A stretch of 64,000 nt of DNA from Turneriella sp. (GTDB lineage: Bacteria > Spirochaetota > Leptospiria > Turneriellales > Turneriellaceae), in contig JABARV010000002.1 in assembly GCA_019186965.1 (NCBI GenBank), positions 440,737-504,736 on the forward strand. The letters run 5' to 3'. Position numbers and translations under genes: made by a program. Below the pieces are notes generated by a model. The model saw only the letters and a list, made by a program, of their open reading frames with translations, was not told the origin of the DNA and did not search any database. The number at the start of each line of letters is the position of its first letter. Positions within the stretch are counted from its first letter, which is position 1. Positions 1-64,000 of the stretch are shown here, piece after piece.

Positions 1-2
1 AG

Positions 3-188
3 TTTATCGAACTCGTCAACCGTTCGAAGCGTTGGCCCAAGCCTGTTGTTACGACGCTCGAGCCATTAGGGGATGAATACGGAACGGCAGGTAAATTTTG
101 GCCGGCAGAAGATTACCACCAAGACTATTTGCAAAAAAATCCGAATGGTTATACTTGCCACCGCGTATATTTTGGTAGCTATATTTAA
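3..188 (+). CDS. msrA: Peptide methionine sulfoxide reductase MsrA, C-terminal part (5' end outside window)
   Basis: The reading frame is open from the first bases and ends at a TAA at 186-188. It contains the stretch [16 protein letters not shown] followed by a Cys (TCHR), which is the characteristic C-terminal motif of MsrA. This enzyme reduces methionine-S-sulfoxide in proteins and repairs oxidative damage in the cytoplasm. The N-terminal catalytic GCFW motif lies upstream of the window, so whether the gene is intact or fused to an MsrB domain cannot be judged. The protein ends with a short tail after the Cys (RVYFGSYI). The family call is by motif and is fairly safe. Confidence 0.85.
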
Positions 189-234
189 CGGGTTGCTAAA
201 AAACAACCATCGCGCATGGGTTTTCGGCAGTGTG

Positions 235-1521
235 CTAAGTTTTGTTAGGTATTTGTTGTAGCTTTACAGTTGTCCTCTTAAACTCCCAAATAGCATAAAG
301 AAGTTGCAATGTTGCTGACACGATAATTATCGCGAGACTTATATGAAATACGTTTGTTCGTAGTGCAAATACAAAACCACTTGCAAACAGAGAAAAAACC
401 AAAATACGAATAACTTCGAATATAAAGCCCCATTTTTGGCGCATCATAAGTCCTCCAGATGCAGTAATGCCTAAAATAGTAGTTATAGCCAATGGAATTT
501 GGATACCGAGCGGTAAGTGTGCATTCCGTTGCAAAATCAAAAAAGGCAAAAGCGATATTAAAAACACGAATGTTGCGTAGAGTTTAAGCGGCAGTAGGTT
601 TGGCGCGTCGTATTTTTGGTAAGTGGCGGCGTCGACTTCGGGTACAGGTTCCATTTTACCCAAGTAGTCGGGTTTCCACCCCGGGCCTTTAACCCACACT
701 TTGAGTTTATCTAACCCGCGTGCATGGTACGACAATTTTGCCAAATGCCAAAAATAGTGTAGCTGCGTCCAAATCGGATTAAACGTGGTGAGTGGCTTTA
801 CTGTGCCATAGTATGGTTCTTCTTCCTCGACTTGAAACGTGCCAAAGAGTTTATCCCACACGATAAAAACACCAGCATGGTTCTTGTCGATGTACTTGGG
901 ATTTACACCGTGGTGTACACGGTGGTGCGAAGGCGTGTTCATAAAGTATTCGAGGAAACCCAATTTACCGACCAAACGGGTGTGGATAAAAAATTGGTAG
1001 ATTGTGTTTATCTGCGTACAAACCAAAAACTGTAACGGGGAAAATCCCACTACGGCAAGCGGTAAATAGTAGGGAAACGAAAATAACCCTTGGAACGCGC
1101 CTTGCCGCAACGCCACCGCGAAATTATATTCCTGGCTCGAGTGGTGCGCTTCGTGCGACCCCCACATGACGGCGAACGTGTGCGCGTGGCGGTGGAACCA
1201 GTAGTACGCCACATCGACAAGAATAAAAAGAACAATCCACGTAGCCGCGTTGATGGGAAGTCCATACGGTGTTCCCTGTACGGCGTTTTGAGGCCGGTGC
1301 ACTGCCTCGAAAATAACAACGTAAAGGCCAAAGCGGATAAACTTTGTAAAAACGCCGACAAGCTCTTGTAGCATTCCCGCGCTCAGGTCGGCGACAGAAT
1401 CGTTGAGACGATAAACACGCCGCTTCATCGCGAGCGAGACAAAAAATTCTATCGCAATAGAAATAAAAAAAATTGGTACCGCAAGTGCAATAAGGTTAGC
1501 GTAATGGTTTGGATTGGGCAT
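235..1521 (-). CDS. Sterol desaturase / fatty acid hydroxylase superfamily membrane protein, alkylglycerol monooxygenase-like
   Basis: This 428-residue integral membrane di-iron protein has all three histidine boxes of the superfamily: HRHAH at 110-114, HEAHH at 123-127 and HHRVHH at 199-204. Hydrophobic segments lie near residues 10-30, 60-72, 92-108 and 145-180. The context around the second box (WGSHEAHHSSQEYN, then ALRQ) and the extra C-terminal membrane domain after about residue 310 (several hydrophobic segments) resemble alkylglycerol monooxygenase (TMEM195), which cleaves ether lipids, more than C-5 sterol desaturases. The substrate cannot be told from sequence. ATG at 1521 is the first start and no strong ribosome site is visible. 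It is transcribed away from rnc's promoter side, in the same direction as rnc and 38 bases downstream of it. Confidence 0.85.
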   Translation of the reverse strand: MPNPNHYANLIALAVPIFFISIAIEFFVSLAMKRRVYRLNDSVADLSAGMLQELVGVFTKFIRFGLYVVIFEAVHRPQNAVQGTPYGLPINAATWIVLFILVDVAYYWFHRHAHTFAVMWGSHEAHHSSQEYNFAVALRQGAFQGLFSFPYYLPLAVVGFSPLQFLVCTQINTIYQFFIHTRLVGKLGFLEYFMNTPSHHRVHHGVNPKYIDKNHAGVFIVWDKLFGTFQVEEEEPYYGTVKPLTTFNPIWTQLHYFWHLAKLSYHARGLDKLKVWVKGPGWKPDYLGKMEPVPEVDAATYQKYDAPNLLPLKLYATFVFLISLLPFLILQRNAHLPLGIQIPLAITTILGITASGGLMMRQKWGFIFEVIRILVFSLFASGFVFALRTNVFHISLAIIIVSATLQLLYAIWEFKRTTVKLQQIPNKT

Positions 1522-1559
1522 AGGGTGGCTTGTTATGAAATTTATACGGTGGCAACAAA

Positions 1560-2288
1560 TTATTTGCGTTTTATTTGGCTTAAGTATTCACGCGCAGCGT
1601 TTTGTTCTGCTTGCTTACGCGTACGCGCTACACCTTCGGTAATTTTTTTACCATCGATAAAAAGCGTTATGGTAAATTCTTTATCGTGGTCTGGCCCTTG
1701 CGAACCTGTCAACTGGTATTCTGGCCGTGTATGATTTTTTTTCGCAAGGTATTCTTGGAGCGCAGATTTAAAGTCTTGGTTTCCTTCTACAATATCGGGG
1801 TTTTCTAAAATTTCGTGAAAATGCTTTAAAACAAATTGTTGTGCAACCTCAAAACTTGCGCCCACATAAATAGCGCCGATTAAAGCTTCAACGGCGTCGG
1901 CCAAGTTTGAGGTGCGTGTAAGGCCTCCTGTGGCAATCTCTCCTTTTCCCATGCGTAAAAGCGAACCCAAACCTAAATTGTCTGCAACAAGTTTGAGTGC
2001 CGATTCACAAACAGTCATTGACTTTAATCGCGTAAGACCACCTTCTGCAACTTTGCGTTTAGACGCATAAAAATAGTGTGCGACAATAAGCCCCAAAACT
2101 GAATCACCCAAAAACTCTAAACGTTGATTATGTTTATCAAGTTTTATTTTGGGTTCGTTGCGAAATTCATTGCTATAACTTTTGTGCGTAAGCGCGGCAT
2201 TTACAAGAGGGATAAGGGATTCTGGTAGATTTTCGCGCTCTAAAAATTTTTTAAGCTCAGTTTCTCTTTGGTCTATGGAATTACTCAT
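1560..2288 (-). CDS. rnc: Ribonuclease III
   Basis: The 242-residue protein is of normal length for the family. The N-terminal RNase III domain carries the signature NQRLEFLGDSVLG at 54-66, with the catalytic acidic residues E58 and D62, and the second metal-binding pair in LADAVEALIGA (D131, E134). A double-stranded RNA-binding domain fills roughly 168-240, ending in RTRKQAEQNAAREYL. The enzyme processes rRNA precursors and other double-stranded RNA. The start ATG at 2288 begins the typical N-terminal helix. The gene is divergent from the thioesterase-like gene at 2431, with about 140 bases between them for both promoters. Confidence 0.97.
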   Translation of the reverse strand: MSNSIDQRETELKKFLERENLPESLIPLVNAALTHKSYSNEFRNEPKIKLDKHNQRLEFLGDSVLGLIVAHYFYASKRKVAEGGLTRLKSMTVCESALKLVADNLGLGSLLRMGKGEIATGGLTRTSNLADAVEALIGAIYVGASFEVAQQFVLKHFHEILENPDIVEGNQDFKSALQEYLAKKNHTRPEYQLTGSQGPDHDKEFTITLFIDGKKITEGVARTRKQAEQNAAREYLSQIKRK

Positions 2289-2430
2289 TTTCGTGGTGTC
2301 TCTTATTTAAGTTTGAGTTCTTAGGTTTGCACAAAGTGTACCGCTTTCTTGTCACGACTACTATTTTTATCTTATTGGGGCTTGTGTATTACCGACCCAA
2401 CGCCAGAAACTATAAATTCTTAGGAGAACT

Positions 2431-3261
2431 ATGAAAGACGAATTTATTGCTGTAACGCGCTTTGCAGACCTCGACACGCAACGCCATGTTACAAGCCGCA
2501 CATACGAAAGCTTTGCCCTTGAAGGGCGCTACCGTATCCTTAACGCACTGGACTACCCTTTTGAAAAAATACAGAGCGAACAAATTTATCTGAAGACAGT
2601 TTCGAGTTATGCAAAATTCCATAGACAACAGTTTCCACAGGTGGAACTTAAAGTCGTAACCGAAGTTAATCCGACCAAGGCAGAAACCTTACACTTTAAC
2701 CAAAAAGTTTTTGAAATGTCGGGAGAATTGGTTTGCCACCTTCAGCAAGAAGCCAGCGTGCTCAAAGATGGTGCCCCGTTAACAATCAACGTTCAAGGGG
2801 AGGCCACAGAAGATGTTCTCTACAAAAAATTAACGCCGTGGAGCGGTAATTGCGAACGCGTTGTTACCCCTTATACAGTGCCTTTTGCGGCGCGTGACTT
2901 TGCAGGAAGGTATAACCTCGCCTCGCATTGGAAAGTTTTTGAAGAAGGCCGTTGGAGCTTCGCCGAAAAAACAGGCCTTACGCTAGAGCGTATCCGCGAA
3001 CTTGACACGACTTCGTTTTATATGGGAAGCATCGCAAACTTTTTTGGCGACTTGCCCGCAGGACGTACTATTGAAATTATAACGTGGATCGAGCGCGTCG
3101 ACAAAATTCGCTATTGGTTTCGGCAGGATTTAGTGCATAATGGCGTAACCTTGGCGTCAATGCGCGACGAGCAGTTGATTGTCTCACTCTCGCGTGCACG
3201 TCCACAGCGTGCGACGTCGGAGTTTTTAGCGTATATTGAGAAATATGTGGAGCTGCCCTAA
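2431..3261 (+). CDS. Acyl-(ACP/CoA) thioesterase-like double hot-dog protein
   Basis: The 276-residue cytoplasmic protein opens with an acyl thioesterase-like segment (TRFADLDTQRHVTSRTY, residues 8-24), a variant of the 4-hydroxybenzoyl-CoA/acyl-ACP thioesterase motif in which the acidic residue of a DxxxHV pattern sits before the long helix. A second hot-dog-like half begins near residue 145 (VPFAARDFAGRYNLASHWKVFEEGR). Two tandem hot-dogs are usual for acyl-ACP thioesterases, which release fatty acids from carrier proteins. Substrate is unknown. A good ribosome site (TAGGAG) precedes ATG 2431. The stop codon lies inside a 40-bp palindrome that probably ends the transcript. Confidence 0.65.
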   Translation: MKDEFIAVTRFADLDTQRHVTSRTYESFALEGRYRILNALDYPFEKIQSEQIYLKTVSSYAKFHRQQFPQVELKVVTEVNPTKAETLHFNQKVFEMSGELVCHLQQEASVLKDGAPLTINVQGEATEDVLYKKLTPWSGNCERVVTPYTVPFAARDFAGRYNLASHWKVFEEGRWSFAEKTGLTLERIRELDTTSFYMGSIANFFGDLPAGRTIEIITWIERVDKIRYWFRQDLVHNGVTLASMRDEQLIVSLSRARPQRATSEFLAYIEKYVELP

Positions 3262-3294
3262 TATAGCTATGGAATTCCATAGCTATATTAGGGC
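3255..3294 (+). terminator. Perfect 40-bp palindrome at the end of the thioesterase-like gene
   Basis: Bases 3255-3294 are their own exact reverse complement, centred on GGAATTCC. The stop codon of the upstream gene (3259-3261) lies inside the left arm. RNA from it would form a 20-bp hairpin with almost no loop. No run of T follows directly, so it could work as a processing or stability hairpin rather than a classic intrinsic terminator. Its core, GGAATTCCATAGCT, recurs in altered form nearby (3303-3325) and elsewhere. Confidence 0.6.
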
Positions 3295-3302
3295 ATTCGT
3301 TT

Positions 3303-3325
3303 TAGCTGCGGATTTCCATAGCTAG
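3303..3325. repeat. Degenerate copy of the TTCCATAGCT palindromic repeat
   Basis: The segment TTAGCTGCGGATTTCCATAG plus CTA is an imperfect inverted repeat (AGCT arms, GG/CC inner pairs) that shares the ATTTCCATAGCTA arm with the sequence at 51522-51538. A bulged copy, TAGCTGTGGAAATCCATAGC, lies inside the coding region at about 3786-3805. It looks like a small dispersed palindromic element. Confidence 0.5.
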
Positions 3326-3417
3326 TATTTTTGGTAAAAAGATGCTGAATTTGAACTTTTTTTAGGAAAAATGAGAAAATTTGAATGTTTTTTGGTATTT
3401 AATATGTAGAGGACACT

Positions 3418-3966
3418 ATGAAATGCAAAAAACAACCACTCTTTTTAGAGAACAAACCAATAAAAATAGCAGATGTATGGGAAATCCGCCTAAGTAGCAC
3501 CGAATGGAAAAAGCTCTGCCAAATGGCAAAAAAGCGACACAGCACAATTTCGAGTATTACACGGTATTGCGTTTTTCAACTTGCGCAGTATGAGAATTTG
3601 CGTTGGACATCTACACTGGATGCAGCACGTAATAAAGTAAAAAAAGAGAATATGGAAGAGTGCCATCGACATATGTTGTGCCTTTATGGCGACGACGTTG
3701 TTTTATTGCAGTTAGCTGCGTTAAGATTAAAAATTTCTGTGTCTTTACTTGTGAGGGTTGCTTTATTCCTTTACTTACCTCGTTTAGCTGTGGAAATCCA
3801 TAGCAAACGCTATATTACTCCAACGCAATTTTTCTATAAAGGCATAAAATTCTGGCAAAACATCTTCTTTCGCGGACTAAACCACTTTCGCGTACCAGCA
3901 ATACGCCAACAACTCTTTCAATCTTTTTTTCCATGGCAATGGTGGGGTGCTCCGCTCTATGAATAA
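3418..3966 (+). CDS. Small hypothetical protein, possible paralogue of the gene at 6845-7270
   Basis: I do not recognise a named family with confidence. The 182-residue basic protein has a middle hydrophobic helix ([17 protein letters not shown], about 104-120) that matches in position and style the segment MRVSVSFLIFYLIKFW of the protein at 6845-7270. Both genes share an almost identical upstream block ending GGTATTTAAT...TAGAGG, so they are probably paralogues. They vaguely recall small Leptospira DUF families, which is only an impression. TAGAGG precedes ATG 3418. A bulged palindromic repeat copy lies within the gene near 3786-3805. Its end overlaps the uvrA start by 8 bases, which suggests co-translation. 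Confidence 0.55.
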
Positions 3967-6820
3967 AATTCGTATCACTGGCGCACGCGAGCACAACCTT
4001 AAAAATATCTCGCTTGAAATTCCCCGTGAAAAGCTTGTCGTCATCACGGGACTTTCTGGCTCGGGTAAAAGTTCGCTTGCATTCGATACAATTTACGCGG
4101 AAGGCCAACGCCGTTATGTAGAATCGCTTTCGTCGTATGCACGGCAATTTTTGGGACAGCTTGAAAAGCCAGATGTAGATTCGATTGAGGGTTTATCTCC
4201 TGCTATTTCGATTGAGCAAAAAACGACAGCACGAAATCCACGATCCACTGTGGGCACGGTTACAGAAATTTACGATTACTTGCGCTTACTTTTTGCGCGT
4301 TTAGGTCAACCGTATTGCCCCGAGTGTGGAGCTAAACTTGAAGCGCAATCCATCGACACAATGGTTGCGGCGGTTTTTGGAGTTTTTGATCGTCTACCGC
4401 AAGCAAAATCTATTCGCGCACAAATACTAGCGCCTATTGCCAGAAGCAAAAAAGGTGAGTTTAAAGATGTTTTCGAACGCATACAGCGTGATGGGTTTGT
4501 ACGTGTGCGTATCGATGGGCAGATTAAAAGCTTGGACGAGGAAATCAGCCTTAAAAAAAATTTGAAGCACGATATCGATATTGTCGTCGACCGTTTAGTT
4601 CTCGAAAAGGAAAAATTGCAAGACGTACGTATGCACCTCGCAGGTTCATTGGAACTTGCGCTCAAACAAGCAACAGGCGGTGGTCAAGCAAGTATTCTTT
4701 TTGAGACCGATTCGGGCGAACAGTTTGAAGAACATTTTTCAGCAAAATTGTACTGTACTTCGTGCGAGTTAAGTTTTCCCGAAATTACCCATCGCCTTTT
4801 TTCGTTCAACTCGCCTGATGGCGCATGCGAAGTTTGTAGTGGTTTGGGGCACACGCTCGAATTCCATCCAGAAAAACTTATCCAAGAAGATGACCAAACT
4901 GTACGCGAGGGTATAGGCGAAGGCTTGGGATTTTCTACAGACGCGTACTGGTACAAAGCGTCGATTGAGGCACTCAATAAGAAATTTAACTTTGGTTTAG
5001 ATACACCTTGGCGAAAGCTTCCCCCAAAAGTGTACGAACTACTTTTCTACGGCGATAAATCTTTGAAGTTAAGTTATGAATGGAAAGGATCTGAAACATC
5101 GTACCAGTATTCGCGTGGCTACGAAGGATTGATACCGAATTTACAACGGCGTTATTTACAAACAGCTTCCGAAACGATGCGGCAAAAAATGGAACAATAC
5201 ATGGAGGAATCTCCATGCGCTGCATGTAAAGGCAAACGCCTAAAGCCCATTGCGCTTGCTGTTAAGCTCAAAGGAAAGAATATCGCAGAAACAACTGCAC
5301 TCACACTCGAAAATGCATTTGAATATTTTGAAAAAATGCAGTTTAACAAGACCGAGCGTGAAATTGCGCAACAAGCGATGAAAGAAATTTTAGATCGCCT
5401 ACGCTTTTTAAATTCCGTCGGTGTTGGATACCTAACCCTCGACCGTATCGCTGGCTCGCTCTCGGGGGGTGAAGCACAACGTATACGCCTTGCAACGCAA
5501 ATTGGTTCGGCGCTCATGGGTGTTTTGTACGTTCTAGACGAGCCTTCAATTGGGCTTCATCAATCCGACAACGAAAAACTTATCAAAACGCTTAAAGGAT
5601 TACGCGATTTAGGGAATAGTATTCTTGTTGTTGAACACGACGAAGAGACAATGCAAGAAGCAGATTACATTGTCGATATGGGTCCTGGTGCCGGAAGGCA
5701 TGGAGGCAATGTTGTTTTTTTAGGAACGTATACACAGCTACTTAAAACAAAAAATTCTTTAACCGCCGATTATTTAACGGGAAAAAGAAAAATCCAAATA
5801 CCCGCCGAAAGGCGTAAGGGAGCCAAAGAATCAATCCGCATTTTAGGGGCACAGGAAAATAACCTCAAAAATATCGATGTTGAGTTTCCGTTATCTGTAC
5901 TTACGGTGGTAACTGGTCTTTCGGGTTCGGGTAAAAGTTCGCTTGTAAATGAAATTCTCTATAAAGGCATCCACAAAAAACTCATGGGTGCACAAGATTT
6001 ACCAGGAAAGCATAAAGCAATCCAAGGCATAGAGCACATTGATAAAATTATCAGTATTGACCAAAGCCCCATTGGCAGAACTCCCCGTTCTAACGCCGCA
6101 ACATACACAGGCGCGTTTACACCGATTCGCGATTTATTCGCCGCACTCCCAGCAAGTCAATTGCGCGGGTATAAACCTGGCCGCTTTTCATTCAACGTCG
6201 AAGGTGGTAGGTGTGAAGCATGTGCAGGTGATGGCGTTAAGCGTATCGAGATGCATTTCTTGAGCGACGTTTACGTAAAATGTGAAGTATGCCAAGGCAA
6301 ACGTTACAACCAAGAAACACTCGAAGTACGCTTTAAAGGAAAAAATATTTTTGAAATACTCGATATGCCCGTTGAAGAAGCGCTTGGATTTTTTGGATCG
6401 ATACCACAGGTCCATGCAAAACTACAAGCGCTTTTCGATGTAGGGTTAGGTTACATTAAACTTGGCCAAGCAGCAACGACACTTTCGGGGGGCGAGGCGC
6501 AGCGGGTGAAACTCGCAACCGAGCTGTCACGGCGCTCAACAGGAAAAACTCTCTACATTCTCGACGAACCAACAACTGGTCTTCATTTTGAAGATATTCG
6601 TTTATTGATGAATATTTTACAACGCTTCGTAGATGAAGGTAATACCGTCGTCGTTATCGAGCACAATATGGACGTTATCAAATGCGCCGACTATGTCATA
6701 GATATGGGGCCAGAAGGTGGCGCAAAAGGAGGACAAGTTATCGCAAAAGGTACTCCCGAAGAGATTGCAAAAAATAAAAATTCACTTACGGGTAAATTTT
6801 TGAAACGTTGGTTGCATTAA
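3959..6820 (+). CDS. uvrA: UvrABC excision nuclease subunit A
   Basis: This is a full-length UvrA of about 953 residues, the damage-recognition ATPase of nucleotide excision repair. Two ABC modules are visible. The first has Walker [10 protein letters not shown] near residue 35, a zinc motif CPEC near 116 and signature [12 protein letters not shown] near 500. The second has Walker [10 protein letters not shown] near 655, the zinc module CEAC...CEVC near 748-772 and signature [12 protein letters not shown] near 843. Walker B regions read [10 protein letters not shown] and [14 protein letters not shown] at 3947 is an alternative start; ATG 3959 gives the usual [16 protein letters not shown] beginning and has GGGG about 11 bases upstream. 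It overlaps the preceding small gene by 8 bases. Confidence 0.98.
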
Positions 6821-6844
6821 AAGTAACCCAAAAACCACCCGCCG

Positions 6845-7270
6845 CTACGGCCTCAGTGGCGTGAAGAAACTGCAGCTGACACGCCTAAAAGCCAGCATTT
6901 CCTCAAATTTTACCCTCATTTTTGACCACTCCAGCACTTTTGGGGAATAGTTACCCCCCACAACGAAACCGGCGTTTTTTTGCGACTTTTTTTCCCAAAA
7001 TTTGATGAGGTAAAAAATGAGGAACGACACGCTCACACGCATCCCCGCCGCGACGGTGTGCAGCGAATCGTACTCATGCGGCGTAAACCTCACCTTCACA
7101 ATCGCACACTTTCCGTTACTGCGATTATAAAGCCGCTTCACCCCGCGCCGAAATTCGGCCTTGCGCACGGCAAACCGCAAAAAACGCGTGTGCATCTGCA
7201 TAATTTCCCAACGGTTTTTCGACCAAGTGGAAATAATATCTAATGGTAGACTGATTGATGTTTTTAACAT
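6845..7270 (-). CDS. Small hypothetical protein, possible paralogue of the gene at 3418
   Basis: The protein is not recognised. It has 141 residues from ATG 7270, which is chosen over the longer frame because TAGAGG lies just upstream, exactly as in the paralogue at 3418. It is basic, with a conserved-looking core VRFTPHEYDSLHTVAAGMRV followed by the hydrophobic stretch SVSFLIFYLIKFW. Its gene contains one GTTACCCCCC motif, and two more lie in the upstream region (7383-7393, 7431-7441). It faces uvrA tail-to-tail with 24 bases between stops. The function is unknown. The upstream repeats suggest it belongs to a multicopy family with its own control region. Confidence 0.55.
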   Translation of the reverse strand: MLKTSISLPLDIISTWSKNRWEIMQMHTRFLRFAVRKAEFRRGVKRLYNRSNGKCAIVKVRFTPHEYDSLHTVAAGMRVSVSFLIFYLIKFWEKKSQKNAGFVVGGNYSPKVLEWSKMRVKFEEMLAFRRVSCSFFTPLRP

Positions 7271-7320
7271 AGTGCCTCTATAGATTAAATACCAGAAAAG
7301 GCTCAAATTTTCTCACTTTT
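7271..7320 (-). promoter_or_regulatory. Conserved upstream block (copy 1 of 3)
   Basis: Read on the minus strand, this block has GTGAGAAAATTTGAG, then TGGTATTTAATCTATAGAGG, then the start codon. Nearly the same order occurs before the gene at 3418 (3372-3417) and before the gene at 14796 (14830-14880). It holds a likely -10 (TATTTAAT after a TG) and the ribosome site. Three similar copies before genes on different strands point to duplication or shared control. Confidence 0.55.
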
Positions 7321-7342
7321 GAGAAAAAAAATGTAATTTTTT

Positions 7343-7443
7343 CAAAAAAACCGTGATTTTTTTACTTAAATCGCTCGTAGGGATAGTTACCCCCTAATGT
7401 GACATAATCCAAATTTGCGACTGGTGGGGATAGTTACCCCCAG
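7343..7443. repeat. GTTACCCC motif region, 66 bp of which is repeated at 31671-31736
   Basis: Bases 7343-7408 match 31671-31736 at 59 of 66 positions by direct alignment. The shared part includes TCGCTCGTAGGGATAGTTA, CCCC and TAATGTGACATAAT. The quasi-palindrome GGGGATAGTTACCCCC occurs here twice (about 7379-7393 and 7427-7441). The motif is symmetric enough to be a protein binding site. The region lies between two minus-strand genes and contains no credible ORF. Confidence 0.6.
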
Positions 7444-7477
7444 CAGCGGGCGCGGTAAAAAATCAGGAATTTGCTTT

Positions 7478-9412
7478 TTACACTTTCTTTGTTAGTAGTT
7501 CGCGGAGTTTTTTTACCACACGGTTATCTATATCTTTAGCCTCTGCCTTTTTAAGTAGTTCTTCCGCTTTGCCGTGCTTATCGAGGCGACGGTAGATATC
7601 TGCCAGATTTACTAAACCATGGATGTTCGTCGGTTCGCGCAAAATGAGTCTTTCGCCATAATCTGCCGCACGGCGTAGCAAAGGCTTGTCTAATCCCGCG
7701 CAGTGCTTGAATGCACGTGAGGTGAGATAAATCATTCCCAAATTAGAAGGATCGTAGTTACAAAATTCTTCCCCTAAGGCTGCTGCACGAGAAAAATTTT
7801 TGAAACGAGAATTAAGCAATGCGAGTTTATAGACTAACTTGGGATCATGGGGATCTTCTTTGTACCGGTTTTCAAGTTCTTGTAATGCATCTTTTGAGTC
7901 TACCTTTTGGGTGTACTCTTTAAGTTGTGCTAAGTCTGCACGGGTAATTACTTCTTTGCCAGTTCCTTCAAAAGTAAGACGAACCAGAGACAGGTCATCG
8001 GTAATATCTCCGGCGCTTGAAAGCCCGTCACGAATTTTTTGGAGGTCGCCGTCTGCTTTTTCAATAACACGTAGAAACAGAGTTTCGTCAGTATTCATGA
8101 GGGTATTTCCCGATGCATCTTGGCTCAACAAAATATCGTCGCGCCCGTCCGAGCCTACAAAAATAGCGTCTCCCTTTTCCAGTTTAAATGTTTTTACGCG
8201 GAACAATTCGTCATTTTCTGGCATACCTAATTTACGCAAGGTGAGCTCTTTTTCAATAAAACGTGCAACACCGTTACGCAGCACGGCAATCCAAGGATGC
8301 TCCGCATTGATATAGTAGAGAAATCCGCTTTCTTCATCCACAAGAGCAATAACTACTGATACAAGCATTCTTCCGTCGAACGAGATCATTACATGGTGTA
8401 ATTCTTCGTAACAATCGTGCAGCCATTGTTCAGGAAACATAAAACTACTCATTTCGTTGTTTTGTGTTCTATGCAAAAAAGATTTAAAAACAGTTCCAAG
8501 AACAAGCGCTCCTCCAGCCCCTTGGATTGACTTACCCATTGCGTCGCCGTTCATAAACGCGACATAGCGTTTGTTGCGTAAATAAACGGTATTTGCCGAT
8601 GAAATATCACCGCCAATTTCAGAGTACCACTGGCGAAATTGGAATTTCTTTTTTTGTTCGGTAAAAAATTCCACACGGACACGAGAAGCCTCAGTTTCGT
8701 TAAGCGCTAATGGCTGCAAAAGTTGCGAGGTAAGAAAATAATCTCCATCTTGTTGCGTTTTGAGTTCATTGATGCGTTTAATTTGTGCTTCAATTTCTCT
8801 ATTCTTCGTTTCAATCCTTTTTGTTTTAATAAATGAATCAAACCGCATACGATCCAAAATAAAAGAAAAAGCAAAAGCGATTACGTATGAGATAAGCAAG
8901 TTATTCATTGAATACGCTGTGGCTGGAGTGTTGAGGTTCGGTTTATAAATTAAAACTGAAACAAAAAAAATAATTGCTGACGCTAAAAGGCCAAAAGAAA
9001 AAAAACTAAACGCCACAGGAGCGGCAATAGGAATCATTACCACAATCTGCAATCCAGACACGTAATTAGGATCATCCGCAATGCGGCCTGTAAAAAAAGA
9101 AGTAACAACAAAAACGTAGCTAATAAGAATTTTTAGAAAGAGCGCTTTATATTTCTGGATACGTGGAATAAACGTGAGAATAAAAGTAATAACTCCAATA
9201 GCCGTTAAACCAAGCCGAAAATAAAAAAGTTCTGGAAAATCGGGATGTAGTTTTTTGTCGGTATCGAATGCAAAATTTAGCCATGCGAAAATACCAATAA
9301 AAGATCCGATACGAACCCATGCGCTTAATTGGCGATCGAGATCGACCTGAAATTCTTTGTTGTGTTCTTTTCTTTCAGGGTTTTTTTGAAATAATTTGCG
9401 TAGGCGTTCCAT
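7478..9412 (-). CDS. Membrane PP2C/SpoIIE-type serine phosphatase with C-terminal TPR
   Basis: This protein of about 644 residues has three parts. Residues 30-200 hold about six membrane helices. A short coiled coil (205-225) leads to a SpoIIE-type PP2C domain (about 245-470), and residues 490-640 look like tetratricopeptide repeats (LVYKLALLNSRFKNFSRAA and later units). The metal-binding motifs are GGDIS and a variant NGDAMGKS in place of the usual DVSGHG, a form I associate with leptospiral members of the family. Such enzymes dephosphorylate STAS-type anti-sigma antagonists in response to membrane signals. ATG 9412 is preferred over TTG 9421, though neither has a clear ribosome site. It is divergent from uppP. 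Confidence 0.88.
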   Translation of the reverse strand: MERLRKLFQKNPERKEHNKEFQVDLDRQLSAWVRIGSFIGIFAWLNFAFDTDKKLHPDFPELFYFRLGLTAIGVITFILTFIPRIQKYKALFLKILISYVFVVTSFFTGRIADDPNYVSGLQIVVMIPIAAPVAFSFFSFGLLASAIIFFVSVLIYKPNLNTPATAYSMNNLLISYVIAFAFSFILDRMRFDSFIKTKRIETKNREIEAQIKRINELKTQQDGDYFLTSQLLQPLALNETEASRVRVEFFTEQKKKFQFRQWYSEIGGDISSANTVYLRNKRYVAFMNGDAMGKSIQGAGGALVLGTVFKSFLHRTQNNEMSSFMFPEQWLHDCYEELHHVMISFDGRMLVSVVIALVDEESGFLYYINAEHPWIAVLRNGVARFIEKELTLRKLGMPENDELFRVKTFKLEKGDAIFVGSDGRDDILLSQDASGNTLMNTDETLFLRVIEKADGDLQKIRDGLSSAGDITDDLSLVRLTFEGTGKEVITRADLAQLKEYTQKVDSKDALQELENRYKEDPHDPKLVYKLALLNSRFKNFSRAAALGEEFCNYDPSNLGMIYLTSRAFKHCAGLDKPLLRRAADYGERLILREPTNIHGLVNLADIYRRLDKHGKAEELLKKAEAKDIDNRVVKKLRELLTKKV

Positions 9413-9521
9413 TGCGTCCAATTACGCTGAATATCTATATACAGTCAATACTTACCAAAGATGGCGATGATGATCAGGCCACCTTACTTGACCCGATATA
9501 AAAGAATCCAAACCGAACCCA

Positions 9522-10316
9522 ATGACAACTTTTCAAGCCCTCATCCTTGGAATTATCGAAGGCCTTACCGAGTTTCTTCCTATTTCTTCCACCGGCCACA
9601 TGATTCTTGCCGACTCGATGATGCAAATTAAAGATAACGAGTTCGTAAAAACGTTTGAAATCGCCATCCAACTGGGCGCGATTGCAGCGGTGGGTCTTCT
9701 TTACATCCGTCGATTTCTTAAAGAACCTCGCCTTTATGGCATTTTATTTGTTGCATTCCTTCCGACGGGGATTTTTGGACTTCTTTTTTACAAGTATATT
9801 AAATCGCTACTTTTTAACCCCATTTCTGTTTCTATCGCGCTCATTTTAGGCGGTATCGTCCTTCTTTTTTTTGACAAACTTTCGCAGAAACGCGGCGAAA
9901 GTCATGAAGCACACGAGATCGAAATTACACCAAGGATAGCGATCACGATTGGACTTTTTCAAGTAATTTCGATGGTGCCTGGGGTTTCACGTGCCGCCGC
10001 AACAATTGGCGGTGGACTTGTTGCTGGGCTAAGCCGCGTTCGTGCTGTTGAGTTTTCGTTTCTTCTGGCAGTTCCCACAATGGTTGTTGCGACTGCGTAC
10101 GACCTTTACAAGAACCGTGCAACGCTCCATGCGGCGCATCTTGATTTGCTCGTCATTGGGGCTGCGGTTGCATTTGTTACGGCACTTTTTGCAGTACGTT
10201 TTTTTGTTGCGTTTATTTCTAAACGAGGATTTACCGCATTTGGTATTTATCGCATTCTTCTGGGAATTATTTTCCTTGCTGTTTTTTGGGGAAAAACATT
10301 ACCTGGATTTACTTAA
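9522..10316 (+). CDS. uppP: Undecaprenyl-diphosphatase
   Basis: The protein has 264 residues, about the usual length, with around eight hydrophobic segments. The two signature motifs are present: GLTEFLPISSTGHM near residues 14-27 (catalytic Glu and the SSTGH loop) and PGVSRAAATIGGG near 155-167. The enzyme converts undecaprenyl diphosphate to the monophosphate lipid carrier used for peptidoglycan and other surface polymers, acting in the inner membrane. ATG 9522 has no clear ribosome site. It is followed 86 bases later by proS on the same strand. Confidence 0.97.
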   Translation: MTTFQALILGIIEGLTEFLPISSTGHMILADSMMQIKDNEFVKTFEIAIQLGAIAAVGLLYIRRFLKEPRLYGILFVAFLPTGIFGLLFYKYIKSLLFNPISVSIALILGGIVLLFFDKLSQKRGESHEAHEIEITPRIAITIGLFQVISMVPGVSRAAATIGGGLVAGLSRVRAVEFSFLLAVPTMVVATAYDLYKNRATLHAAHLDLLVIGAAVAFVTALFAVRFFVAFISKRGFTAFGIYRILLGIIFLAVFWGKTLPGFT

Positions 10317-10402
10317 CGTAGAATTTACCACATAAACTTTCAGAGGACCTTTTGCCAAAATTATCTTTTCAGCATGTCTAATTTCCCTTTTGCCTCGTTA
10401 CC

Positions 10403-12184
10403 ATGCGTGCATCTACATTACCCCTCTTTACTTCAAAAAACGATCCAGCAGATGCACAGGTCGCTTCACACCGCCTTCTTGCGCGTGCGGGTTATATACG
10501 TAAACAAGCGTCGGGACTTTATGCATACCTTCCCTTTGGTTATATTGTCCACCGGAAGGTTGAGCAAATTGTACGCGAAGAAATGGATCGCTTCGGTGGC
10601 GTAGAAGTATCGCTTCCAGTAATCACTCCCGCTGCACTCTGGCAAGAATCGGGGCGGTGGGACATCATGGGGAAAGAAATGATGCGCATGGAAGACCGCC
10701 ATACAGTTCCTTATACACTGGGACCAACACACGAAGAGGCAATGACGGATTTAGCGCGTAGCTTTCTACAATCGTACAAACAGTTACCCATTAACCTTTA
10801 CCAAATTGGAAAAAAATACCGCGACGAAATACGCCCCCGTTACGGTTTAATACGTTGCCGTGAGTTCACCATGAAAGATGCGTATTCATACCATGCAACC
10901 GATGCATCGCTCGACGAAACATACCAAAAGATGCGCGAATGTTACCGTTCTATTTTTGAGCGCTGTGGTTTAAAAACAATTCCTGTTGAGGCTGATTCGG
11001 GTAACATGGGCGGCAGTGGTTCCGAAGAATTTATGGTCGCCTCCGAAATTGGCGAAGAGACGCTCCTCTTGTGCAGCGACAACGCATGCGGATATAGATC
11101 GAACCAAGAAAAAACGCCGTATATCTGTAGAGACGCCCTGCAGGGCGTCTCTACAGATATTATGCAAGAGATTTCTACCCCTAACGCAAAAACTATCGAA
11201 GACGTCGCAAAATTGTTGGGTATAGATACGTACCATTTTGTTAAAGCTGTTATCTTTGAAGACAAAGAAAATATTTATCTCTGCTTTATCCCCGGCGACC
11301 GCGAACTTTCCGAGGTCAAAATGAAAAATATTTCGGGAGCAACCGAATACTGGCCAGCAAATGCGGAGACAATTGAAACACTGACTAATGCCAAAGCGGG
11401 GTTTACAGGACCTGTTGGTTTAAAATATAAAGACACCGATACCGTAACTTTACCAGCCGCATTTCCAAGCACTGCAGAAAAAGACCAAAATACTCCAACG
11501 CGAAAAACACTCCATGTTTACTTTGATACGCACCTTAAAGGGCGTAAAGGTCTTGTTGTGGGCGCAAATAAAACAGACTGCCATTTAAAAGATGTAAACG
11601 AAGGGCGTGACTTTACCGCTACCAATACACACGACCTTGTTGTTGCACACGCAGGAGATTTATGCCCGCAGTGCAAGAAATCTGCGTTAACCGAAACACG
11701 GGGAATCGAGGTAGGGCATATTTTTAAACTCGGTAAAAAATATTCACAAAAAATGAACCTTACCGTATTAGATCCAAATGGCAAGCCCCTCGTCCCTACA
11801 ATGGGCTGCTACGGCATCGGTGTGGGGCGCACCGTTGCAACAACAGTTGAACAAAACCACGACGATCGCGGAATTATTTGGAACACCGCGCTTTCCCCTT
11901 TCAAAACCTATTTGGTTTCGCTTGCAAAAGGCGATACAGAAATTACTTTTGTCGATAAACTTTACAACACACTCAAAAACGCAGGAGAAAGCGTCTATTT
12001 AGACGACCGTGACGAACGCGCAGGAATAAAATTCAATGATGCGGAGCTCGTCGGTTTTCCGTTCATTGTAACCGTCGGCAAACGTACTATGGAAACCGGC
12101 AAAATAGAACTTAAATTGCGCCGTACTGGAGAAAAATTAGAACTTACTGAAAACGAACTTTTGGAATTTTTGCGCTCTAATTGA
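10403..12184 (+). CDS. proS: Prolyl-tRNA synthetase, bacterial type, with a palindrome-encoded insertion
   Basis: The protein is 593 residues, about the usual size for bacterial-type ProRS. The class II core is clear: motif 2 near YRDEIRPRYGLIRCREFTMKD (residues 137-157) and motif 3 in CYGIGVGRT near 467. The YbaK-like editing insertion lies between about residues 255 and 390, with CxxC-type segments CSDNACGY before it and LCPQCK after it. A perfect 40-bp palindrome (11121-11160) encodes roughly residues 240-253 (ICRDALQGVSTDI), at the entry to the editing domain, and keeps the frame open. The rest of the gene looks intact, so it should charge tRNA-Pro. The start ATG 10403 gives the usual MRASTLPLFTSK opening but has no strong ribosome site. 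Confidence 0.96.
   Translation: MRASTLPLFTSKNDPADAQVASHRLLARAGYIRKQASGLYAYLPFGYIVHRKVEQIVREEMDRFGGVEVSLPVITPAALWQESGRWDIMGKEMMRMEDRHTVPYTLGPTHEEAMTDLARSFLQSYKQLPINLYQIGKKYRDEIRPRYGLIRCREFTMKDAYSYHATDASLDETYQKMRECYRSIFERCGLKTIPVEADSGNMGGSGSEEFMVASEIGEETLLLCSDNACGYRSNQEKTPYICRDALQGVSTDIMQEISTPNAKTIEDVAKLLGIDTYHFVKAVIFEDKENIYLCFIPGDRELSEVKMKNISGATEYWPANAETIETLTNAKAGFTGPVGLKYKDTDTVTLPAAFPSTAEKDQNTPTRKTLHVYFDTHLKGRKGLVVGANKTDCHLKDVNEGRDFTATNTHDLVVAHAGDLCPQCKKSALTETRGIEVGHIFKLGKKYSQKMNLTVLDPNGKPLVPTMGCYGIGVGRTVATTVEQNHDDRGIIWNTALSPFKTYLVSLAKGDTEITFVDKLYNTLKNAGESVYLDDRDERAGIKFNDAELVGFPFIVTVGKRTMETGKIELKLRRTGEKLELTENELLEFLRSN
11121..11160. repeat. Perfect 40-bp palindrome inside proS
   Basis: Bases 11121-11160 equal their own reverse complement: ATATCTGTAGAGACGCCCTG followed by its exact complement. 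The core TGTAGAGACGCC...GGCGTCTCTACA resembles the GTAGAGACG-type palindromic repeats known from intergenic DNA of cyanobacteria and other bacteria. Here it sits in frame within a coding gene, like the palindromic elements found inside Rickettsia genes. Confidence 0.9.
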
Positions 12185-12270
12185 AGGCAAAAAATTTTGT
12201 GAACATTGTACAACGCACGTATTTTAAAATTACAGAACATTTACACAATCTTCTCTACTACCTAAAAAAA

Positions 12271-12299
12271 TTGTAAATATCTTAAATTTTTTGTATTAT
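12271..12299 (+). promoter_or_regulatory. Promoter placed for leaderless transcription of the DUF302 gene
   Basis: TTGTAA (12271-12276), a 17-base spacer and TATTAT (12294-12299) make a near-consensus sigma-70 promoter. The ATG at 12306 is six bases past the -10 box, where transcription would be expected to begin. There is no room for a normal ribosome site. Confidence 0.6.
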
Positions 12300-12305
12300 C
12301 GGAGT

Positions 12306-12689
12306 ATGGATTACGGCTTTAGAAAAACCATTTCAGGTAATTTTGCAGATGTCGAGGTGCGTGTACGTGAAGCGCTCCAAAAAGAAGGCTTTGGCGTGCT
12401 TACCGAAATTGATGTGCAAGCGACATTAAAAAAGAAAATCAACGCCGATTTCCGTGCGTACAAAATACTTGGCGCGTGCAATCCTCCTTTTGCGCATAAA
12501 GCGCTGAGTGCAGAAGCGCATATAGGCCTTATGCTTCCATGCAATGTTGTCGTGCAGCAAAGCGAAAATGGAATTGAAGTTTCTGCTATAGACCCTGTTG
12601 CATCGATGATGGCTGTTAAAAACGACGCGTTGGGGCAAATTGCCAACGAAGTACGCGAAAAAATGCGCCGCGTCGTCGAAAGCATTTAA
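12306..12689 (+). CDS. DUF302 family protein
   Basis: This is a 127-residue cytoplasmic protein. The fold markers of DUF302 are seen: an N-terminal strand (YGFRKTI), VREALQKEGFGVLTEIDVQATLKKK, then YKILGACNPPFAHKALSAE with the conserved Cys-Asn-Pro, and LMLPCNVVV. DUF302 proteins are single-domain, widespread and of uncertain function. ATG 12306 is chosen because the promoter lies just ahead of it, which rules out the TTG at 12291 inside the -35/-10 region. The gene converges on the minus-strand gene ending at 12686, and the two stop regions overlap by four bases. Confidence 0.88.
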   Translation: MDYGFRKTISGNFADVEVRVREALQKEGFGVLTEIDVQATLKKKINADFRAYKILGACNPPFAHKALSAEAHIGLMLPCNVVVQQSENGIEVSAIDPVASMMAVKNDALGQIANEVREKMRRVVESI

Positions 12690-13858
12690 AAAACTATTCT
12701 ACCTGCGATACGTGCAAAAAAAATAAATTTTTCTCTTCCGCGTGCATCGGTGCTATGCGTAACTGCAATAAAGCCTTCTACAGGTTCTGTATCCACAAGC
12801 GCCATCATTTTAAAGCCTGTGTTTTCAATACGCATGCTTGTTGATTGCAACAACACCGAAGAATACCACGATGCAGGAAAAATTATTGGTTCTAAAGCTT
12901 CACGCCTATAGACAGTGTAACTTCCCCCGCCTATAAAAATTGCGTCGGCAAAACCTAAACCGACGAGCGTTTGTGTAGAGCCATCGGCTCCGAAAGTTGC
13001 TCCAGCGCGTGCGTGAAAACTTTTAGGATTTGTTCGAAACGAAAATCCAAGAAGAGACGCTTTATCTTCTTTTGTAAAAACGAGAGTTAAAAAATCTCCT
13101 CCGTAGCGCACCATACCAAACTGGCTTTCGGTTTGAAAAAATTGTGCAAACCACCTTTCTGAAAAAAACTGCACTGCACCTCCTTCTTTCTGTGCATAAA
13201 TGCCACTGGCAAGAGAGCTGGGTTTTGGGGCTTGGAATGCTAAAAAGCGGAAACCTATGGACCCTGAATAGCCTGCGTAGAGAAGACGATTTTCATTTCC
13301 CTGAAACGTGAGCGCAGCGTGAAAACCCTGTCGTGATTCTTTGCTCCCCAATCCCAAAGAGAACACAGGTTCTGCAGAAGTCTTTGCGCTTGGCGATTGC
13401 GTAGCGCCTCCCGAAATGCTCAGCCATCGGGTGGGATTTAGCGCCGCCTCGGCTAAAGCAACACCTTCCCCACCGTATTGGTAGTACGCCGTCGAAACTC
13501 CTAAATATTTTGCATTATACCCCGTTCTTATACCCGTCGGCTCTTTAAACACAAAATTTTTTGACCAAGGTAGGTATGCGCCGTTTCCAATTAAAAACCC
13601 CTGTTCCAAAGATGCTTCGCGTTGTCCCACATCAAAAACCCATGCTGGACTTTGTGCGCTGTACGAAGCTAAAACGCCACGGCTTGAAGGAGAAGTAAAT
13701 GCTCCCACGCGAAATTCTTCGTGCTTGTATACAACACTACCAAAATCGGCGGATGGTGTTATTGCATTTTTTAATAGGCCTGTTTCAAAAGAAAGTTCGT
13801 GTGCAAAAAGGGGGGATATAAAAAGAACAAGAAAGCTATAAGCAAAAAATGCCCTCAT
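12686..13858 (-). CDS. Hypothetical exported, probably outer-membrane protein
   Basis: I do not recognise a family. The 390-residue protein starts with a clear signal peptide (MRAFFAYSFLVLFISPLFA, cleavage after FA-H). The remainder is rich in alternating short hydrophobic strands, Gly, Tyr, Phe and Ser, as expected for a beta-barrel, and ends in an aromatic residue (IAGRIVF), which is the usual C-terminal signature of barrel proteins. The start ATG 13858 overlaps the stop of the upstream gene as TCAT on the plus strand (ATGA on the coding strand), so the pair is translationally coupled and probably works together. Confidence 0.6.
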   Translation of the reverse strand: MRAFFAYSFLVLFISPLFAHELSFETGLLKNAITPSADFGSVVYKHEEFRVGAFTSPSSRGVLASYSAQSPAWVFDVGQREASLEQGFLIGNGAYLPWSKNFVFKEPTGIRTGYNAKYLGVSTAYYQYGGEGVALAEAALNPTRWLSISGGATQSPSAKTSAEPVFSLGLGSKESRQGFHAALTFQGNENRLLYAGYSGSIGFRFLAFQAPKPSSLASGIYAQKEGGAVQFFSERWFAQFFQTESQFGMVRYGGDFLTLVFTKEDKASLLGFSFRTNPKSFHARAGATFGADGSTQTLVGLGFADAIFIGGGSYTVYRREALEPIIFPASWYSSVLLQSTSMRIENTGFKMMALVDTEPVEGFIAVTHSTDARGREKFIFFARIAGRIVF

Positions 13859-14796
13859 ACCCTGCACTCCCATTTATGGCGTTTTAACACTTCTTGCGCC
13901 TTGCTACTTAACGCACAAATATTTTTTTCGTTCGACAACTTTAACGCCTCGACGGGGCTAAGCCCCCATTTAACGAGAATTGCAAACGAAGGCACTTTTT
14001 TATTTTTTGGAAAATTATTTTTTTTATTCGTTAGATTAACTTTTTCGGGAACATCTTCCGTTGTATTTTTTATCTTGCGCTCTTCGGGAGTAAAAACGTC
14101 TAAACTGTAGCGCATAGAAAATTCCACGTATGTTTCGCTTTGAGAAAAAATACGCGCCAGAGCGCGCGCCTGTAAATTTTCAATGGGAGAAATCCACACA
14201 CCCGCACGCGTTACTTCCTGCAAGGGCTCGTACCCCAAAACAACCCCGCCATATTTTGCCAAAAATGCATAAGCATCAAACGACCAAAGGTTTACTTCGC
14301 CAGGTAAATTTTCGAAGCCGCTGGAAAATTCGACAGGAATGAATAAATCCGCCAAAAAAGACACTTGTGCACGTACCATTCTTTCGGAAAACTGGATACC
14401 CATAAAAAATACAGGGTGCCGCCACTCAAAACCAAACGCGGGCAAAATTTGTGGGGTCGTCGTAGGAGTACTGCCGGTTTTCTGTTGGAAGAAATGTGTG
14501 CCCAATCCTATTTGTAACCGGTGTACGTTAAATTCTTTTGCTGCAGAGGCAATTACCGCCGCATTTGACGTGTGCATACCGGGAGTAAGTTCGTTACGTA
14601 CTCCAAAAAGCAAAAGCGAATAACCTTCGTGGCTTTCGTCCACTTCTGCCGCATTCCGGCGCACAAAGGTTTTGCTGCCTTGCTGTGAAGTAAAAGACGC
14701 GCTTACCGCCTGTAAATCCTGCGTTTTTAGAAAAAAAGTACACAGGGCAAAAATCCATAAAATTAGTGCGGGTAACCCGCGAAAAAGATATGCCAT
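13855..14796 (-). CDS. Hypothetical exported protein coupled to the downstream barrel gene
   Basis: The 313-residue protein is unrecognised. It has an N-terminal hydrophobic segment (LPALILWIFALCTFFL) that may be a signal peptide, then strand-rich sequence with many aromatic residues (RLQIGLGTHFF, FGFEWRHPVFFMGIQF) and a basic, low-complexity linker (KKNNFPKNKKV). A short C-terminal helical part follows (KWGLSPVEALKLSNEKNICAL). GGAG lies five bases before ATG 14796. Its stop overlaps the start of the next gene by four bases. The upstream DNA carries a copy of the conserved block seen before the genes at 3418 and 7270. Confidence 0.55.
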   Translation of the reverse strand: MAYLFRGLPALILWIFALCTFFLKTQDLQAVSASFTSQQGSKTFVRRNAAEVDESHEGYSLLLFGVRNELTPGMHTSNAAVIASAAKEFNVHRLQIGLGTHFFQQKTGSTPTTTPQILPAFGFEWRHPVFFMGIQFSERMVRAQVSFLADLFIPVEFSSGFENLPGEVNLWSFDAYAFLAKYGGVVLGYEPLQEVTRAGVWISPIENLQARALARIFSQSETYVEFSMRYSLDVFTPEERKIKNTTEDVPEKVNLTNKKNNFPKNKKVPSFAILVKWGLSPVEALKLSNEKNICALSSKAQEVLKRHKWECRV

Positions 14797-14829
14797 AGAA
14801 ACTCCACACGAATAATTTAGAGGAGTAAC

Positions 14830-14900
14830 CCTCTATAGGTTAAATACCAGAAAACGCGTGGATTTTCTCACTTTTAGAAAAAAAAGTGTAAATTTTGCTA
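14830..14900 (-). promoter_or_regulatory. Conserved upstream block (copy 3 of 3)
   Basis: On the minus strand this reads AAAGTGAGAAAATCC, then TTTTCTGGTATTTAACCTAT and AGAGGG, closely like the blocks before 3418 and 7270. Here it lies about 35 bases before the actual start (14796), and the old start codon position is not kept, so the block seems to have been moved or reused as a promoter. Confidence 0.5.
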
Positions 14901-14942
14901 TTTTTTACGAAAAAAATCGAAAAAATACCAATTTAATCTATA

Positions 14943-15665
14943 TCACTGGTTCACAAACCGTGATGTAGCCCTTTTACGTAGGTGCACGGGAGCATCTTGC
15001 CAATTATGCAAATCTGCGTCTAGACCAAAATACTTACGCACTCCCAATACGATATTAAGCGCTCCAAAGCAGAAAAAGGGCGCCGCGAGTACATCCACCG
15101 AATAGTGTATGTGCTGGAAAAGGAGGCTAACGGCCATTATAACAAACCCTACAAGATAGATTGATTTTGCACGCCCTGGCGGTAAAACTAAATAGAAAAT
15201 AAACATGGTCGATGTATGCCCTGAAAAGAATAAATCTTTAGTAAACTGCGCTCCCGTGCTTGCCCACGACATCAAGGGGTCGACTAAAGGCACAAGCCCA
15301 ATTGGCGCCTCAAGGGGGAGCAACCACATCGATAGTGTACGCATACCTGCATACAAAATATACACCTGCATACCAATCACAAGGCGATGGGGTTGGGGGA
15401 GCAATAAAAAAATTGTTGTAAAGAGCCCTGCATAGATTAAAAAGAAGATTGGGAAGCTCAAATCCCATGCAGGTAACATGGTAAGCAAAGGATCTGCCAC
15501 TTGAGCGCCTATACGTAATTCGTTAATATGTAGGTACCGTAACATCGACACCATGACAAGTATAAGTAACGGTAAAGTAAAAAGAAATTCGCTACGGCGT
15601 ACCCGATTTTGCCAAAATTGTGCCCAATTGCTTTGCACTACTTCTGAATATTTTAACTTTTCCAC
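14943..15665 (-). CDS. PAP2 / sphingomyelin-synthase-like lipid phosphatase family membrane protein
   Basis: The 240-residue protein has about six membrane helices. The PAP2-type active site appears as FFSGHTSTMF (about 145-154) and HIHYSVDVLAAP (about 185-196), with His and Asp in the places used by sphingomyelin synthase and related PAP2_C proteins; the usual N-terminal KxxxxxxRP motif is not seen. Members transfer or remove phospho-headgroups of lipids at the membrane surface. The real substrate is unknown. GTG 15665 is used as start because AGGAG lies about six bases upstream. It is divergent from the acyltransferase-like gene at 15831. Confidence 0.75.
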   Translation of the reverse strand: MEKLKYSEVVQSNWAQFWQNRVRRSEFLFTLPLLILVMVSMLRYLHINELRIGAQVADPLLTMLPAWDLSFPIFFLIYAGLFTTIFLLLPQPHRLVIGMQVYILYAGMRTLSMWLLPLEAPIGLVPLVDPLMSWASTGAQFTKDLFFSGHTSTMFIFYLVLPPGRAKSIYLVGFVIMAVSLLFQHIHYSVDVLAAPFFCFGALNIVLGVRKYFGLDADLHNWQDAPVHLRKRATSRFVNQ

Positions 15666-15730
15666 ACAAAACTCCTATTTTAACAATATACGAAGCTGTA
15701 AAAGGATTGTCAAACTAAAAAAGGCTTCTT

Positions 15731-15749
15731 TAGGAGCCTGTGCAAAATA
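15731..15749. repeat. Fragment of the GAGCCTGTGC inverted-repeat element
   Basis: TAGGAGCCTGTGC (15731-15743) is identical to the outer tip of the element at 31515-31527, and is followed directly by AAAATAG, which in the full element lies in the centre. It looks like an internally deleted copy in the gap between two divergent genes. Confidence 0.5.
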
Positions 15750-15830
15750 GTGCCAAAATCTTGGAATTCACACTCCCAAAAGGCTTTACGACGGGTAAGA
15801 AAATCCTGCATATTATTATGGATTATCCAA

Positions 15831-16646
15831 ATGCCTAAAAAATACAAAACTCCTAAAGGCTACCTCGGCTACTATCCCCCGCCGCCGCATATTAACCTTG
15901 AAGAGCGTAACCGTGCAATTAAAGAGCTTAAAGCGCCCGACTTAGAAACCAAACCCCTGCCGTTTAAAAAAAGGATTCTTACTCAAGTGGGTGCCCGTCT
16001 CATGAAATGGTATATCGAATTTGTATACCGTTCTTCGCGCCTTCTTGCGTTTGAAGTACATCCCAAAACAGAAGCCCTCCTTGCCGACCCCAAGGGGCAA
16101 TTTATTATCGCGATGTGGCACAACCGCCTCATGTACACAATCTATAGCCTTCCCGATAATGTTGCAGGGCGCGGGCACGATATACTCGCTATTATTTCAC
16201 AGTCTTCCGACGGAGAGCTTATTGCACGCGTTACCCAAATGTGGGGAGCTTACACAGCAAGAGGTTCTTCTTCACGCGGAGGGACAGCGGCTTTAAAAAA
16301 AATTTTACGGTATACAAAACTCCATTTCCACCCGCTTATTACTCCCGACGGGCCACGCGGCCCTGTATACACCGTCAAAGAGGGACTTCCCGCGATGGCA
16401 CGCCTAGCAAATTTACCCATTGTACCCATGTGCTACGACGTGGAAAAAAAATGGATAGCGCGTTCGTGGGATAAATTCATTATTCCAAAACCTTTTACAA
16501 AGGCTGTTCTTTGTTACGGTGAACCAATTTACCTCGACAAGGAAATGCCGATAGATACCGCGTGCACATTCCTTACACAAATACTGATGGAGCAAGTGGA
16601 GCATACAGAAGAACTTCTTCAGGAAAAATTAAAAAATTCGAACTAA
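15831..16646 (+). CDS. Lysophospholipid acyltransferase family protein (DUF374 type)
   Basis: The 271-residue protein carries the acyltransferase pattern of the DUF374 group: FIIAMWHNRLMYTIY (the H-x4 active-site region), ISQSSDGELIARVTQMWG, RGSSSRGGTAALKKIL and the PDGPRGP motif. These are the features of LPS and phospholipid acyltransferases that lack the exact HX4D box. It probably acylates a lipid at the inner face of the cytoplasmic membrane. ATG 15831 is preferred to the GTG at 15750, whose extra residues do not look family-like and overlap a repeat fragment. No clear ribosome site. A chemotaxis-receptor relic follows at once. Confidence 0.85.
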   Translation: MPKKYKTPKGYLGYYPPPPHINLEERNRAIKELKAPDLETKPLPFKKRILTQVGARLMKWYIEFVYRSSRLLAFEVHPKTEALLADPKGQFIIAMWHNRLMYTIYSLPDNVAGRGHDILAIISQSSDGELIARVTQMWGAYTARGSSSRGGTAALKKILRYTKLHFHPLITPDGPRGPVYTVKEGLPAMARLANLPIVPMCYDVEKKWIARSWDKFIIPKPFTKAVLCYGEPIYLDKEMPIDTACTFLTQILMEQVEHTEELLQEKLKNSN

Positions 16647-16761
16647 AATTACCGAAAATATCGCCGCTGCATTTGAAGAATTGGCCGCCTCAGCCGAAGA
16701 GTTGACTTCCCAGTCAGAGAGGTTAGACGAACAACTTTCCTTCTTCAAGGTCAAGGAATAA
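16633..16761 (+). pseudogene. Relic of a methyl-accepting chemotaxis protein (C-terminal end only)
   Basis: This frame, closed upstream by a TAA at 16630-16632, reads ITENIAAAFEELAASAEELT, then SQSERLDEQLSFFKVKE and a stop at 16759-16761. It is the typical last part of a chemoreceptor cytoplasmic helix (Ala/Glu-rich heptads, then LxxxxxxFKV). No start codon, membrane domain or signalling hairpin is present. It is therefore the stub of a deleted receptor gene lying between the acyltransferase and aldehyde dehydrogenase-like genes. Confidence 0.75.
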
Positions 16762-16808
16762 TCTTGCAAATGGTTTGACGGTGCTACGCGTTCCTTTTAG
16801 TCGCACCT

Positions 16809-17717
16809 ATGGTAGATGCGACTGAAGAAAAGGAAAGCGCGGGCGTTCGTCTTGCCGTTACAAAAACAAAAAAATTATATATCGGCGGCGAATTCCCACG
16901 CTCCGAATCAGGACGCTCTTTTCCGCTTATCGCCAAAGAAAGCGGCAAATTTTATGCAAACATAGCGCAGGCAAGCCGCAAAGATGCGCGTAACGCGGTC
17001 GAAGTTGCACGCAAGGCCGCAGGTAGCTGGGCAAAAAAAACAGCGTACAACCGTGGCCAAATCCTCTACCGCATGGCAGAAATGCTCGAGGCAAGGCTTG
17101 GCGAAATAAGTACGGAGCTATCCTTTGTATCTGGCATTAAACTTGCCGATGCAGAGCACGAAGTCGAAGCAGCCGTCGATAGGCTTGTGTGGTACTCGGG
17201 TTGGTGCGATAAATTCCAACAACTTGCCGGTAACCACAATCCAGTCGCAGGGTCGTATTTCAACTTCTCTGTTCTTGAACCTACAGGGGTTGTTGTCGCT
17301 GTATGCCCACAGTTTGCGCCTGTTTTAGGTTTCATCTCACAAATTGCGCCTATTATCGCAGGCGGAAACAGCGTTATAGCAATTGTTAACGAAGAAAACC
17401 CTGCTGTGGTTGTTAGCCTTGCAGAGATAATCGCAACCTCAGATTTACCCGGCGGCGTAATAAACATCTTAACAGGGTACCGCAAAGAAATTCTACCCCC
17501 ATTAGCTGCGCACATGGACATCAACGCACTCGACCTTTGCGGTTTAGATAGCGCTTTACGCGAAGAGGCCGAAAAGGCGGCAACGGCAAACGTCAAACGT
17601 GTGCGGCATAAAAGGTGGAATTCCATAGCTGATCTTTACGGAGAAAACGGGCAAAAACTCGATTACATCACCGATTTTCAAGAGTATAAAACAATTTGGC
17701 ACCCTATTGGGGTTTAA
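16809..17717 (+). CDS. Non-catalytic aldehyde dehydrogenase family protein
   Basis: The 302-residue protein aligns by eye with the N-terminal coenzyme-binding half of aldehyde dehydrogenases: LYIGGEFPRSESGRSFPL, YRMAEMLEARLGE, LEPTGVVVAVCP, and DLPGGVINILTG. Full enzymes have about 480 residues and a catalytic Cys in a GQxC motif; that half is missing. The C-terminus ends EYKTIWHPIGV, similar to the ends of short ALDH-like proteins I recall next to full ALDH genes in other bacteria, so this may be a natural short form rather than a truncation. No full ALDH lies in the window. ATG 16809 lacks a strong ribosome site. Its end overlaps the convergent gene at 17714 by four bases. Confidence 0.75.
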   Translation: MVDATEEKESAGVRLAVTKTKKLYIGGEFPRSESGRSFPLIAKESGKFYANIAQASRKDARNAVEVARKAAGSWAKKTAYNRGQILYRMAEMLEARLGEISTELSFVSGIKLADAEHEVEAAVDRLVWYSGWCDKFQQLAGNHNPVAGSYFNFSVLEPTGVVVAVCPQFAPVLGFISQIAPIIAGGNSVIAIVNEENPAVVVSLAEIIATSDLPGGVINILTGYRKEILPPLAAHMDINALDLCGLDSALREEAEKAATANVKRVRHKRWNSIADLYGENGQKLDYITDFQEYKTIWHPIGV

Positions 17718-18454
17718 CTCAACACTAACGCCGAATTCGCTTTGTGCGGATTTACCCGTTTACGGCCAATAAATTCGACACGTTTTTTTTCAACGTCGCG
17801 TACAATATCTAAAAAATCGAGTAACTTCGACATCACCAGTACTCCGCGCATAAGAGAAACGTCTTCTGAAAATTTACCACGAGAAATTTCGTCGCGTAAA
17901 TTTAAGTCGTTTACGCTGTTTACTGCACGGATAAAGTACTCATTGTTTTTTATTCCGTGGTGGATATAGACGTGTGCTACATTAGAATACTTGATTGCAT
18001 TTTCTGCTGCCTCTGTTACAGAGATAACAATTTCGTCTCGGTGTACTGTTGTTACACCTTTCGACGAACAAAAATTTTGTATACGAGAGCGGATGTATTG
18101 CAACGGAGAAAGACTTAAGTCGTTGCAGACAAAAAAGCCCTCTTCGTCTTTATCGTAAAAACTCCAATCGCTATGCTTGCGCCACCTTAATTCACTATAA
18201 GGTAAAATAACCTCGGTTACCCCTGCGTCAAAAAGGCGCATAATTTCGTTTTGCATATAGTCGTCATCAAGTTCGGGTTTATCCAAACCACCAATCTCTT
18301 TAAGTTGCGCGTCTAAAAACGGTTGGAATTCTTTCAAATTTGGCGGCAAAGGGGTTGCAGCAAGGACTCGGTACATAAGAAGCCAATGGCGAAAATTCTC
18401 TGCGCTTCCATGGACACCTGCGCGGAATATAGACTCGAGCAACCCCCGATGCAT
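17714..18454 (-). CDS. RsbW-like histidine-kinase-type ATPase (putative anti-sigma or switch kinase)
   Basis: This is a 246-residue cytoplasmic protein. The C-terminal half is an HATPase_c_2 domain: N-box EIVISVTEAAENAIKYSN (about 143-160) and a lid/G2 region SLMRGVLVMSKLLD (about 200-213). It lacks a His phospho-acceptor domain, which fits anti-sigma factor kinases such as RsbW or SpoIIAB. Residues 1-110 are an unrecognised helical domain. The gene is divergent from an AAA+/SpoIIE operon, and the shared region (18455-18589) may control both. Partners (STAS antagonist, sigma factor) are not encoded nearby, so the exact role is inferred. Confidence 0.78.
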   Translation of the reverse strand: MHRGLLESIFRAGVHGSAENFRHWLLMYRVLAATPLPPNLKEFQPFLDAQLKEIGGLDKPELDDDYMQNEIMRLFDAGVTEVILPYSELRWRKHSDWSFYDKDEEGFFVCNDLSLSPLQYIRSRIQNFCSSKGVTTVHRDEIVISVTEAAENAIKYSNVAHVYIHHGIKNNEYFIRAVNSVNDLNLRDEISRGKFSEDVSLMRGVLVMSKLLDFLDIVRDVEKKRVEFIGRKRVNPHKANSALVLS

Positions 18455-18589
18455 TGAATGCAGATTTACGTACCATTATTTACGGTCAATCACTTATTGA
18501 AATACAAGTACATTTAAGTTTTTGGATTAGAGCATAGGTTAACCACAATTCCGGTTTTCCCCCCGTAAGCAATCCCTATTTGTGGCGCC

Positions 18590-20266
18590 ATGTTCCTCGA
18601 CGAAGCAAAAGAGCATGTACGCGCAGGGGAAAGCTCAGTTATCCTTTTCACAGGAAACGTGCGCGATGTATACACGCCTGCACAAAGCATGCCCCCCCAT
18701 ACGCATTTTACTTTGGCAGAAATTTTACGCAACGGCATACTCCAGGGTTTTGACAGCATCGCCGAGTACGATCCACAGGCGGGCATCCAGTTTGCCGACG
18801 CGAAGCAACGCGAAGCGTATTTTCGTTCTCTTTCGGGCTACGATGCATACCATAAAACAACGTACGCGCAAAACCCTCCGAAAGATCCAGGCCCTGCGTT
18901 TTCCATTCTCGACAACTTGGCGCGGCTTGCTCTTTTGGATAATAAATCTTTCGCGGTAATTATCCACTACCTCGACCATATTATTCCAACGGGAATGGCA
19001 AATAATCCAGAGCTTCGCTACCTCATTATTGCACTCGACAAGTGGGCACAAAATCCTAATTTTAGAAAAAATAAAATTCGTTTTTTGCTGATTGCTCCCG
19101 AAGTTGCGCGTCTTGATTCCTTTATTGGAAAAAATGCTTTTATCGAGCGCGTGACAATACCCAGGCCTTCACTCGAAGAAAGAAAAAACACTATCCAAAA
19201 AAATGCTCCATCCCATTGGGGGGAACAAGCAGGACAAAACGTACAAAAACTTGCAGAACTTACGGCGGGACTTACCAACAGGCAAATTCTTGAAATTTTA
19301 TCAAAAAACAAAATTGACGAAAAAGAATTACGTGCGCTCAAAAAAGAACTTATCGGCGCAGAATGTAGAGGGCTTCTTGAAATTGTCGAGCCGAAATATT
19401 CTTTAGAAGCGGTTGCAGGACACGAAAAGGTAAAAGAAATTCTTTCGCTAACCGCGAAGGCAATCCAAAGTGGAAAGACCGCATACCTACCCATGGGGTT
19501 TTTAATTAGCGGACCTGTTGGTACTGGAAAAACTTTTATAACAGAATGCTTTGCGCACGACGCCGCGCTTCCCGTAGTTAAATTTTTAAATTTCCGTTCG
19601 CAGTGGCAAGGTGAAACTGAAGCAAACCTCGAAAAAATTTTTACCATTCTTAAATCTATTTATCCCGTTGCGGTAATTATCGACGAGGCAGACGCATTTT
19701 TGGGAAACCGCGATGCTCAAGGCGACAGTGGGGTATCGATGCGTGTATTTGCATCGCTTGCTGCACTCATGAGCGATACAACTTACAGGGGAAAAATTCT
19801 ATGGTTTTTGATGACTTCCCGCCCCGATCTTTTGCCCGTTGACATGAAACGGCAAGGCCGCGCCGAAGAACATCTTGCGCTTTTCCATCCGCAAACAAAA
19901 AACGAGCTTGAGGCGCTTTACCAAAGCATTTGCCGTAAATTAAAAATTACGCCCCCGATGCGCGAAATATCGCCTCTTCTCGAAAAGGGGCGTGCGTATT
20001 CGGGAGCAGATATTGAAGCGATGCTCACGCGTGCTGCGCTTGCTGCAGAAGTTAAGTACGAGAGCGCACTTTCAGAGGAAATTATGCGCGAAACTATTAG
20101 CAACTTCCGCAGCCCCGAATACCCGCTTGCCATTGAATTGCAGACGTTGGTTGCTGTGCGCGAATCAACACACCAAGATATGATTCCAGAAAAATTGCGT
20201 GTAATGAAAGCCTCTGAAATTGAATCGCGCATTAACGAACTAATGCAAATGTTGAGGCAGCGCTAA
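18590..20266 (+). CDS. AAA+ ATPase
   Basis: The 558-residue protein has a classic AAA module at about 280-460: Walker A GPVGTGKT near 309, Walker B VAVIIDEADAF near 360, and a sensor/arginine-finger region in MKRQGRAEEH near 420, with a C-terminal lid helix bundle. Residues 1-240 look like a second, degenerate P-loop domain (SSVILFTGNVRDVY; the later stretch FAVIIHYLDHI in the Walker B position). Such two-domain AAA proteins remodel or unfold protein partners. It is the first gene of a run of overlapping genes: its stop shares a base with the next start (TAATG), so it is co-translated with a SpoIIE phosphatase. A specific function is not known. Confidence 0.85.
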   Translation: MFLDEAKEHVRAGESSVILFTGNVRDVYTPAQSMPPHTHFTLAEILRNGILQGFDSIAEYDPQAGIQFADAKQREAYFRSLSGYDAYHKTTYAQNPPKDPGPAFSILDNLARLALLDNKSFAVIIHYLDHIIPTGMANNPELRYLIIALDKWAQNPNFRKNKIRFLLIAPEVARLDSFIGKNAFIERVTIPRPSLEERKNTIQKNAPSHWGEQAGQNVQKLAELTAGLTNRQILEILSKNKIDEKELRALKKELIGAECRGLLEIVEPKYSLEAVAGHEKVKEILSLTAKAIQSGKTAYLPMGFLISGPVGTGKTFITECFAHDAALPVVKFLNFRSQWQGETEANLEKIFTILKSIYPVAVIIDEADAFLGNRDAQGDSGVSMRVFASLAALMSDTTYRGKILWFLMTSRPDLLPVDMKRQGRAEEHLALFHPQTKNELEALYQSICRKLKITPPMREISPLLEKGRAYSGADIEAMLTRAALAAEVKYESALSEEIMRETISNFRSPEYPLAIELQTLVAVRESTHQDMIPEKLRVMKASEIESRINELMQMLRQR

Positions 20267-22362
20267 TGCGCATAATAGCACATTTATATGCAAAGCTTGC
20301 GTATTATTTTTTGCTTTGGCAAGGTTTTTATGCAGCGCCTTTAATCCATATTCTTTTTACGAGTGTTTTTGCCACTGCGGGCTTTGCATACGGATACGCG
20401 TACGGCCAAATTCCAAAGATGCATCCCGAACTTTTATTTGCTTTGGTGTTGGGGGTTGCCATTGCAAGCCTTGTTGAAGTTTACCTTTGCGATGGGTTTT
20501 ACCGATTAGGCCTGCGCAGTTTTATTCCACGCGTACGTTTCATTAATTCAATGTTCGAAAACGATAAACTCATTGAAGGCAAACGTATCGCTGAGTATAA
20601 ACTCCTCCTCCAGTACTTGACAGTTTTTGGTAAACGCCGGATGTATTTTGCTCCTTTGCATGTTGCTATTGTTTTGGGAGTAGTCCTTGTTTACGATTAC
20701 CTCTACCTTAAAACAGGACACCACTGGGTGTTTTTACAGACAGCAGCTGTTGCGCTCCCCATACACTTGCAATTTTTGTATGTAACTGGCGACTTGCACA
20801 TGGGCAAATACCGCTCGCTTGTAAAACGCCAACTTTTTGTGTTAGGATACGAACCGCCAAACCAATACGCAATTTCCCTTAAGGCGAAATTTGCAAGCAT
20901 CATTTTTGTAATTGCGCTTAGCGATTTTATTCTTATCTCCATGCTTACATCGCAGCTTGCCGCTTCAAAAACAGGATGGACATACGCGATTAGCTTCTCT
21001 ATTTTTTCCCTTACTCTCCTTTTGGTGTTAACAATTCTTTACTTCTCGACTATTTTTGTCTCGATTAAAGAATTACAACTCGCAGCAGAAAGCCTCAAAG
21101 ACGGGCACGATCCCGAATTTTACTCGCGTACATCCGACCAAGAGCTGGCGACGCTTTCGAGCGGGTTTTTTCGTGCCGCGCAAAAAGTACTAAATTACCG
21201 CCGCGATTTGGAAGACCAAATCCGCGCAGCGACAATGCACCTAAGGGCGGCAAACGACGAGCTCAAGCAAAAAGATAGCGAAATACAAACCGAACTCGAT
21301 TTTGCTTCTGAAATCCAAAAAGATATTATTCCGTTAAAACCAACGCCATGGCACGCGTTACAGTTTGGTGTTTTGTATAAACCGATGCACAAAGTCTCTG
21401 GAGATTTTTTTAATATCTATAAACACGGAAAAGAAATTTTAATTTTACTCGCCGACGTTTCTGGCCACGGTGTCCCTGCCGCGCTCATCACTATGGCGGC
21501 AAACGACGCTTTTAAACTCGCCATTGGAAACTCTAGCTCACCGGCAACAATTTTTCGTAGTGCCAACAGGCAGTTGAGCGAACAAATAAAAACACAGGAT
21601 TACTTAACGGCGTTTCTTGTGCGTATTGACGAACGCTTAAATATTACATACGCAAATGCATCGCACCAAAAGGCAATACACTACCGCAAAAAAAGTAATG
21701 ATTTCATGGCGTACGACACCAACGGGCTATTTATCGGTGCAATGGCAGATGCTACAGATTCGTACGAAGAAAAATCTTCTAAGCTTGACTACGGGGATTT
21801 TCTTGTGCTTTTTACCGACGGTGTCACCGAACAAACGAACGAAAACGGCGAAGAGTTTGGCCAAAGCCGTTTGATGGGACTTCTTGCGACACACCGCGAA
21901 AAAATGCCGCAAGAAATTGTGGATACTGTTTACTCGGAGCTAATCGCTTTTGTGGGAAACGCAAAAATTAAAGATGACATCACAATGGTTGTTGTCGGAG
22001 TCCATCCGCAATACAAACAATTTATTGCGCGTTTCAACGACGCAGTGGTATTTCTTAAAAAAAGGCTTTTAGAACGCTCTTCTGGCCTTTTAGAAGAACT
22101 TTGGCGGATGTATCCCGATTTTCCACAACTGCCGATGCTCGCTGCACGCATCTACTACCAATTACAAGAATACGATTTAGCGGAAAAACACGTGCGTATG
22201 CAATTGGAGCGCGAGCCCAACGATATAAAAGCAACACAGCTACTCGCGGCGATTGCGCTTAAAGTAGGTAACACCCCACGGGCGCAGAATTTAATTGACA
22301 GACTTACTAAGGCAAATGCAGATAATCCAGTGACAAAATACCTCACAAAAAAACTCCAATGA
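20266..22362 (+). CDS. Membrane SpoIIE-type PP2C phosphatase with HAMP-like linker and TPR-like tail
   Basis: The 698-residue protein has about six N-terminal membrane helices (to about residue 270), a HAMP-like linker with coiled coil (AAESLKDGHDPEF... to about 345), and a SpoIIE phosphatase (about 345-590). The phosphatase motifs are SGDFFNIY, LADVSGHGVPAAL and LFTDGVTEQ, so all metal ligands appear present. Residues 600-698 form TPR-like helices (LPMLAARIYYQLQEYDLAEKH). It would dephosphorylate a STAS-type protein under membrane control. The gene begins one base inside the AAA+ stop and ends four bases inside the next gene (ATGA), so the three are coupled. Confidence 0.9.
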   Translation: MRIIAHLYAKLAYYFLLWQGFYAAPLIHILFTSVFATAGFAYGYAYGQIPKMHPELLFALVLGVAIASLVEVYLCDGFYRLGLRSFIPRVRFINSMFENDKLIEGKRIAEYKLLLQYLTVFGKRRMYFAPLHVAIVLGVVLVYDYLYLKTGHHWVFLQTAAVALPIHLQFLYVTGDLHMGKYRSLVKRQLFVLGYEPPNQYAISLKAKFASIIFVIALSDFILISMLTSQLAASKTGWTYAISFSIFSLTLLLVLTILYFSTIFVSIKELQLAAESLKDGHDPEFYSRTSDQELATLSSGFFRAAQKVLNYRRDLEDQIRAATMHLRAANDELKQKDSEIQTELDFASEIQKDIIPLKPTPWHALQFGVLYKPMHKVSGDFFNIYKHGKEILILLADVSGHGVPAALITMAANDAFKLAIGNSSSPATIFRSANRQLSEQIKTQDYLTAFLVRIDERLNITYANASHQKAIHYRKKSNDFMAYDTNGLFIGAMADATDSYEEKSSKLDYGDFLVLFTDGVTEQTNENGEEFGQSRLMGLLATHREKMPQEIVDTVYSELIAFVGNAKIKDDITMVVVGVHPQYKQFIARFNDAVVFLKKRLLERSSGLLEELWRMYPDFPQLPMLAARIYYQLQEYDLAEKHVRMQLEREPNDIKATQLLAAIALKVGNTPRAQNLIDRLTKANADNPVTKYLTKKLQ

Positions 22363-25300
22363 AAAGTATCACACGATTACTCCTGCTGTTTTTTTTGCTC
22401 TTCCTTTCGGGGTGTACTCACGATGAAACGCGAGTTGTAGCAACTAAGGGTTACTTAGACCTTTCGGCTATGGAATTTAATAACTCAGTTTTGTATAGGC
22501 TTGAAGGGGAATGGGAGTATTTTCCAAACCAAATAGTTACTCCAGAAGAAATTGCCGAAGGTAAAAAAGTTCCCTTGTATGCAGAAGTTCCAAAAAGCTT
22601 TAACACCTACGAAGACAAAGCGCTACGTTTGCCCGCGACAGCAAGTGCGACGTACCGTTTGCGCGTAAAGATGCCTTCTAAAACTAAAATTTACGCGCTC
22701 CGTATTCCTCCCCCTGCAAGTGCAAGCCGAATTTTCATCAATGGAAATCTCGAAGCGCAATCAGGATTGGTTTCTCAAGATATAGCAACCACCCAATACG
22801 GTATGCGCTTACAGTATTTGCAGCTACCTTTAGCCGATAACACTGAAATTGTTATCCAAGTCACGAATGCGTACTTACGCAATGGGGGGATTAGCCATCC
22901 TATCTCTTTGGGTGTACCAGACGCAGTTGCAAATTTTCGCCTTCTTGCCGTTAGCAACGATGTATTCCTTGTGGTAGCGCTTTTTACCCTTGGGTTATAT
23001 TTTATCGCTTTAGTCCTTTTTCGAAATCCAGATAAATCGGCGCTTTATTATGGACTTTTTTGTATTGGAGCTGCAACACAAACTCTATTTTTAGGCGAAA
23101 GGCTTGGCCACTCTATTTTTGCTCCTATGCCTTGGCCAATTTTTTATCGCATAGAAGCTTTTATATATTTCGCGGATGCGCTTGCGTTTTATTTCTTTTT
23201 TCAAACTTTTTTTCCCGAAGCAAAAAAAAGTAAATCGCTTAAAGCATTAGCTCTTGTTAATACTATTTTTATTTTTTCAAGTTTTATTTTACCGCTTGAA
23301 GTTTTACGGGTATTAAAAACGCCATTCCAATTTTTTATTGGGCTTTGTATTATATTTATTTTTTACTACACCGTCAAATTTGCGCTTTACAAAATTTATG
23401 GTGCTCGCCTTTTTCTTTTAGGCTTTATAATTGTTTCTTTAGGTTTTACCATCGACGCACTTAGGGGTTCTGAACTTGTCGCAAAAATCCACTTTTTTCC
23501 ATACGCAGTCCTCATTTTTACTTTGCTCCTCGCTATTCTAATTTCTGCCCGTATGCTCCTTATCCATAACGAAAATATAAGTTTATCACAACAACTTTTA
23601 GAAGCCGATAAGCTCAAGGATGAATTTTTTGAGCAAACGTCGCATGAATTACGTATGCCGATCCAAGCGATGGTACAAACTTTGGAAAATATACGCCGCG
23701 GTTCGTTGGGCGCCCTCGCAGAAAAAGTGCAGCAAACGCTTTTAGTTGTCGAGGATAGCGGGCGTAGACTCCTATTTCTTATCGACGACATCACAGAATT
23801 TGTAAAATTAAAGCATAGCCGAATACGTTTAAACCTAGAGCGCGTTTCTCTAAAGCAAACTGTAACTCCAATTTTTCGTCTTGCATTGGGCTTTGTCGAA
23901 AATAGACCACTTAGCATTATCGATGAAATTCCAAACGACATGAACGAGGTACAAATTGATCCTACACGCTTTCAACAAATTTTGCTCAACCTTTTAAGTA
24001 CCGCTATCCGTTTCGCACACTCACCAACGATTACTGTTAAAATTGAAGTCGTCGAAAAAGGAATTGTTTTGCGTGTGGAATACCGTGGCGCCGAACCAAA
24101 CGCAGCCTTTGTGTTCACAAATGAAAAACGCCCCAGCGAAGTCGGCGCTTTGGTTGTCGAACGCCTAACAAACCTTATGCACGGTAATTACTTTTACCAA
24201 AAGATGGGCGAATCGCAGCACGCTTTATGTATTTTTCTTCCGATAGAAATGAGCGACGACCTTAAAATACGAATCCAAAAAGCAAAAGACAAAACCGAAT
24301 ACACCAAAACCGATAGCAATAAAGTACTTTCTGCGAACGCCAACTTACACCTTACTATAAACCACAGCAATGGAATTGTACTTTTAGTTAGCGACGACGC
24401 TAACCAAATTCGCCTACTCCAAGATCAACTTGCTTCGATTGGTATTAGCTCCATTGCAAAAAGAAACGGCGCCGAAGTCCTGGGAATTCTCGAAAACGAA
24501 AACTCAATCGCGCTTATCATTTGCGACATCCTTTTACCGGACATATCGGGTATTGATTTAACCCGTAACATTCGCTTAAACTACGACATCGGTATACTCC
24601 CCGTTATTCTTATTTCGGGGAATAACCAAGACGGTATTGCCGCAAGCGCTTTTGCCGCAGGCGCAAACGATTTAATCCGTCGTCCTTTCGAAAAAATCGA
24701 AGTTTTAGCGCGGGTAAAAAACGTACTTTTGCAACGTGAGGCGTCTTTTGCACGCGAGAACTACCGCTCGCTTAACCGAGAATTAGAAATTGCGCGAGAC
24801 ATACAACAATCAATCCTACCAATTCCACAGCCTAAAAATAGTTTTTATAAAATCGAAGCAGTGTGTATTCCCGCACGTAGCATCGGTGGCGATCTTTACG
24901 ATTTTATCGAAGGTAATAACACCCTTGGAATTTTACTCGCAGACGTTGCCGGGCACGGAATACCCGCTGCGCTTTATGCAGCAATGCTTAAAATTGCATT
25001 CCATAACCTTCGCGACAAGGCAAGGTATCCCGAAAAACTACTCAAAAGTTTAAACGAAGTTTTGCTCCAAAACAAAGAACCATCCTTTATAAGCTGTACA
25101 TATACTTTTCTGGATTTTAAAAATAAACGCTTGCTCCACGCAAATGCAGGACATCTGCCACTTTTACTACAAGAGCCAAACCAAACGAAAGTAAATAGAA
25201 TCCAACCTCCTGGAAGTGTATTGGGCATTAATAATTCTGCAATGCTCACTGTTGAAATGACATACCTTAAGCCAGGAATGCGCCTAACTTTGTTTACCGA

Positions 25301-25487
25301 TGGGGTTGTTGAACTTGTAAATCGCAAAGGCGAGTTTTTTGAAGAAGCAGGCTTAATTCAAGTTTTAGAAGAAATGCGGAAATCTCCTCTTGCGGCGCTC
25401 AAAGACGAATTGTTGCAAAGGATGCATAATTTTGGCGGTACGGATAGCTTTCTTGACGACATCACTTTTCTCATTATTGATGTATAA
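22359..25487 (+). CDS. Fused 7TM-DISM sensor, hybrid histidine kinase, receiver and SpoIIE phosphatase
   Basis: This 1042-residue protein has an N-terminal lipobox-like start (LFFLLFLSGC), a DISM-type extracellular domain (about 30-195), seven membrane helices (about 200-400), a HisKA helix pair with the phospho-acceptor His in QTSHELRMP (about 428), an HATPase-like region (540-620), a receiver (about 670-785; acceptor Asp near 722) and a SpoIIE domain (about 815-1040; GGDLYDF, LADVAGHGIPAAL, FTDGVVE). The ATPase looks degenerate: the N-box Asn is Thr (LLNLLSTAIRF) and the DxGxG box is missing. The receiver's conserved Lys is Arg (IRRPFEK). It probably relays an outside signal to the phosphatase by phosphorylation from another kinase or by conformation. 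Confidence 0.88.
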   Translation: MKSITRLLLLFFLLFLSGCTHDETRVVATKGYLDLSAMEFNNSVLYRLEGEWEYFPNQIVTPEEIAEGKKVPLYAEVPKSFNTYEDKALRLPATASATYRLRVKMPSKTKIYALRIPPPASASRIFINGNLEAQSGLVSQDIATTQYGMRLQYLQLPLADNTEIVIQVTNAYLRNGGISHPISLGVPDAVANFRLLAVSNDVFLVVALFTLGLYFIALVLFRNPDKSALYYGLFCIGAATQTLFLGERLGHSIFAPMPWPIFYRIEAFIYFADALAFYFFFQTFFPEAKKSKSLKALALVNTIFIFSSFILPLEVLRVLKTPFQFFIGLCIIFIFYYTVKFALYKIYGARLFLLGFIIVSLGFTIDALRGSELVAKIHFFPYAVLIFTLLLAILISARMLLIHNENISLSQQLLEADKLKDEFFEQTSHELRMPIQAMVQTLENIRRGSLGALAEKVQQTLLVVEDSGRRLLFLIDDITEFVKLKHSRIRLNLERVSLKQTVTPIFRLALGFVENRPLSIIDEIPNDMNEVQIDPTRFQQILLNLLSTAIRFAHSPTITVKIEVVEKGIVLRVEYRGAEPNAAFVFTNEKRPSEVGALVVERLTNLMHGNYFYQKMGESQHALCIFLPIEMSDDLKIRIQKAKDKTEYTKTDSNKVLSANANLHLTINHSNGIVLLVSDDANQIRLLQDQLASIGISSIAKRNGAEVLGILENENSIALIICDILLPDISGIDLTRNIRLNYDIGILPVILISGNNQDGIAASAFAAGANDLIRRPFEKIEVLARVKNVLLQREASFARENYRSLNRELEIARDIQQSILPIPQPKNSFYKIEAVCIPARSIGGDLYDFIEGNNTLGILLADVAGHGIPAALYAAMLKIAFHNLRDKARYPEKLLKSLNEVLLQNKEPSFISCTYTFLDFKNKRLLHANAGHLPLLLQEPNQTKVNRIQPPGSVLGINNSAMLTVEMTYLKPGMRLTLFTDGVVELVNRKGEFFEEAGLIQVLEEMRKSPLAALKDELLQRMHNFGGTDSFLDDITFLIIDV

Positions 25488-25542
25488 GCCCTTCGAATAG
25501 ATAATACAGTCTTTTTTAAAAAATACCGATATTCAATGAGGC

Positions 25543-26520
25543 ATGCCTGCAAAGATTGTCGTTTTTGAGCCCGATGGAATCTATCGAACAATTATCGAAA
25601 ATATTCTATTAAGAAATTCGTATAAGCCGTATTTTGTCGATTCTGCAGCCGAATGTAAAATTGTCGTCGATGAAGTTAAGCCAGAGATTATCGTTCTCGA
25701 TATAAAACCAGCAAAAGCAAATAATTTTAGAATACTTGCTGAGCTTAAAATTTTAAGCAAAGCCCCTATCGTTCTTACAACCGAAGAAAACGTAGACGAC
25801 TACATGCCTGCCCTCGCCAGCCAAAGCGTTACAATTGTACTCCCAAAACCCCTTAAATCATCGGAATTGACGCGGGTGCTCTCAAACTTACTCACCATGG
25901 ACGCTCGGCAATGGTTTGGTATCCATAATTACCTTTCTGACTTACGCAAATTACGGAAAATCCGCTTAACGCGTTCAACCCAAGCCCGCACTTGTATTAA
26001 AACAATCCTCAATGAAATGCACGCGTGGGGTTTTAACTTCAGCCAAGAAACAGAGATGGATTTAGTGTGGCAAGAAATCATCATCAACGCAATTTACCAC
26101 GCACACGGTTACACAAAGGAAAAAACAGAACGAATCCCCATTGAATTGCCACACCCTTACGAAGTAGAAGTAACGTACGGCGCAAGCGAAAGCGCATTTG
26201 CGATTGGCGTTCGCGACCACATTGGTTCTCTAACTCCAGAAATAGTCATCCATGCTTTGGAGCAGACTGTAGCGCAGCAACGGCTTATTGAACGTGCCGT
26301 CGAAACAGGGGAAGATATTAGCACGCACGTTCTCGACCGTGGCCGTGGGATTGACCTTATCCGCCAACTATCGGGAGAATATTATTTTATTATCGATCCA
26401 GGAAATTCCACCGAAGTAATTATCGTATACGACCGATATTATGAAAAGGATGATGCGGTTGGCTCCCTCAAAATTTTTGATTTATCTTATTATCGTAGTA
26501 CAAGCGATTTGGCCAGATAA
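25543..26520 (+). CDS. Receiver domain fused to RsbW-like ATPase
   Basis: This is a 325-residue cytoplasmic protein. Residues 1-120 are a response receiver (acidic FEPD near 8-11, acceptor Asp in IIVLDIKPA near 52, Lys in LPKPLK near 102). Residues 145-310 are an HATPase_c_2 domain with N-box LVWQEIIINAIYHAHG and a G-box region THVLDRGRGIDLI. There is no HisKA. Fusion of a receiver to an anti-sigma-type kinase suggests that phosphorylation controls the switch kinase. GAGG precedes ATG 25543. It lies 55 bases after the SpoIIE hybrid and fits as the opposing kinase. Its last 27 residues run through the start of the next gene. Confidence 0.82.
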   Translation: MPAKIVVFEPDGIYRTIIENILLRNSYKPYFVDSAAECKIVVDEVKPEIIVLDIKPAKANNFRILAELKILSKAPIVLTTEENVDDYMPALASQSVTIVLPKPLKSSELTRVLSNLLTMDARQWFGIHNYLSDLRKLRKIRLTRSTQARTCIKTILNEMHAWGFNFSQETEMDLVWQEIIINAIYHAHGYTKEKTERIPIELPHPYEVEVTYGASESAFAIGVRDHIGSLTPEIVIHALEQTVAQQRLIERAVETGEDISTHVLDRGRGIDLIRQLSGEYYFIIDPGNSTEVIIVYDRYYEKDDAVGSLKIFDLSYYRSTSDLAR

Positions 26521-26812
26521 AACAGGCACTCCAAAACCAGAAAAAGCGCAAATTTATATTACGTTCCAAGGTTTTGCATACGATACAGCACAGGGTTGCT
26601 TAAAAACAATAAACCGTAATCGAAAACGCCCCCTTGCGATTTCAGAAGGTGGCGATGGAGATTACCAAATAATTGCCGAAAGAAGACAACCCGGTTTGAG
26701 CCTTCGCATCGAAAAAATGGGAGCTACGCTAAAATCAGCACGGACACTTTACGATTACGAGGTGTGCATTGCCGCTGCAACCCTTGTACGTGATACCGTT
26801 AGCGACGATTAA
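26450..26812 (+). CDS. Small hypothetical exported protein
   Basis: No family is recognised. From ATG 26450 the protein has 120 residues and begins with a likely signal peptide (MRLAPSKFLIYLIIVVQAIW). The rest is a mixed, polar sequence with two cysteines (QGCLK, EVCIA). It overlaps the end of the previous gene by 71 bases in another frame, which is long for an operon overlap. AAAGG is just upstream. ATG 26441 or 26453 are equally possible starts. It may be a periplasmic accessory of the signalling operon, but nothing shows that directly. Confidence 0.45.
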   Translation: MMRLAPSKFLIYLIIVVQAIWPDKTGTPKPEKAQIYITFQGFAYDTAQGCLKTINRNRKRPLAISEGGDGDYQIIAERRQPGLSLRIEKMGATLKSARTLYDYEVCIAAATLVRDTVSDD

Positions 26813-26821
26813 AAATAGCTA

Positions 26822-28237
26822 CTAAATGTTGTTGCAGGATCCACTGTTACGGCACCTGCGCAAGTCCATTACAGCTTTTTCGTTAAGGAGAGCCATCGAG
26901 GCATGCACATTTTGGGAAGCCCAAGTAAAGAGGCGATCCCAAACGGCATGGTTGTTCGTCGTCATTTTGTCGTAACCCGCACGGTAGCGGATGTGGTACG
27001 TCAAAAAAGCTTGTTCAAAAAGGATTTTATAGGCATCCCCAATGGGTAAATTATACCTGTTTTGCCGTGAATTTGCATACGCCTGGGTATTTGTGTAATC
27101 TTCGTAATTTTGCCCGCCAACGGCTTCCCCAACTTTTCGTTTTCCGTACTGGTCTTCTGCCCAGCCTTCGATATCGGTGTGGTTATACCCTGTGGATACC
27201 CAAACGTGCGTCATTTGCGCAAAATCGCCCAAATAGTGGTGGTTGGGGGTATAATAAAGTACTTGGTCTCCCGACACAGTATAGTAGCGGTTCACGACCA
27301 CTCCTGTTTGTAGGCTGTGGTTGCGGCTTTGCAAACCTTCGAGCCAAGCTTCGTTAAAGTAGAATGTCCCTGCATTGTACCCAGGCTCCCACGTAATCCA
27401 ATCTTGATCGCCGACAAAAACACTTCCCGCGATTTCAAGAAGATCTGTCATTCTTTTAACATTAGGAATTTGGTAAATACCGTCGACTTTTATCCCTTCG
27501 TCGTTACAAGGGCCAATGAGTATTGTGTCGGAAAGGCAGTTGTAGTTAGAAAGGGGATCGTTACCCAAACGCTTACTCGTGCTTGGATTTCCCAAAACTG
27601 TGGTAGAATTGTTTTGCATGTAGTCCACTGCGGGATTTTCTTTTAACGCAAAACTCAACCCTAAATACTCTGCACAGGCAGAGTGCGTACACCCCACAGG
27701 GTCTATGGAGAACGAAGAAGCGTTTAATCCAAACGCAAGCAACGAGTCTAAACCAAACGTTTCACCGTAGCCGTAAGTACCATTGTATCCATAACCGTCG
27801 AATGTATTGTAGTTACTGATCTCTAAATTATTTCCTGCGGCGTTATACTTCTTTAAGTTAATAAAGTGTGTATAGCTTGTTACATTTTGGCCAACAGCAT
27901 TCCAGCTAAAAGGTAAAATAGGATGTTCGATAAAAACATCTTGTACATAGTCCATTTTATCGGCGCCAACACGGTTCATCCCGATAGCGCCGCACTGGAT
28001 ATTGAGCGAATCTCCCGAAGCGCTTCCCCCCAACGCAACACACAACCCGGTGTACCTTCCTTCGGCTTTTGCTACAAGGTAATTTGCCGCCCAACGCATT
28101 TGGTTTGTCCCTTGGAATTCCATAAAAAGAAATGCGTCTTCGGGTAAATTTTGGTGTACGTGGAATGCATACGCAAAAAGCGGCGTAGTAGATATAGTAA
28201 AAATACCAACTAAAAGTGCAATTAACCGGCTAAACAA
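26822..28237 (-). CDS. Secreted zinc-dependent phospholipase C / P1-nuclease-like protein
   Basis: The 471-residue protein starts at TTG 28237, chosen because GAGGG lies seven bases upstream and the resulting N-terminus is a good signal peptide (MFSRLIALLVGIFTISTTPL, then FAYA). A metal-site pattern typical of the PLC/P1 nuclease superfamily appears in NHHYLGDFAQMTHVW (about 344-358) and GYNHTDIEGWAEDQYG (about 360-376), with further His at HVHQ near the mature N-terminus, as in enzymes using the N-terminal residue as ligand. Paired Cys (CTHSAC, CLSDTILIGPC) support export. It would cleave phospholipids or nucleic acids outside the cytoplasm. It is third in an operon, 59 bases after the S1P-lyase-like gene. 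Confidence 0.65.
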   Translation of the reverse strand: MFSRLIALLVGIFTISTTPLFAYAFHVHQNLPEDAFLFMEFQGTNQMRWAANYLVAKAEGRYTGLCVALGGSASGDSLNIQCGAIGMNRVGADKMDYVQDVFIEHPILPFSWNAVGQNVTSYTHFINLKKYNAAGNNLEISNYNTFDGYGYNGTYGYGETFGLDSLLAFGLNASSFSIDPVGCTHSACAEYLGLSFALKENPAVDYMQNNSTTVLGNPSTSKRLGNDPLSNYNCLSDTILIGPCNDEGIKVDGIYQIPNVKRMTDLLEIAGSVFVGDQDWITWEPGYNAGTFYFNEAWLEGLQSRNHSLQTGVVVNRYYTVSGDQVLYYTPNHHYLGDFAQMTHVWVSTGYNHTDIEGWAEDQYGKRKVGEAVGGQNYEDYTNTQAYANSRQNRYNLPIGDAYKILFEQAFLTYHIRYRAGYDKMTTNNHAVWDRLFTWASQNVHASMALLNEKAVMDLRRCRNSGSCNNI

Positions 28238-28296
28238 TGCTTTTCCCTCTATGGTATAATGCCACCCTATACCGTTTAGTGCCAAATTTATCTTCT

Positions 28297-29838
28297 TTAG
28301 ACCCTGTAATACGCATCCATATACGTTTTGAGTAAATCCCCCACGACGCTACGCACGGGGAGCGTTGCCGCCATCCCGTAAATGGGGGCCGAGCTACCCT
28401 TTTCGGAAGGATTTGCTTTTACATAAGCTACTGTTTCTTTGAGTTCCTCAATAAAACGCTCTTTTATTCCAGGTTCTGCATGGCGTAGTGTAAGCGCAAT
28501 ATGGACGCACGCCGGCCTGTGGAGCCCGTTGAGCGAGTAGCCTTTGTGCGCCATGCGTTCCATAACCTTGTAGATGTCGAGGCTTTCAGAGGCAAACGCG
28601 ATTACGTAAAGAGGATTGCCTAAAACCTTAAGTTCTGGGATTTTTCGGATTTCTTCCTTAACATAGTCTGCAGTAGCGAGTATCTTCTTCGTCGCATTAA
28701 GGTAGCCTTCTTCGCCCATAGACATAAGCGCTGCCCAGCACGCCGCTGAAAGCCCTCCGGGGCGCGAACCAGCAAACGTGGGAGAAAAGTACATTCCCCC
28801 CGGCCAGTTCGAAGCGGTAAAAAATTGGTGGTGGCGTATTTTTTCGTTACGGTATAAAATTACCGAGGTTCCCTTCGCTGCATAACCGTACTTATGCGTA
28901 TCGACAGAGATAGAAGTTACCCCCGGAAGTTCAAAATCAAACTTGGGAACATTATACCCCAATTTTTTTGCCCACGGCAAAATAAAACCACCCAAACACG
29001 CGTCGGTATGGAAAGGGATTCTTTTTGCGCGTGCAAGCTCCGACATTTCTTCGATGGGGTCGACCATACCATGGGGAAAAGTTGGTGCAGAACCCACAAC
29101 GACAACGGTGTTGCGGTTAATTGCGCGTTTAACTTCGGCAACATTTGCCCTAAACGATGCGTCAAAAGGAACAAAACGAATTTTTATGTTAAAATATTGC
29201 GCCGCTTTGTGGAACGCAACGTGCGCAGTTGTGGGGAGCACCATTTCGGGATGCCGTATACCGCGCTCGTGGTACGCCATGTCACGGTACGTTTTCATTG
29301 CAAGCAGGATGCTTTCGGTTCCCCCCGACGAAACAGAGCCACAAAGATTTTCACGCGCTTCTTTGGGCGCATTTTGCGAGAGCATTCCCGCAGTCATCGC
29401 GATAATTTCGGCTTCAAACTTACTCGCGCTCGGCCATAAATCTGTATGCAAAGGATTCGATTGCGAGTGGAGCGTATACGCTTTGTTCATAAAGTCGATA
29501 TGTGTATCGTCGCCGTGGTATACCGCGCCCGAAACATACCCTTCGTGCCATTTGTGGCGCTCCGCCTCTTGCATCGCCTTTAGTTCTTGCAAAACGGCAT
29601 CGCGCTCTTTTCCTTTTTTGGGAAGGTTTCGGTTTACTTCAAATTTATCGCGGTACGGCTTCATGTCTTTTGCAACAGTTTCCAAAACCTCTTTGGCCTG
29701 CGCGTCTATTTGGTCGCGTACAATACCTTGCGATTTAATAAAACGGTCGAGATCGGGGAAGCGCTCCAAAATACCTTCGACAATTGCGAACACCTCGGGA
29801 TATTTTTTTTGGTACTCAGCGATTATTTCTGGATCCAT
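28297..29838 (-). CDS. PLP-dependent lyase, sphingosine-1-phosphate lyase-like
   Basis: The 513-residue protein matches the sphingosine-1-phosphate lyase pattern of the group II decarboxylases: GYVSGAVY near 100-107, SVSSGGTESILLAMKTYRD near 168-186, PFHTDACLGG (Asp for the pyridine nitrogen, about 279) and the cofactor lysine in VDTHKYGYAAKGTS (Lys near 316). S1P lyases split phosphorylated sphingoid bases to phosphoethanolamine and a fatty aldehyde. The usual N-terminal membrane anchor of eukaryotic enzymes is absent, as in bacterial ones. Start ATG 29838 has AAGGAG six bases upstream. It follows the FGGY kinase gene by 23 bases. A glutamate decarboxylase-like activity is the main alternative. 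Confidence 0.85.
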   Translation of the reverse strand: MDPEIIAEYQKKYPEVFAIVEGILERFPDLDRFIKSQGIVRDQIDAQAKEVLETVAKDMKPYRDKFEVNRNLPKKGKERDAVLQELKAMQEAERHKWHEGYVSGAVYHGDDTHIDFMNKAYTLHSQSNPLHTDLWPSASKFEAEIIAMTAGMLSQNAPKEARENLCGSVSSGGTESILLAMKTYRDMAYHERGIRHPEMVLPTTAHVAFHKAAQYFNIKIRFVPFDASFRANVAEVKRAINRNTVVVVGSAPTFPHGMVDPIEEMSELARAKRIPFHTDACLGGFILPWAKKLGYNVPKFDFELPGVTSISVDTHKYGYAAKGTSVILYRNEKIRHHQFFTASNWPGGMYFSPTFAGSRPGGLSAACWAALMSMGEEGYLNATKKILATADYVKEEIRKIPELKVLGNPLYVIAFASESLDIYKVMERMAHKGYSLNGLHRPACVHIALTLRHAEPGIKERFIEELKETVAYVKANPSEKGSSAPIYGMAATLPVRSVVGDLLKTYMDAYYRV

Positions 29839-29861
29839 GGTAACTCCTTTAGTGTCGAAAC

Positions 29862-31442
29862 TCAATGCGTTTTGTTGAGGCGCTTGTGGATTTTCTTATG
29901 CGCCTCGTACACATTCTTAAACTCGGCGTACAGTGTATCGTAAATACCTTGGTGCGCTGTATTGGGTGTATATGTTTTCTGGATTGCAACCCGGTTTTTT
30001 ATATCGCTAAAACGGAAGCGCCCTAAAGACACCCCCGCCAAAAGCGCTACCCCACGGGCGTTTGCTTCGACAGGTTCTTTCACTTGCCGAATTTCACGGT
30101 TTAATACATCTGCGTGGATTTGGCACCATAGATCGGAACGCGCACCGCCCCCAATCATATTGATAAACGGTACTTTGCGGCCAATAAATTCTTCAACCGC
30201 TTCGAGTAACCAACGCGAATTATAAGCAACCCCTTCCATTACAGCGCGGATAAGGTGCGCACGCGTCGTGTTGATAGACATGTTAAAAAATCCACCACGT
30301 ATTGTATGGTCTTCGACAGGCGTTCTTTCGCCCACAAGCCACGGAGTAAAAATGAGTTTATCCGAACCTGCAGGAATTACCGCAGCCATTTCGTTAAAAA
30401 TTTGGTATGCATTCGCTGGAGCGCCTTGCGGGGTAAGTGCATCCTTGGGAAAAAGTATTTTGTCACGCAAATACGTAAGCGAATAACCGGCTGTTTCTTG
30501 TTCGTTTCCAATAAGATATTTTCCCGGAACTGCCGAGGGGATTGTCGCCATATTGTTACTGGGTGATGTTTTTTTGAAAGGAACGTGGCATGTAAGCCAG
30601 GAGGATGTACCAATGTAAAGGTGCGGCGTAAAGTCGTCGACTGCACCTGAACCCAACGCTGCAGAGTGTACATCGGGCGTTCCCATGACAACTTTAGTAC
30701 CTTCCAAAATACCTAAATCCTTCGCGGCGTTAGGGAGAATATCCCCCAAAACGTCTGTTGAAAGGTGTATCTCGGGAAGTTTTTCTTTTGCAACGCCCAT
30801 TGTTTTAAGGAGCGAGGGATGGTAATAGACTTTGTTGAGGTCGCGGTTATCGGTAACCCAATGGAGCGCTATCGCATCTTGTGCGGTGGCAAATTTTCCT
30901 GTAAGTTTTAAATTCAAGTAATCTTTCGGCTCAAGAAATTTATACGTGTTCGCGTATAAATCTGGCTTTTCGTTTTTGATGTAAAGTATATGCGCGATAG
31001 AATCTTTTCCTGAAAGCCCTGGCATTCCAGCAGTAAGCATTACCCAGTGCGCAAGCTTTGTTACGTCGTAGCCTTGGAACTTAAGCACACTCGATCCCAT
31101 TGCTTTAGCGACATGCTTTGCGCCACGCGAATCCATCCAGATAATTGCGTTGTGTAGATTTTTTCCTTTTTCGTCGACAGGAACCGTGCCAGACCACTGC
31201 GCGGTCACGGCAACGGATTGGATTTTTTCGAGCGGTACAATATTTTTTGCAAGAAGCCTTTTCGACGCCGTACAAATCGCCTTCCACCAGTCGTCAGGGT
31301 TTTGTTCAACTCCACCGCCTTCAAAAGAAATAAGTTCGGTCGCTTCAACTTCGCACGCGAGCACCTCGCCCTGTTCGCTCACTAACGCGACTTTAGGGCC
31401 AGAAGTTCCTAAGTCAATGGCGAGCACATAAAAATCAATCAT
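29862..31442 (-). CDS. FGGY-family carbohydrate kinase (xylulokinase-like)
   Basis: The 526-residue protein has the two-domain FGGY kinase layout. The N-terminal phosphate loop is VLAIDLGTSGPKVALV, and AVTAQWSGTVPVDEKGK and IIWMDSRG match the substrate part. The C-terminal ATP part has LYIGTSSWLTCHV, LVGERTPVEDHTIRGGF and NMIGGGARSDLWCQIHADV. Most similar in style to xylulokinases, but substrates vary widely in this family. It starts a three-gene operon with a S1P-lyase-like enzyme and a PLC-like protein, so its substrate may be connected with lipid headgroups or backbones rather than plain sugar; this is inference. GTG 31451 is an alternative start. Confidence 0.88.
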   Translation of the reverse strand: MIDFYVLAIDLGTSGPKVALVSEQGEVLACEVEATELISFEGGGVEQNPDDWWKAICTASKRLLAKNIVPLEKIQSVAVTAQWSGTVPVDEKGKNLHNAIIWMDSRGAKHVAKAMGSSVLKFQGYDVTKLAHWVMLTAGMPGLSGKDSIAHILYIKNEKPDLYANTYKFLEPKDYLNLKLTGKFATAQDAIALHWVTDNRDLNKVYYHPSLLKTMGVAKEKLPEIHLSTDVLGDILPNAAKDLGILEGTKVVMGTPDVHSAALGSGAVDDFTPHLYIGTSSWLTCHVPFKKTSPSNNMATIPSAVPGKYLIGNEQETAGYSLTYLRDKILFPKDALTPQGAPANAYQIFNEMAAVIPAGSDKLIFTPWLVGERTPVEDHTIRGGFFNMSINTTRAHLIRAVMEGVAYNSRWLLEAVEEFIGRKVPFINMIGGGARSDLWCQIHADVLNREIRQVKEPVEANARGVALLAGVSLGRFRFSDIKNRVAIQKTYTPNTAHQGIYDTLYAEFKNVYEAHKKIHKRLNKTH

Positions 31443-31512
31443 GCCACACACCGATAGCCTTGGAGTCTTTGTAAACTAAATTGTGGTGGATATCGCTGCC
31501 ACAGGGCTCGTA

Positions 31513-31659
31513 CATAGGAGCCTGTGCGCCAACTCGCTGGAGCAATTTTTTTGAGAATTTTTGTACGCTATTTTGCACTTTTAAGCGAACCGCGTACAAA
31601 AATTCTCAAAAAAATTGCCTCTTCATAAACACTACACGAGTTGGCGCACAGGCTCATAG
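31513..31659. repeat. Nested inverted-repeat element (MITE-like or long hairpin)
   Basis: The outer arms GAGCCTGTGCGCCAACTCG (31518-31536) and its exact complement (31637-31655) enclose inner arms of 27 bases at 31542-31568 and 31592-31618, also exact. A loop of 23 bases lies between. No ORF is inside. Fragments recur at 15731, 51547, 61997 and 62688. It lies between the promoter side of the FGGY operon and the repeat at 31671, in a stretch of over 300 bases without genes. Confidence 0.85.
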
Positions 31660-31670
31660 TTACCCCCCCT

Positions 31671-31772
31671 CAACGAAACCGCCATTTTTTCACTAAAATC
31701 GCTCGTAGGGATAGTTATCCCCTAATGTGACATAATATAAGGTAGTTATCCCCTAATGCGACATAATGCGAC
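31671..31772. repeat. Copy of the GTTAYCCCC region of 7343-7443
   Basis: Bases 31671-31736 match 7343-7408 at 59 of 66 positions. GTTATCCCCTAATG occurs at about 31713-31726 and again at about 31746-31757, each followed by GACATAAT; a GTTACCCCCCC lies just before, at about 31659-31669. The gene that goes with this region at 6845-7270 is absent here, so it is an orphan control region or a deletion remnant. Confidence 0.65.
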
Positions 31773-31794
31773 AGAAATTGAAGCCAAGCGTATT

Positions 31795-32547
31795 TTACCA
31801 ACAGATACTACTCACGAAACGGTTTTCGTTCCCCTGCAATTGGGCAATAAGAGAGGCGCGTAAACACTCCACCTTGTCGACAGGGTCTTCTTTATCCCAT
31901 GCCTCCATAAGGCGGCGCATTTTGCCCCCTAAAATTCCACGCTTGGGGTATGCGTCGTCCATATAGAAATAAACGCGTGCAATGTCGCCTCGTATATCGC
32001 GCCTTGGTTCGATGGTTTTTCCTTCGATATAAAATTCACAAGCGCCGTAGCGCTTTTCTTTTGTGTCCACAATTCCATAGCGGTAGTTACTCCTATCGCC
32101 GTTAAGCTCACCAATTGCTGGATAAAGATTGTAGAGGTCGGCTTCCATGCGGCGAAATTCGGAGCTTACCTTGCGTGCGCACAACCTTCCTTTGAAAGTT
32201 CGCCCATCGCGCCGTATACACTCTTCGTGGCCTTCGCGCCATTCAACAAAACTACGGCCAAAATTTTCGGCGGGGACAACGTGCTCCCACTCAATACGAT
32301 TTGCACGGTTATTCTCGCGGCGTGGAACATAACCGCACGATGCACGATCGATTTGGCCATCTTTGATACGGCAGTTACAGTAAAATGTATACGGATTTTG
32401 TTCGATTAATTTTTTCGCTAGCCTTTTTGCTTTTGCAAAAGAAAAAATAGCCGTATTGCCGTTAGCCCAAAATGATGCGCTGGAAAATAAAAAAACGGCA
32501 ACAAAAATAACTTTGGTATTTCGCAAATTTTTTGTAGCTACGTGCAA
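31795..32547 (-). CDS. Endonuclease I family protein (periplasmic DNase)
   Basis: The 250-residue protein begins with a signal peptide (VIFVAVFLFSSASFWANG). It has the EndA/Dns pattern: YTFYCNCRI with paired Cys, RIEWEHVVPAENFG carrying the catalytic His, then EADLYNLYPAIGELNGDRSNYRYG, which holds the metal-binding Asn. Several Cys pairs suggest disulfides. The enzyme degrades DNA outside the cytoplasm. Length is normal for the family. It is transcribed away from the upstream helical protein gene on the same strand, 16 bases after it, and is the last gene before the repeat-rich gap. Confidence 0.93.
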   Translation of the reverse strand: MHVATKNLRNTKVIFVAVFLFSSASFWANGNTAIFSFAKAKRLAKKLIEQNPYTFYCNCRIKDGQIDRASCGYVPRRENNRANRIEWEHVVPAENFGRSFVEWREGHEECIRRDGRTFKGRLCARKVSSEFRRMEADLYNLYPAIGELNGDRSNYRYGIVDTKEKRYGACEFYIEGKTIEPRRDIRGDIARVYFYMDDAYPKRGILGGKMRRLMEAWDKEDPVDKVECLRASLIAQLQGNENRFVSSICW

Positions 32548-32563
32548 ACGAAAATTTTGCCTT

Positions 32564-33736
32564 CTAAATTTTACGCAACCATCCCAAGCGGTCTTTAAGA
32601 AGCGCTTGGTCTATTTGCGCCTGTGCATCTTTAATTATTTTACGGTCAATTGTTTGCGCGATACGCTCTGCGCGTGGAATTTCTGTTTCGGGTAGAAGCG
32701 CTAAAAGACGCAATCCAAAGGGGATTAGTCCCTCTGCGTGCGCGGTTAAGATTACTTTTTTAAGAAGCGCATCTTCAAAACGGTGCGACATTGCAGAAAG
32801 GCGCTCCACATCGCGTTCGGCTAAGTGGTCTGCAATTTTAAGCGCCGTTTTTAGTTCATTCGATTCGTCTGCGGCTTCAATAAGCCCTGCGAGCGCTTCG
32901 GAATCGAGTTTAGCGCAAATGGTCGCCATGTGTGCGTACATATCAGCATTCAAATGTTTAAGGAATGCGAAGATGTACACAAGCGCTCCATGCTCAAGCG
33001 CAAAGGGAACCATTCCCAAAAGCGCGTCAACCGACACACGCCCCACAAGGGATGCAAGGCGTTGGTGTTGCGCATCACTAAAATGCGCCAAAAGCCCAAT
33101 TACTGCAGGCCATAAATCTTTACGTTGCGCCGTTTCGACAAGTTCGATAATTTTCTCGTCGGCAAACCCATCGAGAAGTTTTGCGACATGCTCCTTGTTT
33201 TGTGTATAAAGGCCAACGCGTAAAAGTGATTCTGTGTCGGGGATTTCTTTTGAAAGCGCGTGTATTTTTTCGACATCCATGTAGTCGACAAATGCGCCCA
33301 TTGTAAAATATTTTTTTTCACGCGTAAGTACGCGGGTTAAATTAACAAGAACTTCCATTGGGAATGCTTCTATAAGGTGTTTTGCGCGTGCAGGCACGAG
33401 GTTTTCCGCAACTTCTGCTAAGAAATCGATATTGAGGCTTTTAGCAATCGAAACTGCATGTTTTGTATCGATATGGTATGTGAGGTTTGCGGTAATGTTG
33501 GGGCCCAAAATCGATTTCGCCACTTGAGCGTTTATAAAATTGGGCATAAATTTTGCAACCCCTGCAAGTTTTGACCACACGTTAGATGAATCGGTAAGGA
33601 GCCTATCGGAGATTGTTTGGTTCAAAACTTGAAAGTCTTCCATAGAAAGAGATCTTAAAAAATGCAACCTTTCGGTAGGTACTTTAAGGACGTGTGCGAG
33701 TTTTTCAATTTCTGTTAAAAGGTCTAAATTGGCCAT
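32564..33736 (-). CDS. Hypothetical alpha-helical repeat protein
   Basis: No named family is recognised. The 390-residue protein from ATG 33736 (MANLDLLTEIEKLAHVLKV) is almost wholly predicted helix, in units of about 30-40 residues such as AKHLIEAFPMEVLVNLTRVL, KIIELVETAQRKDLWPAVIGLL and EALAGLIEAADESNELKTALKIAD. This resembles HEAT/TPR-like or MgtE-N-like solenoids, usually protein-binding. No signal peptide or membrane segment is seen. The longer frame to 33817 is rejected since it overlaps the promoter region of the divergent SDR gene. It precedes the endonuclease gene on the same strand. Confidence 0.6.
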   Translation of the reverse strand: MANLDLLTEIEKLAHVLKVPTERLHFLRSLSMEDFQVLNQTISDRLLTDSSNVWSKLAGVAKFMPNFINAQVAKSILGPNITANLTYHIDTKHAVSIAKSLNIDFLAEVAENLVPARAKHLIEAFPMEVLVNLTRVLTREKKYFTMGAFVDYMDVEKIHALSKEIPDTESLLRVGLYTQNKEHVAKLLDGFADEKIIELVETAQRKDLWPAVIGLLAHFSDAQHQRLASLVGRVSVDALLGMVPFALEHGALVYIFAFLKHLNADMYAHMATICAKLDSEALAGLIEAADESNELKTALKIADHLAERDVERLSAMSHRFEDALLKKVILTAHAEGLIPFGLRLLALLPETEIPRAERIAQTIDRKIIKDAQAQIDQALLKDRLGWLRKI

Positions 33737-33829
33737 AGAAAACCATTGTTCACAAGCGACGTTAGAGGGAAATTCATAAACATTCTTGGGTATCGGTTGA
33801 CGCACAATACTATACACAAATATTTCCCC

Positions 33830-34576
33830 ATGCGTATCGAAAAAAACACGTTCCTTGTTACAGGGGGAAGTTCGGGTTTAGGGAAGGCAACGGTTGAGGA
33901 CCTTCTTAAACGCGGGGCAAACGTTGTCATCGCCGACACTGCACCAACACAAGAAACCCACAACGGCAAAACAATATTTGCCCAAACAGACGTTACAAAT
34001 CCCGAGTCCATTGAACGCGCTGTTTCTTTAGCATTCGATACATTTGGTTCGCTCAACGGGGTTGTCAACTGTGCAGGCGTGGGCACGATTGTAAAAACTG
34101 TCGCGAAAAAAAGGTTTGGCGCACTCGACGCCGCACGGCGCGTTATCGAAATTAACCTTTTAGGAACGTACAACGTGTTAAGTATCGCAGCTTCTCGCAT
34201 GGCAGAGCAAGAACCCACCCCCGATGGCGAACGTGGAGTCTTTATCAACACAGCGTCGGTTGCTGCGTTTGATGGCCAAGTGGGCCAAGCCCCGTATTCA
34301 GCTTCTAAAGGCGGCATCGCAAGCATGACCCTCCCTTTAGCGCGAGAGATGGCAGCGTACGGTTTTCGCGTCGTGGCAATTGCGCCAGGTGTTTTTGATA
34401 CCCCAATGATGGCACGCCTTCCTGCAAAATCGAGAGATGCCCTTGTAGAGTCGATTCCATTCCCGCGCCGCTTGGGTATGCCCATTGAGTTCGCCTCGCT
34501 TGTTGCACATACCATCGAAAACGTGTACATCAATGGAGACATAATCCGGTTGGATGGCTCAGTGCGGATGCCTTAA
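33830..34576 (+). CDS. Short-chain dehydrogenase, 3-hydroxyacyl-CoA dehydrogenase type 2-like
   Basis: The 248-residue protein has the classical SDR layout: Rossmann motif TGGSSGLGKAT near 9-19, VVIADTAP giving an NAD preference at the end of beta-2, NCAG near 80, active Ser in NTASVAAFDGQVG and the YSASK catalytic pair near 155. The C-terminus (PFPRRLGMPIEFASLV...YINGDIIRLDG) is like the HSD17B10 group, which oxidise 3-hydroxyacyl-CoA and steroids. ATG 33830 gives the normal N-terminus; the frame is open upstream to 33746 but the extra residues do not fit. It is divergent from the helical repeat gene. Confidence 0.88.
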   Translation: MRIEKNTFLVTGGSSGLGKATVEDLLKRGANVVIADTAPTQETHNGKTIFAQTDVTNPESIERAVSLAFDTFGSLNGVVNCAGVGTIVKTVAKKRFGALDAARRVIEINLLGTYNVLSIAASRMAEQEPTPDGERGVFINTASVAAFDGQVGQAPYSASKGGIASMTLPLAREMAAYGFRVVAIAPGVFDTPMMARLPAKSRDALVESIPFPRRLGMPIEFASLVAHTIENVYINGDIIRLDGSVRMP

Positions 34577-34641
34577 TATTTTTTCAAAGTAAATTTTTTT
34601 TATTTACCCAGTTTCTTAAAGATGAATGCTGCCGTATTCCT

Positions 34642-36567
34642 GTGTTGCATTTATGGAAAAAAACAATAGCCGACCAAAACTCCGTAGAAGAAATTTTTAG
34701 TTATGCAAAAATCTGGAAAGAACGTATCCTCAACAGAACTTTATGGGTTGTTGCGGTAGCCGCAATTTTAACTTCCATAACTCGATTCTTCCGAATAGGT
34801 TCTTTCGACTTTGGGGTTGCAATAGTAATCATTTTAGCTATTGTTGCGCTCCTCCACACACTGCCTGTTTTTTCGTGGAAAATAAAAGCGTTGTTTCTAA
34901 TTTTAAGTTTTACTGGAATTGGGCTTTATTTTTTACCTGTAACTGGGCCTCGGTATGGACCACTGTGTATTATGGGGGCTGCATGCCTTATTACCGAAAT
35001 ATTTATTGGCCGCTGGATAACTTACGCTCTAACTTTTTTTGGAACTATTATAATTTTGTGTTTTGCTATTTTAGTCCACCTTGGCCTATTGCAAACGCGT
35101 GATGTAACACCAACAGGAGAAGCGCCATGGATTGCGTGGATACAGGCGGCGATTCTTTTTTTAGCAGTAAATTCCTTACTTGTAAATTTAATACGCCGCC
35201 TTGTCTCTTCGCTTGAAACAAGCTTCGAGCGCCTTAAAAGGCAACACGCGATTAGCCACAATTTATCGCTTTACGATAGCCTCACGGGTTTACCAAACCG
35301 CAAACTTTTTTACGATAGGCTCGAACACGCAATCCTCGCAAGCGACCGCACTTTAGAGTACGGTGCACTTTTTCTTATCGATGTAGACAACCTTAAGAAT
35401 ATCAATGATATCTCAGGGCATGTAAGCGGCGATTATTACCTCACCGTTGTTGCAGAACGCATTAGTTCCATTGTCAAAGACACCGACACCGTTGCTCGCT
35501 GGGGTGGCGATGAGTTCGTTGTCATCGTTGAAAATTTAAGCCCCTCCCTTTCTCAAGCGGGTCGAGAAGCCGAACGTCTTGGAGAAAAAATTCTTGAGGC
35601 GTTAAGCCAACCCGTAACCAATCCTGACAAAAAAACACACACTTTCCAAAATACCGCGAGCATCGGGATTACCCTCATGTATGGACGTATCCATACTGCC
35701 GAAGAACTTGTTAAACGGGCAGATATCGCTATGTACAAAGCAAAATCAGACGGTAAAAACCGTTTGAGAAATTTCGACATGCAAATGCAACGCAAAGTCG
35801 AAGAGCGTATTACACTTGAAGCTAATCTAAAACAAGCACTCCATAAAAATGAATTTAAGCTGCTCTTTCAACCGCAATACGATTTGCGTAACACTATTAT
35901 TGGCGCAGAAATCCTTTTACGTTGGAACCATCCAACGCGTAAGGCAATTTATCCAAACGAATTTATTCCCCTTGCCGAAGAAACAGGAGAAATTATCGAA
36001 ATCGGTAAATGGATTCTCCACATGGCGTGCATCAGGTTGCAAGAATGGGCAGAAAAACCAGAAACACAAAATCTAACCCTTGCCATCAATGTATCTCCGC
36101 GCCAATTTCGCGACCCAGGATTCGTCGGTATGGTAAGCGACATCGTACGAAACTCTCGCATTCGTCCCCAAAATTTGAAGCTTGAACTCACAGAGAGCCT
36201 TATGCTTGAAAACATTGACGAAACTATCACGAGAATGGAGGATCTAAAAGAAATAGGGGTTACGTTTAGCCTTGATGACTTTGGAACAGGTTATTCGTCG
36301 CTTTCGTATTTGAAAAAACTTCCCTTTAGCCAAATAAAAATCGACCAATCGTTTATACGAGATCTTACTAAAGATTATAACGACGCGGTTTTAATCCGCA
36401 CCATTATTGGAATGGCGCAAAACCTTAACTTACACGTAGTGGCCGAAGGGGTTGAAGTGCACGAACAATTAACGGCTTTACGCGAAATGGGATGCCACGC
36501 ATACCAAGGATACTATTTTTCGAGACCTATTCCCATTGAAGAATTTGAAAAACTTGTTTTTCGTTAA
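34642..36567 (+). CDS. Membrane diguanylate cyclase / phosphodiesterase (GGDEF-EAL)
   Basis: The 641-residue protein has six or so N-terminal membrane helices (about 30-190). A GGDEF domain follows (about 210-370) with an intact RWGGDEFV active site near 286-293, and then an EAL domain (about 385-635). The EAL motif reads EIL (GAEILLRW), which keeps the metal-binding Glu. ELTESLMLEN, DDFGTGYSSLSYL and VAEGVE are intact, so phosphodiesterase activity is plausible. It makes or breaks cyclic di-GMP under membrane control. No separate sensory domain is obvious. GTG 34642 is the start of the open frame; no strong ribosome site. A PilZ protein at 58229 is a possible reader of the signal. Confidence 0.93.
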   Translation: MLHLWKKTIADQNSVEEIFSYAKIWKERILNRTLWVVAVAAILTSITRFFRIGSFDFGVAIVIILAIVALLHTLPVFSWKIKALFLILSFTGIGLYFLPVTGPRYGPLCIMGAACLITEIFIGRWITYALTFFGTIIILCFAILVHLGLLQTRDVTPTGEAPWIAWIQAAILFLAVNSLLVNLIRRLVSSLETSFERLKRQHAISHNLSLYDSLTGLPNRKLFYDRLEHAILASDRTLEYGALFLIDVDNLKNINDISGHVSGDYYLTVVAERISSIVKDTDTVARWGGDEFVVIVENLSPSLSQAGREAERLGEKILEALSQPVTNPDKKTHTFQNTASIGITLMYGRIHTAEELVKRADIAMYKAKSDGKNRLRNFDMQMQRKVEERITLEANLKQALHKNEFKLLFQPQYDLRNTIIGAEILLRWNHPTRKAIYPNEFIPLAEETGEIIEIGKWILHMACIRLQEWAEKPETQNLTLAINVSPRQFRDPGFVGMVSDIVRNSRIRPQNLKLELTESLMLENIDETITRMEDLKEIGVTFSLDDFGTGYSSLSYLKKLPFSQIKIDQSFIRDLTKDYNDAVLIRTIIGMAQNLNLHVVAEGVEVHEQLTALREMGCHAYQGYYFSRPIPIEEFEKLVFR

Positions 36568-36600
36568 TGTATTATTTTCTATTTAAATAAACTTGAATCG

Positions 36601-37806
36601 TTATTTTTTGAGACTCGTTTCATTCCCTAAAAGGTCGATTGCCTTTATTTCAAGACCGGGCTGTGCAGGAACTTTAACAATGTCACGAATATCCCAAAAG
36701 CGAAAGTATTCGTCTGCAATTAATTTTCCATCGCGGTAAACACGAACAACAATGGGATAATTTTCGTCTTTAAATGAAAATTGTAAATTACCCGCCGCGT
36801 CGTTTGCAAGTTCTGTGATTTTAGGGCCTGTCGTGTCGATAAGCATACGGCGCGTTTGGAGAGGTTCTGTAATTCCAGCGCTGTTGGTAGCTTTAAACTC
36901 AATTTTATAATAACCAAATTCGTCTTTTGCAAAAGAAGCTACTTCAATTTCGCTTTCGTATTTTTGCCATGGTGGCGCACCTGCACCTTCTTTATAGATT
37001 CTATATTCGATTGTACTTGCCCCTGCCCACACACCCTGCGGGCGCAACGAAATTTTTGTTTTCGCGCCTACAATAAAACCGCCTTTTCCCGAAATAAAAG
37101 GCGCATAAAATTTTACATACGTGCGTGGATATCCCATAGTCGCATTACGCTCTGTTGTTGTAGAGCTTTGGTTTGTACTTTGTGCCTGATTTACTCCGTC
37201 TTTACTACCATCTACAGGGTTGTTATTATCTGTGTTATTTGTAGCTTTACTACTTTCTGTAGGTTGCTTGGAGATTTGTGTACGCGCATCTGTAGTTTTG
37301 TTTTCTTCGCGTGTATCTACAGAAGTATCGTCTAAAGGTGGCTTGTTTTTTGTTTCGTCTTGTTGATTTTCTTCTGTGGCGTTTGCATTTGCAGAATTTT
37401 CGTTTGGCGCCTCTACGTTATGTGCCTGTTTTGTTGAACGTGAGATCTCTACTATATCTCCCCATGGACCAAAAAGGCCTTCACGGTACGCAGAACGTAG
37501 GCGAAAATAACGAAAGCGCGTCGGTAACCTTTTATCAATTTCAACGCTTGTAATCTTTTCACGTAGACTTTTTTTAGGGTTCGCCTTTTGCTTTGGAGTA
37601 ATATTTTTATCTTCTAACCATTCAATTTGGTAAAACTTTGCATCTTCGCGTGGTTCAAGAATAATACGCACAGGATACGTGCTCTCTTCGCCATCTTGAG
37701 TGTCCGCGTTTAAAGGTATGTTTGCCACAAGCAAAAAATTTGCTAATAAAAAATATAAGAAGTTAAACTTATGCAAATTACCACGCAGATTCTTAGGCAA
37801 CGCCAT
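36601..37806 (-). CDS. Exported OmpL47-type / Ig-like surface protein with low-complexity linker
   Basis: The 401-residue protein has a signal-like N-terminus (FLYFLLANFLLVANIPLNA). Residues 45-125 resemble a fibronectin-III-like fold (FRYFRLRSAYREGLFGPWGD). Residues 130-225 are a polar linker rich in Asn, Thr, Glu, Lys and Ser. The C-terminal part has the spirochaetal OmpL47-like pattern: STIEYRIYKEGAGAPPW, YYKIEFKATNSAGITEPLQT and LIDTTGPKI. The last 50 residues form another beta domain. The protein is probably periplasmic or on the cell surface. It is convergent with the GGDEF-EAL gene, 33 bases apart. Confidence 0.72.
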   Translation of the reverse strand: MALPKNLRGNLHKFNFLYFLLANFLLVANIPLNADTQDGEESTYPVRIILEPREDAKFYQIEWLEDKNITPKQKANPKKSLREKITSVEIDKRLPTRFRYFRLRSAYREGLFGPWGDIVEISRSTKQAHNVEAPNENSANANATEENQQDETKNKPPLDDTSVDTREENKTTDARTQISKQPTESSKATNNTDNNNPVDGSKDGVNQAQSTNQSSTTTERNATMGYPRTYVKFYAPFISGKGGFIVGAKTKISLRPQGVWAGASTIEYRIYKEGAGAPPWQKYESEIEVASFAKDEFGYYKIEFKATNSAGITEPLQTRRMLIDTTGPKITELANDAAGNLQFSFKDENYPIVVRVYRDGKLIADEYFRFWDIRDIVKVPAQPGLEIKAIDLLGNETSLKK

Positions 37807-37848
37807 AGAGTCGTGAGTTAGAACATTGTTCTTATCGTCAAGGAGACT

Positions 37849-38997
37849 TTGATTTATGGTTGCGCCTTTAATGCACAGTATGGCTGTACCATACAGGTGG
37901 AAAAACTACACAACCGTAACCACGCGCTTGATTTTTTGCGCGGGAGCACAATTTTTTTAATGATCCTTGTTAACAACCAAGGCGATTGGGCGTTTACGTA
38001 TCCATTTTTTCGCCACGCACCGTGGAACGGCTTTTTGGGGGCAGATATTGTTTTTCCGCTTTTTCTCTTTGTGGCAGGCTTTGCCGCTGCCCTCAAAATT
38101 TCACGAACTACAGGCATCCCCATCGCGCCGTACGCAACTTCACTAATGCGGCGCTCAGCCATTCTTTTTGTTGTCGGCCTTTTACTCAATGCATGGCCTT
38201 TTGGCTTTTTTTCGGAAACCAAATTTCATCTCGAAAATTTGCGTATCATGGGCGTCTTGCAGCGCATTGCTCTTTGTGTTTTTTTAGGTGGTTGGGTTTT
38301 GTATAAATTTCGTTCCGCACGCGCACTCCTATATTCAATCTTGGTAATTTTTATTGTATATGAATTTTTTATGCGCGTACCTCTTATGCTCTACCAGCAA
38401 GACTTTTTCGGACAGAGCTTTGGGCTCAAAAATAATTTTGCGCGGTTTGTTGATCTTTTTATACTCCCCGAAAAAATGCTCTACCAAGTACAAGGTATCC
38501 GGTTTGACCCCGAAGGGCTTTTTACGACGATTACCGCCTTAGCGTCTTTTCTTTTAGGTGCGCTCTGTTTCCGTAGCAGTGCACGGCTTCGTTTTGGAGT
38601 ACTGTGCCTTGTGTTGGGTGCGCTCCTACTTACTGTTGAACCCATGAATAAAAATTTATGGACACTACCTTTTACTCTCATTACCGGTGCAGCAGGCTTT
38701 TTTTCAATATTCTTTTTAGAAAAAATTGATTGGCAAAAAAGAAGGCTTTGGCAGCAACCCATTTTATATATGGGTAAAAATCCGCTTGTCCTTTATACGT
38801 TGAGCGTTCTTGTCGCAAAATCGTTGGCGGTAATAAAAATAAATGATACACAAACAATAAAAAATATTCTCGTCAGTTTTATTTTGTATCTTCCTGTGCC
38901 ACGCGAAGCAGCTTCGCTTCTTTACGGATTCTTTTTGCTTGTCCTCGTTGCTTTTGTGGCGCGCTTTTTTCGCAACGTTACTTTTGCCGCCCGCTGA
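37849..38997 (+). CDS. HGSNAT/DUF5009-type membrane acyltransferase-like protein
   Basis: The 382-residue protein has about ten membrane helices. The N-terminal motif ALDFLRGSTIFLMILVNNQGDW, then PFFRHAPWNGFLGADIVFPLFLFVAG, is characteristic of the heparan-alpha-glucosaminide N-acetyltransferase-like family (DUF1624/5009, NagX). These move acetyl groups across a membrane to sugars or have unknown roles in bacteria. TTG 37849 is taken as start because AAGGAG lies just upstream; an ATG at 37856 is in another frame. The conserved His in FRHAPW is present. Its 3' end overlaps a small minus-strand gene by about 76 bases. Confidence 0.82.
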   Translation: MIYGCAFNAQYGCTIQVEKLHNRNHALDFLRGSTIFLMILVNNQGDWAFTYPFFRHAPWNGFLGADIVFPLFLFVAGFAAALKISRTTGIPIAPYATSLMRRSAILFVVGLLLNAWPFGFFSETKFHLENLRIMGVLQRIALCVFLGGWVLYKFRSARALLYSILVIFIVYEFFMRVPLMLYQQDFFGQSFGLKNNFARFVDLFILPEKMLYQVQGIRFDPEGLFTTITALASFLLGALCFRSSARLRFGVLCLVLGALLLTVEPMNKNLWTLPFTLITGAAGFFSIFFLEKIDWQKRRLWQQPILYMGKNPLVLYTLSVLVAKSLAVIKINDTQTIKNILVSFILYLPVPREAASLLYGFFLLVLVAFVARFFRNVTFAAR

Positions 38998-39182
38998 TTT
39001 TTACCTAAACCCTCTTGTACTTGATAAATTTTTTCGTTCAAAGAAAAAGCTTGCATTGCACCCAGCGCATTTTCCCACCTGCCTTCTGCGCACAATCCCA
39101 TGACGCCCGCTTCTTCGTACGCATCTTTTGCCGCTTGCATTAATAAGTCGCGAATTTTCTCGGCAAACACCGCTTGATCCAT
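38922..39182 (-). CDS. Small hypothetical protein, soluble
   Basis: The protein of 86 residues from ATG 39182 is unrecognised. Its core AKDAYEEAGVMGLCAEGRWENALGAMQAF is a convincing helix pair of the kind seen in small conserved proteins, and the tail is very basic (RKKRATKATRTSKKNP), which suggests nucleic acid or membrane contact. It overlaps the 3' end of the HGSNAT-like gene on the other strand by 76 bases, which weakens the call. No strong ribosome site was seen. Confidence 0.45.
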   Translation of the reverse strand: MDQAVFAEKIRDLLMQAAKDAYEEAGVMGLCAEGRWENALGAMQAFSLNEKIYQVQEGLGKNQRAAKVTLRKKRATKATRTSKKNP

Positions 39183-39327
39183 AGGCACACAACGAGAATT
39201 TGCAGTCTGGGCGAAAATCAACTTAAATAGCAGGGCATTTAAAAACTCCGCTTTCGGTACAAAATGTGGATGGAGTGCCGAACAGCTTGACGCAACGTCG
39301 CAACAACCCTTTCAGTCGGGTAACTCC

Positions 39328-39933
39328 ATGCTCCGTTGCGCGTTTAATCGTATTTTTTTATTCCTCCTTGTACATATTGTTACAATAAATATACCGCTCT
39401 ATGCACAGGTAGAAACCGAAGCGTGGCGCTTTAGGCCACAAATAGGGGTTTGGTTTGGTCCTGTGACGCCAGTACCGGGAACTAAAGTCGCCGACGTTTT
39501 AGTTACGAGTTTAGGCGGAGGGCTTTTTTTCCGTGGCAATCTGCCTTCAAACGCACTACGCACCGAAATAGGCGTCTCGTACAGTTACTACACCTCGCGC
39601 ACGACAGCGCGACTACACTCCCTTCCTGTTTATGGAGCACTTGTCTATACGCTACCTATAAACCTTCCCCTGTCTTTTTTTGTTAAAGCAGGCGCAGGAA
39701 GTAACTACCTGTACAACTCCGTTGAAAAATCGAAAAATTGGCTTCCTGCAGGCTACCTTGGGTTTGAAACTTCGTTTCCTGCTGGTAAACTTGTAAATAT
39801 TGGCGTACGCGCAGACTACTACTTTTTATACGAAAAATACTTAAGCCCTCCCGCGAATAATCCCAACTACGAAGTGCATAACGGCCACTTCTTTAATTTT
39901 GGTTTAATGGTAAATTTTAACTTGAGTAGGTAA
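39328..39933 (+). CDS. Predicted outer-membrane beta-barrel protein
   Basis: The 201-residue protein has a signal peptide (FNRIFLFLLVHIVTINIPLYAQ). The mature part is strand-rich with regular amphipathic, aromatic stretches (FRPQIGVWFGPV, LRTEIGVSYSYY, LSFFVKAGAGSNYLY, VNIGVRADYYFLY, FFNFGLMVNFNL), as in eight-stranded OmpA/OmpW-like barrels. Its final residues do not end in Phe, but NFNLSR is close. Function is unknown. It is followed by a lipoprotein gene 3 bases later, so the two form a unit. Confidence 0.68.
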   Translation: MLRCAFNRIFLFLLVHIVTINIPLYAQVETEAWRFRPQIGVWFGPVTPVPGTKVADVLVTSLGGGLFFRGNLPSNALRTEIGVSYSYYTSRTTARLHSLPVYGALVYTLPINLPLSFFVKAGAGSNYLYNSVEKSKNWLPAGYLGFETSFPAGKLVNIGVRADYYFLYEKYLSPPANNPNYEVHNGHFFNFGLMVNFNLSR

Positions 39934-39936
39934 GTT

Positions 39937-41229
39937 ATGAAAAAAGGCAGATTTACTCTTCCCCTCTTTTGCGCGGCGTTATTCGTAAATTGCACCGGCG
40001 AACTTCCTCTTTCCGATTTACTCAACGATTCAATTACACTCAAGTTTTTAGGTACATACGAAAGTAACGACCCTTACGGGGATTTATCGCTTTCTAAAGA
40101 CGACGTCATAAACGCAGGAATTACCGGCAACACGAACTGGAACGCCGCTTCGGACATTTATAACTACGCAAACGGCCTTACGGTAAGCCGCGTAAAATAT
40201 TACATCGACATTGCGGAAATCCGCATTGCGCAGGGGCAGGGAAAATCGGGTAGCCAAAGTATCAGCGATTACTGGAACCAGTTTGCTATTTCGCGTGAGC
40301 TCCTTTGCTCGGACTATGCAACAGTTGATTCTTCACGCCACCTACCCAACTGCTCCAGCAATAACGGCATCCAAAAACTATACGATTTTTTTAACGGTGG
40401 CTACTCGTACAAAGCAAGCGACGTTACGCCCGGTACCTACAACCATTTAGGGATTTATTTCCGCCGCTTCAACACATACCCCGCTGCACGCTTTAACGCA
40501 GCAGGACAATTTATAAACGCAAGCGGTAGCGTAGCAAGCCAAGACGCGAGCGAGCAGTCGATGACAACCGCTTTTGATAACAACGGTATCTACGGATTCG
40601 ATATGGAGAACTTACTGCTCAATCCTTACGGCGGCGCGGCGAGCGAACCTTTGATGTTTCCATTGCAACGCAAAGATTTATCAATTCAAGTACCTGGCAA
40701 TAACGAGCCTTATGTACTCGAAGTGCGCGTTTTCTTAAAAAACTTGATGATGGCTCATGTAATCCAAGGCGGTGATGGAACTGGTATCGTATACGTGGGA
40801 CCCTCGGACTGGAATATTGACCATAAATACCAAGACACCTACAACTCTGTGCGGATGGGTGGGTCTGTACTCTTAACTGCACGCACATACGAACCAGCAA
40901 GCGTAGGTTCTATTGCCATTACAGGCGGAAATGCCAACGAGTATTTTGCCGCAGTGCCTGCAGGTTCTGCTTTTAATCCACTAACAGCGCTACCTTTGGC
41001 AGCAACTTCCGCTACAACAGGCGTTATCAAAAACCTTATGCCTGGAAGCTACGATGTGTACCGCACCTGTGACCAAACAAAATGCGGAACCGCTTCTACC
41101 GCTGGAACATGCAGCACTCCTGTACCTGGCCAAGATGGTTTTCCCGAAAAAGCGGTGTCGTGTGGGCCAGCAGTGGCGGTCACTAAAGGTACGACAACAA
41201 ATTTTGGCGCATGCGGATCTTCCTGTTAA
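39937..41229 (+). CDS. Hypothetical lipoprotein, leptospiral style
   Basis: The 430-residue protein starts with a lipoprotein signal: a basic N-terminus, LPLFCAALFVNC as lipobox (FVN-C), then TGELPLSD. The mature part is polar, rich in Asn, Tyr, Ser and Gly, with a Cys-rich C-terminus (CDQTKCGT, CSTPVPG, CGP, CGSSC) that could form several disulfides. No family is recognised. It is probably an outer-surface or periplasmic lipoprotein. It lies between a barrel gene (3 bases upstream) and a small exported protein gene that overlaps its end by 19 bases. Confidence 0.65.
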   Translation: MKKGRFTLPLFCAALFVNCTGELPLSDLLNDSITLKFLGTYESNDPYGDLSLSKDDVINAGITGNTNWNAASDIYNYANGLTVSRVKYYIDIAEIRIAQGQGKSGSQSISDYWNQFAISRELLCSDYATVDSSRHLPNCSSNNGIQKLYDFFNGGYSYKASDVTPGTYNHLGIYFRRFNTYPAARFNAAGQFINASGSVASQDASEQSMTTAFDNNGIYGFDMENLLLNPYGGAASEPLMFPLQRKDLSIQVPGNNEPYVLEVRVFLKNLMMAHVIQGGDGTGIVYVGPSDWNIDHKYQDTYNSVRMGGSVLLTARTYEPASVGSIAITGGNANEYFAAVPAGSAFNPLTALPLAATSATTGVIKNLMPGSYDVYRTCDQTKCGTASTAGTCSTPVPGQDGFPEKAVSCGPAVAVTKGTTTNFGACGSSC

Positions 41230-41576
41230 CCGGTTTCATTCTATTTTTTACAATACCCCTTTTTACAGAAGATACTGCGCTTTCAATCGCACGCCGTGAA
41301 ATCCAAACGCAATGCGAGCTCATTGAAAAAGGAGATACCGCTGAATTAAAAAAACATTTTACCAAGCGCCTACAAAAACACATCGTCGGTTTTCGTATAC
41401 GCCGTGTGCAGCGTATACTCCCCCTTTACAAATTACACGACCTTGTCGGTAGCGCAGAAGAAACCACACGCGGCGGAAAACGCATCATTATAGTAAAAAT
41501 GCGTAAAGGAAACCCGCTAACAACTCTCGTTGAAATCAACGGCAAGTGGTACACAGACAGGATGTGGTTTAAGTAA
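41211..41576 (+). CDS. Small hypothetical exported protein
   Basis: The 121-residue protein has a signal peptide (MRIFLLTGFILFFTIPLFTE). The rest reads like a small alpha/beta fold of the nuclear-transport-factor or lipocalin-like kind: a helix with IARREIQTQCELIEKGDTAEL, then strands ending in TLVEINGKWYTDRMWFK. This layout is common in SnoaL/NTF2-like periplasmic proteins, but I cannot assign it. It overlaps the lipoprotein gene by 19 bases and closes the three-gene surface cluster. The 57-bp repeat array begins two bases after its stop. Confidence 0.55.
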   Translation: MRIFLLTGFILFFTIPLFTEDTALSIARREIQTQCELIEKGDTAELKKHFTKRLQKHIVGFRIRRVQRILPLYKLHDLVGSAEETTRGGKRIIIVKMRKGNPLTTLVEINGKWYTDRMWFK

Positions 41577-41577
41577 A

Positions 41578-41805
41578 CCTGCGCCCTGCGTGCGGCAAAG
41601 ACGGCATCCGTGCCGGCCGCACTACGAGGCACCTCCTGCGCCCTGCGTGCGGCAAAGACGGCATCCGTGCCGGCCGCACTGCGAGGCACCTCCTGCGCCC
41701 TGCGTGCGGCGAAGACGGCATCCGTGCCGGCCGCACTGCGAGGCACCTCCTGCGCCCTGCGTGCGGCGAAGACGGCATCCGTGCCGGCCGCACTGCGAGG
41801 CACCT
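41578..41805 (-). repeat. Four tandem 57-bp GC-rich repeats downstream of tRNA-Arg
   Basis: Units lie at 41578-41634, 41635-41691, 41692-41748 and 41749-41805, with a fifth partial start (41806-41815) that runs into the tRNA. Only a few bases differ among them. In the tRNA sense each unit contains a hairpin with arms GTGCGGC and GCCGCAC enclosing CGGCA and TGCCG. The 17-mer at each unit junction repeats the last five bases of the tRNA and its 3' flank. The frames across it in all directions are low-complexity and are not genes. Confidence 0.95.
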
Positions 41806-41809
41806 CCTG

Positions 41810-41881
41810 CGCCCTCGACAGGAATCGAACCTGTGCACATGGCTTCGGAGACCAACGCTCTATCCACTGAGCTACGAGGGC
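41810..41881 (-). tRNA. tRNA-Arg(CCG)
   Basis: On the minus strand the acceptor arms are GCCCTCG and CGAGGGC with discriminator G. The D arm is GCTC...GAGC and the T arm ACAGG-TTCGATT-CCTGT. The anticodon loop reads CTCCGAA, giving CCG. The first pair of the anticodon stem is a T-T mismatch. The CCA end is not encoded. A repeat array with copies of its 3' end follows directly. Confidence 0.93.
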
Positions 41882-41932
41882 AAACTTATAAATGGGTATT
41901 GGGCTATGTGCTTTCTAAAGACATGCCGTAAA

Positions 41933-44446
41933 TCAATCCTTCACGTTTTTGGGCGCCCAACGCAAAAGCATTTCGCGTAACGCGGCAAGCGTGTAAGGCT
42001 TCATGAGAAAATCGACCATGCCGCTGGATGAACAGTTTTGCCTGTTTTCGTTTGAGGCGTCGGCGGTAACAGCGATAATCCTGTAGTTTTCGCATCCGGG
42101 TAGAGCAAGTATGCGCGATGCAGTTTCAATCCCCGAAAGCTGCGGCATTTGGATGTCCATCAATACAAGATCAAATTTTTCCTGCGTAGCGCTCGCAACC
42201 GCTTCAAAACCACTCGACACAACCCGCGCATCGTACCCCAAAAGCCGTAGCGACTCTGTAATCACGATTTGGTTCACCAGCTCGTCTTCGACGACAAGAA
42301 TACGCATAGGATACTCTCCAGCGATTTTATCTGTGCTCTGGGCAGCAGGTGTTTTTGGAGAAATAGTATACCACTTTTTTTGCTCAACCGGAAGAGGAAT
42401 TTGGAAAGCAAAACGGCTGCCAACACCGATATTACTCTCGACGGAAATTTTACCACCAAACGCTTCGACAATACTTGAGGTAATCGCAAGCCCCAACCCT
42501 GTACCCCCAAAACGGCGTGCAGTTCTTTGGTCTGCTTGCATGTAGGGTTTAAAAAGTTTTCCCAAATCGTTTTCATTAATCCCAATCCCCGTATCTTCGA
42601 CAGAAAATTCCACTAGCGCAGCGTTGTGTTTAATTTCAACAAGTTTACACGTAAGCACCACTTTACCGCGCTGGGTAAATTTAATTGCGTTACCGAGTAA
42701 ATTGAGCAAAGCTTGCTTTAACCGCGCTTCGTCTGCATTTACTTTCTGTGGAAAATTAGCGGGCAAAGGATGAACAACCAATTCGAGTCTTTTATCTTTT
42801 ACCAAGGCATGCGCCACTTGCGTTATATCGTCTAAAAATTCCTGTGGAGAAAACGGCGCACTATGGAGAACAAGTTTCCCTGCGTCTATCACCGAAAAGT
42901 CGAGAATGTCGTTGATAACCGACATTAAGTGTGCACCGCTCGAGTGGATTATTTTTAGATTTTTTTCCTGCTCTATAGAGAGCGTTGATTTTTGCATTAC
43001 GTTTGCAATACCTATAATTCCATTTAGCGGCGTGCGTAATTCATGCGTCATCATTGCAAAAAATGCGGATTTCTCTCGTGTCGCATCTTCTGCAAGTGCG
43101 ACCGCTTCGCGTAATTTTTTTGTGCGTAGCTCTACTTCTATTTCTAAATCGCTTTTTTGCAATTCTGTTTTCTTAAAACTTTTTGCTAAACGTATCGAAA
43201 GCGCAGTCGCGTGCATTAAAATTAAAAGAAGAAATCCATAAGGAAGTACATACCCAGGCCCTATTAAATAATTGTTATATACAATATCGTTAATAACGGC
43301 TATTCCAGCAAAAAAGAAACCTCCGAATACCGCGAGCGTGTTTTCTCGCCGACGGATAAGCGCCGTAAAAGCAACAGTGCATGCATATAAAATTGCAATC
43401 GGTATCATTATTTCAATGGAAGGGACAAGGGCTGTTATAGTTAAAGCTGAAACAAAAGGCATTGGCAAAGCAATCAGCAAGAGGATAGAAACTAAAGCGA
43501 TACGGATTTTTCGGTGTGTATCCATAGGTAAAAGTGCTTCTAAATAATAGAGCACCGCTACCATTGCAGCTACAGCGGTAAGGTACGTAACCCGCAGCAA
43601 ATTTATCCACGACAAATTAGGGAAAACAAAATAGACTAACCTCTCTCCCGTAACGGCGGCACGCATAAGAATAGCAAAGCAGCTAACCGCAAACCAAAGC
43701 GAAGCCTTGTCTGAAGGACGCGACAAAAAAAGCGCAAAAAAATAACAAGCCATAACAAGGGTGCCACCTAAAAGGAATGCGTCGGTTAGTTGCTTGCTCC
43801 GCGTATCGATAACCATCGCCGGCATAAGCCCAATTTCAAGCGGAGTAATAAATCCACCTGCTTGGTGCGCAAAATTCGCAATTTGGACAATCACCTCTGC
43901 TTCGTTTTTGTTTTTACCCTCTGCGGGTAAATTTACGGTAATAGGTCGGTACTCGGCGCGAAAGGTATTGGCCTCTGTGGAAACAACGCCCTCTGCCGCA
44001 ACAGAGACGCCATTGTAAAAAATACGGACTGAAGTTAATTGGTACTTAACCCGCAGCGCCAGTATTTGCTGCTTAAGAAAACTGTTTTGGGGAAAAAGAA
44101 TTTTAAGCCTATACGTACCAAACCCAAGCTCGGGTGAAGAGGTGTCGCCAAGACGGTACTTCGTCCAACGCGATGGCACTTTAACAATTTGCTTGCTTGG
44201 TGGTAGGTTATTGCTTTCAAAATCAATGGGATCTAAAAGCGCATTCCAATAGAATTCCCATTCTCCATTTAACTTAAGAATTTCTTTATTAGCAAAGCTA
44301 AGCTCAGGAATGCTTTTTGCTGTGTCTCCGCGTAAATCTAAGACGCCCGCTTTAGCTTCATATTTGTAGTGTGGCGTTTGCGAGCAGTATAATAGAAAAA
44401 ACGCAAAGGGAAGAAAAAAAGATACGCGAAGATAACTGGCTTTCAT
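41933..44446 (-). CDS. Hybrid histidine kinase with 7TM-DISM sensor and receiver
   Basis: The 837-residue protein begins with a lipobox-like stretch (FFLPFAFFLLYC). A DISM-type extracellular domain (about 30-215) with the jelly-roll pattern LNGEWEFYW...VPSRW leads to seven membrane helices (about 220-410). A coiled coil leads to HisKA with MMTHELRTPLNGIIG (His near 472) and an intact HATPase (N-box LLNLLGNAIKFT; VEDTGIGI; FGGTGLGLAI). The C-terminal receiver (715-835) has acidic VVEDE, acceptor Asp in VLMDIQMP and Lys in LMKPYT. It is a complete, probably active kinase. Its sensor resembles that of the protein at 22359. Confidence 0.93.
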   Translation of the reverse strand: MKASYLRVSFFLPFAFFLLYCSQTPHYKYEAKAGVLDLRGDTAKSIPELSFANKEILKLNGEWEFYWNALLDPIDFESNNLPPSKQIVKVPSRWTKYRLGDTSSPELGFGTYRLKILFPQNSFLKQQILALRVKYQLTSVRIFYNGVSVAAEGVVSTEANTFRAEYRPITVNLPAEGKNKNEAEVIVQIANFAHQAGGFITPLEIGLMPAMVIDTRSKQLTDAFLLGGTLVMACYFFALFLSRPSDKASLWFAVSCFAILMRAAVTGERLVYFVFPNLSWINLLRVTYLTAVAAMVAVLYYLEALLPMDTHRKIRIALVSILLLIALPMPFVSALTITALVPSIEIMIPIAILYACTVAFTALIRRRENTLAVFGGFFFAGIAVINDIVYNNYLIGPGYVLPYGFLLLILMHATALSIRLAKSFKKTELQKSDLEIEVELRTKKLREAVALAEDATREKSAFFAMMTHELRTPLNGIIGIANVMQKSTLSIEQEKNLKIIHSSGAHLMSVINDILDFSVIDAGKLVLHSAPFSPQEFLDDITQVAHALVKDKRLELVVHPLPANFPQKVNADEARLKQALLNLLGNAIKFTQRGKVVLTCKLVEIKHNAALVEFSVEDTGIGINENDLGKLFKPYMQADQRTARRFGGTGLGLAITSSIVEAFGGKISVESNIGVGSRFAFQIPLPVEQKKWYTISPKTPAAQSTDKIAGEYPMRILVVEDELVNQIVITESLRLLGYDARVVSSGFEAVASATQEKFDLVLMDIQMPQLSGIETASRILALPGCENYRIIAVTADASNENRQNCSSSGMVDFLMKPYTLAALREMLLRWAPKNVKD

Positions 44447-44589
44447 ACATTAGCACGCTTGGTAAAAGTACATACGCTAAGCACAAGGCACTCTGTCACG
44501 CGTTTACAATGATTATTATTGATTGTGCTTGACCCAAACGGCATTTTCTCGGCTGTGTACCCACTACTATTTCTTTAAAAGGGGAACTT

Positions 44590-46527
44590 ATGCAAGTTGC
44601 AAAATTAAATGTAAATACTTATGTCGAAGCTATAGAACAATCGTTCAAAAATAATGCAAACCATTTAGCATTACGATATCGCGAAGGGGGAGAAGACTTT
44701 AAAACAATGACTTACGCCGAACTCGAAAAAGAAGTTCGCGTAATTGCGGCAGGGCTTGCCGCTATTGGTGTTAAGCCCAAAGACCATGTTGGGCTTATTG
44801 CCGACGTGGGGCACCACTGGACATCCGCAAACCTGGCTATACAGCTTAATGGTGCAGCTGACGTTCCACGTGGTACAGATTCTACAGGACCAGAGCTTGC
44901 GTATATTATAGACCACTCAGGAGCTGATATAGTTCTTGTCTATAATGGCGAGCAAGTAAAAAAAATTGAAGCAGGGTTAAAAAAGTACAAACACAAGGTA
45001 AAAAAATATATTGTGCTCAATAGCGACCACACCGCGAAAGGCGCAAACATAATGACGTTAAACGACCTTAAAGAAGAAGGCGAGGCGCTTATAAAAAAAG
45101 GCGGCAAAGCTTTGGCTGAATTTGAGTCGCGTGCAAGCAAAGTTTCTCCTTCCGATTTATCGTGCCTTGTGTACACTTCGGGCACAACAGGGGAACCCAA
45201 AGGCGTTATGCTCACGCATGGTAACTTTGCCTCGCAAATGCGCCTTATGCCAACCGTTCTTGGGGTAGGTAACGAAGACAGCGGACTTACACTTCTACCA
45301 CCTTGGCACGTTTTTGGGCGTATCGCAGAAATGATGTTTATCTCTGTAGGCGCATCGCTCACCTATACCGATATAAAACATATTGGCGAAGATTTACGTG
45401 CGGTAAAACCAACGTACGTTCCCGCTGTTCCCCGTATTTGGGAAGGCGTATACAACAAAATTATCGGTAACGTTAAAAAACAAGGTAAAGAACCCATTTT
45501 CAATAAATTTAAAACAGCCGCTCTTAAATTTAACCACTACACTTCAATGCTCACCGGTAAAGAAAAAAGGCCACGTAAACGGTCGTTGTTCTCGGCAATA
45601 GGCGCCCGCATTGTTGGTCTCTTGGGCGCTCTTCTGTGGTTTATCCCAAAGAAGCTGGGTGATGTTTTAGTTTTCAAAAAGGTTCTAGCGGCAACTGGAG
45701 GAAACTTAAAAGCATCAATTTCAGGCGGTGGAGCGCTACCTTCGTATATCGACGATTTTTTTCGCGCTATTGGCGTTCGTATCTTGGAAGGCTATGGACT
45801 TACAGAAACCTCGCCGGTACTTTCGATACGTCTACCTAACCGCCTTATCCCCGGCACCGTTGGGCCGTTAGTTGCCCACACCGAGTATAAACTTATCGAT
45901 CTTGAAGGAAACGATGTCACAAAAATTCCAGGCGCAAAAGGCACGTTGCACGTACGCGGGCCGCAGGTGATGCAAGGGTACTACAAAAACCCTAAAAAAA
46001 CGGCAGAGGTGCTTACTCCAGACGGCTGGTTTAATACAGGCGACCTTGTTATTATGAACCACTCCGGCGAGATTTCAATTGTTGGACGTAGTAAAGACAC
46101 CCTTGTTCTTGTCGGTGGTGAAAACGTCGAACCAACACCCATCGAAGAAAAAATGAAAGAAAGTCCATTTATCGACCACGTAATGCTTGTGTCACGTGCA
46201 TTCGGCGAAGACCAAAAAGTACTTGGAGGGCTTATCGTTCCAAACCTTGAAAACTTGGGTGAGTGGTGCAAAGCAAATGGCGTCGGCGGCAATCCGGCTT
46301 CGTGGATTAAAGACGCAAAAGTCAATGCGCTTTACCGCACAGAAATCAACAAGTATATCAACGCAGAAAACGGATTCAAGAATTTTGAAAAAGTCGGAGT
46401 ATTTGCGTTACTGCCAAAACCTTTTGAGCAAGGCGACGAGCTTAACAACACGTTAAAGGTAAAACGGCACGTCGTTAACGAAAAGTACCATAAACTTATC
46501 GACGAAATGTACAAAGCGGCCAAATAG
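44590..46527 (+). CDS. AMP-forming long-chain fatty acid-CoA ligase-like protein
   Basis: The 645-residue protein has the adenylate-forming motifs: P-loop YTSGTTGEPKGVMLTHGN near 195-212, GYGLTETSPVLS near 398-409, and the hinge DGWFNTGDLVIMNHSGEISIVGRSKD near 477-502. The length and the LPPWHVFGR segment match the long-chain fatty-acyl-CoA synthetase group. It would activate fatty acids in the cytoplasm for beta-oxidation or lipid synthesis. Ribosome site AAGGGG precedes ATG 44590. It is divergent from the hybrid kinase gene; the 140 bases between hold both promoters. A hairpin follows at 46543. Confidence 0.93.
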   Translation: MQVAKLNVNTYVEAIEQSFKNNANHLALRYREGGEDFKTMTYAELEKEVRVIAAGLAAIGVKPKDHVGLIADVGHHWTSANLAIQLNGAADVPRGTDSTGPELAYIIDHSGADIVLVYNGEQVKKIEAGLKKYKHKVKKYIVLNSDHTAKGANIMTLNDLKEEGEALIKKGGKALAEFESRASKVSPSDLSCLVYTSGTTGEPKGVMLTHGNFASQMRLMPTVLGVGNEDSGLTLLPPWHVFGRIAEMMFISVGASLTYTDIKHIGEDLRAVKPTYVPAVPRIWEGVYNKIIGNVKKQGKEPIFNKFKTAALKFNHYTSMLTGKEKRPRKRSLFSAIGARIVGLLGALLWFIPKKLGDVLVFKKVLAATGGNLKASISGGGALPSYIDDFFRAIGVRILEGYGLTETSPVLSIRLPNRLIPGTVGPLVAHTEYKLIDLEGNDVTKIPGAKGTLHVRGPQVMQGYYKNPKKTAEVLTPDGWFNTGDLVIMNHSGEISIVGRSKDTLVLVGGENVEPTPIEEKMKESPFIDHVMLVSRAFGEDQKVLGGLIVPNLENLGEWCKANGVGGNPASWIKDAKVNALYRTEINKYINAENGFKNFEKVGVFALLPKPFEQGDELNNTLKVKRHVVNEKYHKLIDEMYKAAK

Positions 46528-46542
46528 TGCCGCTTTTCTTAA

Positions 46543-46576
46543 TACACCATTGTACGCTTTTGCGCACAATGGTGTA
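46543..46576. terminator. Long hairpin after the fatty-acyl ligase gene
   Basis: TACACCATTGTACGC, a TTTT loop and GCGCACAATGGTGTA form a 15-bp stem with one mismatch. It lies 15 bases after the stop of the ligase gene and about 12 before the CHAT gene. There is no T-run after it, so termination may need help or be partial. Confidence 0.6.
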
Positions 46577-46587
46577 ACTACAAAGCT

Positions 46588-48462
46588 ATGCTGCTCTCGA
46601 TTATTGTAGATCGCGTTGGCAATACCAACATCTTCAATATCATCCAAGAAGGCGAGGTTGTAAATCCAAGGTTAAAAGCGAACGAGCGCTTACAGTCTAT
46701 TATAGACGACGACCTTATTGAAGAATACTTAGAAGAATTGGGGCGCATCGCAAATATTTCGCGCTCGCTTTCTTCATTACCACGCGGGAGCGAAGAAAGC
46801 CAAGCGCTCATTTTTCAACACCTTAACCTTGTAGATAAATTACGCGAAATTGGCGAAATTCTTTTTAGGCAATTTTTTCCCTCTCCTTTGCAAGACTATA
46901 TACGCAACGCGGAGTCGGATTATCTATATTTTCATCTTGATTCTGCACTGGCTTCGTTGCCGCTTGAAATCCTACATGACGGGACTGCATTCTTATGGGA
47001 AAAATTTTATTTAGGCAAAGCCATTAAAGGGCAAGATACAACGCTCAGCGATTTAAACCCGCGAGAAATGATTAACATGCTCATTATTGCAGACCCCAGC
47101 GAAAATCTCGAATGGGCACGCCGCGAAGGAGAGTTGCTTTTCGAGCATTTAAGCGCGAATGTAAGCCCGAAAAGAATCAACATGACCCTTATCGGAGGCA
47201 AAAGCGTCACTAAGCTTAACCTCTTAAATTCAATTTTAGACAAAGACATTATACACTATGCAGGACATTTGCATTATAGTGAAAACGCGGGCGAAAACGG
47301 TTGGCTTCTTGCCGACGATAAAATTTTTTATGCGCGTGAATTCAAAAAAAGTGGAGCGCAACCTAAGCTTATTTTTTGTAATTCATGCTTAAGCGCACGT
47401 TCCGATCAGCACGCAGGCGATTCGGCGTGGTATGCACAATTTGCCTCTGCTTTTATACGCGCTGGGCGCACGAGTTATATTGGAACAAATTGGGAACTTC
47501 CAGACCGCAGACCCACGTTGGAGTTTACTACGCATTTTTACGATAAAATCTTCAAGGGACAAACACTCGGCGAAGCGTTGCAGCAAAGCCGTTTGTACGC
47601 CCGTGAACATTTTTCGCTTAACGACTTAACATGGGCATCGTATTTGCTTATGGGAAATCCACAGCAAGCGGTTTTTCGAAGCGAAGCTCGACTTCCCGAC
47701 GTGACGCACAATATTCTTGATGTTGAAATTGTTCGAGCGCAGTATCCATACCCAATAGCTCGCGCTTTTGACGAGTTCCAATTACTTTTTTCAAAAAGCG
47801 AAAAAAAGCGCGAGCCTAGTATTGACACAATCCTCGAAGCGCTTTTTGAGCTTTTTAATCAGACTGTCTTTTTTCTTACCTCTCTTGTGCTTGCAAATTA
47901 CACTATTTTTAATTTTCCAAAAGCAATTCACTTTCCGTTTCCCGATACAGAAAAATGCCTTGGTGCTCTTTTTAATGCTTTAGGTTCTATTCGAGCGATT
48001 AAAGCGACTCCAATAGCTGTCAATTTGCTCGAAACGCTTTATGTCCACCAAGAAAACTTAACGAAAATCGCTACATACCAAAAAAAATATAAAAACGGAT
48101 CTCTTAGCACTACCGATCACGAAACTTATGTGATTACTGTACAGTACCACCTTGAATCGCTTCTCATGGATATTGATTTTATCCGCCACTATGGTTTTTA
48201 CTTTATCGTTGAACCAGGGCATCGGCAGTTAAGTTTTTTGGGAACACAGGAGAGGCATTCGCACCGCGATATTTTATTGCCTACGCAGGCAAATTCTGCA
48301 ACGTATACGGAGATACTGGAAAAGACTTCCTATTTAGTTGGCCGTTGTGTCTTTTACTCACCCGTTAAAAAAATATTTTTGGATTTATCTCCTTATATGC
48401 AGATCGATGCACAAAGCGATGGCACCTATAATTTTCGTTTCATTAAATCAAAATCGACTTAA
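46588..48462 (+). CDS. CHAT-domain (caspase-like) putative protease with unknown C-terminal region
   Basis: The 624-residue protein contains a CHAT domain at about 110-360: LASLPLEILHD, IADPSENL..., then IIHYAGHLHYSE with the expected catalytic His 227 and LIFCNSCLSA with the expected Cys 267, followed by FIRAGRTSYIGTNWELPD and GEALQQSR. Residues 365-624 form an unassigned, partly helical region opening with YPYPIARAFDEFQLLF, a pattern I loosely associate with domains attached to signalling or conflict proteins. No signal peptide or membrane segment is seen. CHAT proteases cut specific partner proteins, as in gasdermin or TPR-CHAT systems; no partner is obvious here. It ends 20 bases inside the convergent phosphorylase-like gene. 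Confidence 0.82.
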   Translation: MLLSIIVDRVGNTNIFNIIQEGEVVNPRLKANERLQSIIDDDLIEEYLEELGRIANISRSLSSLPRGSEESQALIFQHLNLVDKLREIGEILFRQFFPSPLQDYIRNAESDYLYFHLDSALASLPLEILHDGTAFLWEKFYLGKAIKGQDTTLSDLNPREMINMLIIADPSENLEWARREGELLFEHLSANVSPKRINMTLIGGKSVTKLNLLNSILDKDIIHYAGHLHYSENAGENGWLLADDKIFYAREFKKSGAQPKLIFCNSCLSARSDQHAGDSAWYAQFASAFIRAGRTSYIGTNWELPDRRPTLEFTTHFYDKIFKGQTLGEALQQSRLYAREHFSLNDLTWASYLLMGNPQQAVFRSEARLPDVTHNILDVEIVRAQYPYPIARAFDEFQLLFSKSEKKREPSIDTILEALFELFNQTVFFLTSLVLANYTIFNFPKAIHFPFPDTEKCLGALFNALGSIRAIKATPIAVNLLETLYVHQENLTKIATYQKKYKNGSLSTTDHETYVITVQYHLESLLMDIDFIRHYGFYFIVEPGHRQLSFLGTQERHSHRDILLPTQANSATYTEILEKTSYLVGRCVFYSPVKKIFLDLSPYMQIDAQSDGTYNFRFIKSKST

Positions 48463-49042
48463 GGCAATCTCGTAAAATACATCCTGCTTCGTGAAAATTT
48501 TTAGACCATTCTTTTCTTCCCTTGGGACTAATTGCGTTAGTCACGCATAAAAGAGCGCTAAAAGGAATTTTTTTCGCTGCGCAAAAATCGGCAAGCGCCG
48601 TCGCTTCCATATTTTCGACAATTGGCCGAGGGAAGTTGTCGGGAACGTAATGTGTGTTAGACAAAAATTTATCCGCGTCAAGACTCACTCCAAAGTTTTG
48701 CACAACCGTTGCTTGGGGTAAGTTTAGAAAATCGAACGCAGGTTGTGGTTTTATGCTGCGCGGTAAAAATTCTGGAAGCTCTTCCTTTGCAATTGAAGGG
48801 TATGCAAAATGGGTGGCATGGAAAAGGCGCAGATGATTTTCTTCTTTAAGAGAGCCGCACGTACCCGCTAAAAGGACGCGGGTTGGGGCTTCTATAGCCA
48901 CAAGGTGCGAAAGTGTAGCGAGGGCATTTACATGCCCAACCCCCAAAATATGCCGAGAAACACCTAAAAAATTGAAATTTTCAAAATTGGGAATTTCTTT
49001 TTCGTGGGCAACACAAAGCCAAGTATGCATCGTACACGCCAT
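48443..49042 (-). CDS. Nucleoside phosphorylase / nucleosidase family protein (MTAN- or futalosine-hydrolase-like)
   Basis: The 199-residue protein is short for the PNP/UDP superfamily (about 230). Recognisable parts are LGVGHVNALATLSHLV (substrate loop), VLLAGTCGSLKEEN (phosphate or water loop), and VENMEATALADFCAAKKIPFSALLCVTN, which contains the Met-Glu pair that binds the ribose and the conserved Asn. These match MTA/SAH nucleosidase or futalosine hydrolase more than phosphorylases. It would cleave a nucleoside in the cytoplasm. The exact substrate is unclear. Start ATG 49042 or 49030 both possible. Its 3' end overlaps the CHAT gene by 20 bases on the other strand. Confidence 0.7.
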   Translation of the reverse strand: MACTMHTWLCVAHEKEIPNFENFNFLGVSRHILGVGHVNALATLSHLVAIEAPTRVLLAGTCGSLKEENHLRLFHATHFAYPSIAKEELPEFLPRSIKPQPAFDFLNLPQATVVQNFGVSLDADKFLSNTHYVPDNFPRPIVENMEATALADFCAAKKIPFSALLCVTNAISPKGRKEWSKNFHEAGCILRDCLKSILI

Positions 49043-49083
49043 TATGAAATTGACACACCGGTCAAAGAAAAAAAATCAGTGTA

Positions 49084-50157
49084 ATGGACTCTGAATCTTT
49101 ACCAGTTGCCTCAAAAAAAGAGCGACGAAAACTTCTTATAAACAAGCTCATCCATTTAACGATTATTATGGCAGTTGCTACCGTGCTGGGAGTTTTTGCT
49201 ATAAAAATTATTTTATCGCATTACAAGCTCGAACACAAGCCGATGGAGTTGGGCGATGCCGCAAAAGGTTTTGCAACGCATTCGCGCAAAGGCACATATA
49301 TGAAGCTCGCAAACTTACACTTTCGCCTCACAGACGAAATTAGTATGCAAGTAAAGGAGCTAATTGGTGAGTCTATCCCAAAAGGAAATATCCCCTTCGT
49401 GAATTTCGACGATGTTAATTCGTTCCGTATCGATATCCTCTCGGGTGAAGCGTTTGTTAAAACAGGGATTATGGAATACATCTTCAATAACATGGTTTTT
49501 AACTACGATGGTTCGCCTCTTAAAAATATGAAGATGCAATTTTTTGACGAAGAAGAAAACGGAAAAAAAGTAAAAAAATTACGTTTGAACGGCGATATGA
49601 AGCTCGTCGTATGGCTTGGGTTTGAAATGACGGGAAAAATGTATCTTGACCGTGAAAAAACGCTGATGGTCATTGAGGCAGAACGGATTAAGTCTATGGG
49701 GAATCCGTATACCAAAGGGATTCTCGATACAGTTGGCCTTGATATGGAAAAATTGCTCCCTGTGCCGACTGGCCGTGGAATTACTATGAGGGGTAACAAA
49801 ATTATCGTAGAGCCTTTTAAAATTTTTCCTCCGCCACAAATTAGCGGCTATATAAGCGATATGCGTCTACACGACGACGGTTTACAGCTCTTTTTTTCCA
49901 GCAAAACAAAAGTCAACTTTCCACCGCTTCCCGTACGTAACGTAAAAAACTATCTTTATCTCTATAAAGGAGACGTTAAATTTGGCAAACTTACGATGGT
50001 GGATGCACGTTTGCAAATGGTCGATATGTCACAAAAAAATGATTTCGACTTTTATTTGAAGCGCTACCAATTGCCGCTTGCCGCAGGGTATTCTAAAATA
50101 ATGGGAGATGGCGCCGTTGTCGCGTATATCCCAGACTACCGCGATGTAGCAAAATAA
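49084..50157 (+). CDS. Hypothetical single-pass envelope protein
   Basis: The 357-residue protein is unrecognised. A basic cytoplasmic start (KKERRKLLINK) is followed by one membrane helix (LTIIMAVATVLGVFAIKIIL, about 27-46). The long remainder is strand-rich and probably periplasmic, with repeated patterns such as FVKTGIMEYIFNNMVFNYDG and KLRLNGDMKLVVWLGFEMTG that suggest a lipid-binding or AsmA/SMP-like beta fold. That is only an impression. It is followed 19 bases later by a small lipoprotein-like gene, and they may act together. Confidence 0.6.
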   Translation: MDSESLPVASKKERRKLLINKLIHLTIIMAVATVLGVFAIKIILSHYKLEHKPMELGDAAKGFATHSRKGTYMKLANLHFRLTDEISMQVKELIGESIPKGNIPFVNFDDVNSFRIDILSGEAFVKTGIMEYIFNNMVFNYDGSPLKNMKMQFFDEEENGKKVKKLRLNGDMKLVVWLGFEMTGKMYLDREKTLMVIEAERIKSMGNPYTKGILDTVGLDMEKLLPVPTGRGITMRGNKIIVEPFKIFPPPQISGYISDMRLHDDGLQLFFSSKTKVNFPPLPVRNVKNYLYLYKGDVKFGKLTMVDARLQMVDMSQKNDFDFYLKRYQLPLAAGYSKIMGDGAVVAYIPDYRDVAK

Positions 50158-50176
50158 TACAAACGCTATAGTTTTC

Positions 50177-50656
50177 ATGGGGGGCTGCTCGAGTTTTAAA
50201 ACAAACGCAATTTTACGGTGTTGGATGCGTTGGTGCACCTGTCTAGTTATGCTTTGTGGAGCTGTTACCCTCCATTGTAAACGCAAGTACGAAGTTTTGC
50301 CCAAGGGCGCTCAAGGAGTGCAACGCAAAGACTCGCAAGAAACAGCAGAGGGTTCAAAACAGAAAATTATCCGGCGTGATTACCAATTTAATGTGGGAAA
50401 GTCTACATTTCTTTGCGAATCACGCGAGTTTGAAAATGCGACAGCGGCAAAAGAAGCATCGAAACAAAAAATTGCCGAGCGTCCCGAAGAGGCAATCAGC
50501 CTTGGAGAAGGGATATACGCGCAAAGCGGGCGCTCCTTATGGATGCGCAAAGAAAATCGGTTTGTATGGTGCATGCTGGTGTCGAATACGCACTATAATC
50601 TTGTTGATGCAATTTTGCCTTTACGTACGGCATTCTTAAACGAACTTAAAAAATAA
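50177..50656 (+). CDS. Small hypothetical lipoprotein
   Basis: The protein has 159 residues from ATG 50177, or 143 from ATG 50225 (MRWCTCLVMLCGAVTLHC), which gives a clean signal with a spirochaete-like lipobox (AVTLH-C). The mature part is charged and Gln/Lys/Glu-rich, then has a small folded part (DYQFNVGKSTFLCESREF, GIYAQSGRSLWMRKENRFVWCMLVSN). The family is not recognised. The latter part looks like a small beta domain with two Cys. It is in line with the preceding envelope gene and the following Rossmann-fold gene. Confidence 0.55.
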   Translation: MGGCSSFKTNAILRCWMRWCTCLVMLCGAVTLHCKRKYEVLPKGAQGVQRKDSQETAEGSKQKIIRRDYQFNVGKSTFLCESREFENATAAKEASKQKIAERPEEAISLGEGIYAQSGRSLWMRKENRFVWCMLVSNTHYNLVDAILPLRTAFLNELKK

Positions 50657-50674
50657 AAACGTAAGAGGGTAGTA

Positions 50675-51520
50675 ATGAAAATACTTATCGTAGGGGCGGG
50701 CGCAGTATCGGGAAAAGCCGCAGTTAAAGCTGCACACGAACTTAACGCGACAATTATTGCGACAACAAGCAGGACCGAAAATATAGAAGGCGCAGATGAA
50801 ACTATCTACGGTATTGATCTTGAAAAAGCCGATGCGGTTTCTAAAATACTCGCAGACCCACGCGTAAAAAATATCGACTATGTAATTTACATACCCGCGC
50901 GCGGCGAAGTTGGTATGGATGTAACAGAGGCGACAGCAGAAATGATTCCTCCTTCGCTATCGTACTCCGTTATTCCATACCTTCAATTAACAAACGCGCT
51001 AAAACCAAAACGGACAATCGCGCTTTCGGGATTTATGGCGCTACCAGCAATGGCGCGTATTTACGGCGCAATGACATTTACTAAAGTTGTGATGGAGGAA
51101 TTAGCGGTACGGCACCCTGAGCGTCTTCAAATTATTCGCATCGGAATGTTTTATTCTAATTCGGTACGGGGGATTGCCCTCTTGGCGCAACGCCGTTTCA
51201 CCCGTGAAAAAAATTTTCAGAGCGCATGGAAAGATGAATGGAAGGCGTCGGGAAAAAAATTTAGCGAGTTCTTTTTTGATAAAAACTACCGTTCAGAAGA
51301 AGAAACTTATAAGGAGCACGCGCAGGGAATTCCATTCCGCCCCACTGGGCCAGACGACATCACAAAAGCTTTTAAACTTGCGTTAAATGGCGAAAAAGCG
51401 CCTATAATCAATGTTTTGGGTGCATGGCAGTGGGTTGAAAACAAAATGCCACAATTGCCCAATGAAATTACCTCGCGGCTACATTTGATTCCAAAAAATA
51501 TATATTCTGTGTTAGCGTAG
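50675..51520 (+). CDS. NAD(P)-binding Rossmann-fold protein (atypical SDR)
   Basis: The 281-residue protein begins with a dinucleotide-binding fold (ILIVGAGAVSGKAAVKAA, residues 3-20), an acidic beta-2 end and the pattern of extended or atypical SDRs (IALSGFMALPAMARIYGAMTFTKVVMEELAVRHPERLQIIRIGMFY). The YxxxK catalytic pair is not obvious (YGAMTFTK is near). It may be a reductase or a non-catalytic NAD-binding protein. GAGGG precedes ATG 50675. The stop TAG is fused to a copy of the GGATTTCCATAGCT repeat. Confidence 0.65.
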   Translation: MKILIVGAGAVSGKAAVKAAHELNATIIATTSRTENIEGADETIYGIDLEKADAVSKILADPRVKNIDYVIYIPARGEVGMDVTEATAEMIPPSLSYSVIPYLQLTNALKPKRTIALSGFMALPAMARIYGAMTFTKVVMEELAVRHPERLQIIRIGMFYSNSVRGIALLAQRRFTREKNFQSAWKDEWKASGKKFSEFFFDKNYRSEEETYKEHAQGIPFRPTGPDDITKAFKLALNGEKAPIINVLGAWQWVENKMPQLPNEITSRLHLIPKNIYSVLA

Positions 51521-51521
51521 G

Positions 51522-51538
51522 ATTTCCATAGCTATTCA
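51522..51538. repeat. TTCCATAGCT repeat at the end of the SDR-like gene
   Basis: The sequence TAGGATTTCCATAGCTA lies right on the stop codon of the gene ending at 51520. It shares ATTTCCATAGCTA with 3313-3325. As with the palindrome at 3255, it is placed at a gene end. No second arm is complete here. Confidence 0.45.
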
Positions 51539-51546
51539 GGAATTTG

Positions 51547-51621
51547 TGTAAAATAACGTGCAAAAGTTCGCAAAAAAATTGCTCAGGCGAGTTCCGGCGT
51601 ACCCACTTAAGTGGTTACGCC
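51547..51621. repeat. Half copy of the nested inverted-repeat element plus a near-palindrome
   Basis: Bases 51547-51599 resemble the reverse complement of about 31526-31578: CAAAAAAATTGCTC and GCGAGTT are shared, with the flanks drifting. The adjoining 51596-51621 is a 26-bp near-palindrome (GGCGTA, CCACTTAAGTGG, TACGCC) with one mismatched pair. Both lie in the gap before folE2 and contain no gene. Confidence 0.6.
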
Positions 51622-51663
51622 CAAATTATGGCTTACTTTTGTATTCTTTAGTACCTTAACTAT

Positions 51664-52503
51664 ATGAGTGTCCTCCAAAATGGCAATACGGTACAAAACG
51701 GCGCAACAACGCTTGTCGACGTACAATCCAGCCGCGATAATAGGCACATTGCTATTGACAAAGTCGGTATTAAAGGCATTCGGCATCCCATCAAAATTAG
51801 TGACAAAACCGGTGAAGTGCAAAGCACTGTTGCCGAACTCACAATGGCTGTTTTTCTTCCGCAACAATTCAAAGGTACGCACATGTCGCGTTTTGTTGAA
51901 ATTCTCGAAGCGCGGCACAAAAACCTCGATGTTCCAACTTTTAAAGAACTTTTACCCGAAATGCTCTCCCGTTTGGAATCAAAAGCGGGAGAAATACAAA
52001 TGCGCTTTACTTATTTCGTAACCAAAAAGGCTCCTGTGTCGGGCGTTGAATCGTATATGGATTACGACGTTACCTTTGTCGGAAAAAGCGAAAACGGTGA
52101 AACAGATTTACAGATTAAAGTGGTTGTTCCCGTAACAAGCCTTTGCCCCTGCTCAAAAGAAATTTCTGCATACGGGGCGCACAACCAGCGTAGCCACATA
52201 ACAATTACGGCACGGCTTTCTAAAATTGCCAAAGACGAAAATACGTTATGGATTGAAGATTTAATCCATATCGCAGAAAAAAGCGCTTCGTCGGAGCTTT
52301 ACGGCCTTTTAAAGCGTCCCGATGAGAAATTTGTTACCGAGCATGCATACAATAATCCCAAATTTGTCGAAGATATTGTTCGCGATGTGGCGCATAAATT
52401 AAACGAAGATACCCGAGTAGCGCATTATATCGTTGAAGCGGAAAATTTTGAATCTATACACAACCATTCCGCATACGCGCTGATTGAAAAAAACAAAATA
52501 TAG
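51664..52503 (+). CDS. folE2: GTP cyclohydrolase FolE2 (type IB)
   Basis: The 279-residue protein shows the FolE2 (COG1469) layout. The start [25 protein letters not shown] is typical, and the metal and active Cys occurs in [21 protein letters not shown] (about 156-177), with a Glu and His further on ([19 protein letters not shown]). The enzyme makes dihydroneopterin triphosphate from GTP, the first step of folate and queuosine precursor synthesis; FolE2 is used in place of FolE when zinc is short. The start ATG 51664 has no ribosome site. It is followed by der 17 bases later. Confidence 0.96.
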
Positions 52504-52520
52504 CATCTCTCAAATTTTTT

Positions 52521-53852
52521 ATGCCCGCAATCGCGATTATCGGACGCCAGAATGTGGGCAAAAGTTCCCTCTTCAATAGCCTCATTGGCGCACGCAAGGC
52601 AATTGTCTATAACAGGCCTGGCGTCACACGCGATCTTATCGAAGAAAAAGTTTCATGGGGCGAAGGTAAATGGACGCTTACCGATTTTCCCGGGTTTGAA
52701 AATATACGCGAGCTACGAGAAGACACACTTACGCAAACGGCAATCCAAGCTGCACAGAAGCAACTTGATAAATTCCACTTACTTTTGTTTATTGTTTCGC
52801 GCGAAGGGCTTACTCCTTTCGAGGCAGATTTAGCGCAAAAATTAAGGCGGCATAAAAAACCCGTTTGGTTGGTGGTCAACTTTATCGATGACCCACAACT
52901 GGAAGCGGACGCGACTGATTTTTATGAATTAGGTTTTGCTGAAACCTTTTTCGTTTCTGCTCTTAACCGCCGTAATATCGATGCGCTTAAAGAAAAAATA
53001 CAAAATCATTTTCGTTCAGGAAAAAATCTGGATCCAGTACCAACAGTTAACGCGGATAATATTATTGTAAAAGCAGATTTACGCCTTGCTATTTTGGGAA
53101 AACCCAACGCAGGAAAAAGCACTCTTTTCAACACCCTCACCGGAAAAGAACGCGCACTCACCTCGCCTATTGCAGGAACAACGCGCGATAGCATTAACGA
53201 AACTTTTTTATTCCAAGGAAAGCGCGTCGAAGTTGTAGATACGGCAGGGTTACGCCGGCAAAGAAATGTTGTTGAAGATGTAGAATCTATTAGCGTAAAG
53301 AGAGCAAAGGAGGCGTTGGAGGCTGCCGATGTTTGTTTTCTGGTTATGGATTATTTAGAAAATTTAGATAAACAAAATAAAACTCTTTTCGCTCTTATAG
53401 CCGCAGCAGGAAAACCGCTTATTGCGCTCGTCAATAAACTTGATGCTTTTCGTGACGACAAAGAAACTAAAGCAAAAATTGCAACTGAAATGGCGAAAGC
53501 GCAGAAAGCATTTTGGAATTTCCCTTGGTTTTTTGTGAGCGCACAAACTGGAGAAAATTCGACAAAGGCGCTCGAGAAAGCGTTTGCGTTAAAAAACCAA
53601 ATTATTGAGAAAATTAGTACACCAAAACTTAATACTATTCTAAAAGAGCTTTCACGAAGCCATCTTTTGCAAAACCAAAATATTCGGCTTAAATATATTA
53701 CGCAGGGAACGCCTTTGAACCGGTTTATTCTTTTCGCAAATAAGCCTGTAACAGCGCCGGTTAGGCGCCACCTCGCAAGCTCTCTTGCAAAAAAATTGGA
53801 AATGACGGATGTACCGATACTTTTGCAAGTACGTACACAGCTACGTCCTTAA
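52521..53852 (+). CDS. der: GTPase Der (EngA)
   Basis: The 443-residue protein has two tandem GTPase domains and a C-terminal KH-like domain, the unique layout of Der. Domain 1: P-loop GRQNVGKSSL, switch RPGVTRDLIE, DFPGF. Domain 2: P-loop GKPNAGKSTL, TTRDSINE, DTAGL, NKLD and SAQTG. In domain 1 the base-recognition motif NKxD reads VNFIDD (no Lys), a possible variation in guanine recognition. The C-terminal part includes RLKYITQG and FANKP. The protein assists 50S ribosome assembly. It follows folE2 closely on the same strand. Confidence 0.97.
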   Translation: MPAIAIIGRQNVGKSSLFNSLIGARKAIVYNRPGVTRDLIEEKVSWGEGKWTLTDFPGFENIRELREDTLTQTAIQAAQKQLDKFHLLLFIVSREGLTPFEADLAQKLRRHKKPVWLVVNFIDDPQLEADATDFYELGFAETFFVSALNRRNIDALKEKIQNHFRSGKNLDPVPTVNADNIIVKADLRLAILGKPNAGKSTLFNTLTGKERALTSPIAGTTRDSINETFLFQGKRVEVVDTAGLRRQRNVVEDVESISVKRAKEALEAADVCFLVMDYLENLDKQNKTLFALIAAAGKPLIALVNKLDAFRDDKETKAKIATEMAKAQKAFWNFPWFFVSAQTGENSTKALEKAFALKNQIIEKISTPKLNTILKELSRSHLLQNQNIRLKYITQGTPLNRFILFANKPVTAPVRRHLASSLAKKLEMTDVPILLQVRTQLRP

Positions 53853-53860
53853 GAAATCTC

Positions 53861-54634
53861 TTATTTTTCTAAGCTCGATAATAAATCGGTTAATGGAGCC
53901 TTCGAGTTACGCATCATGCCGCGGTGCGGTTGTTCTAAATCCATCGTTACCGTAAATACAGCCGTTACCAAAAGGATATAAACCGAAATTCGTGCAAGAC
54001 TTAGCCACGATAATTTTCTGTCGGCGGCTAAACGCCCAATCATAAATGAACTTATCATTCCAAACGCGACCAAAAGAAGGATTATCGTATCTGCAATTTG
54101 GTTCATGCTTCCGTAAAGGGCTTTGTCGTGCGTCATTGTCATTCCATTAAAGCCGTTCATAAGCGGAGTGTGGAGCGTTGGCGACGCTTTCGAATGGATA
54201 ATTTCTCGCAGCACGGCAGCAATTTTGTCCTGCGAAGTACGGCTATCCCTAGTGACCTCTTGCATACGCGGATCGTCGATATGGACTTTCCCAAAAGCAA
54301 GCCGCGATTTAACGTATTTCACTAATTCAAGCCGAATCTTTTCACTATGCTCTTTATCGAGCATCGACGCAGTTGCTGCAAAGTCGCCAATAGCAATCGC
54401 TTCTTCACGCAAATATCCTTTGCGGTCTTCGTAACGGTTTGCTGCACCCGAAAAACAAAACGCAAGAAGTAACGCAAAGAGTGCAATTCCTGCGTCTTCA
54501 ATGCGGGATGATTTATCTGCATTCTCGTTTTTGAACATCGCTCGAGTATACGTCCCAAGCCACCACGCAAAAAGCATTAAACCAAAAAAACAAACCCCTA
54601 AAAGCCATGCATCAAAATGTAAAATAGAACTCAT
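53861..54634 (-). CDS. DUF4239/bestrophin-like membrane protein
   Basis: The protein has about 257 residues when started at ATG 54634, which has GGGA upstream. Two membrane helices at the N-terminus (LLGVCFFGLMLFAWWLG, and GIALFALLLAFCFSGAA near 45-62) and two near the C-terminus (TIILLLVAFGMISSFMI, ISVYILLVTAVFTVTM) enclose a soluble helical part with RYEDRKGYLREEAIAIGDF. This layout fits the DUF4239 group, sometimes called bestrophin-like; ion conduction is not proven. Other starts at 54649 and 54673 are possible. The gene overlaps or nearly abuts the one ending at 54657. Confidence 0.65.
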   Translation of the reverse strand: MSSILHFDAWLLGVCFFGLMLFAWWLGTYTRAMFKNENADKSSRIEDAGIALFALLLAFCFSGAANRYEDRKGYLREEAIAIGDFAATASMLDKEHSEKIRLELVKYVKSRLAFGKVHIDDPRMQEVTRDSRTSQDKIAAVLREIIHSKASPTLHTPLMNGFNGMTMTHDKALYGSMNQIADTIILLLVAFGMISSFMIGRLAADRKLSWLSLARISVYILLVTAVFTVTMDLEQPHRGMMRNSKAPLTDLLSSLEK

Positions 54635-54656
54635 AAAACTTATTCCCATAAGAACA

Positions 54657-55712
54657 CTAATTAAACATGACATCGCCTGTCGACGCGTCTTCGGACGTCT
54701 TGGGTTCGCTAATTTGCACACGCGCAGCCGTTTTCTCAAGGGCGCGGGGTACCTGCGTGCGAATAAGTAAATTTTTTTCGAGTAAATCTGCTTCTATTGC
54801 AAGCTGCTTGTCAAAAAGCCATTCGGTTACACGCATACGCACAGCTAAATCATGGGTTTCAACAAGCAGTTGTTCGCGCAGAAGCGTATAATCTTGGTAT
54901 GCACGGTCTTGAAAAAGTTCAAATGCAGATTTAATATCGCTTAAACCCAAATGCGCCGTAGGCCGCCCTGCGTACGATGCTTGCGATAAACCTGTAAAAT
55001 TTCCCGATTTTAACTTCCATGTCGCTTGCGCAACGTGGTAATCGCACAAATAGCTTCTTATAAATTCCAAAAACTCTTGGGGTGAAAGCATTGCGTTTGA
55101 AACATCCTTTGCAAGCGTCGACATATCCGCAAACAGGCTTCCTTGATCAAAGTCTTTTATGATAATTACTGAAAGCTGGCGGCGTTGTTTACGTTCTGCG
55201 CGTAGTAGAGAATAAATTTTTGCACGATTTTCTTGCACACGAGATTTTTGGATTGTAGGCATATCTTGATCGAAGACCACAATAGACGCACGGTGCTTTA
55301 ATTCTTTAAGCAATGTTGGGATTGAATCAACCGCAATAGGGTTGAAACCAAAAAGCGAGAACATCCGCATTGTTTGGCTTTTAAGCGGCTCTGCCAAAAA
55401 TGCTAAAATGGTCTCTCCAAAAATTGTTGAAACTTGAAGTTCGAATACACGCGCTGGGGCAATGAGCAATTCATCAAGCGACAATACCTGCACATGGCCT
55501 TTGGCGGCAATACGCGTATAACTTGCTTTAAGCGACTGGCCGCAGCAAACAAGAAGATCGGTAGATAAAACTTTATCGAGTTCTAAATCGCTATCAATAA
55601 ATTCTACACGCTCGCGTGTAAAATGTGGGTATAAAATTTGGAGCGCGGCAATACGTTCGCGATCGGCTACACTTGCTTGGTGGAAAAAAATGCGCTCAAA
55701 AGCGTATGCCAT
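54657..55712 (-). CDS. Hypothetical cytoplasmic protein
   Basis: The 351-residue protein is unrecognised. The N-terminal half looks like tandem receiver-like alpha/beta folds without phosphorylation motifs: FFHQASVADRERIAALQIL and LLVCCGQSLKASYTRIAAKG, and then FSLFGFNPIAVDSIPTLLKE with IVVFDQDMPTI and QLSVIIIKDFD. The second set resembles a degenerate response-regulator receiver (D in VVFDQDMP, K in IIKDFD). The C-terminal part is helical and charged (YTLLREQLLVETHDLAVRMRVTEWLFDKQL). The start ATG 55712 is just before a TAATGCGACATAAT motif. It runs in the same direction as the DUF4239-like gene. Confidence 0.55.
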   Translation of the reverse strand: MAYAFERIFFHQASVADRERIAALQILYPHFTRERVEFIDSDLELDKVLSTDLLVCCGQSLKASYTRIAAKGHVQVLSLDELLIAPARVFELQVSTIFGETILAFLAEPLKSQTMRMFSLFGFNPIAVDSIPTLLKELKHRASIVVFDQDMPTIQKSRVQENRAKIYSLLRAERKQRRQLSVIIIKDFDQGSLFADMSTLAKDVSNAMLSPQEFLEFIRSYLCDYHVAQATWKLKSGNFTGLSQASYAGRPTAHLGLSDIKSAFELFQDRAYQDYTLLREQLLVETHDLAVRMRVTEWLFDKQLAIEADLLEKNLLIRTQVPRALEKTAARVQISEPKTSEDASTGDVMFN

Positions 55713-55767
55713 TAATGCGACATAATCTTTGAGCGTTTTTCACGTTGTCAACGATTTGGAGGTCTTC

Positions 55768-58146
55768 TTAAAAGGAAGAGTTTCGCCGCAAGCGTAGCGC
55801 GTTTGCAATTACCGAGACAGAGCTTAAGCTCATCGCCGCCGCACCCAGCATAGGCGACAAAAGCACCCCAAAAACTGGATAGAGTACGCCTGCCGCAACA
55901 GGTACACCCAAGAGGTTATACACAAATGCAAAAAATAAATTTTGTTTAATGTTTTTAAGCACACGGTGGCTTAGCTTACGCGCATCGGTAATTTTTACAA
56001 GGTCGCCTTTGACGAGGGTTAGGCCAGAACTTGCCATCGCAACATCCGTACCCGTTCCCATGGCAATCCCGACGTGTGCACGCGCTAAAGCAGGTGCGTC
56101 GTTCACGCCATCCCCCGCCATGGCAACGGTTCTTCCTTGAGAAACAAGTTGCGCAATATATTTAGCCTTGCCTTCGGGTTTTACGTCGGCTTCAAATTCA
56201 TCGATGCCTAAAGTTTTTGCGATTGCAGTTGCGGTTTCTTTATTGTCGCCTGTAAGCATAACGACATGCACTCCATCTTTTTTAAGCATGCGGATTGCCT
56301 CTGGAGTCGTTCTTTTAATTTTGTCTGCAATGGCAATTACACCCGCCAAACTTTTCTCTTGCGCGAGAAAAACAACTGTGTGTCCTTTTTGCCTATGGTC
56401 GCGCACAAAGCTGTTAGCTTCTGTAATGTTAATTTCATTTTCTATCATCAGTTTTTCGTTGCCGATAAAAACATTTTTATTTTCAACGGTTGCCTTAACC
56501 CCGCTTCCTGTAAGCGACCCAAAATCTGTTGCGGCGGCAATGGTAAGGTTTCGCTTTTCGCTTTCGGCAACAATTGCACGCGCCAACGGATGCTCGCTCG
56601 GTTTTTCAAGTGCAGTAGCAAGCGAAAGTGCATAGTTTTCTTCTACACCGTGCGGCGTAAAAATTCCTGTTACAGAAGGCTTTCCTTCGGTAAGGGTTCC
56701 TGTTTTGTCGACGACTAAGGTATCGATTTTTCCCAAAGTTTCAAGAGCTTCGGCGTCTTTAATAAGAATGCCTTCTTGTGCGGCTTTTCCAACGCCAACC
56801 ATAATCGACATGGGCGTTGCAAGCCCCAGCGCACATGGGCACGCAATAATGAGCACTGCGACGGCGTTTACAAATGCGTATGCATAGCGGGGTTCAGGCC
56901 CCACAATGGCCCACACAATAAAGCTTACAATTGAAACAAGCACCACCGCAGGAACAAACCACGCTGATGCAATATCGGCCATGCGTTGGATGGGGGCGCG
57001 ACTACGCTGCGCATTGGCGACCATCGCGACAATTTGCGCAAGCATCGTTTCGCGTCCCACGCGTTCAGCTTTCATGAGGAATGCCCCTGTGGTGTTGAGC
57101 GTACTCCCAACAACTTTGTCGCCTTTCTTTTTCGCTACAGGAATGCTTTCGCCGGTGAGCATCGACTCGTCGACAAAGCTTTCCCCTTCGGTTACAGTAC
57201 CGTCGACAGGAATTTTTTCACCAGGCCTGACACGCAAAATATTTCCCGGATACACTTCTTCAAGGGGAACGTCTCTTTCTGCGCCGTAAGCACCCACGAC
57301 GTGCGCAGTATTCGCTTGAAGCCCCATAAGAGCGCGTATTGCTCCACCCGCACCGTCGCGTGCTTTAAGCTCGAGTACTTGTCCCAAAAGGACAAGCGTT
57401 GTAATCATTGCTGCCGCTTCAAAATAGAGGTCAACTGAAGTGCCGTGGTTACGGAATGCGTCGGGAAATATACCAGGAAAAAAAAGCGCAATAACGCTAA
57501 AAAAATACGCGGAGAGGGTTCCCAAACCAATGAGCGTGAACATATTCGGTGAAATATTGGTAATCGAACGCCATGCTTTTACTAAAAGAGGCCATCCCCC
57601 CCAAAGTGTCGCCGGAGTTGCGAGAATAAATTGAAGAAAACCAAACCATCCTTGAGGAAGTTTGTGGCTAAACGAAAGTCCTGGAACCATATCGCCCATC
57701 GAAACTATAAAAAGCGGTAGGGTAAAAAAGGCGGATATCCAAAAGCGGCGGCGCATGCCTTTGAGCTCGTGGTTTTCCCCTGCGTCTGCGGAGGGCATCG
57801 TCGCTTCCAGCGCCATGCCGCATTTAGGGCAATCCCCCGGATGGTCTTGGAGTATTTCAGGGTGCATGGGGCAGGTATACATTGATCCCGCTATTTTTAT
57901 TTGAGGAGCAGATTTTTGGCTACCCATGTAAGCATCGGGATTTTTACGAAATTTTTCTGCGCAATGTGTGCTACAAAAATAAATTGTTTGGTCTTTGTAT
58001 TTTTCTTGCGCTGCCGCTGTTTCGCCTTTAACAGACATTCCGCAAACAGGGTCTTTAGCCGTTGTATGGCCGTGTTGGTGTTTATGCTCTAAAGTAGCTG
58101 TTTTTTGTGCGTTTTCTCTACACGCACAAACGTGTTCGTTTTCCAT
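55768..58146 (-). CDS. copA: Copper-translocating P1B-type ATPase
   Basis: The protein has 792 residues from ATG 58146. An N-terminal His/Cys-rich stretch ([14 protein letters not shown]) leads to a YHS domain (KDPVCGMSV...CSTHCAEKF, about 28-70) and a heavy-metal binding motif [10 protein letters not shown]...CPKCGM (about 85-110). The transport core has eight helices with IACPCALG (CPC ion site), the phosphorylation loop [11 protein letters not shown] dipeptide in SEHPLARAI, and [11 protein letters not shown]. The CPC, HP and YHS features mark a Cu(I) or Ag(I) exporter, with classic CXXC N-terminal domains replaced by YHS. The 6-residue longer start at 58164 is less likely. Confidence 0.94.
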
Positions 58147-58193
58147 GTAAAGTAAAATGTACAAAATTTTGCGTAACAGTGCATTTTTTTAAG

Positions 58194-58222
58194 TTGCCAC
58201 TTTAGCGTTACGCCGATACATT
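58194..58222 (+). promoter_or_regulatory. Promoter for leaderless PilZ gene
   Basis: TTGCCA (58194-58199), a 17-base spacer and TACATT (58217-58222) lie so that the ATG at 58229 is six bases past the -10, the usual start of transcription. The same geometry is seen at 12271 and 62130. Confidence 0.6.
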
Positions 58223-58228
58223 ACTATA

Positions 58229-58570
58229 ATGGCCGAAAAAGACCGCGAGCATAAAAGAGAATTGGGAAGGCTTAAAGTTATGCTCGATGGACAGTACCGG
58301 TTTATCGGCGAAACTGAATGGTCGCCCTGCGGCCTCGTTAATTTAAGCACACGTGGGCTTGCCCTTGTGGGGAAACAATCGTTTTACGAAGGCGATAAAA
58401 TTGAAGTCCGGTTTAGTATTGAAAAGCGAAGCATCCAAGTGACTGTTGAAATTACCAATCTTTTCGGTAAAAAGGCAGGCGGAAAAATTCTTGAAATCGC
58501 AGACAAAGACCGTAGCATTATACAAGAAGTACTCAACCGCGTGCTTCTCTCTGGCAGTACTACTCTTTAG
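58229..58570 (+). CDS. PilZ-domain protein
   Basis: The 113-residue protein is a single PilZ domain: an N-terminal RELGRLKVMLDGQY region that stands where the RxxxR c-di-GMP motif is expected, CGLVNLSTRGLALVGKQ carrying the second motif (NLSxxG, compared with D/NxSxxG), and the strand-rich rest. The first motif has Arg residues (KRELGR) in keeping with binding. It is probably a cyclic di-GMP effector, and a GGDEF-EAL protein at 34642 could supply the signal. The start is fixed by the promoter at 58194. It is divergent from copA, whose start is 82 bases away. Confidence 0.8.
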   Translation: MAEKDREHKRELGRLKVMLDGQYRFIGETEWSPCGLVNLSTRGLALVGKQSFYEGDKIEVRFSIEKRSIQVTVEITNLFGKKAGGKILEIADKDRSIIQEVLNRVLLSGSTTL

Positions 58571-58589
58571 GAAATCTCGAAAAAGTTTT

Positions 58590-59477
58590 TTAATTATCGC
58601 ACGAAGCGCAGTCTTCTTCACCGTATTCAATTTCAATAGTTACGTGCCCAATCGATAACCTATGCGCTACTTCTTTAAGCGCAAGTTTAATTTTCGCCGC
58701 TTTTGCGCGAGGGTTTATAACTGCATGGAGGGTCATTACGTGGCTTTCACCATCCAAAGTCCAAATATGCAAATCATGTACTGAACACACGCCTTTTACG
58801 GCAACCATTGCTTCGTGAATTTTTTCTATTTCTATTCCATGCGGAATTTGCTGTAAGAAAATTTTTGCAACGCTATTTAAATTGCGAACAACATTGTATA
58901 AAACCCATACCGCAATGCCGAGCGAAAGCAGTGGGTCAAACCAAGGAAGACGGAAAAAAATCATGAGTATACTTCCTAAAAGTACCGCAATCCATCCGAG
59001 TACATCTTCCATAAAATGTAAAAAAATCGCCCGTTCCGATAGACTCTTCCCGCGCTTCATCCGCAAGGCAGCAATACCGTTTATCGCTATACCAAAAACA
59101 GCAAGTATGAACATCCCCTGCGCGTTAGCTTCCTGTGGGTGAAAAAAACGTTTCACAGATTCGCTAATCATGATAACCGAACCTACGGCAAGTATTGTAG
59201 AAATAAAAACAGTTCCCATGAGCGAGTAACGCTTGTAGCCATACGAAAACCGTACATCGCGGGGCTTCTCTGAAGTTTTTTGTAAGACCCAAGCGACAAC
59301 GAGTGAAAGCGCATCGCCAAAATCGTGGAGTGCGTCGGTTAAAATCGCGACGCTATTAGTGATGAATCCACCTATAAGTTCAATAACTGCAAACAAGAGG
59401 TTGAGTACTACGCCAAGAGCGATATTTTTCCCTACACTTTTGTGGTCGTGGTGGTGGTGGTGGTGCTCGTGGCCCAT
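58590..59477 (-). CDS. Cation diffusion facilitator (zinc/cobalt-type efflux)
   Basis: The protein has 295 residues from ATG 59477, with a His-rich N-terminus (EHHHHHHDHKS). Six membrane helices follow, with the metal-site motif ILTDALHDFGDALSL (HDxxD in helix 2) and a matching HFMEDVLGWIAVL in helix 5. A C-terminal cytoplasmic domain (VKGVCSVHDLHIWTLDGESHV) is present. CDF proteins export Zn, Co or Cd in exchange for protons. GTG 59489 is an alternative start. It lies near copA and is transcribed in the same direction, but a plus-strand PilZ gene sits between. Confidence 0.94.
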   Translation of the reverse strand: MGHEHHHHHHDHKSVGKNIALGVVLNLLFAVIELIGGFITNSVAILTDALHDFGDALSLVVAWVLQKTSEKPRDVRFSYGYKRYSLMGTVFISTILAVGSVIMISESVKRFFHPQEANAQGMFILAVFGIAINGIAALRMKRGKSLSERAIFLHFMEDVLGWIAVLLGSILMIFFRLPWFDPLLSLGIAVWVLYNVVRNLNSVAKIFLQQIPHGIEIEKIHEAMVAVKGVCSVHDLHIWTLDGESHVMTLHAVINPRAKAAKIKLALKEVAHRLSIGHVTIEIEYGEEDCASCDN

Positions 59478-59561
59478 TTGTTCTTTCACCAGTTGCGAGG
59501 CAGACTATTTTTAAGTTGAGCACTGTGCGTAAGAACCAGTGCGGCAAGCTTAAATAAAATG

Positions 59562-59635
59562 TGGGCGATGCAAGATTCGAACTTGCGACCCCCTGCTTGT
59601 AAGGCAGGTGCTCTAACCAGCTGAGCTAATCGCCC
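59562..59635 (-). tRNA. tRNA-Val(TAC)
   Basis: On the minus strand the acceptor arms GGGCGAT and ATCGCCC with discriminator A, the D arm GCTC...GAGC, the anticodon arm CCTGC-CTTACAA-GCAGG (anticodon TAC) and the T arm GCAAG-TTCGAAT-CTTGC are all perfect. The length is 74. No encoded CCA. The rpsT gene lies just upstream on the same strand. Confidence 0.96.
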
Positions 59636-59641
59636 TGTAAA

Positions 59642-59914
59642 CTAAGGAGTTGGTGCTGCTTTTTTTACAAGCGCCGCCATACGCGATTTTTTGCGTGCGG
59701 CGGCATTTTTGTGGATAAGGTTTGTTTTTGCAGCCTTATCAACAAGCGAAGCTAATTTATTTTGTGTTTTGCTTAGTTCTTCTACTTTTTTCTCCGCAAC
59801 AAGTTTACGTAGTTTCTTCTCTTGTGTGCGCATCTCTGATTTTTGAGCCTGGTTTTGCTTGCGGCGCTTTTCTGCTTGGCGCGCCCGTTTTTTTGCAGAT
59901 GCTATATTTGGCAT
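59642..59914 (-). CDS. rpsT: 30S ribosomal protein S20
   Basis: The 90-residue, very basic protein begins MPNIASAKKRARQAEKRRKQ, the usual S20 start, and continues with LVDKAAKTNLIHKNAAARKKSRMAALVKK, the conserved C-terminal helix. It binds 16S rRNA early in 30S assembly. Length is normal. AGGAAC lies before ATG 59914. It is followed at once by tRNA-Val, possibly on the same transcript. Confidence 0.97.
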   Translation of the reverse strand: MPNIASAKKRARQAEKRRKQNQAQKSEMRTQEKKLRKLVAEKKVEELSKTQNKLASLVDKAAKTNLIHKNAAARKKSRMAALVKKAAPTP

Positions 59915-59978
59915 TTCTGTTCCTGTTCCTAAAGTGTGGCAAAATTGAGCTTTTAGTCACGGCGTCAATCTTTAGAGC

Positions 59979-60014
59979 TTATCTCGTATTAAATCCCAAA
60001 GACATACGAGATAA
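59979..60014. repeat. Inverted repeat between the response regulator gene and rpsT
   Basis: TTATCTCGTAT (59979-59989) and ATACGAGATAA (60004-60014) are exact complements with 14 bases between. No T-run follows on either strand. It could be a terminator-like hairpin for the regulator gene or an operator in the rpsT upstream region, about 65 bases before its start. Confidence 0.5.
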
Positions 60015-60085
60015 ATTTAACAAAAAGAGAAAGCTGTCCCTTCTCAAATTTTTTGGGTTAAGAAGACGGCAGTAAATTCACAACT

Positions 60086-60721
60086 TCAATTTAAAAGACC
60101 AAGCTGGCGTGCGCGGTTGAGCGTTTCTACCTTGTTCCCTGTTTCGAGTTTTTCGTAAATACTTGAAATATGGACGCGTACCGTGTTGGGACTAATCTCG
60201 ATGTCGTCGGCAATTTCCTTGTAGTTGAGCCCCAGTGATATTAAATTCAAAACCTCTAATTCTCGCTCTGAGAGTGGATTTTTCTCGAAAGAGGACTCGT
60301 CGGTGTCGTCTAAAATTTTTCGCGCAACGCGCGGGCTTAGCGGAGCGCCGCCCAGCATAATAACCGTAAGCTCGGCCAATAACAAATCGTCGCTCGTATC
60401 TTTGAGAAGATAACCGTCGATACCACATTTCATTAGGCGCACGATACGCGCTTGGTCTTCAAACACGGTAAACACAACTATCTTTATTTGTGGAAATCGG
60501 CTACGCACAATCGGTATCAATTCTTCACCGCTTATGCCGGGAAGCTCAAGGTCGACCATAATGAGTTCGCAAAAAATTTCGGAAAGGCGTTCGATAGCAT
60601 CCTCAGCGCTGGTGCAGAGCGCGCACAATGTGAAATTGGATTCACGCGCAAAAAGGTCTGAAAGCCGTTGTTGAATAACGGGTCTATCTTCGACGACCAT
60701 AATGCTTATCTTTTTTTTCAT
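60086..60721 (-). CDS. LuxR/NarL-type response regulator
   Basis: The 211-residue protein has a receiver (acidic pair in VVEDRP, acceptor Asp in IMVDLELPGISG, Lys in YLLKDT) and a C-terminal LuxR-type helix-turn-helix (LSERELEVLNLISLGLNYKEI, EISPNTVRVHISSIYEKL). Such regulators bind DNA as dimers upon phosphorylation. It lies 20 bases after the sensor kinase gene (60742-61944), so they form a two-component pair. Targets cannot be told from the sequence. Confidence 0.95.
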   Translation of the reverse strand: MKKKISIMVVEDRPVIQQRLSDLFARESNFTLCALCTSAEDAIERLSEIFCELIMVDLELPGISGEELIPIVRSRFPQIKIVVFTVFEDQARIVRLMKCGIDGYLLKDTSDDLLLAELTVIMLGGAPLSPRVARKILDDTDESSFEKNPLSERELEVLNLISLGLNYKEIADDIEISPNTVRVHISSIYEKLETGNKVETLNRARQLGLLN

Positions 60722-60741
60722 GGCTATGTGTCTTGCTCGCC

Positions 60742-61944
60742 TTAAATTGCCATCCGTAGAAAAAAAATCGCTCCGCCTTTATATCTTCTCACCGATACGC
60801 GAGCGCCAATATTTTGCGCACGCATGGCAATACTTTTTAAACCGCCGCGTTCGGCTTTGCCACGCCAAGTAAAGGGCGTCGCATTTTGATAAAACCAAAC
60901 AAGCAAGCGTTTTTGTCGCGAACGGACACCCAAAGAAAATGCGCTCGCGTGTGCATGTCGAATGGCGTTCGCCGTCCATTCTGAAAAAATACGATCGATG
61001 TTCAGAAGAACAAGATCGCTCAGTGGGATTTCCTCTTGGGGTGCAACGTATTCCACTTTATATCGACCCAATGCACGCAGACTGTGTGTAATCCGCGATA
61101 GTTGTATATTGAGTCCGGCGGCGTTTTCTTCTCCTTTAAGAATTTGTGCAAAATTGCGTACGTTCTCCAAAATTGAATCGGCGAGTGCGCGCAAGTACGT
61201 CGTATCTTCTATACGTGTTGCATTGGCGATAACGACAACTTGCGAAAGTTTTGCGCCGACCACGTCGTGTAAATCGTTCGCGAATTCCAGTTTACTTTGG
61301 AGGTGCCTTAGCTCCGCTTGTTGCTGTTTGTATTCTAATTCGGTGACGCTTTTCGTGAGTTGTTCGTTTGCCTCGGCGAGCGATTGGCGCGCGTTAAATT
61401 CATTTTTCATCAACAGGCGTATATAAGCGTGCCCGGTGATGCTCACGACAAAAGCTACCAGTAACCCGCCTATGCTCGCCATAAACGAAGGCATAAACAC
61501 AACTTCGCCTCGGTAGAGCATCAACGCTGTGTATAAGACGATATGCGACCCATAAAGAAATAAAGCTTCAAGGAGACTGAGACGAAGAAGCATCGTGCCG
61601 CCAAAAAAAGTAAGCATGAGCATTGTCCAATACATACTGCTAGTGCCGCCGGTCATGTGGGTAAGCCACGAAACCCCAATAGCGCAATTTGTCATGGCGG
61701 CATAACCGAGCAAATGAATTATTTTGGATTTTTTGCCCCACGACGTGAGCGAAGTAAATAAAATAGAAAGTGCAACCGCAACGATAATGAGCCTAAATCG
61801 AATAAATGGTTTAATATCCGACGGCGCAAAAGAAATATCGACAAATATGAATACGATAAAAGCGAACGCGATGAGCGCCGATGCTCGGGGTACGCCAATT
61901 CTAAGGCTTGAACTAATTTCTTCAGAAAAATTTGTGCCGCTCAT
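60742..61944 (-). CDS. Membrane histidine kinase of the NarX/DesK type
   Basis: The 400-residue protein has about six membrane helices (25-190), a coiled coil (200-235) and a HisKA_3-like dimerisation segment with the acceptor His in FANDLHDVVGAKLSQ (about 245). The ATPase region (SEWTANAIRHAHASA N-box; GGLKSIAMRAQNIGA) is short and lacks a clear DxGxG box (FYQNATPFTW occupies its position), so activity might be reduced. The start ATG 61944 is preferred to TTG 61953. It pairs with the LuxR-type regulator 20 bases downstream. No separate periplasmic sensor domain is present, so the membrane part probably senses. Confidence 0.85.
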   Translation of the reverse strand: MSGTNFSEEISSSLRIGVPRASALIAFAFIVFIFVDISFAPSDIKPFIRFRLIIVAVALSILFTSLTSWGKKSKIIHLLGYAAMTNCAIGVSWLTHMTGGTSSMYWTMLMLTFFGGTMLLRLSLLEALFLYGSHIVLYTALMLYRGEVVFMPSFMASIGGLLVAFVVSITGHAYIRLLMKNEFNARQSLAEANEQLTKSVTELEYKQQQAELRHLQSKLEFANDLHDVVGAKLSQVVVIANATRIEDTTYLRALADSILENVRNFAQILKGEENAAGLNIQLSRITHSLRALGRYKVEYVAPQEEIPLSDLVLLNIDRIFSEWTANAIRHAHASAFSLGVRSRQKRLLVWFYQNATPFTWRGKAERGGLKSIAMRAQNIGARVSVRRYKGGAIFFLRMAI

Positions 61945-61996
61945 AGTTAACAAAGAATTTAATTTTCGAGAGACGCTCTTAGCGGCAACTCATTTC

Positions 61997-62008
61997 GCGA
62001 GTTCCGGC
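61997..62008. repeat. Fragment of the inverted-repeat element
   Basis: The 12-mer GCGAGTTCCGGC is identical to 51587-51598 within the half copy of the nested repeat. It is short and might be chance, but it lies in a gap with a gene fragment. Confidence 0.3.
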
Positions 62009-62039
62009 CTGGCCACCACGAAGCTGGAAAGCTTTTGGT

Positions 62040-62129
62040 GACGGCGTAGCAATTCGTGAAGATACTTATGACGCAATTGAGCTATTGTGTCCAGAAATCA
62101 TTGAAGCCGCGCAGGGCGCGAATAAATAA
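62040..62129 (+). pseudogene. Possible C-terminal gene fragment, unknown protein
   Basis: A short frame reads DGVAIREDTYDAIELLCPEI and IEAAQGANK before a stop at 62127-62129. It looks like real protein (amphipathic helix, Cys-Pro) but has no start codon in range, and the frame upstream does not look like a gene. It may be the end of a broken gene. The family is unknown. Confidence 0.3.
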
Positions 62130-62158
62130 TTGACATTTAGAATACAAATGAATACATT
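62130..62158 (+). promoter_or_regulatory. Promoter of the toxin-antitoxin pair (leaderless)
   Basis: TTGACA (62130-62135), a 17-base spacer and TACATT (62153-62158) make a strong sigma-70 promoter. The ATG at 62165 is six bases on, so the antitoxin mRNA should have no leader. Two copies of GAATACA (62140-62146 and 62150-62156) lie in and beside the -10 and could be the operator for autorepression. Confidence 0.7.
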
Positions 62159-62164
62159 CTTGGC

Positions 62165-62407
62165 ATGGCGAAAACAGTTACAATACGTATGGATGATAAG
62201 TCGTATAAGCTCTTGAAAACCGCAGCGCTCGCCCAAAAGCGTAGTATTTCTAACTTCATTGAGTATGCGGCAGTAAATTTTGCGATCGAAGATAATTTTG
62301 TCTCAGACTATGAAATGGCAGATATTCAATCAGATTCAACATTGATGTCTGATCTAAAAAAAGCTTTGGGTGATGTAAAGAACCGGCGATTTACCGACAT
62401 AAAATAA
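62165..62407 (+). CDS. Ribbon-helix-helix antitoxin
   Basis: The 80-residue protein begins KTVTIRMDDKSYKLLKTAAL, the usual beta-strand and first helix of CopG/RelB-like RHH proteins, followed by the second helix (SISNFIEYAAVNFAI) and an acidic C-terminal tail that would bind the toxin. It lies 14 bases before a RelE-like toxin gene. It probably represses its own promoter at 62130. No ribosome site; the mRNA is probably leaderless. Confidence 0.85.
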   Translation: MAKTVTIRMDDKSYKLLKTAALAQKRSISNFIEYAAVNFAIEDNFVSDYEMADIQSDSTLMSDLKKALGDVKNRRFTDIK

Positions 62408-62421
62408 GTTAGCATCCTTTC

Positions 62422-62685
62422 ATGTTTACGATTTCAGAGACTGATACTTACAAAGGCAACATTAAGAAGCCAGAACTGAAACGGTACGCCAAAAGAATCG
62501 CTGAACAAATCTATCCGATTTTACGATCAAACTCCTTCTATGGATCAAATATTAAGAAACTCAAGGGTGATTTAGCAGATATCTACCGGTATCGGGTGGG
62601 TTCTTTTCGGCTTTTTTACATAATTATTGAGACTGAAAAGCGAGTGGTTATCCTTTCCTTGCGCGACAGAAAAGATGCCTATTAG
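62422..62685 (+). CDS. RelE/ParE-type toxin
   Basis: The 87-residue basic protein has the RelE fold pattern: FTISETDTYKGNIKK, a helix ELKRYAKRIAEQIYPIL, then NIKKLKGDLADIYRYRVGSFRLFYIII and VVILSLRDRKDAY. The Arg in RYRVGSFR and the final Asp-Arg-Lys stretch match RelE/StbE-type mRNA interferases that cut mRNA at the ribosome. It is encoded with its RHH antitoxin. The length and layout look intact. Confidence 0.85.
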   Translation: MFTISETDTYKGNIKKPELKRYAKRIAEQIYPILRSNSFYGSNIKKLKGDLADIYRYRVGSFRLFYIIIETEKRVVILSLRDRKDAY

Positions 62686-62687
62686 CG

Positions 62688-62699
62688 CACGAGTTGGCG
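62688..62699. repeat. Fragment of the nested inverted-repeat element
   Basis: CACGAGTTGGCG here is identical to 31635-31646 at the outer arm of the full element. It is three bases after the toxin stop codon. Confidence 0.35.
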
Positions 62700-62760
62700 T
62701 CCGTACCCTAATACATTTGCACTATTGCTTTTTTTCTTGTTCTATGGTATTTTCTCGACC

Positions 62761-64000
62761 ATGCTGCAACCACGCGCATGGCTATGTTACTTGTTGGCGA
62801 CCGCCAATTTTACCTGCGGACAACTGAGCCGTGAAGATTTGCTCAATGGAAATTTTGGCGATGTCGATAGAAATCCACCCCGCCTTATTATTCCAAACGA
62901 CTATAAAGTCACAACGCGCAGCACAACCTTGAGCTGGACTCTACCCCGTGGTTCCAGTTCGTACACGGTCGATATTGCAACCGATTCGTCGTTTACTCAG
63001 CCCATACCGGGTAGCCCCTTCACTACCACCGAATCGAACCTTGCCCTTACTTTCGCGGATGCATTGACGTACTATTGGCGTGTTCGCGCCAACACGACGG
63101 AAAAAGGCGTGTTTTCGGCTGCACAACGCATCCATATTCTCGACGGCGCAGTGCGTGTCTATTGCCCAAGCGCAGAGGTGTCGTGTACAAACACGAATCG
63201 CTTCGGCACAAAAAATTCACCATACCAAGTGATTCAAACCGCGCTCGCAGAGGCAAAAGCGGCGAATGTCGAAGTGTGGGTTGCATCGCGGGGCTCGACA
63301 GGTTATTATGCCGAGAGCCTAAATCTTATTGCAGGCGTTTCTATACGCGGCGGGTATTCGGGTTTAGATTGGAGCCGAGATATTGAGGCAAACACCACCG
63401 AGATTCAATTTAATTCGACAAGATTAATATCCGCAACGTATCTTTCGCCGCCGACCTTGGTTGTGGAAGGTTTCACGTTCACCAACACCAACAGCGGTAT
63501 TAACTATGTTTTGTATATCGAAGGCACTTCGTATCTCTCCATTGAAAATAATCGCATTAAACCGGGAAAAGGTGCGGGTGGCGGTACTTTTGCATACGGA
63601 ATTTATTGCGACAATGCATCGCCCAAAATTACCAACAACGCCATCCTAGCGGGTAGCGCACTTTCGGGAAATTCTGCCATTAAGCTCATGGCTGGTTCGT
63701 CGCCGCTTATTACAGGGAATCGACTTGTGGGCGGTTCTGCATCGGGCATTGGTATTGAAGCGGCTCTTTCAGGGGCTGTCATTTTTGAAAATACAATCTT
63801 CGCAGGAAATTCAACTGCGGCAAAGGGTATTGACGATTCACCAAGCGGCCCAAAGACACTTGTTGGGTATAATTTTATCCATGGCGGCTATGGAAGTTCG
63901 ACATCCACTGCACTCTATACGGCAAGCGGTCAGCAGAGAATTTTTTACAACAATATCGATACAGGAAACGCCGCTACGGCAAACGGAATCGCAGTGTCTC
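62761..64000 (+). CDS. Exported lipoprotein-like protein with right-handed beta-helix (DUF1565 type), 3' end outside window
   Basis: The frame is open from ATG 62761 to the end of the window (413 codons, no stop). A hydrophobic start (WLCYLLATANFTC) may be a lipoprotein signal with a loose lipobox. Residues 40-140 resemble a fibronectin-type fold (TLSWTLPRGSSSYTVDIATD, YYWRVRANT). A DUF1565-like start (SPYQVIQTALAEAKAANVEV, VSIRGGYSGLDWSRDI) leads into repeating parallel beta-helix units (YLSIENNRI, SPKITNNAIL, SPLITGNRLVGG, AVIFENTIFAGNS). Such proteins are surface-exposed or secreted, often carbohydrate-binding. No strong ribosome site. It lies about 75 bases after the toxin gene. Confidence 0.8.
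   Translation, partial: MLQPRAWLCYLLATANFTCGQLSREDLLNGNFGDVDRNPPRLIIPNDYKVTTRSTTLSWTLPRGSSSYTVDIATDSSFTQPIPGSPFTTTESNLALTFADALTYYWRVRANTTEKGVFSAAQRIHILDGAVRVYCPSAEVSCTNTNRFGTKNSPYQVIQTALAEAKAANVEVWVASRGSTGYYAESLNLIAGVSIRGGYSGLDWSRDIEANTTEIQFNSTRLISATYLSPPTLVVEGFTFTNTNSGINYVLYIEGTSYLSIENNRIKPGKGAGGGTFAYGIYCDNASPKITNNAILAGSALSGNSAIKLMAGSSPLITGNRLVGGSASGIGIEAALSGAVIFENTIFAGNSTAAKGIDDSPSGPKTLVGYNFIHGGYGSSTSTALYTASGQQRIFYNNIDTGNAATANGIAVS

Follow-up and report, generated by a model that had tools for sequence, protein, structure and literature searches.

Repeats that are linked to tRNA genes have been known in Escherichia coli since 1978, without an agreed function. The stretch of Turneriella DNA analysed here (64,000 nt; hereafter the window) contains a tRNA-Arg(CCG) gene followed by a tandem array of 57-bp units in which the 3′ end of the tRNA recurs. 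The locus raises the question of what these units are, where else they occur and whether they could act as RNA.

The array behind tRNA-Arg(CCG)

The array extends over 41578–41815 (TRF: period 57, 4.2 copies, 98 % matches) and is by far the strongest of three TRF arrays in the window. The tRNA gene is recovered by the Rfam tRNA model at 41810–41881 with 66.3 bits. As the original prediction held, four near-identical units (pairwise identity 55–57 of 57 positions) lie directly 3′ of the tRNA, and the 17-mer AGGGCGCAGGAGGTGCC, found at every junction, comprises the last five acceptor bases and the discriminator G73 (six tRNA bases) plus the 3′ flank. On the minus strand there are exactly four copies of the 17-mer (Table 1); its first 10 bases occur a fifth time at 41587, the end of the array. 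The array takes up all of the sequence from the tRNA to the stop codon of a convergent ORF without a Pfam match, and no terminator-like site was found from the tRNA to the distal end of the repeats.

Table 1. Features of the tRNA-Arg(CCG) locus in the window; R1 is the covariance model described below
Feature	Position	Strand	17-mer start	R1 match	Description
tRNA-Arg(CCG)	41809..41881	minus			ARAGORN; no CCA encoded; discriminator G73 at 41810
Unit 1	41760..41815	minus	41815	41760–41813, 47.5 bits	folds
Unit 1 hairpin A	41813–41799				GGCGC(AGGAG)GTGCC; 5′ arm is the last four tRNA bases plus C
Unit 1 spacer	between hairpins A and B				TCGC
Unit 1 hairpin B	41794–41760				AGTGCGGC-CGGC(ACGGAT)GCCG-TCTTC-GCCGCACG
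Unit 2	41703..41759	minus	41758	41703–41756, 47.5 bits	
Unit 3	41646..41702	minus	41701	41646–41699, 49.4 bits	
Unit 4	41589..41645	minus	41644	41589–41642, 48.6 bits	
Trailing partial copy	41578..41587	minus			AGGGCGCAGG; tRNA-end copy and start of loop A; closes the array
Convergent 121-aa ORF	41211..41576	plus			stop codon (41576) adjoins the array

Each unit is predicted to fold at −28 to −30 kcal/mol, with two GGA-loop hairpins per unit and eight in the whole array. The fold energy of a single unit is not exceptional when compared with shuffled sequences (z = −1.0), and the evidence for structure comes from comparison across loci. The four-unit array together with the tRNA also has an alternative fold through inter-unit pairing, at −167 kcal/mol.

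Architecture of the units and conservation of pairing

A search for the 57-mer, recommended with the original prediction for the regions after other tRNA genes, returned only one related array in the genome when the array DNA was used as query; the common trait proved to be an architecture and not the 57-mer. The same genome has a second array, of 58-bp units, at the point where an nth-like gene (HhH-GPD in Pfam) ends; the units carry a copy of that gene end. Placed side by side, the arrays and the corresponding sites in sister genomes have an architecture in common, but not their stem sequences. Since sequence similarity was the wrong probe, a covariance model (R1) was built.

Hairpin A follows the plan NNNNC, a loop of ANGGAN or ANGAN, and GNNNN, and its 5′ arm is the host sequence that the element abuts. 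After a short spacer, hairpin B has an inner stem of 4 bp within an outer stem of 8 nt, the loop AYGGAT and a 3′ five-base bulge that is mostly TCTTT; in both hairpins ANGGAN is the usual loop. Among 34 units from seven genomes, parsed to fit this structure, 91.7 % of cells are paired against 63.3 % in shuffles, and 14 of 17 pairs have changed on both sides. The covariation score of this set is 0.742 against 0.202 when shuffled (0/500), and controls with slid partners reach at most 0.18. Because these units had been parsed to fit, a second pairing test without choice of structure was applied to all sites that match only the B-loop/bulge pattern GGAYGNNRTCYTYG. Pairing at 10 or more of 12 positions was found at 25 of 64 distinct sites, where 1.9 were expected; hairpin A has four or five of its five pairs in 19 of these 25, compared with about 20 % in shuffles. 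Among orthologous loci (tRNA-Leu, tRNA-Met, tRNA-Arg, pseudo-tRNA-Arg, rdgB and upstream of purC), compensatory double changes number 16, single changes 7 and breaks 2, with sequences partly shared between the comparisons. GGA is present in loop A of 51 and in loop B of 58 of 66 distinct units. The orthologous tRNA-Leu units keep the fold, and their loops are mostly ANGAN without GGA. These repeats form a double-hairpin family with conserved structure and a link to tRNA genes.

Such a pattern could also be a passive product of replication with no function, in which slippage generates tandem copies and template switching repairs quasi-palindromes. The near-identical tandem units, the hairpin A arms that match unrelated host sequences and the large excess of double changes over breaks are consistent with this explanation. 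It fails to account for loop and bulge sequences that are conserved across unrelated loci, for near-restriction to one genus or for placement at tRNA and gene ends, and is considered improbable. The original suggestion of an origin by slippage or recombination at the tRNA end may hold for the multiplication, as the near-identity of the units fits tandem duplication, but not for the unit itself, which was not born from the tRNA end.

Distribution of the family

All seven genomes of the genus yield R1 matches, 15–54 per genome (E ≤ 0.01). At E ≤ 0.05 there are at least 35 units at no fewer than 16 loci in this genome, and at least 68 units at no fewer than 44 loci in T. parva (G005); the unit counts are lower bounds, as a limited number of candidates was scored per genome. 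Across 296 genomes of the phylum, all seven of the genus and 7 of the 289 others have matches, the latter one to three weak ones each; most of these weak matches that were inspected show a similar two-hairpin plan. A contig scan for GGCAYGGATGCCGTCTTTGC found true elements in Spirochaetota genomes only, and the ten remaining matches are single sites without a full element. An Rfam scan at relaxed thresholds returned only tRNA and chance matches. The structured repeats of approximately 57 nt in Turneriella-type spirochaetes are a previously undescribed dispersed family; no description of a double-hairpin family of this kind was found in the open-access literature.

Placement relative to tRNAs and protein-coding genes

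At 6 of the 60 R1 loci a tRNA is found on the same strand no more than 150 nt upstream; chance predicts 0.043 across the whole genome. The 3′-end sites that were inspected belong to tRNA-Arg(CCG), tRNA-Ser(GCU), tRNA-Leu(UAG), tRNA-Met(CAU), tmRNA and tRNA-Cys(GCA). Orthologous two-unit arrays follow tRNA-Leu(UAG) in this genome and in T. parva. Behind tRNA-Cys(GCA) (locus L254, G000:C2:1–2400, minus strand) there are six tandem 53-bp double-hairpin units, more than at tRNA-Arg; these were not reported by R1 and were recognized from weak RF01731 matches to some of them and from reading of the sequence. In sister genomes G001, G002 and G004 one element lies behind the same tRNA-Arg and is followed by a second tRNA-end copy, with about 10 shared bases in the G002 orthologue. 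G006 has no element behind this tRNA; it was rejected as an empty site since its downstream flank is not orthologous, so that insertion boundaries are not defined by it.

Most of the loci in this genome and in T. parva are not at tRNAs, and to this extent the occurrence in many places unrelated to tRNA genes, which the original prediction had named as one part of the grounds for its refutation, is what was found. In a crude ORF-based sort of 37 non-tRNA loci, 19 fell clearly within long ORFs, 8 in sense and 11 in antisense orientation, and approximately 10 are intergenic on the strand of the upstream gene and mostly begin a few bases from its stop codon. Within rdgB, an antisense element occupies the same place in L047 (G000), L053 (G006) and L192 (T. 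parva). Its GGA loops and pairing are kept in three species while the stems have changed, and it apparently extends the protein in frame.

Individual loci show further arrangements. Upstream of tRNA-Ser(GCU), at L231 (G000:C3), the tRNA-Ser 5′ end (GGAGCGGTGGCTG) recurs in an approximately 73-bp unit that is repeated twice. At L248 (T. parva 3165370–3165423) tRNA-Lys has an element directly at its 5′ end, on the other strand; no further tRNA-linked copy with this orientation was seen. At L192, L112, L076 and L019 a different palindromic repeat (of the CCTGCCCTGAGC..TCGAAGG type) lies within the hairpin-B region; its presence at several independent loci would fit a preference for hairpin loops as targets of insertion. 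In tRNA-Arg(UCU)-like copies at L254 (G000:C2) and L236 (T. parva 1819.6–1819.85 kb), the T-loop is interrupted by a complete element. Judged from sequence, these copies look like pseudo-tRNAs, as their 5′ acceptor strand is mismatched.

The position flush at tRNA ends, at tmRNA and at stop codons, together with strong hairpins and an array that takes up the convergent gap in the window, would suit a module that acts without CsrA: one that protects, insulates or helps to process the 3′ ends of tRNAs and mRNAs, or forms a two-way barrier between convergent genes. Since the elements have neither a U-run nor a terminator-like site, half of the non-tRNA loci are within ORFs and the GGA loops would be without explanation, this role is decidedly improbable. 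Still less can be said for the original idea of a decoy, in which the tRNA 3′-end copies compete for 3′-processing enzymes. A tRNA-end copy does recur in every unit, but it amounts to only about six bases, with the rest of the acceptor/T-arm domain absent. RNase Z-type enzymes require that domain, and the same element is found away from tRNAs, which makes a decoy extremely improbable.

At 18 of 42 loci (approximately 43 %) the flank (the sequence before loop A) reappears beyond the array as an exact copy of 7 nt or more, compared with 3.0 % for mismatched pairs. A single geometry is thus common to tandem partial copies, tRNA-end copies and flank copies: the host end, then the loop, the complementary arm, hairpin B and once more the host end. 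The main rival explanation is a selfish or mobile DNA palindrome whose hairpins serve as single-stranded DNA sites for a recombinase or a replication-linked process, with any RNA effects incidental. The element would be inserted together with a copy of its target end, and tRNA 3′ ends would be favoured, as they are by many integrating elements. The occurrence of both orientations within ORFs, the flank copies, the element in the T-loop of the tRNA-Arg-like copies and the tRNA-end copies after single elements in three sister genomes all point in this direction. Against it, the loops fit a known RNA–protein site, the elements at tRNA 3′ ends are on the tRNA strand, a regular insertion motif has not been established and no enzyme was found. 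A search for a transposase linked to the double-hairpin repeats gave none. Y1_Tnp genes are present in five of the seven genus genomes and absent from G003 and G004, both incomplete (82–83 % complete), and those of G000 (C7, 22–27 kb) are not near R1 matches; Y1 transposases, considered as possible movers, showed no clear link to the repeats. A mobile DNA palindrome is a real possibility, though not a probable one; spread as DNA and effect as RNA can be compatible.

Comparison with known repeat and RNA families

The family resembles both the E. coli tRNA-linked repeats (TLRs) and the TwoAYGGAY RNAs and belongs to neither. The TLRs (rtT/RttR, RrA/RrB/RrF) directly follow a tRNA or rRNA gene and carry a copy of its 3′ end, as the units in the window do with their tRNA, and the likeness drawn in the original prediction is apt as a resemblance. 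A further TLR trait is transcription with the tRNA or rRNA precursor, from which the RNA is then processed. TLRs number one to five units per locus (PMC8144298). The TLR copy comprises 18–19 bp of the RNA 3′ end, whereas the Turneriella copy has approximately 6–10. TLRs also lie in tRNA and rRNA operons, whereas the window array lies immediately downstream of a tRNA and most other copies of its family lie elsewhere. The E. coli tyrT/RttR unit (178 bp) shows no ANGGAN double hairpin and no R1 match, and only 3 of 22 TLRs are predicted CsrA ligands (PMC8144298).

TwoAYGGAY (Rfam RF01731) likewise consists of two adjacent hairpins with AYGGAY-type loops, which the Turneriella units share; the TCTTT bulge is particular to the latter. 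Its published description draws on human gut, Gammaproteobacteria and Clostridiales (PMC2864571), and it is a proposed ligand of CsrA (PMC4333381). At the gathering score of 43 bits RF01731 has no match in nine genomes, the best in the genus being 30.7 bits. Sub-threshold matches to model positions of about 45–113 coincide with several elements and leave out the outer part of the model. In a distant spirochaete (G054), several two-hairpin repeats with AYGGAY loops were seen at L257–L259; this genome gave the best TwoAYGGAY score observed, 39.6 bits (below the cut-off), and possibly represents an independent expansion.

A row of several GGA-loop hairpins, suited to dimeric CsrA, is also the plan of CsrB, CsrC, RsmY and RsmZ, sponge RNAs that bind CsrA and lower its activity. 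Unlike the Turneriella array, these RNAs have no tRNA linkage; Rfam scans gave the array no match to a known CsrB/Rsm family, and no promoter of its own was identified for it. REP/BIME and other small palindromic mobile repeats are similarly short, dispersed, hairpin-forming and sometimes clustered. Unlike REP/BIME, the Turneriella stems vary in sequence between copies, the units of an array have the same orientation and the 5′ arm is host-derived.

A possible role as CsrA-binding trailer

The tentatively preferred reading, whose chances fall somewhat short of even, is that of a tRNA-linked dispersed repeat, tandemly multiplied, which acts as a CsrA-titrating trailer RNA. The anatomy, the family, the flank copies and the near-identity of the units are observed; for the order of events we infer that a dispersed element was placed flush on the 3′ end of tRNA-Arg(CCG), followed by a copy of that end, and that tandem duplication brought the number of units to four. 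Co-transcription with tRNA-Arg is plausible: read-through from the tRNA promoter would yield the array as a trailer, whose paired GGA-loop hairpins could bind CsrA dimers. Titration of CsrA would then scale with tRNA transcription, as has been suggested for the E. coli TLR-derived RNAs RrA/B/F.

A CsrA-binding RNA produced by read-through from the tRNA is favoured on the strength of the GGA loops, the presence of csrA and several precedents. GGA is the core of the CsrA site RUACARGGAUGU, where it occupies a hairpin loop (as quoted in PMC8668096), and CsrA of Leptospira biflexa binds a GGA hexaloop in EMSA (PMC8668096). The E. coli rRNA-operon TLR RNA RrB binds CsrA in vitro via GGA motifs (PMC8144298), and TwoAYGGAY offers a further parallel. 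In this genome csrA adjoins fliW. A correlation between csrA and the repeats was set aside as uninformative, since csrA is present in nearly all relatives, across the whole phylum, and its occurrence does not follow that of the repeats.

Several observations weigh against a CsrA-binding trailer. The tRNA-Leu units mostly have ANGAN loops, copies in ORFs are antisense as well as sense, csrA and the repeats differ in distribution, and the array has its inter-unit alternative fold. FliW may already serve as the CsrA antagonist. The antisense rdgB element, with loops and pairing kept in three species, indicates that conservation does not need a sense RNA, and DNA-level correction of palindromes can produce compensatory changes without selection. 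A broader version, in which a genus-wide, spreading element settles exactly at tRNA, tmRNA and mRNA 3′ ends, rebuilds hairpin A from the host end, distributes putative CsrA sites over the genome and couples tRNA transcription to CsrA, appears unlikely.

The array adds a second, apparently unrelated case of tRNA-linked repeats from a distant phylum, with a conserved two-hairpin module and CsrA-type loops. Stems that vary with their pairing kept, and a first arm that is host sequence, pose the question of how such repeats are copied. The presence of the module behind at least five tRNAs and tmRNA makes it testable whether tRNA trailers act as CsrA sponges. The family would also be a candidate CsrA ligand in a phylum whose CsrA antagonist is assumed to be FliW, and may tie tRNA transcription to CsrA control.
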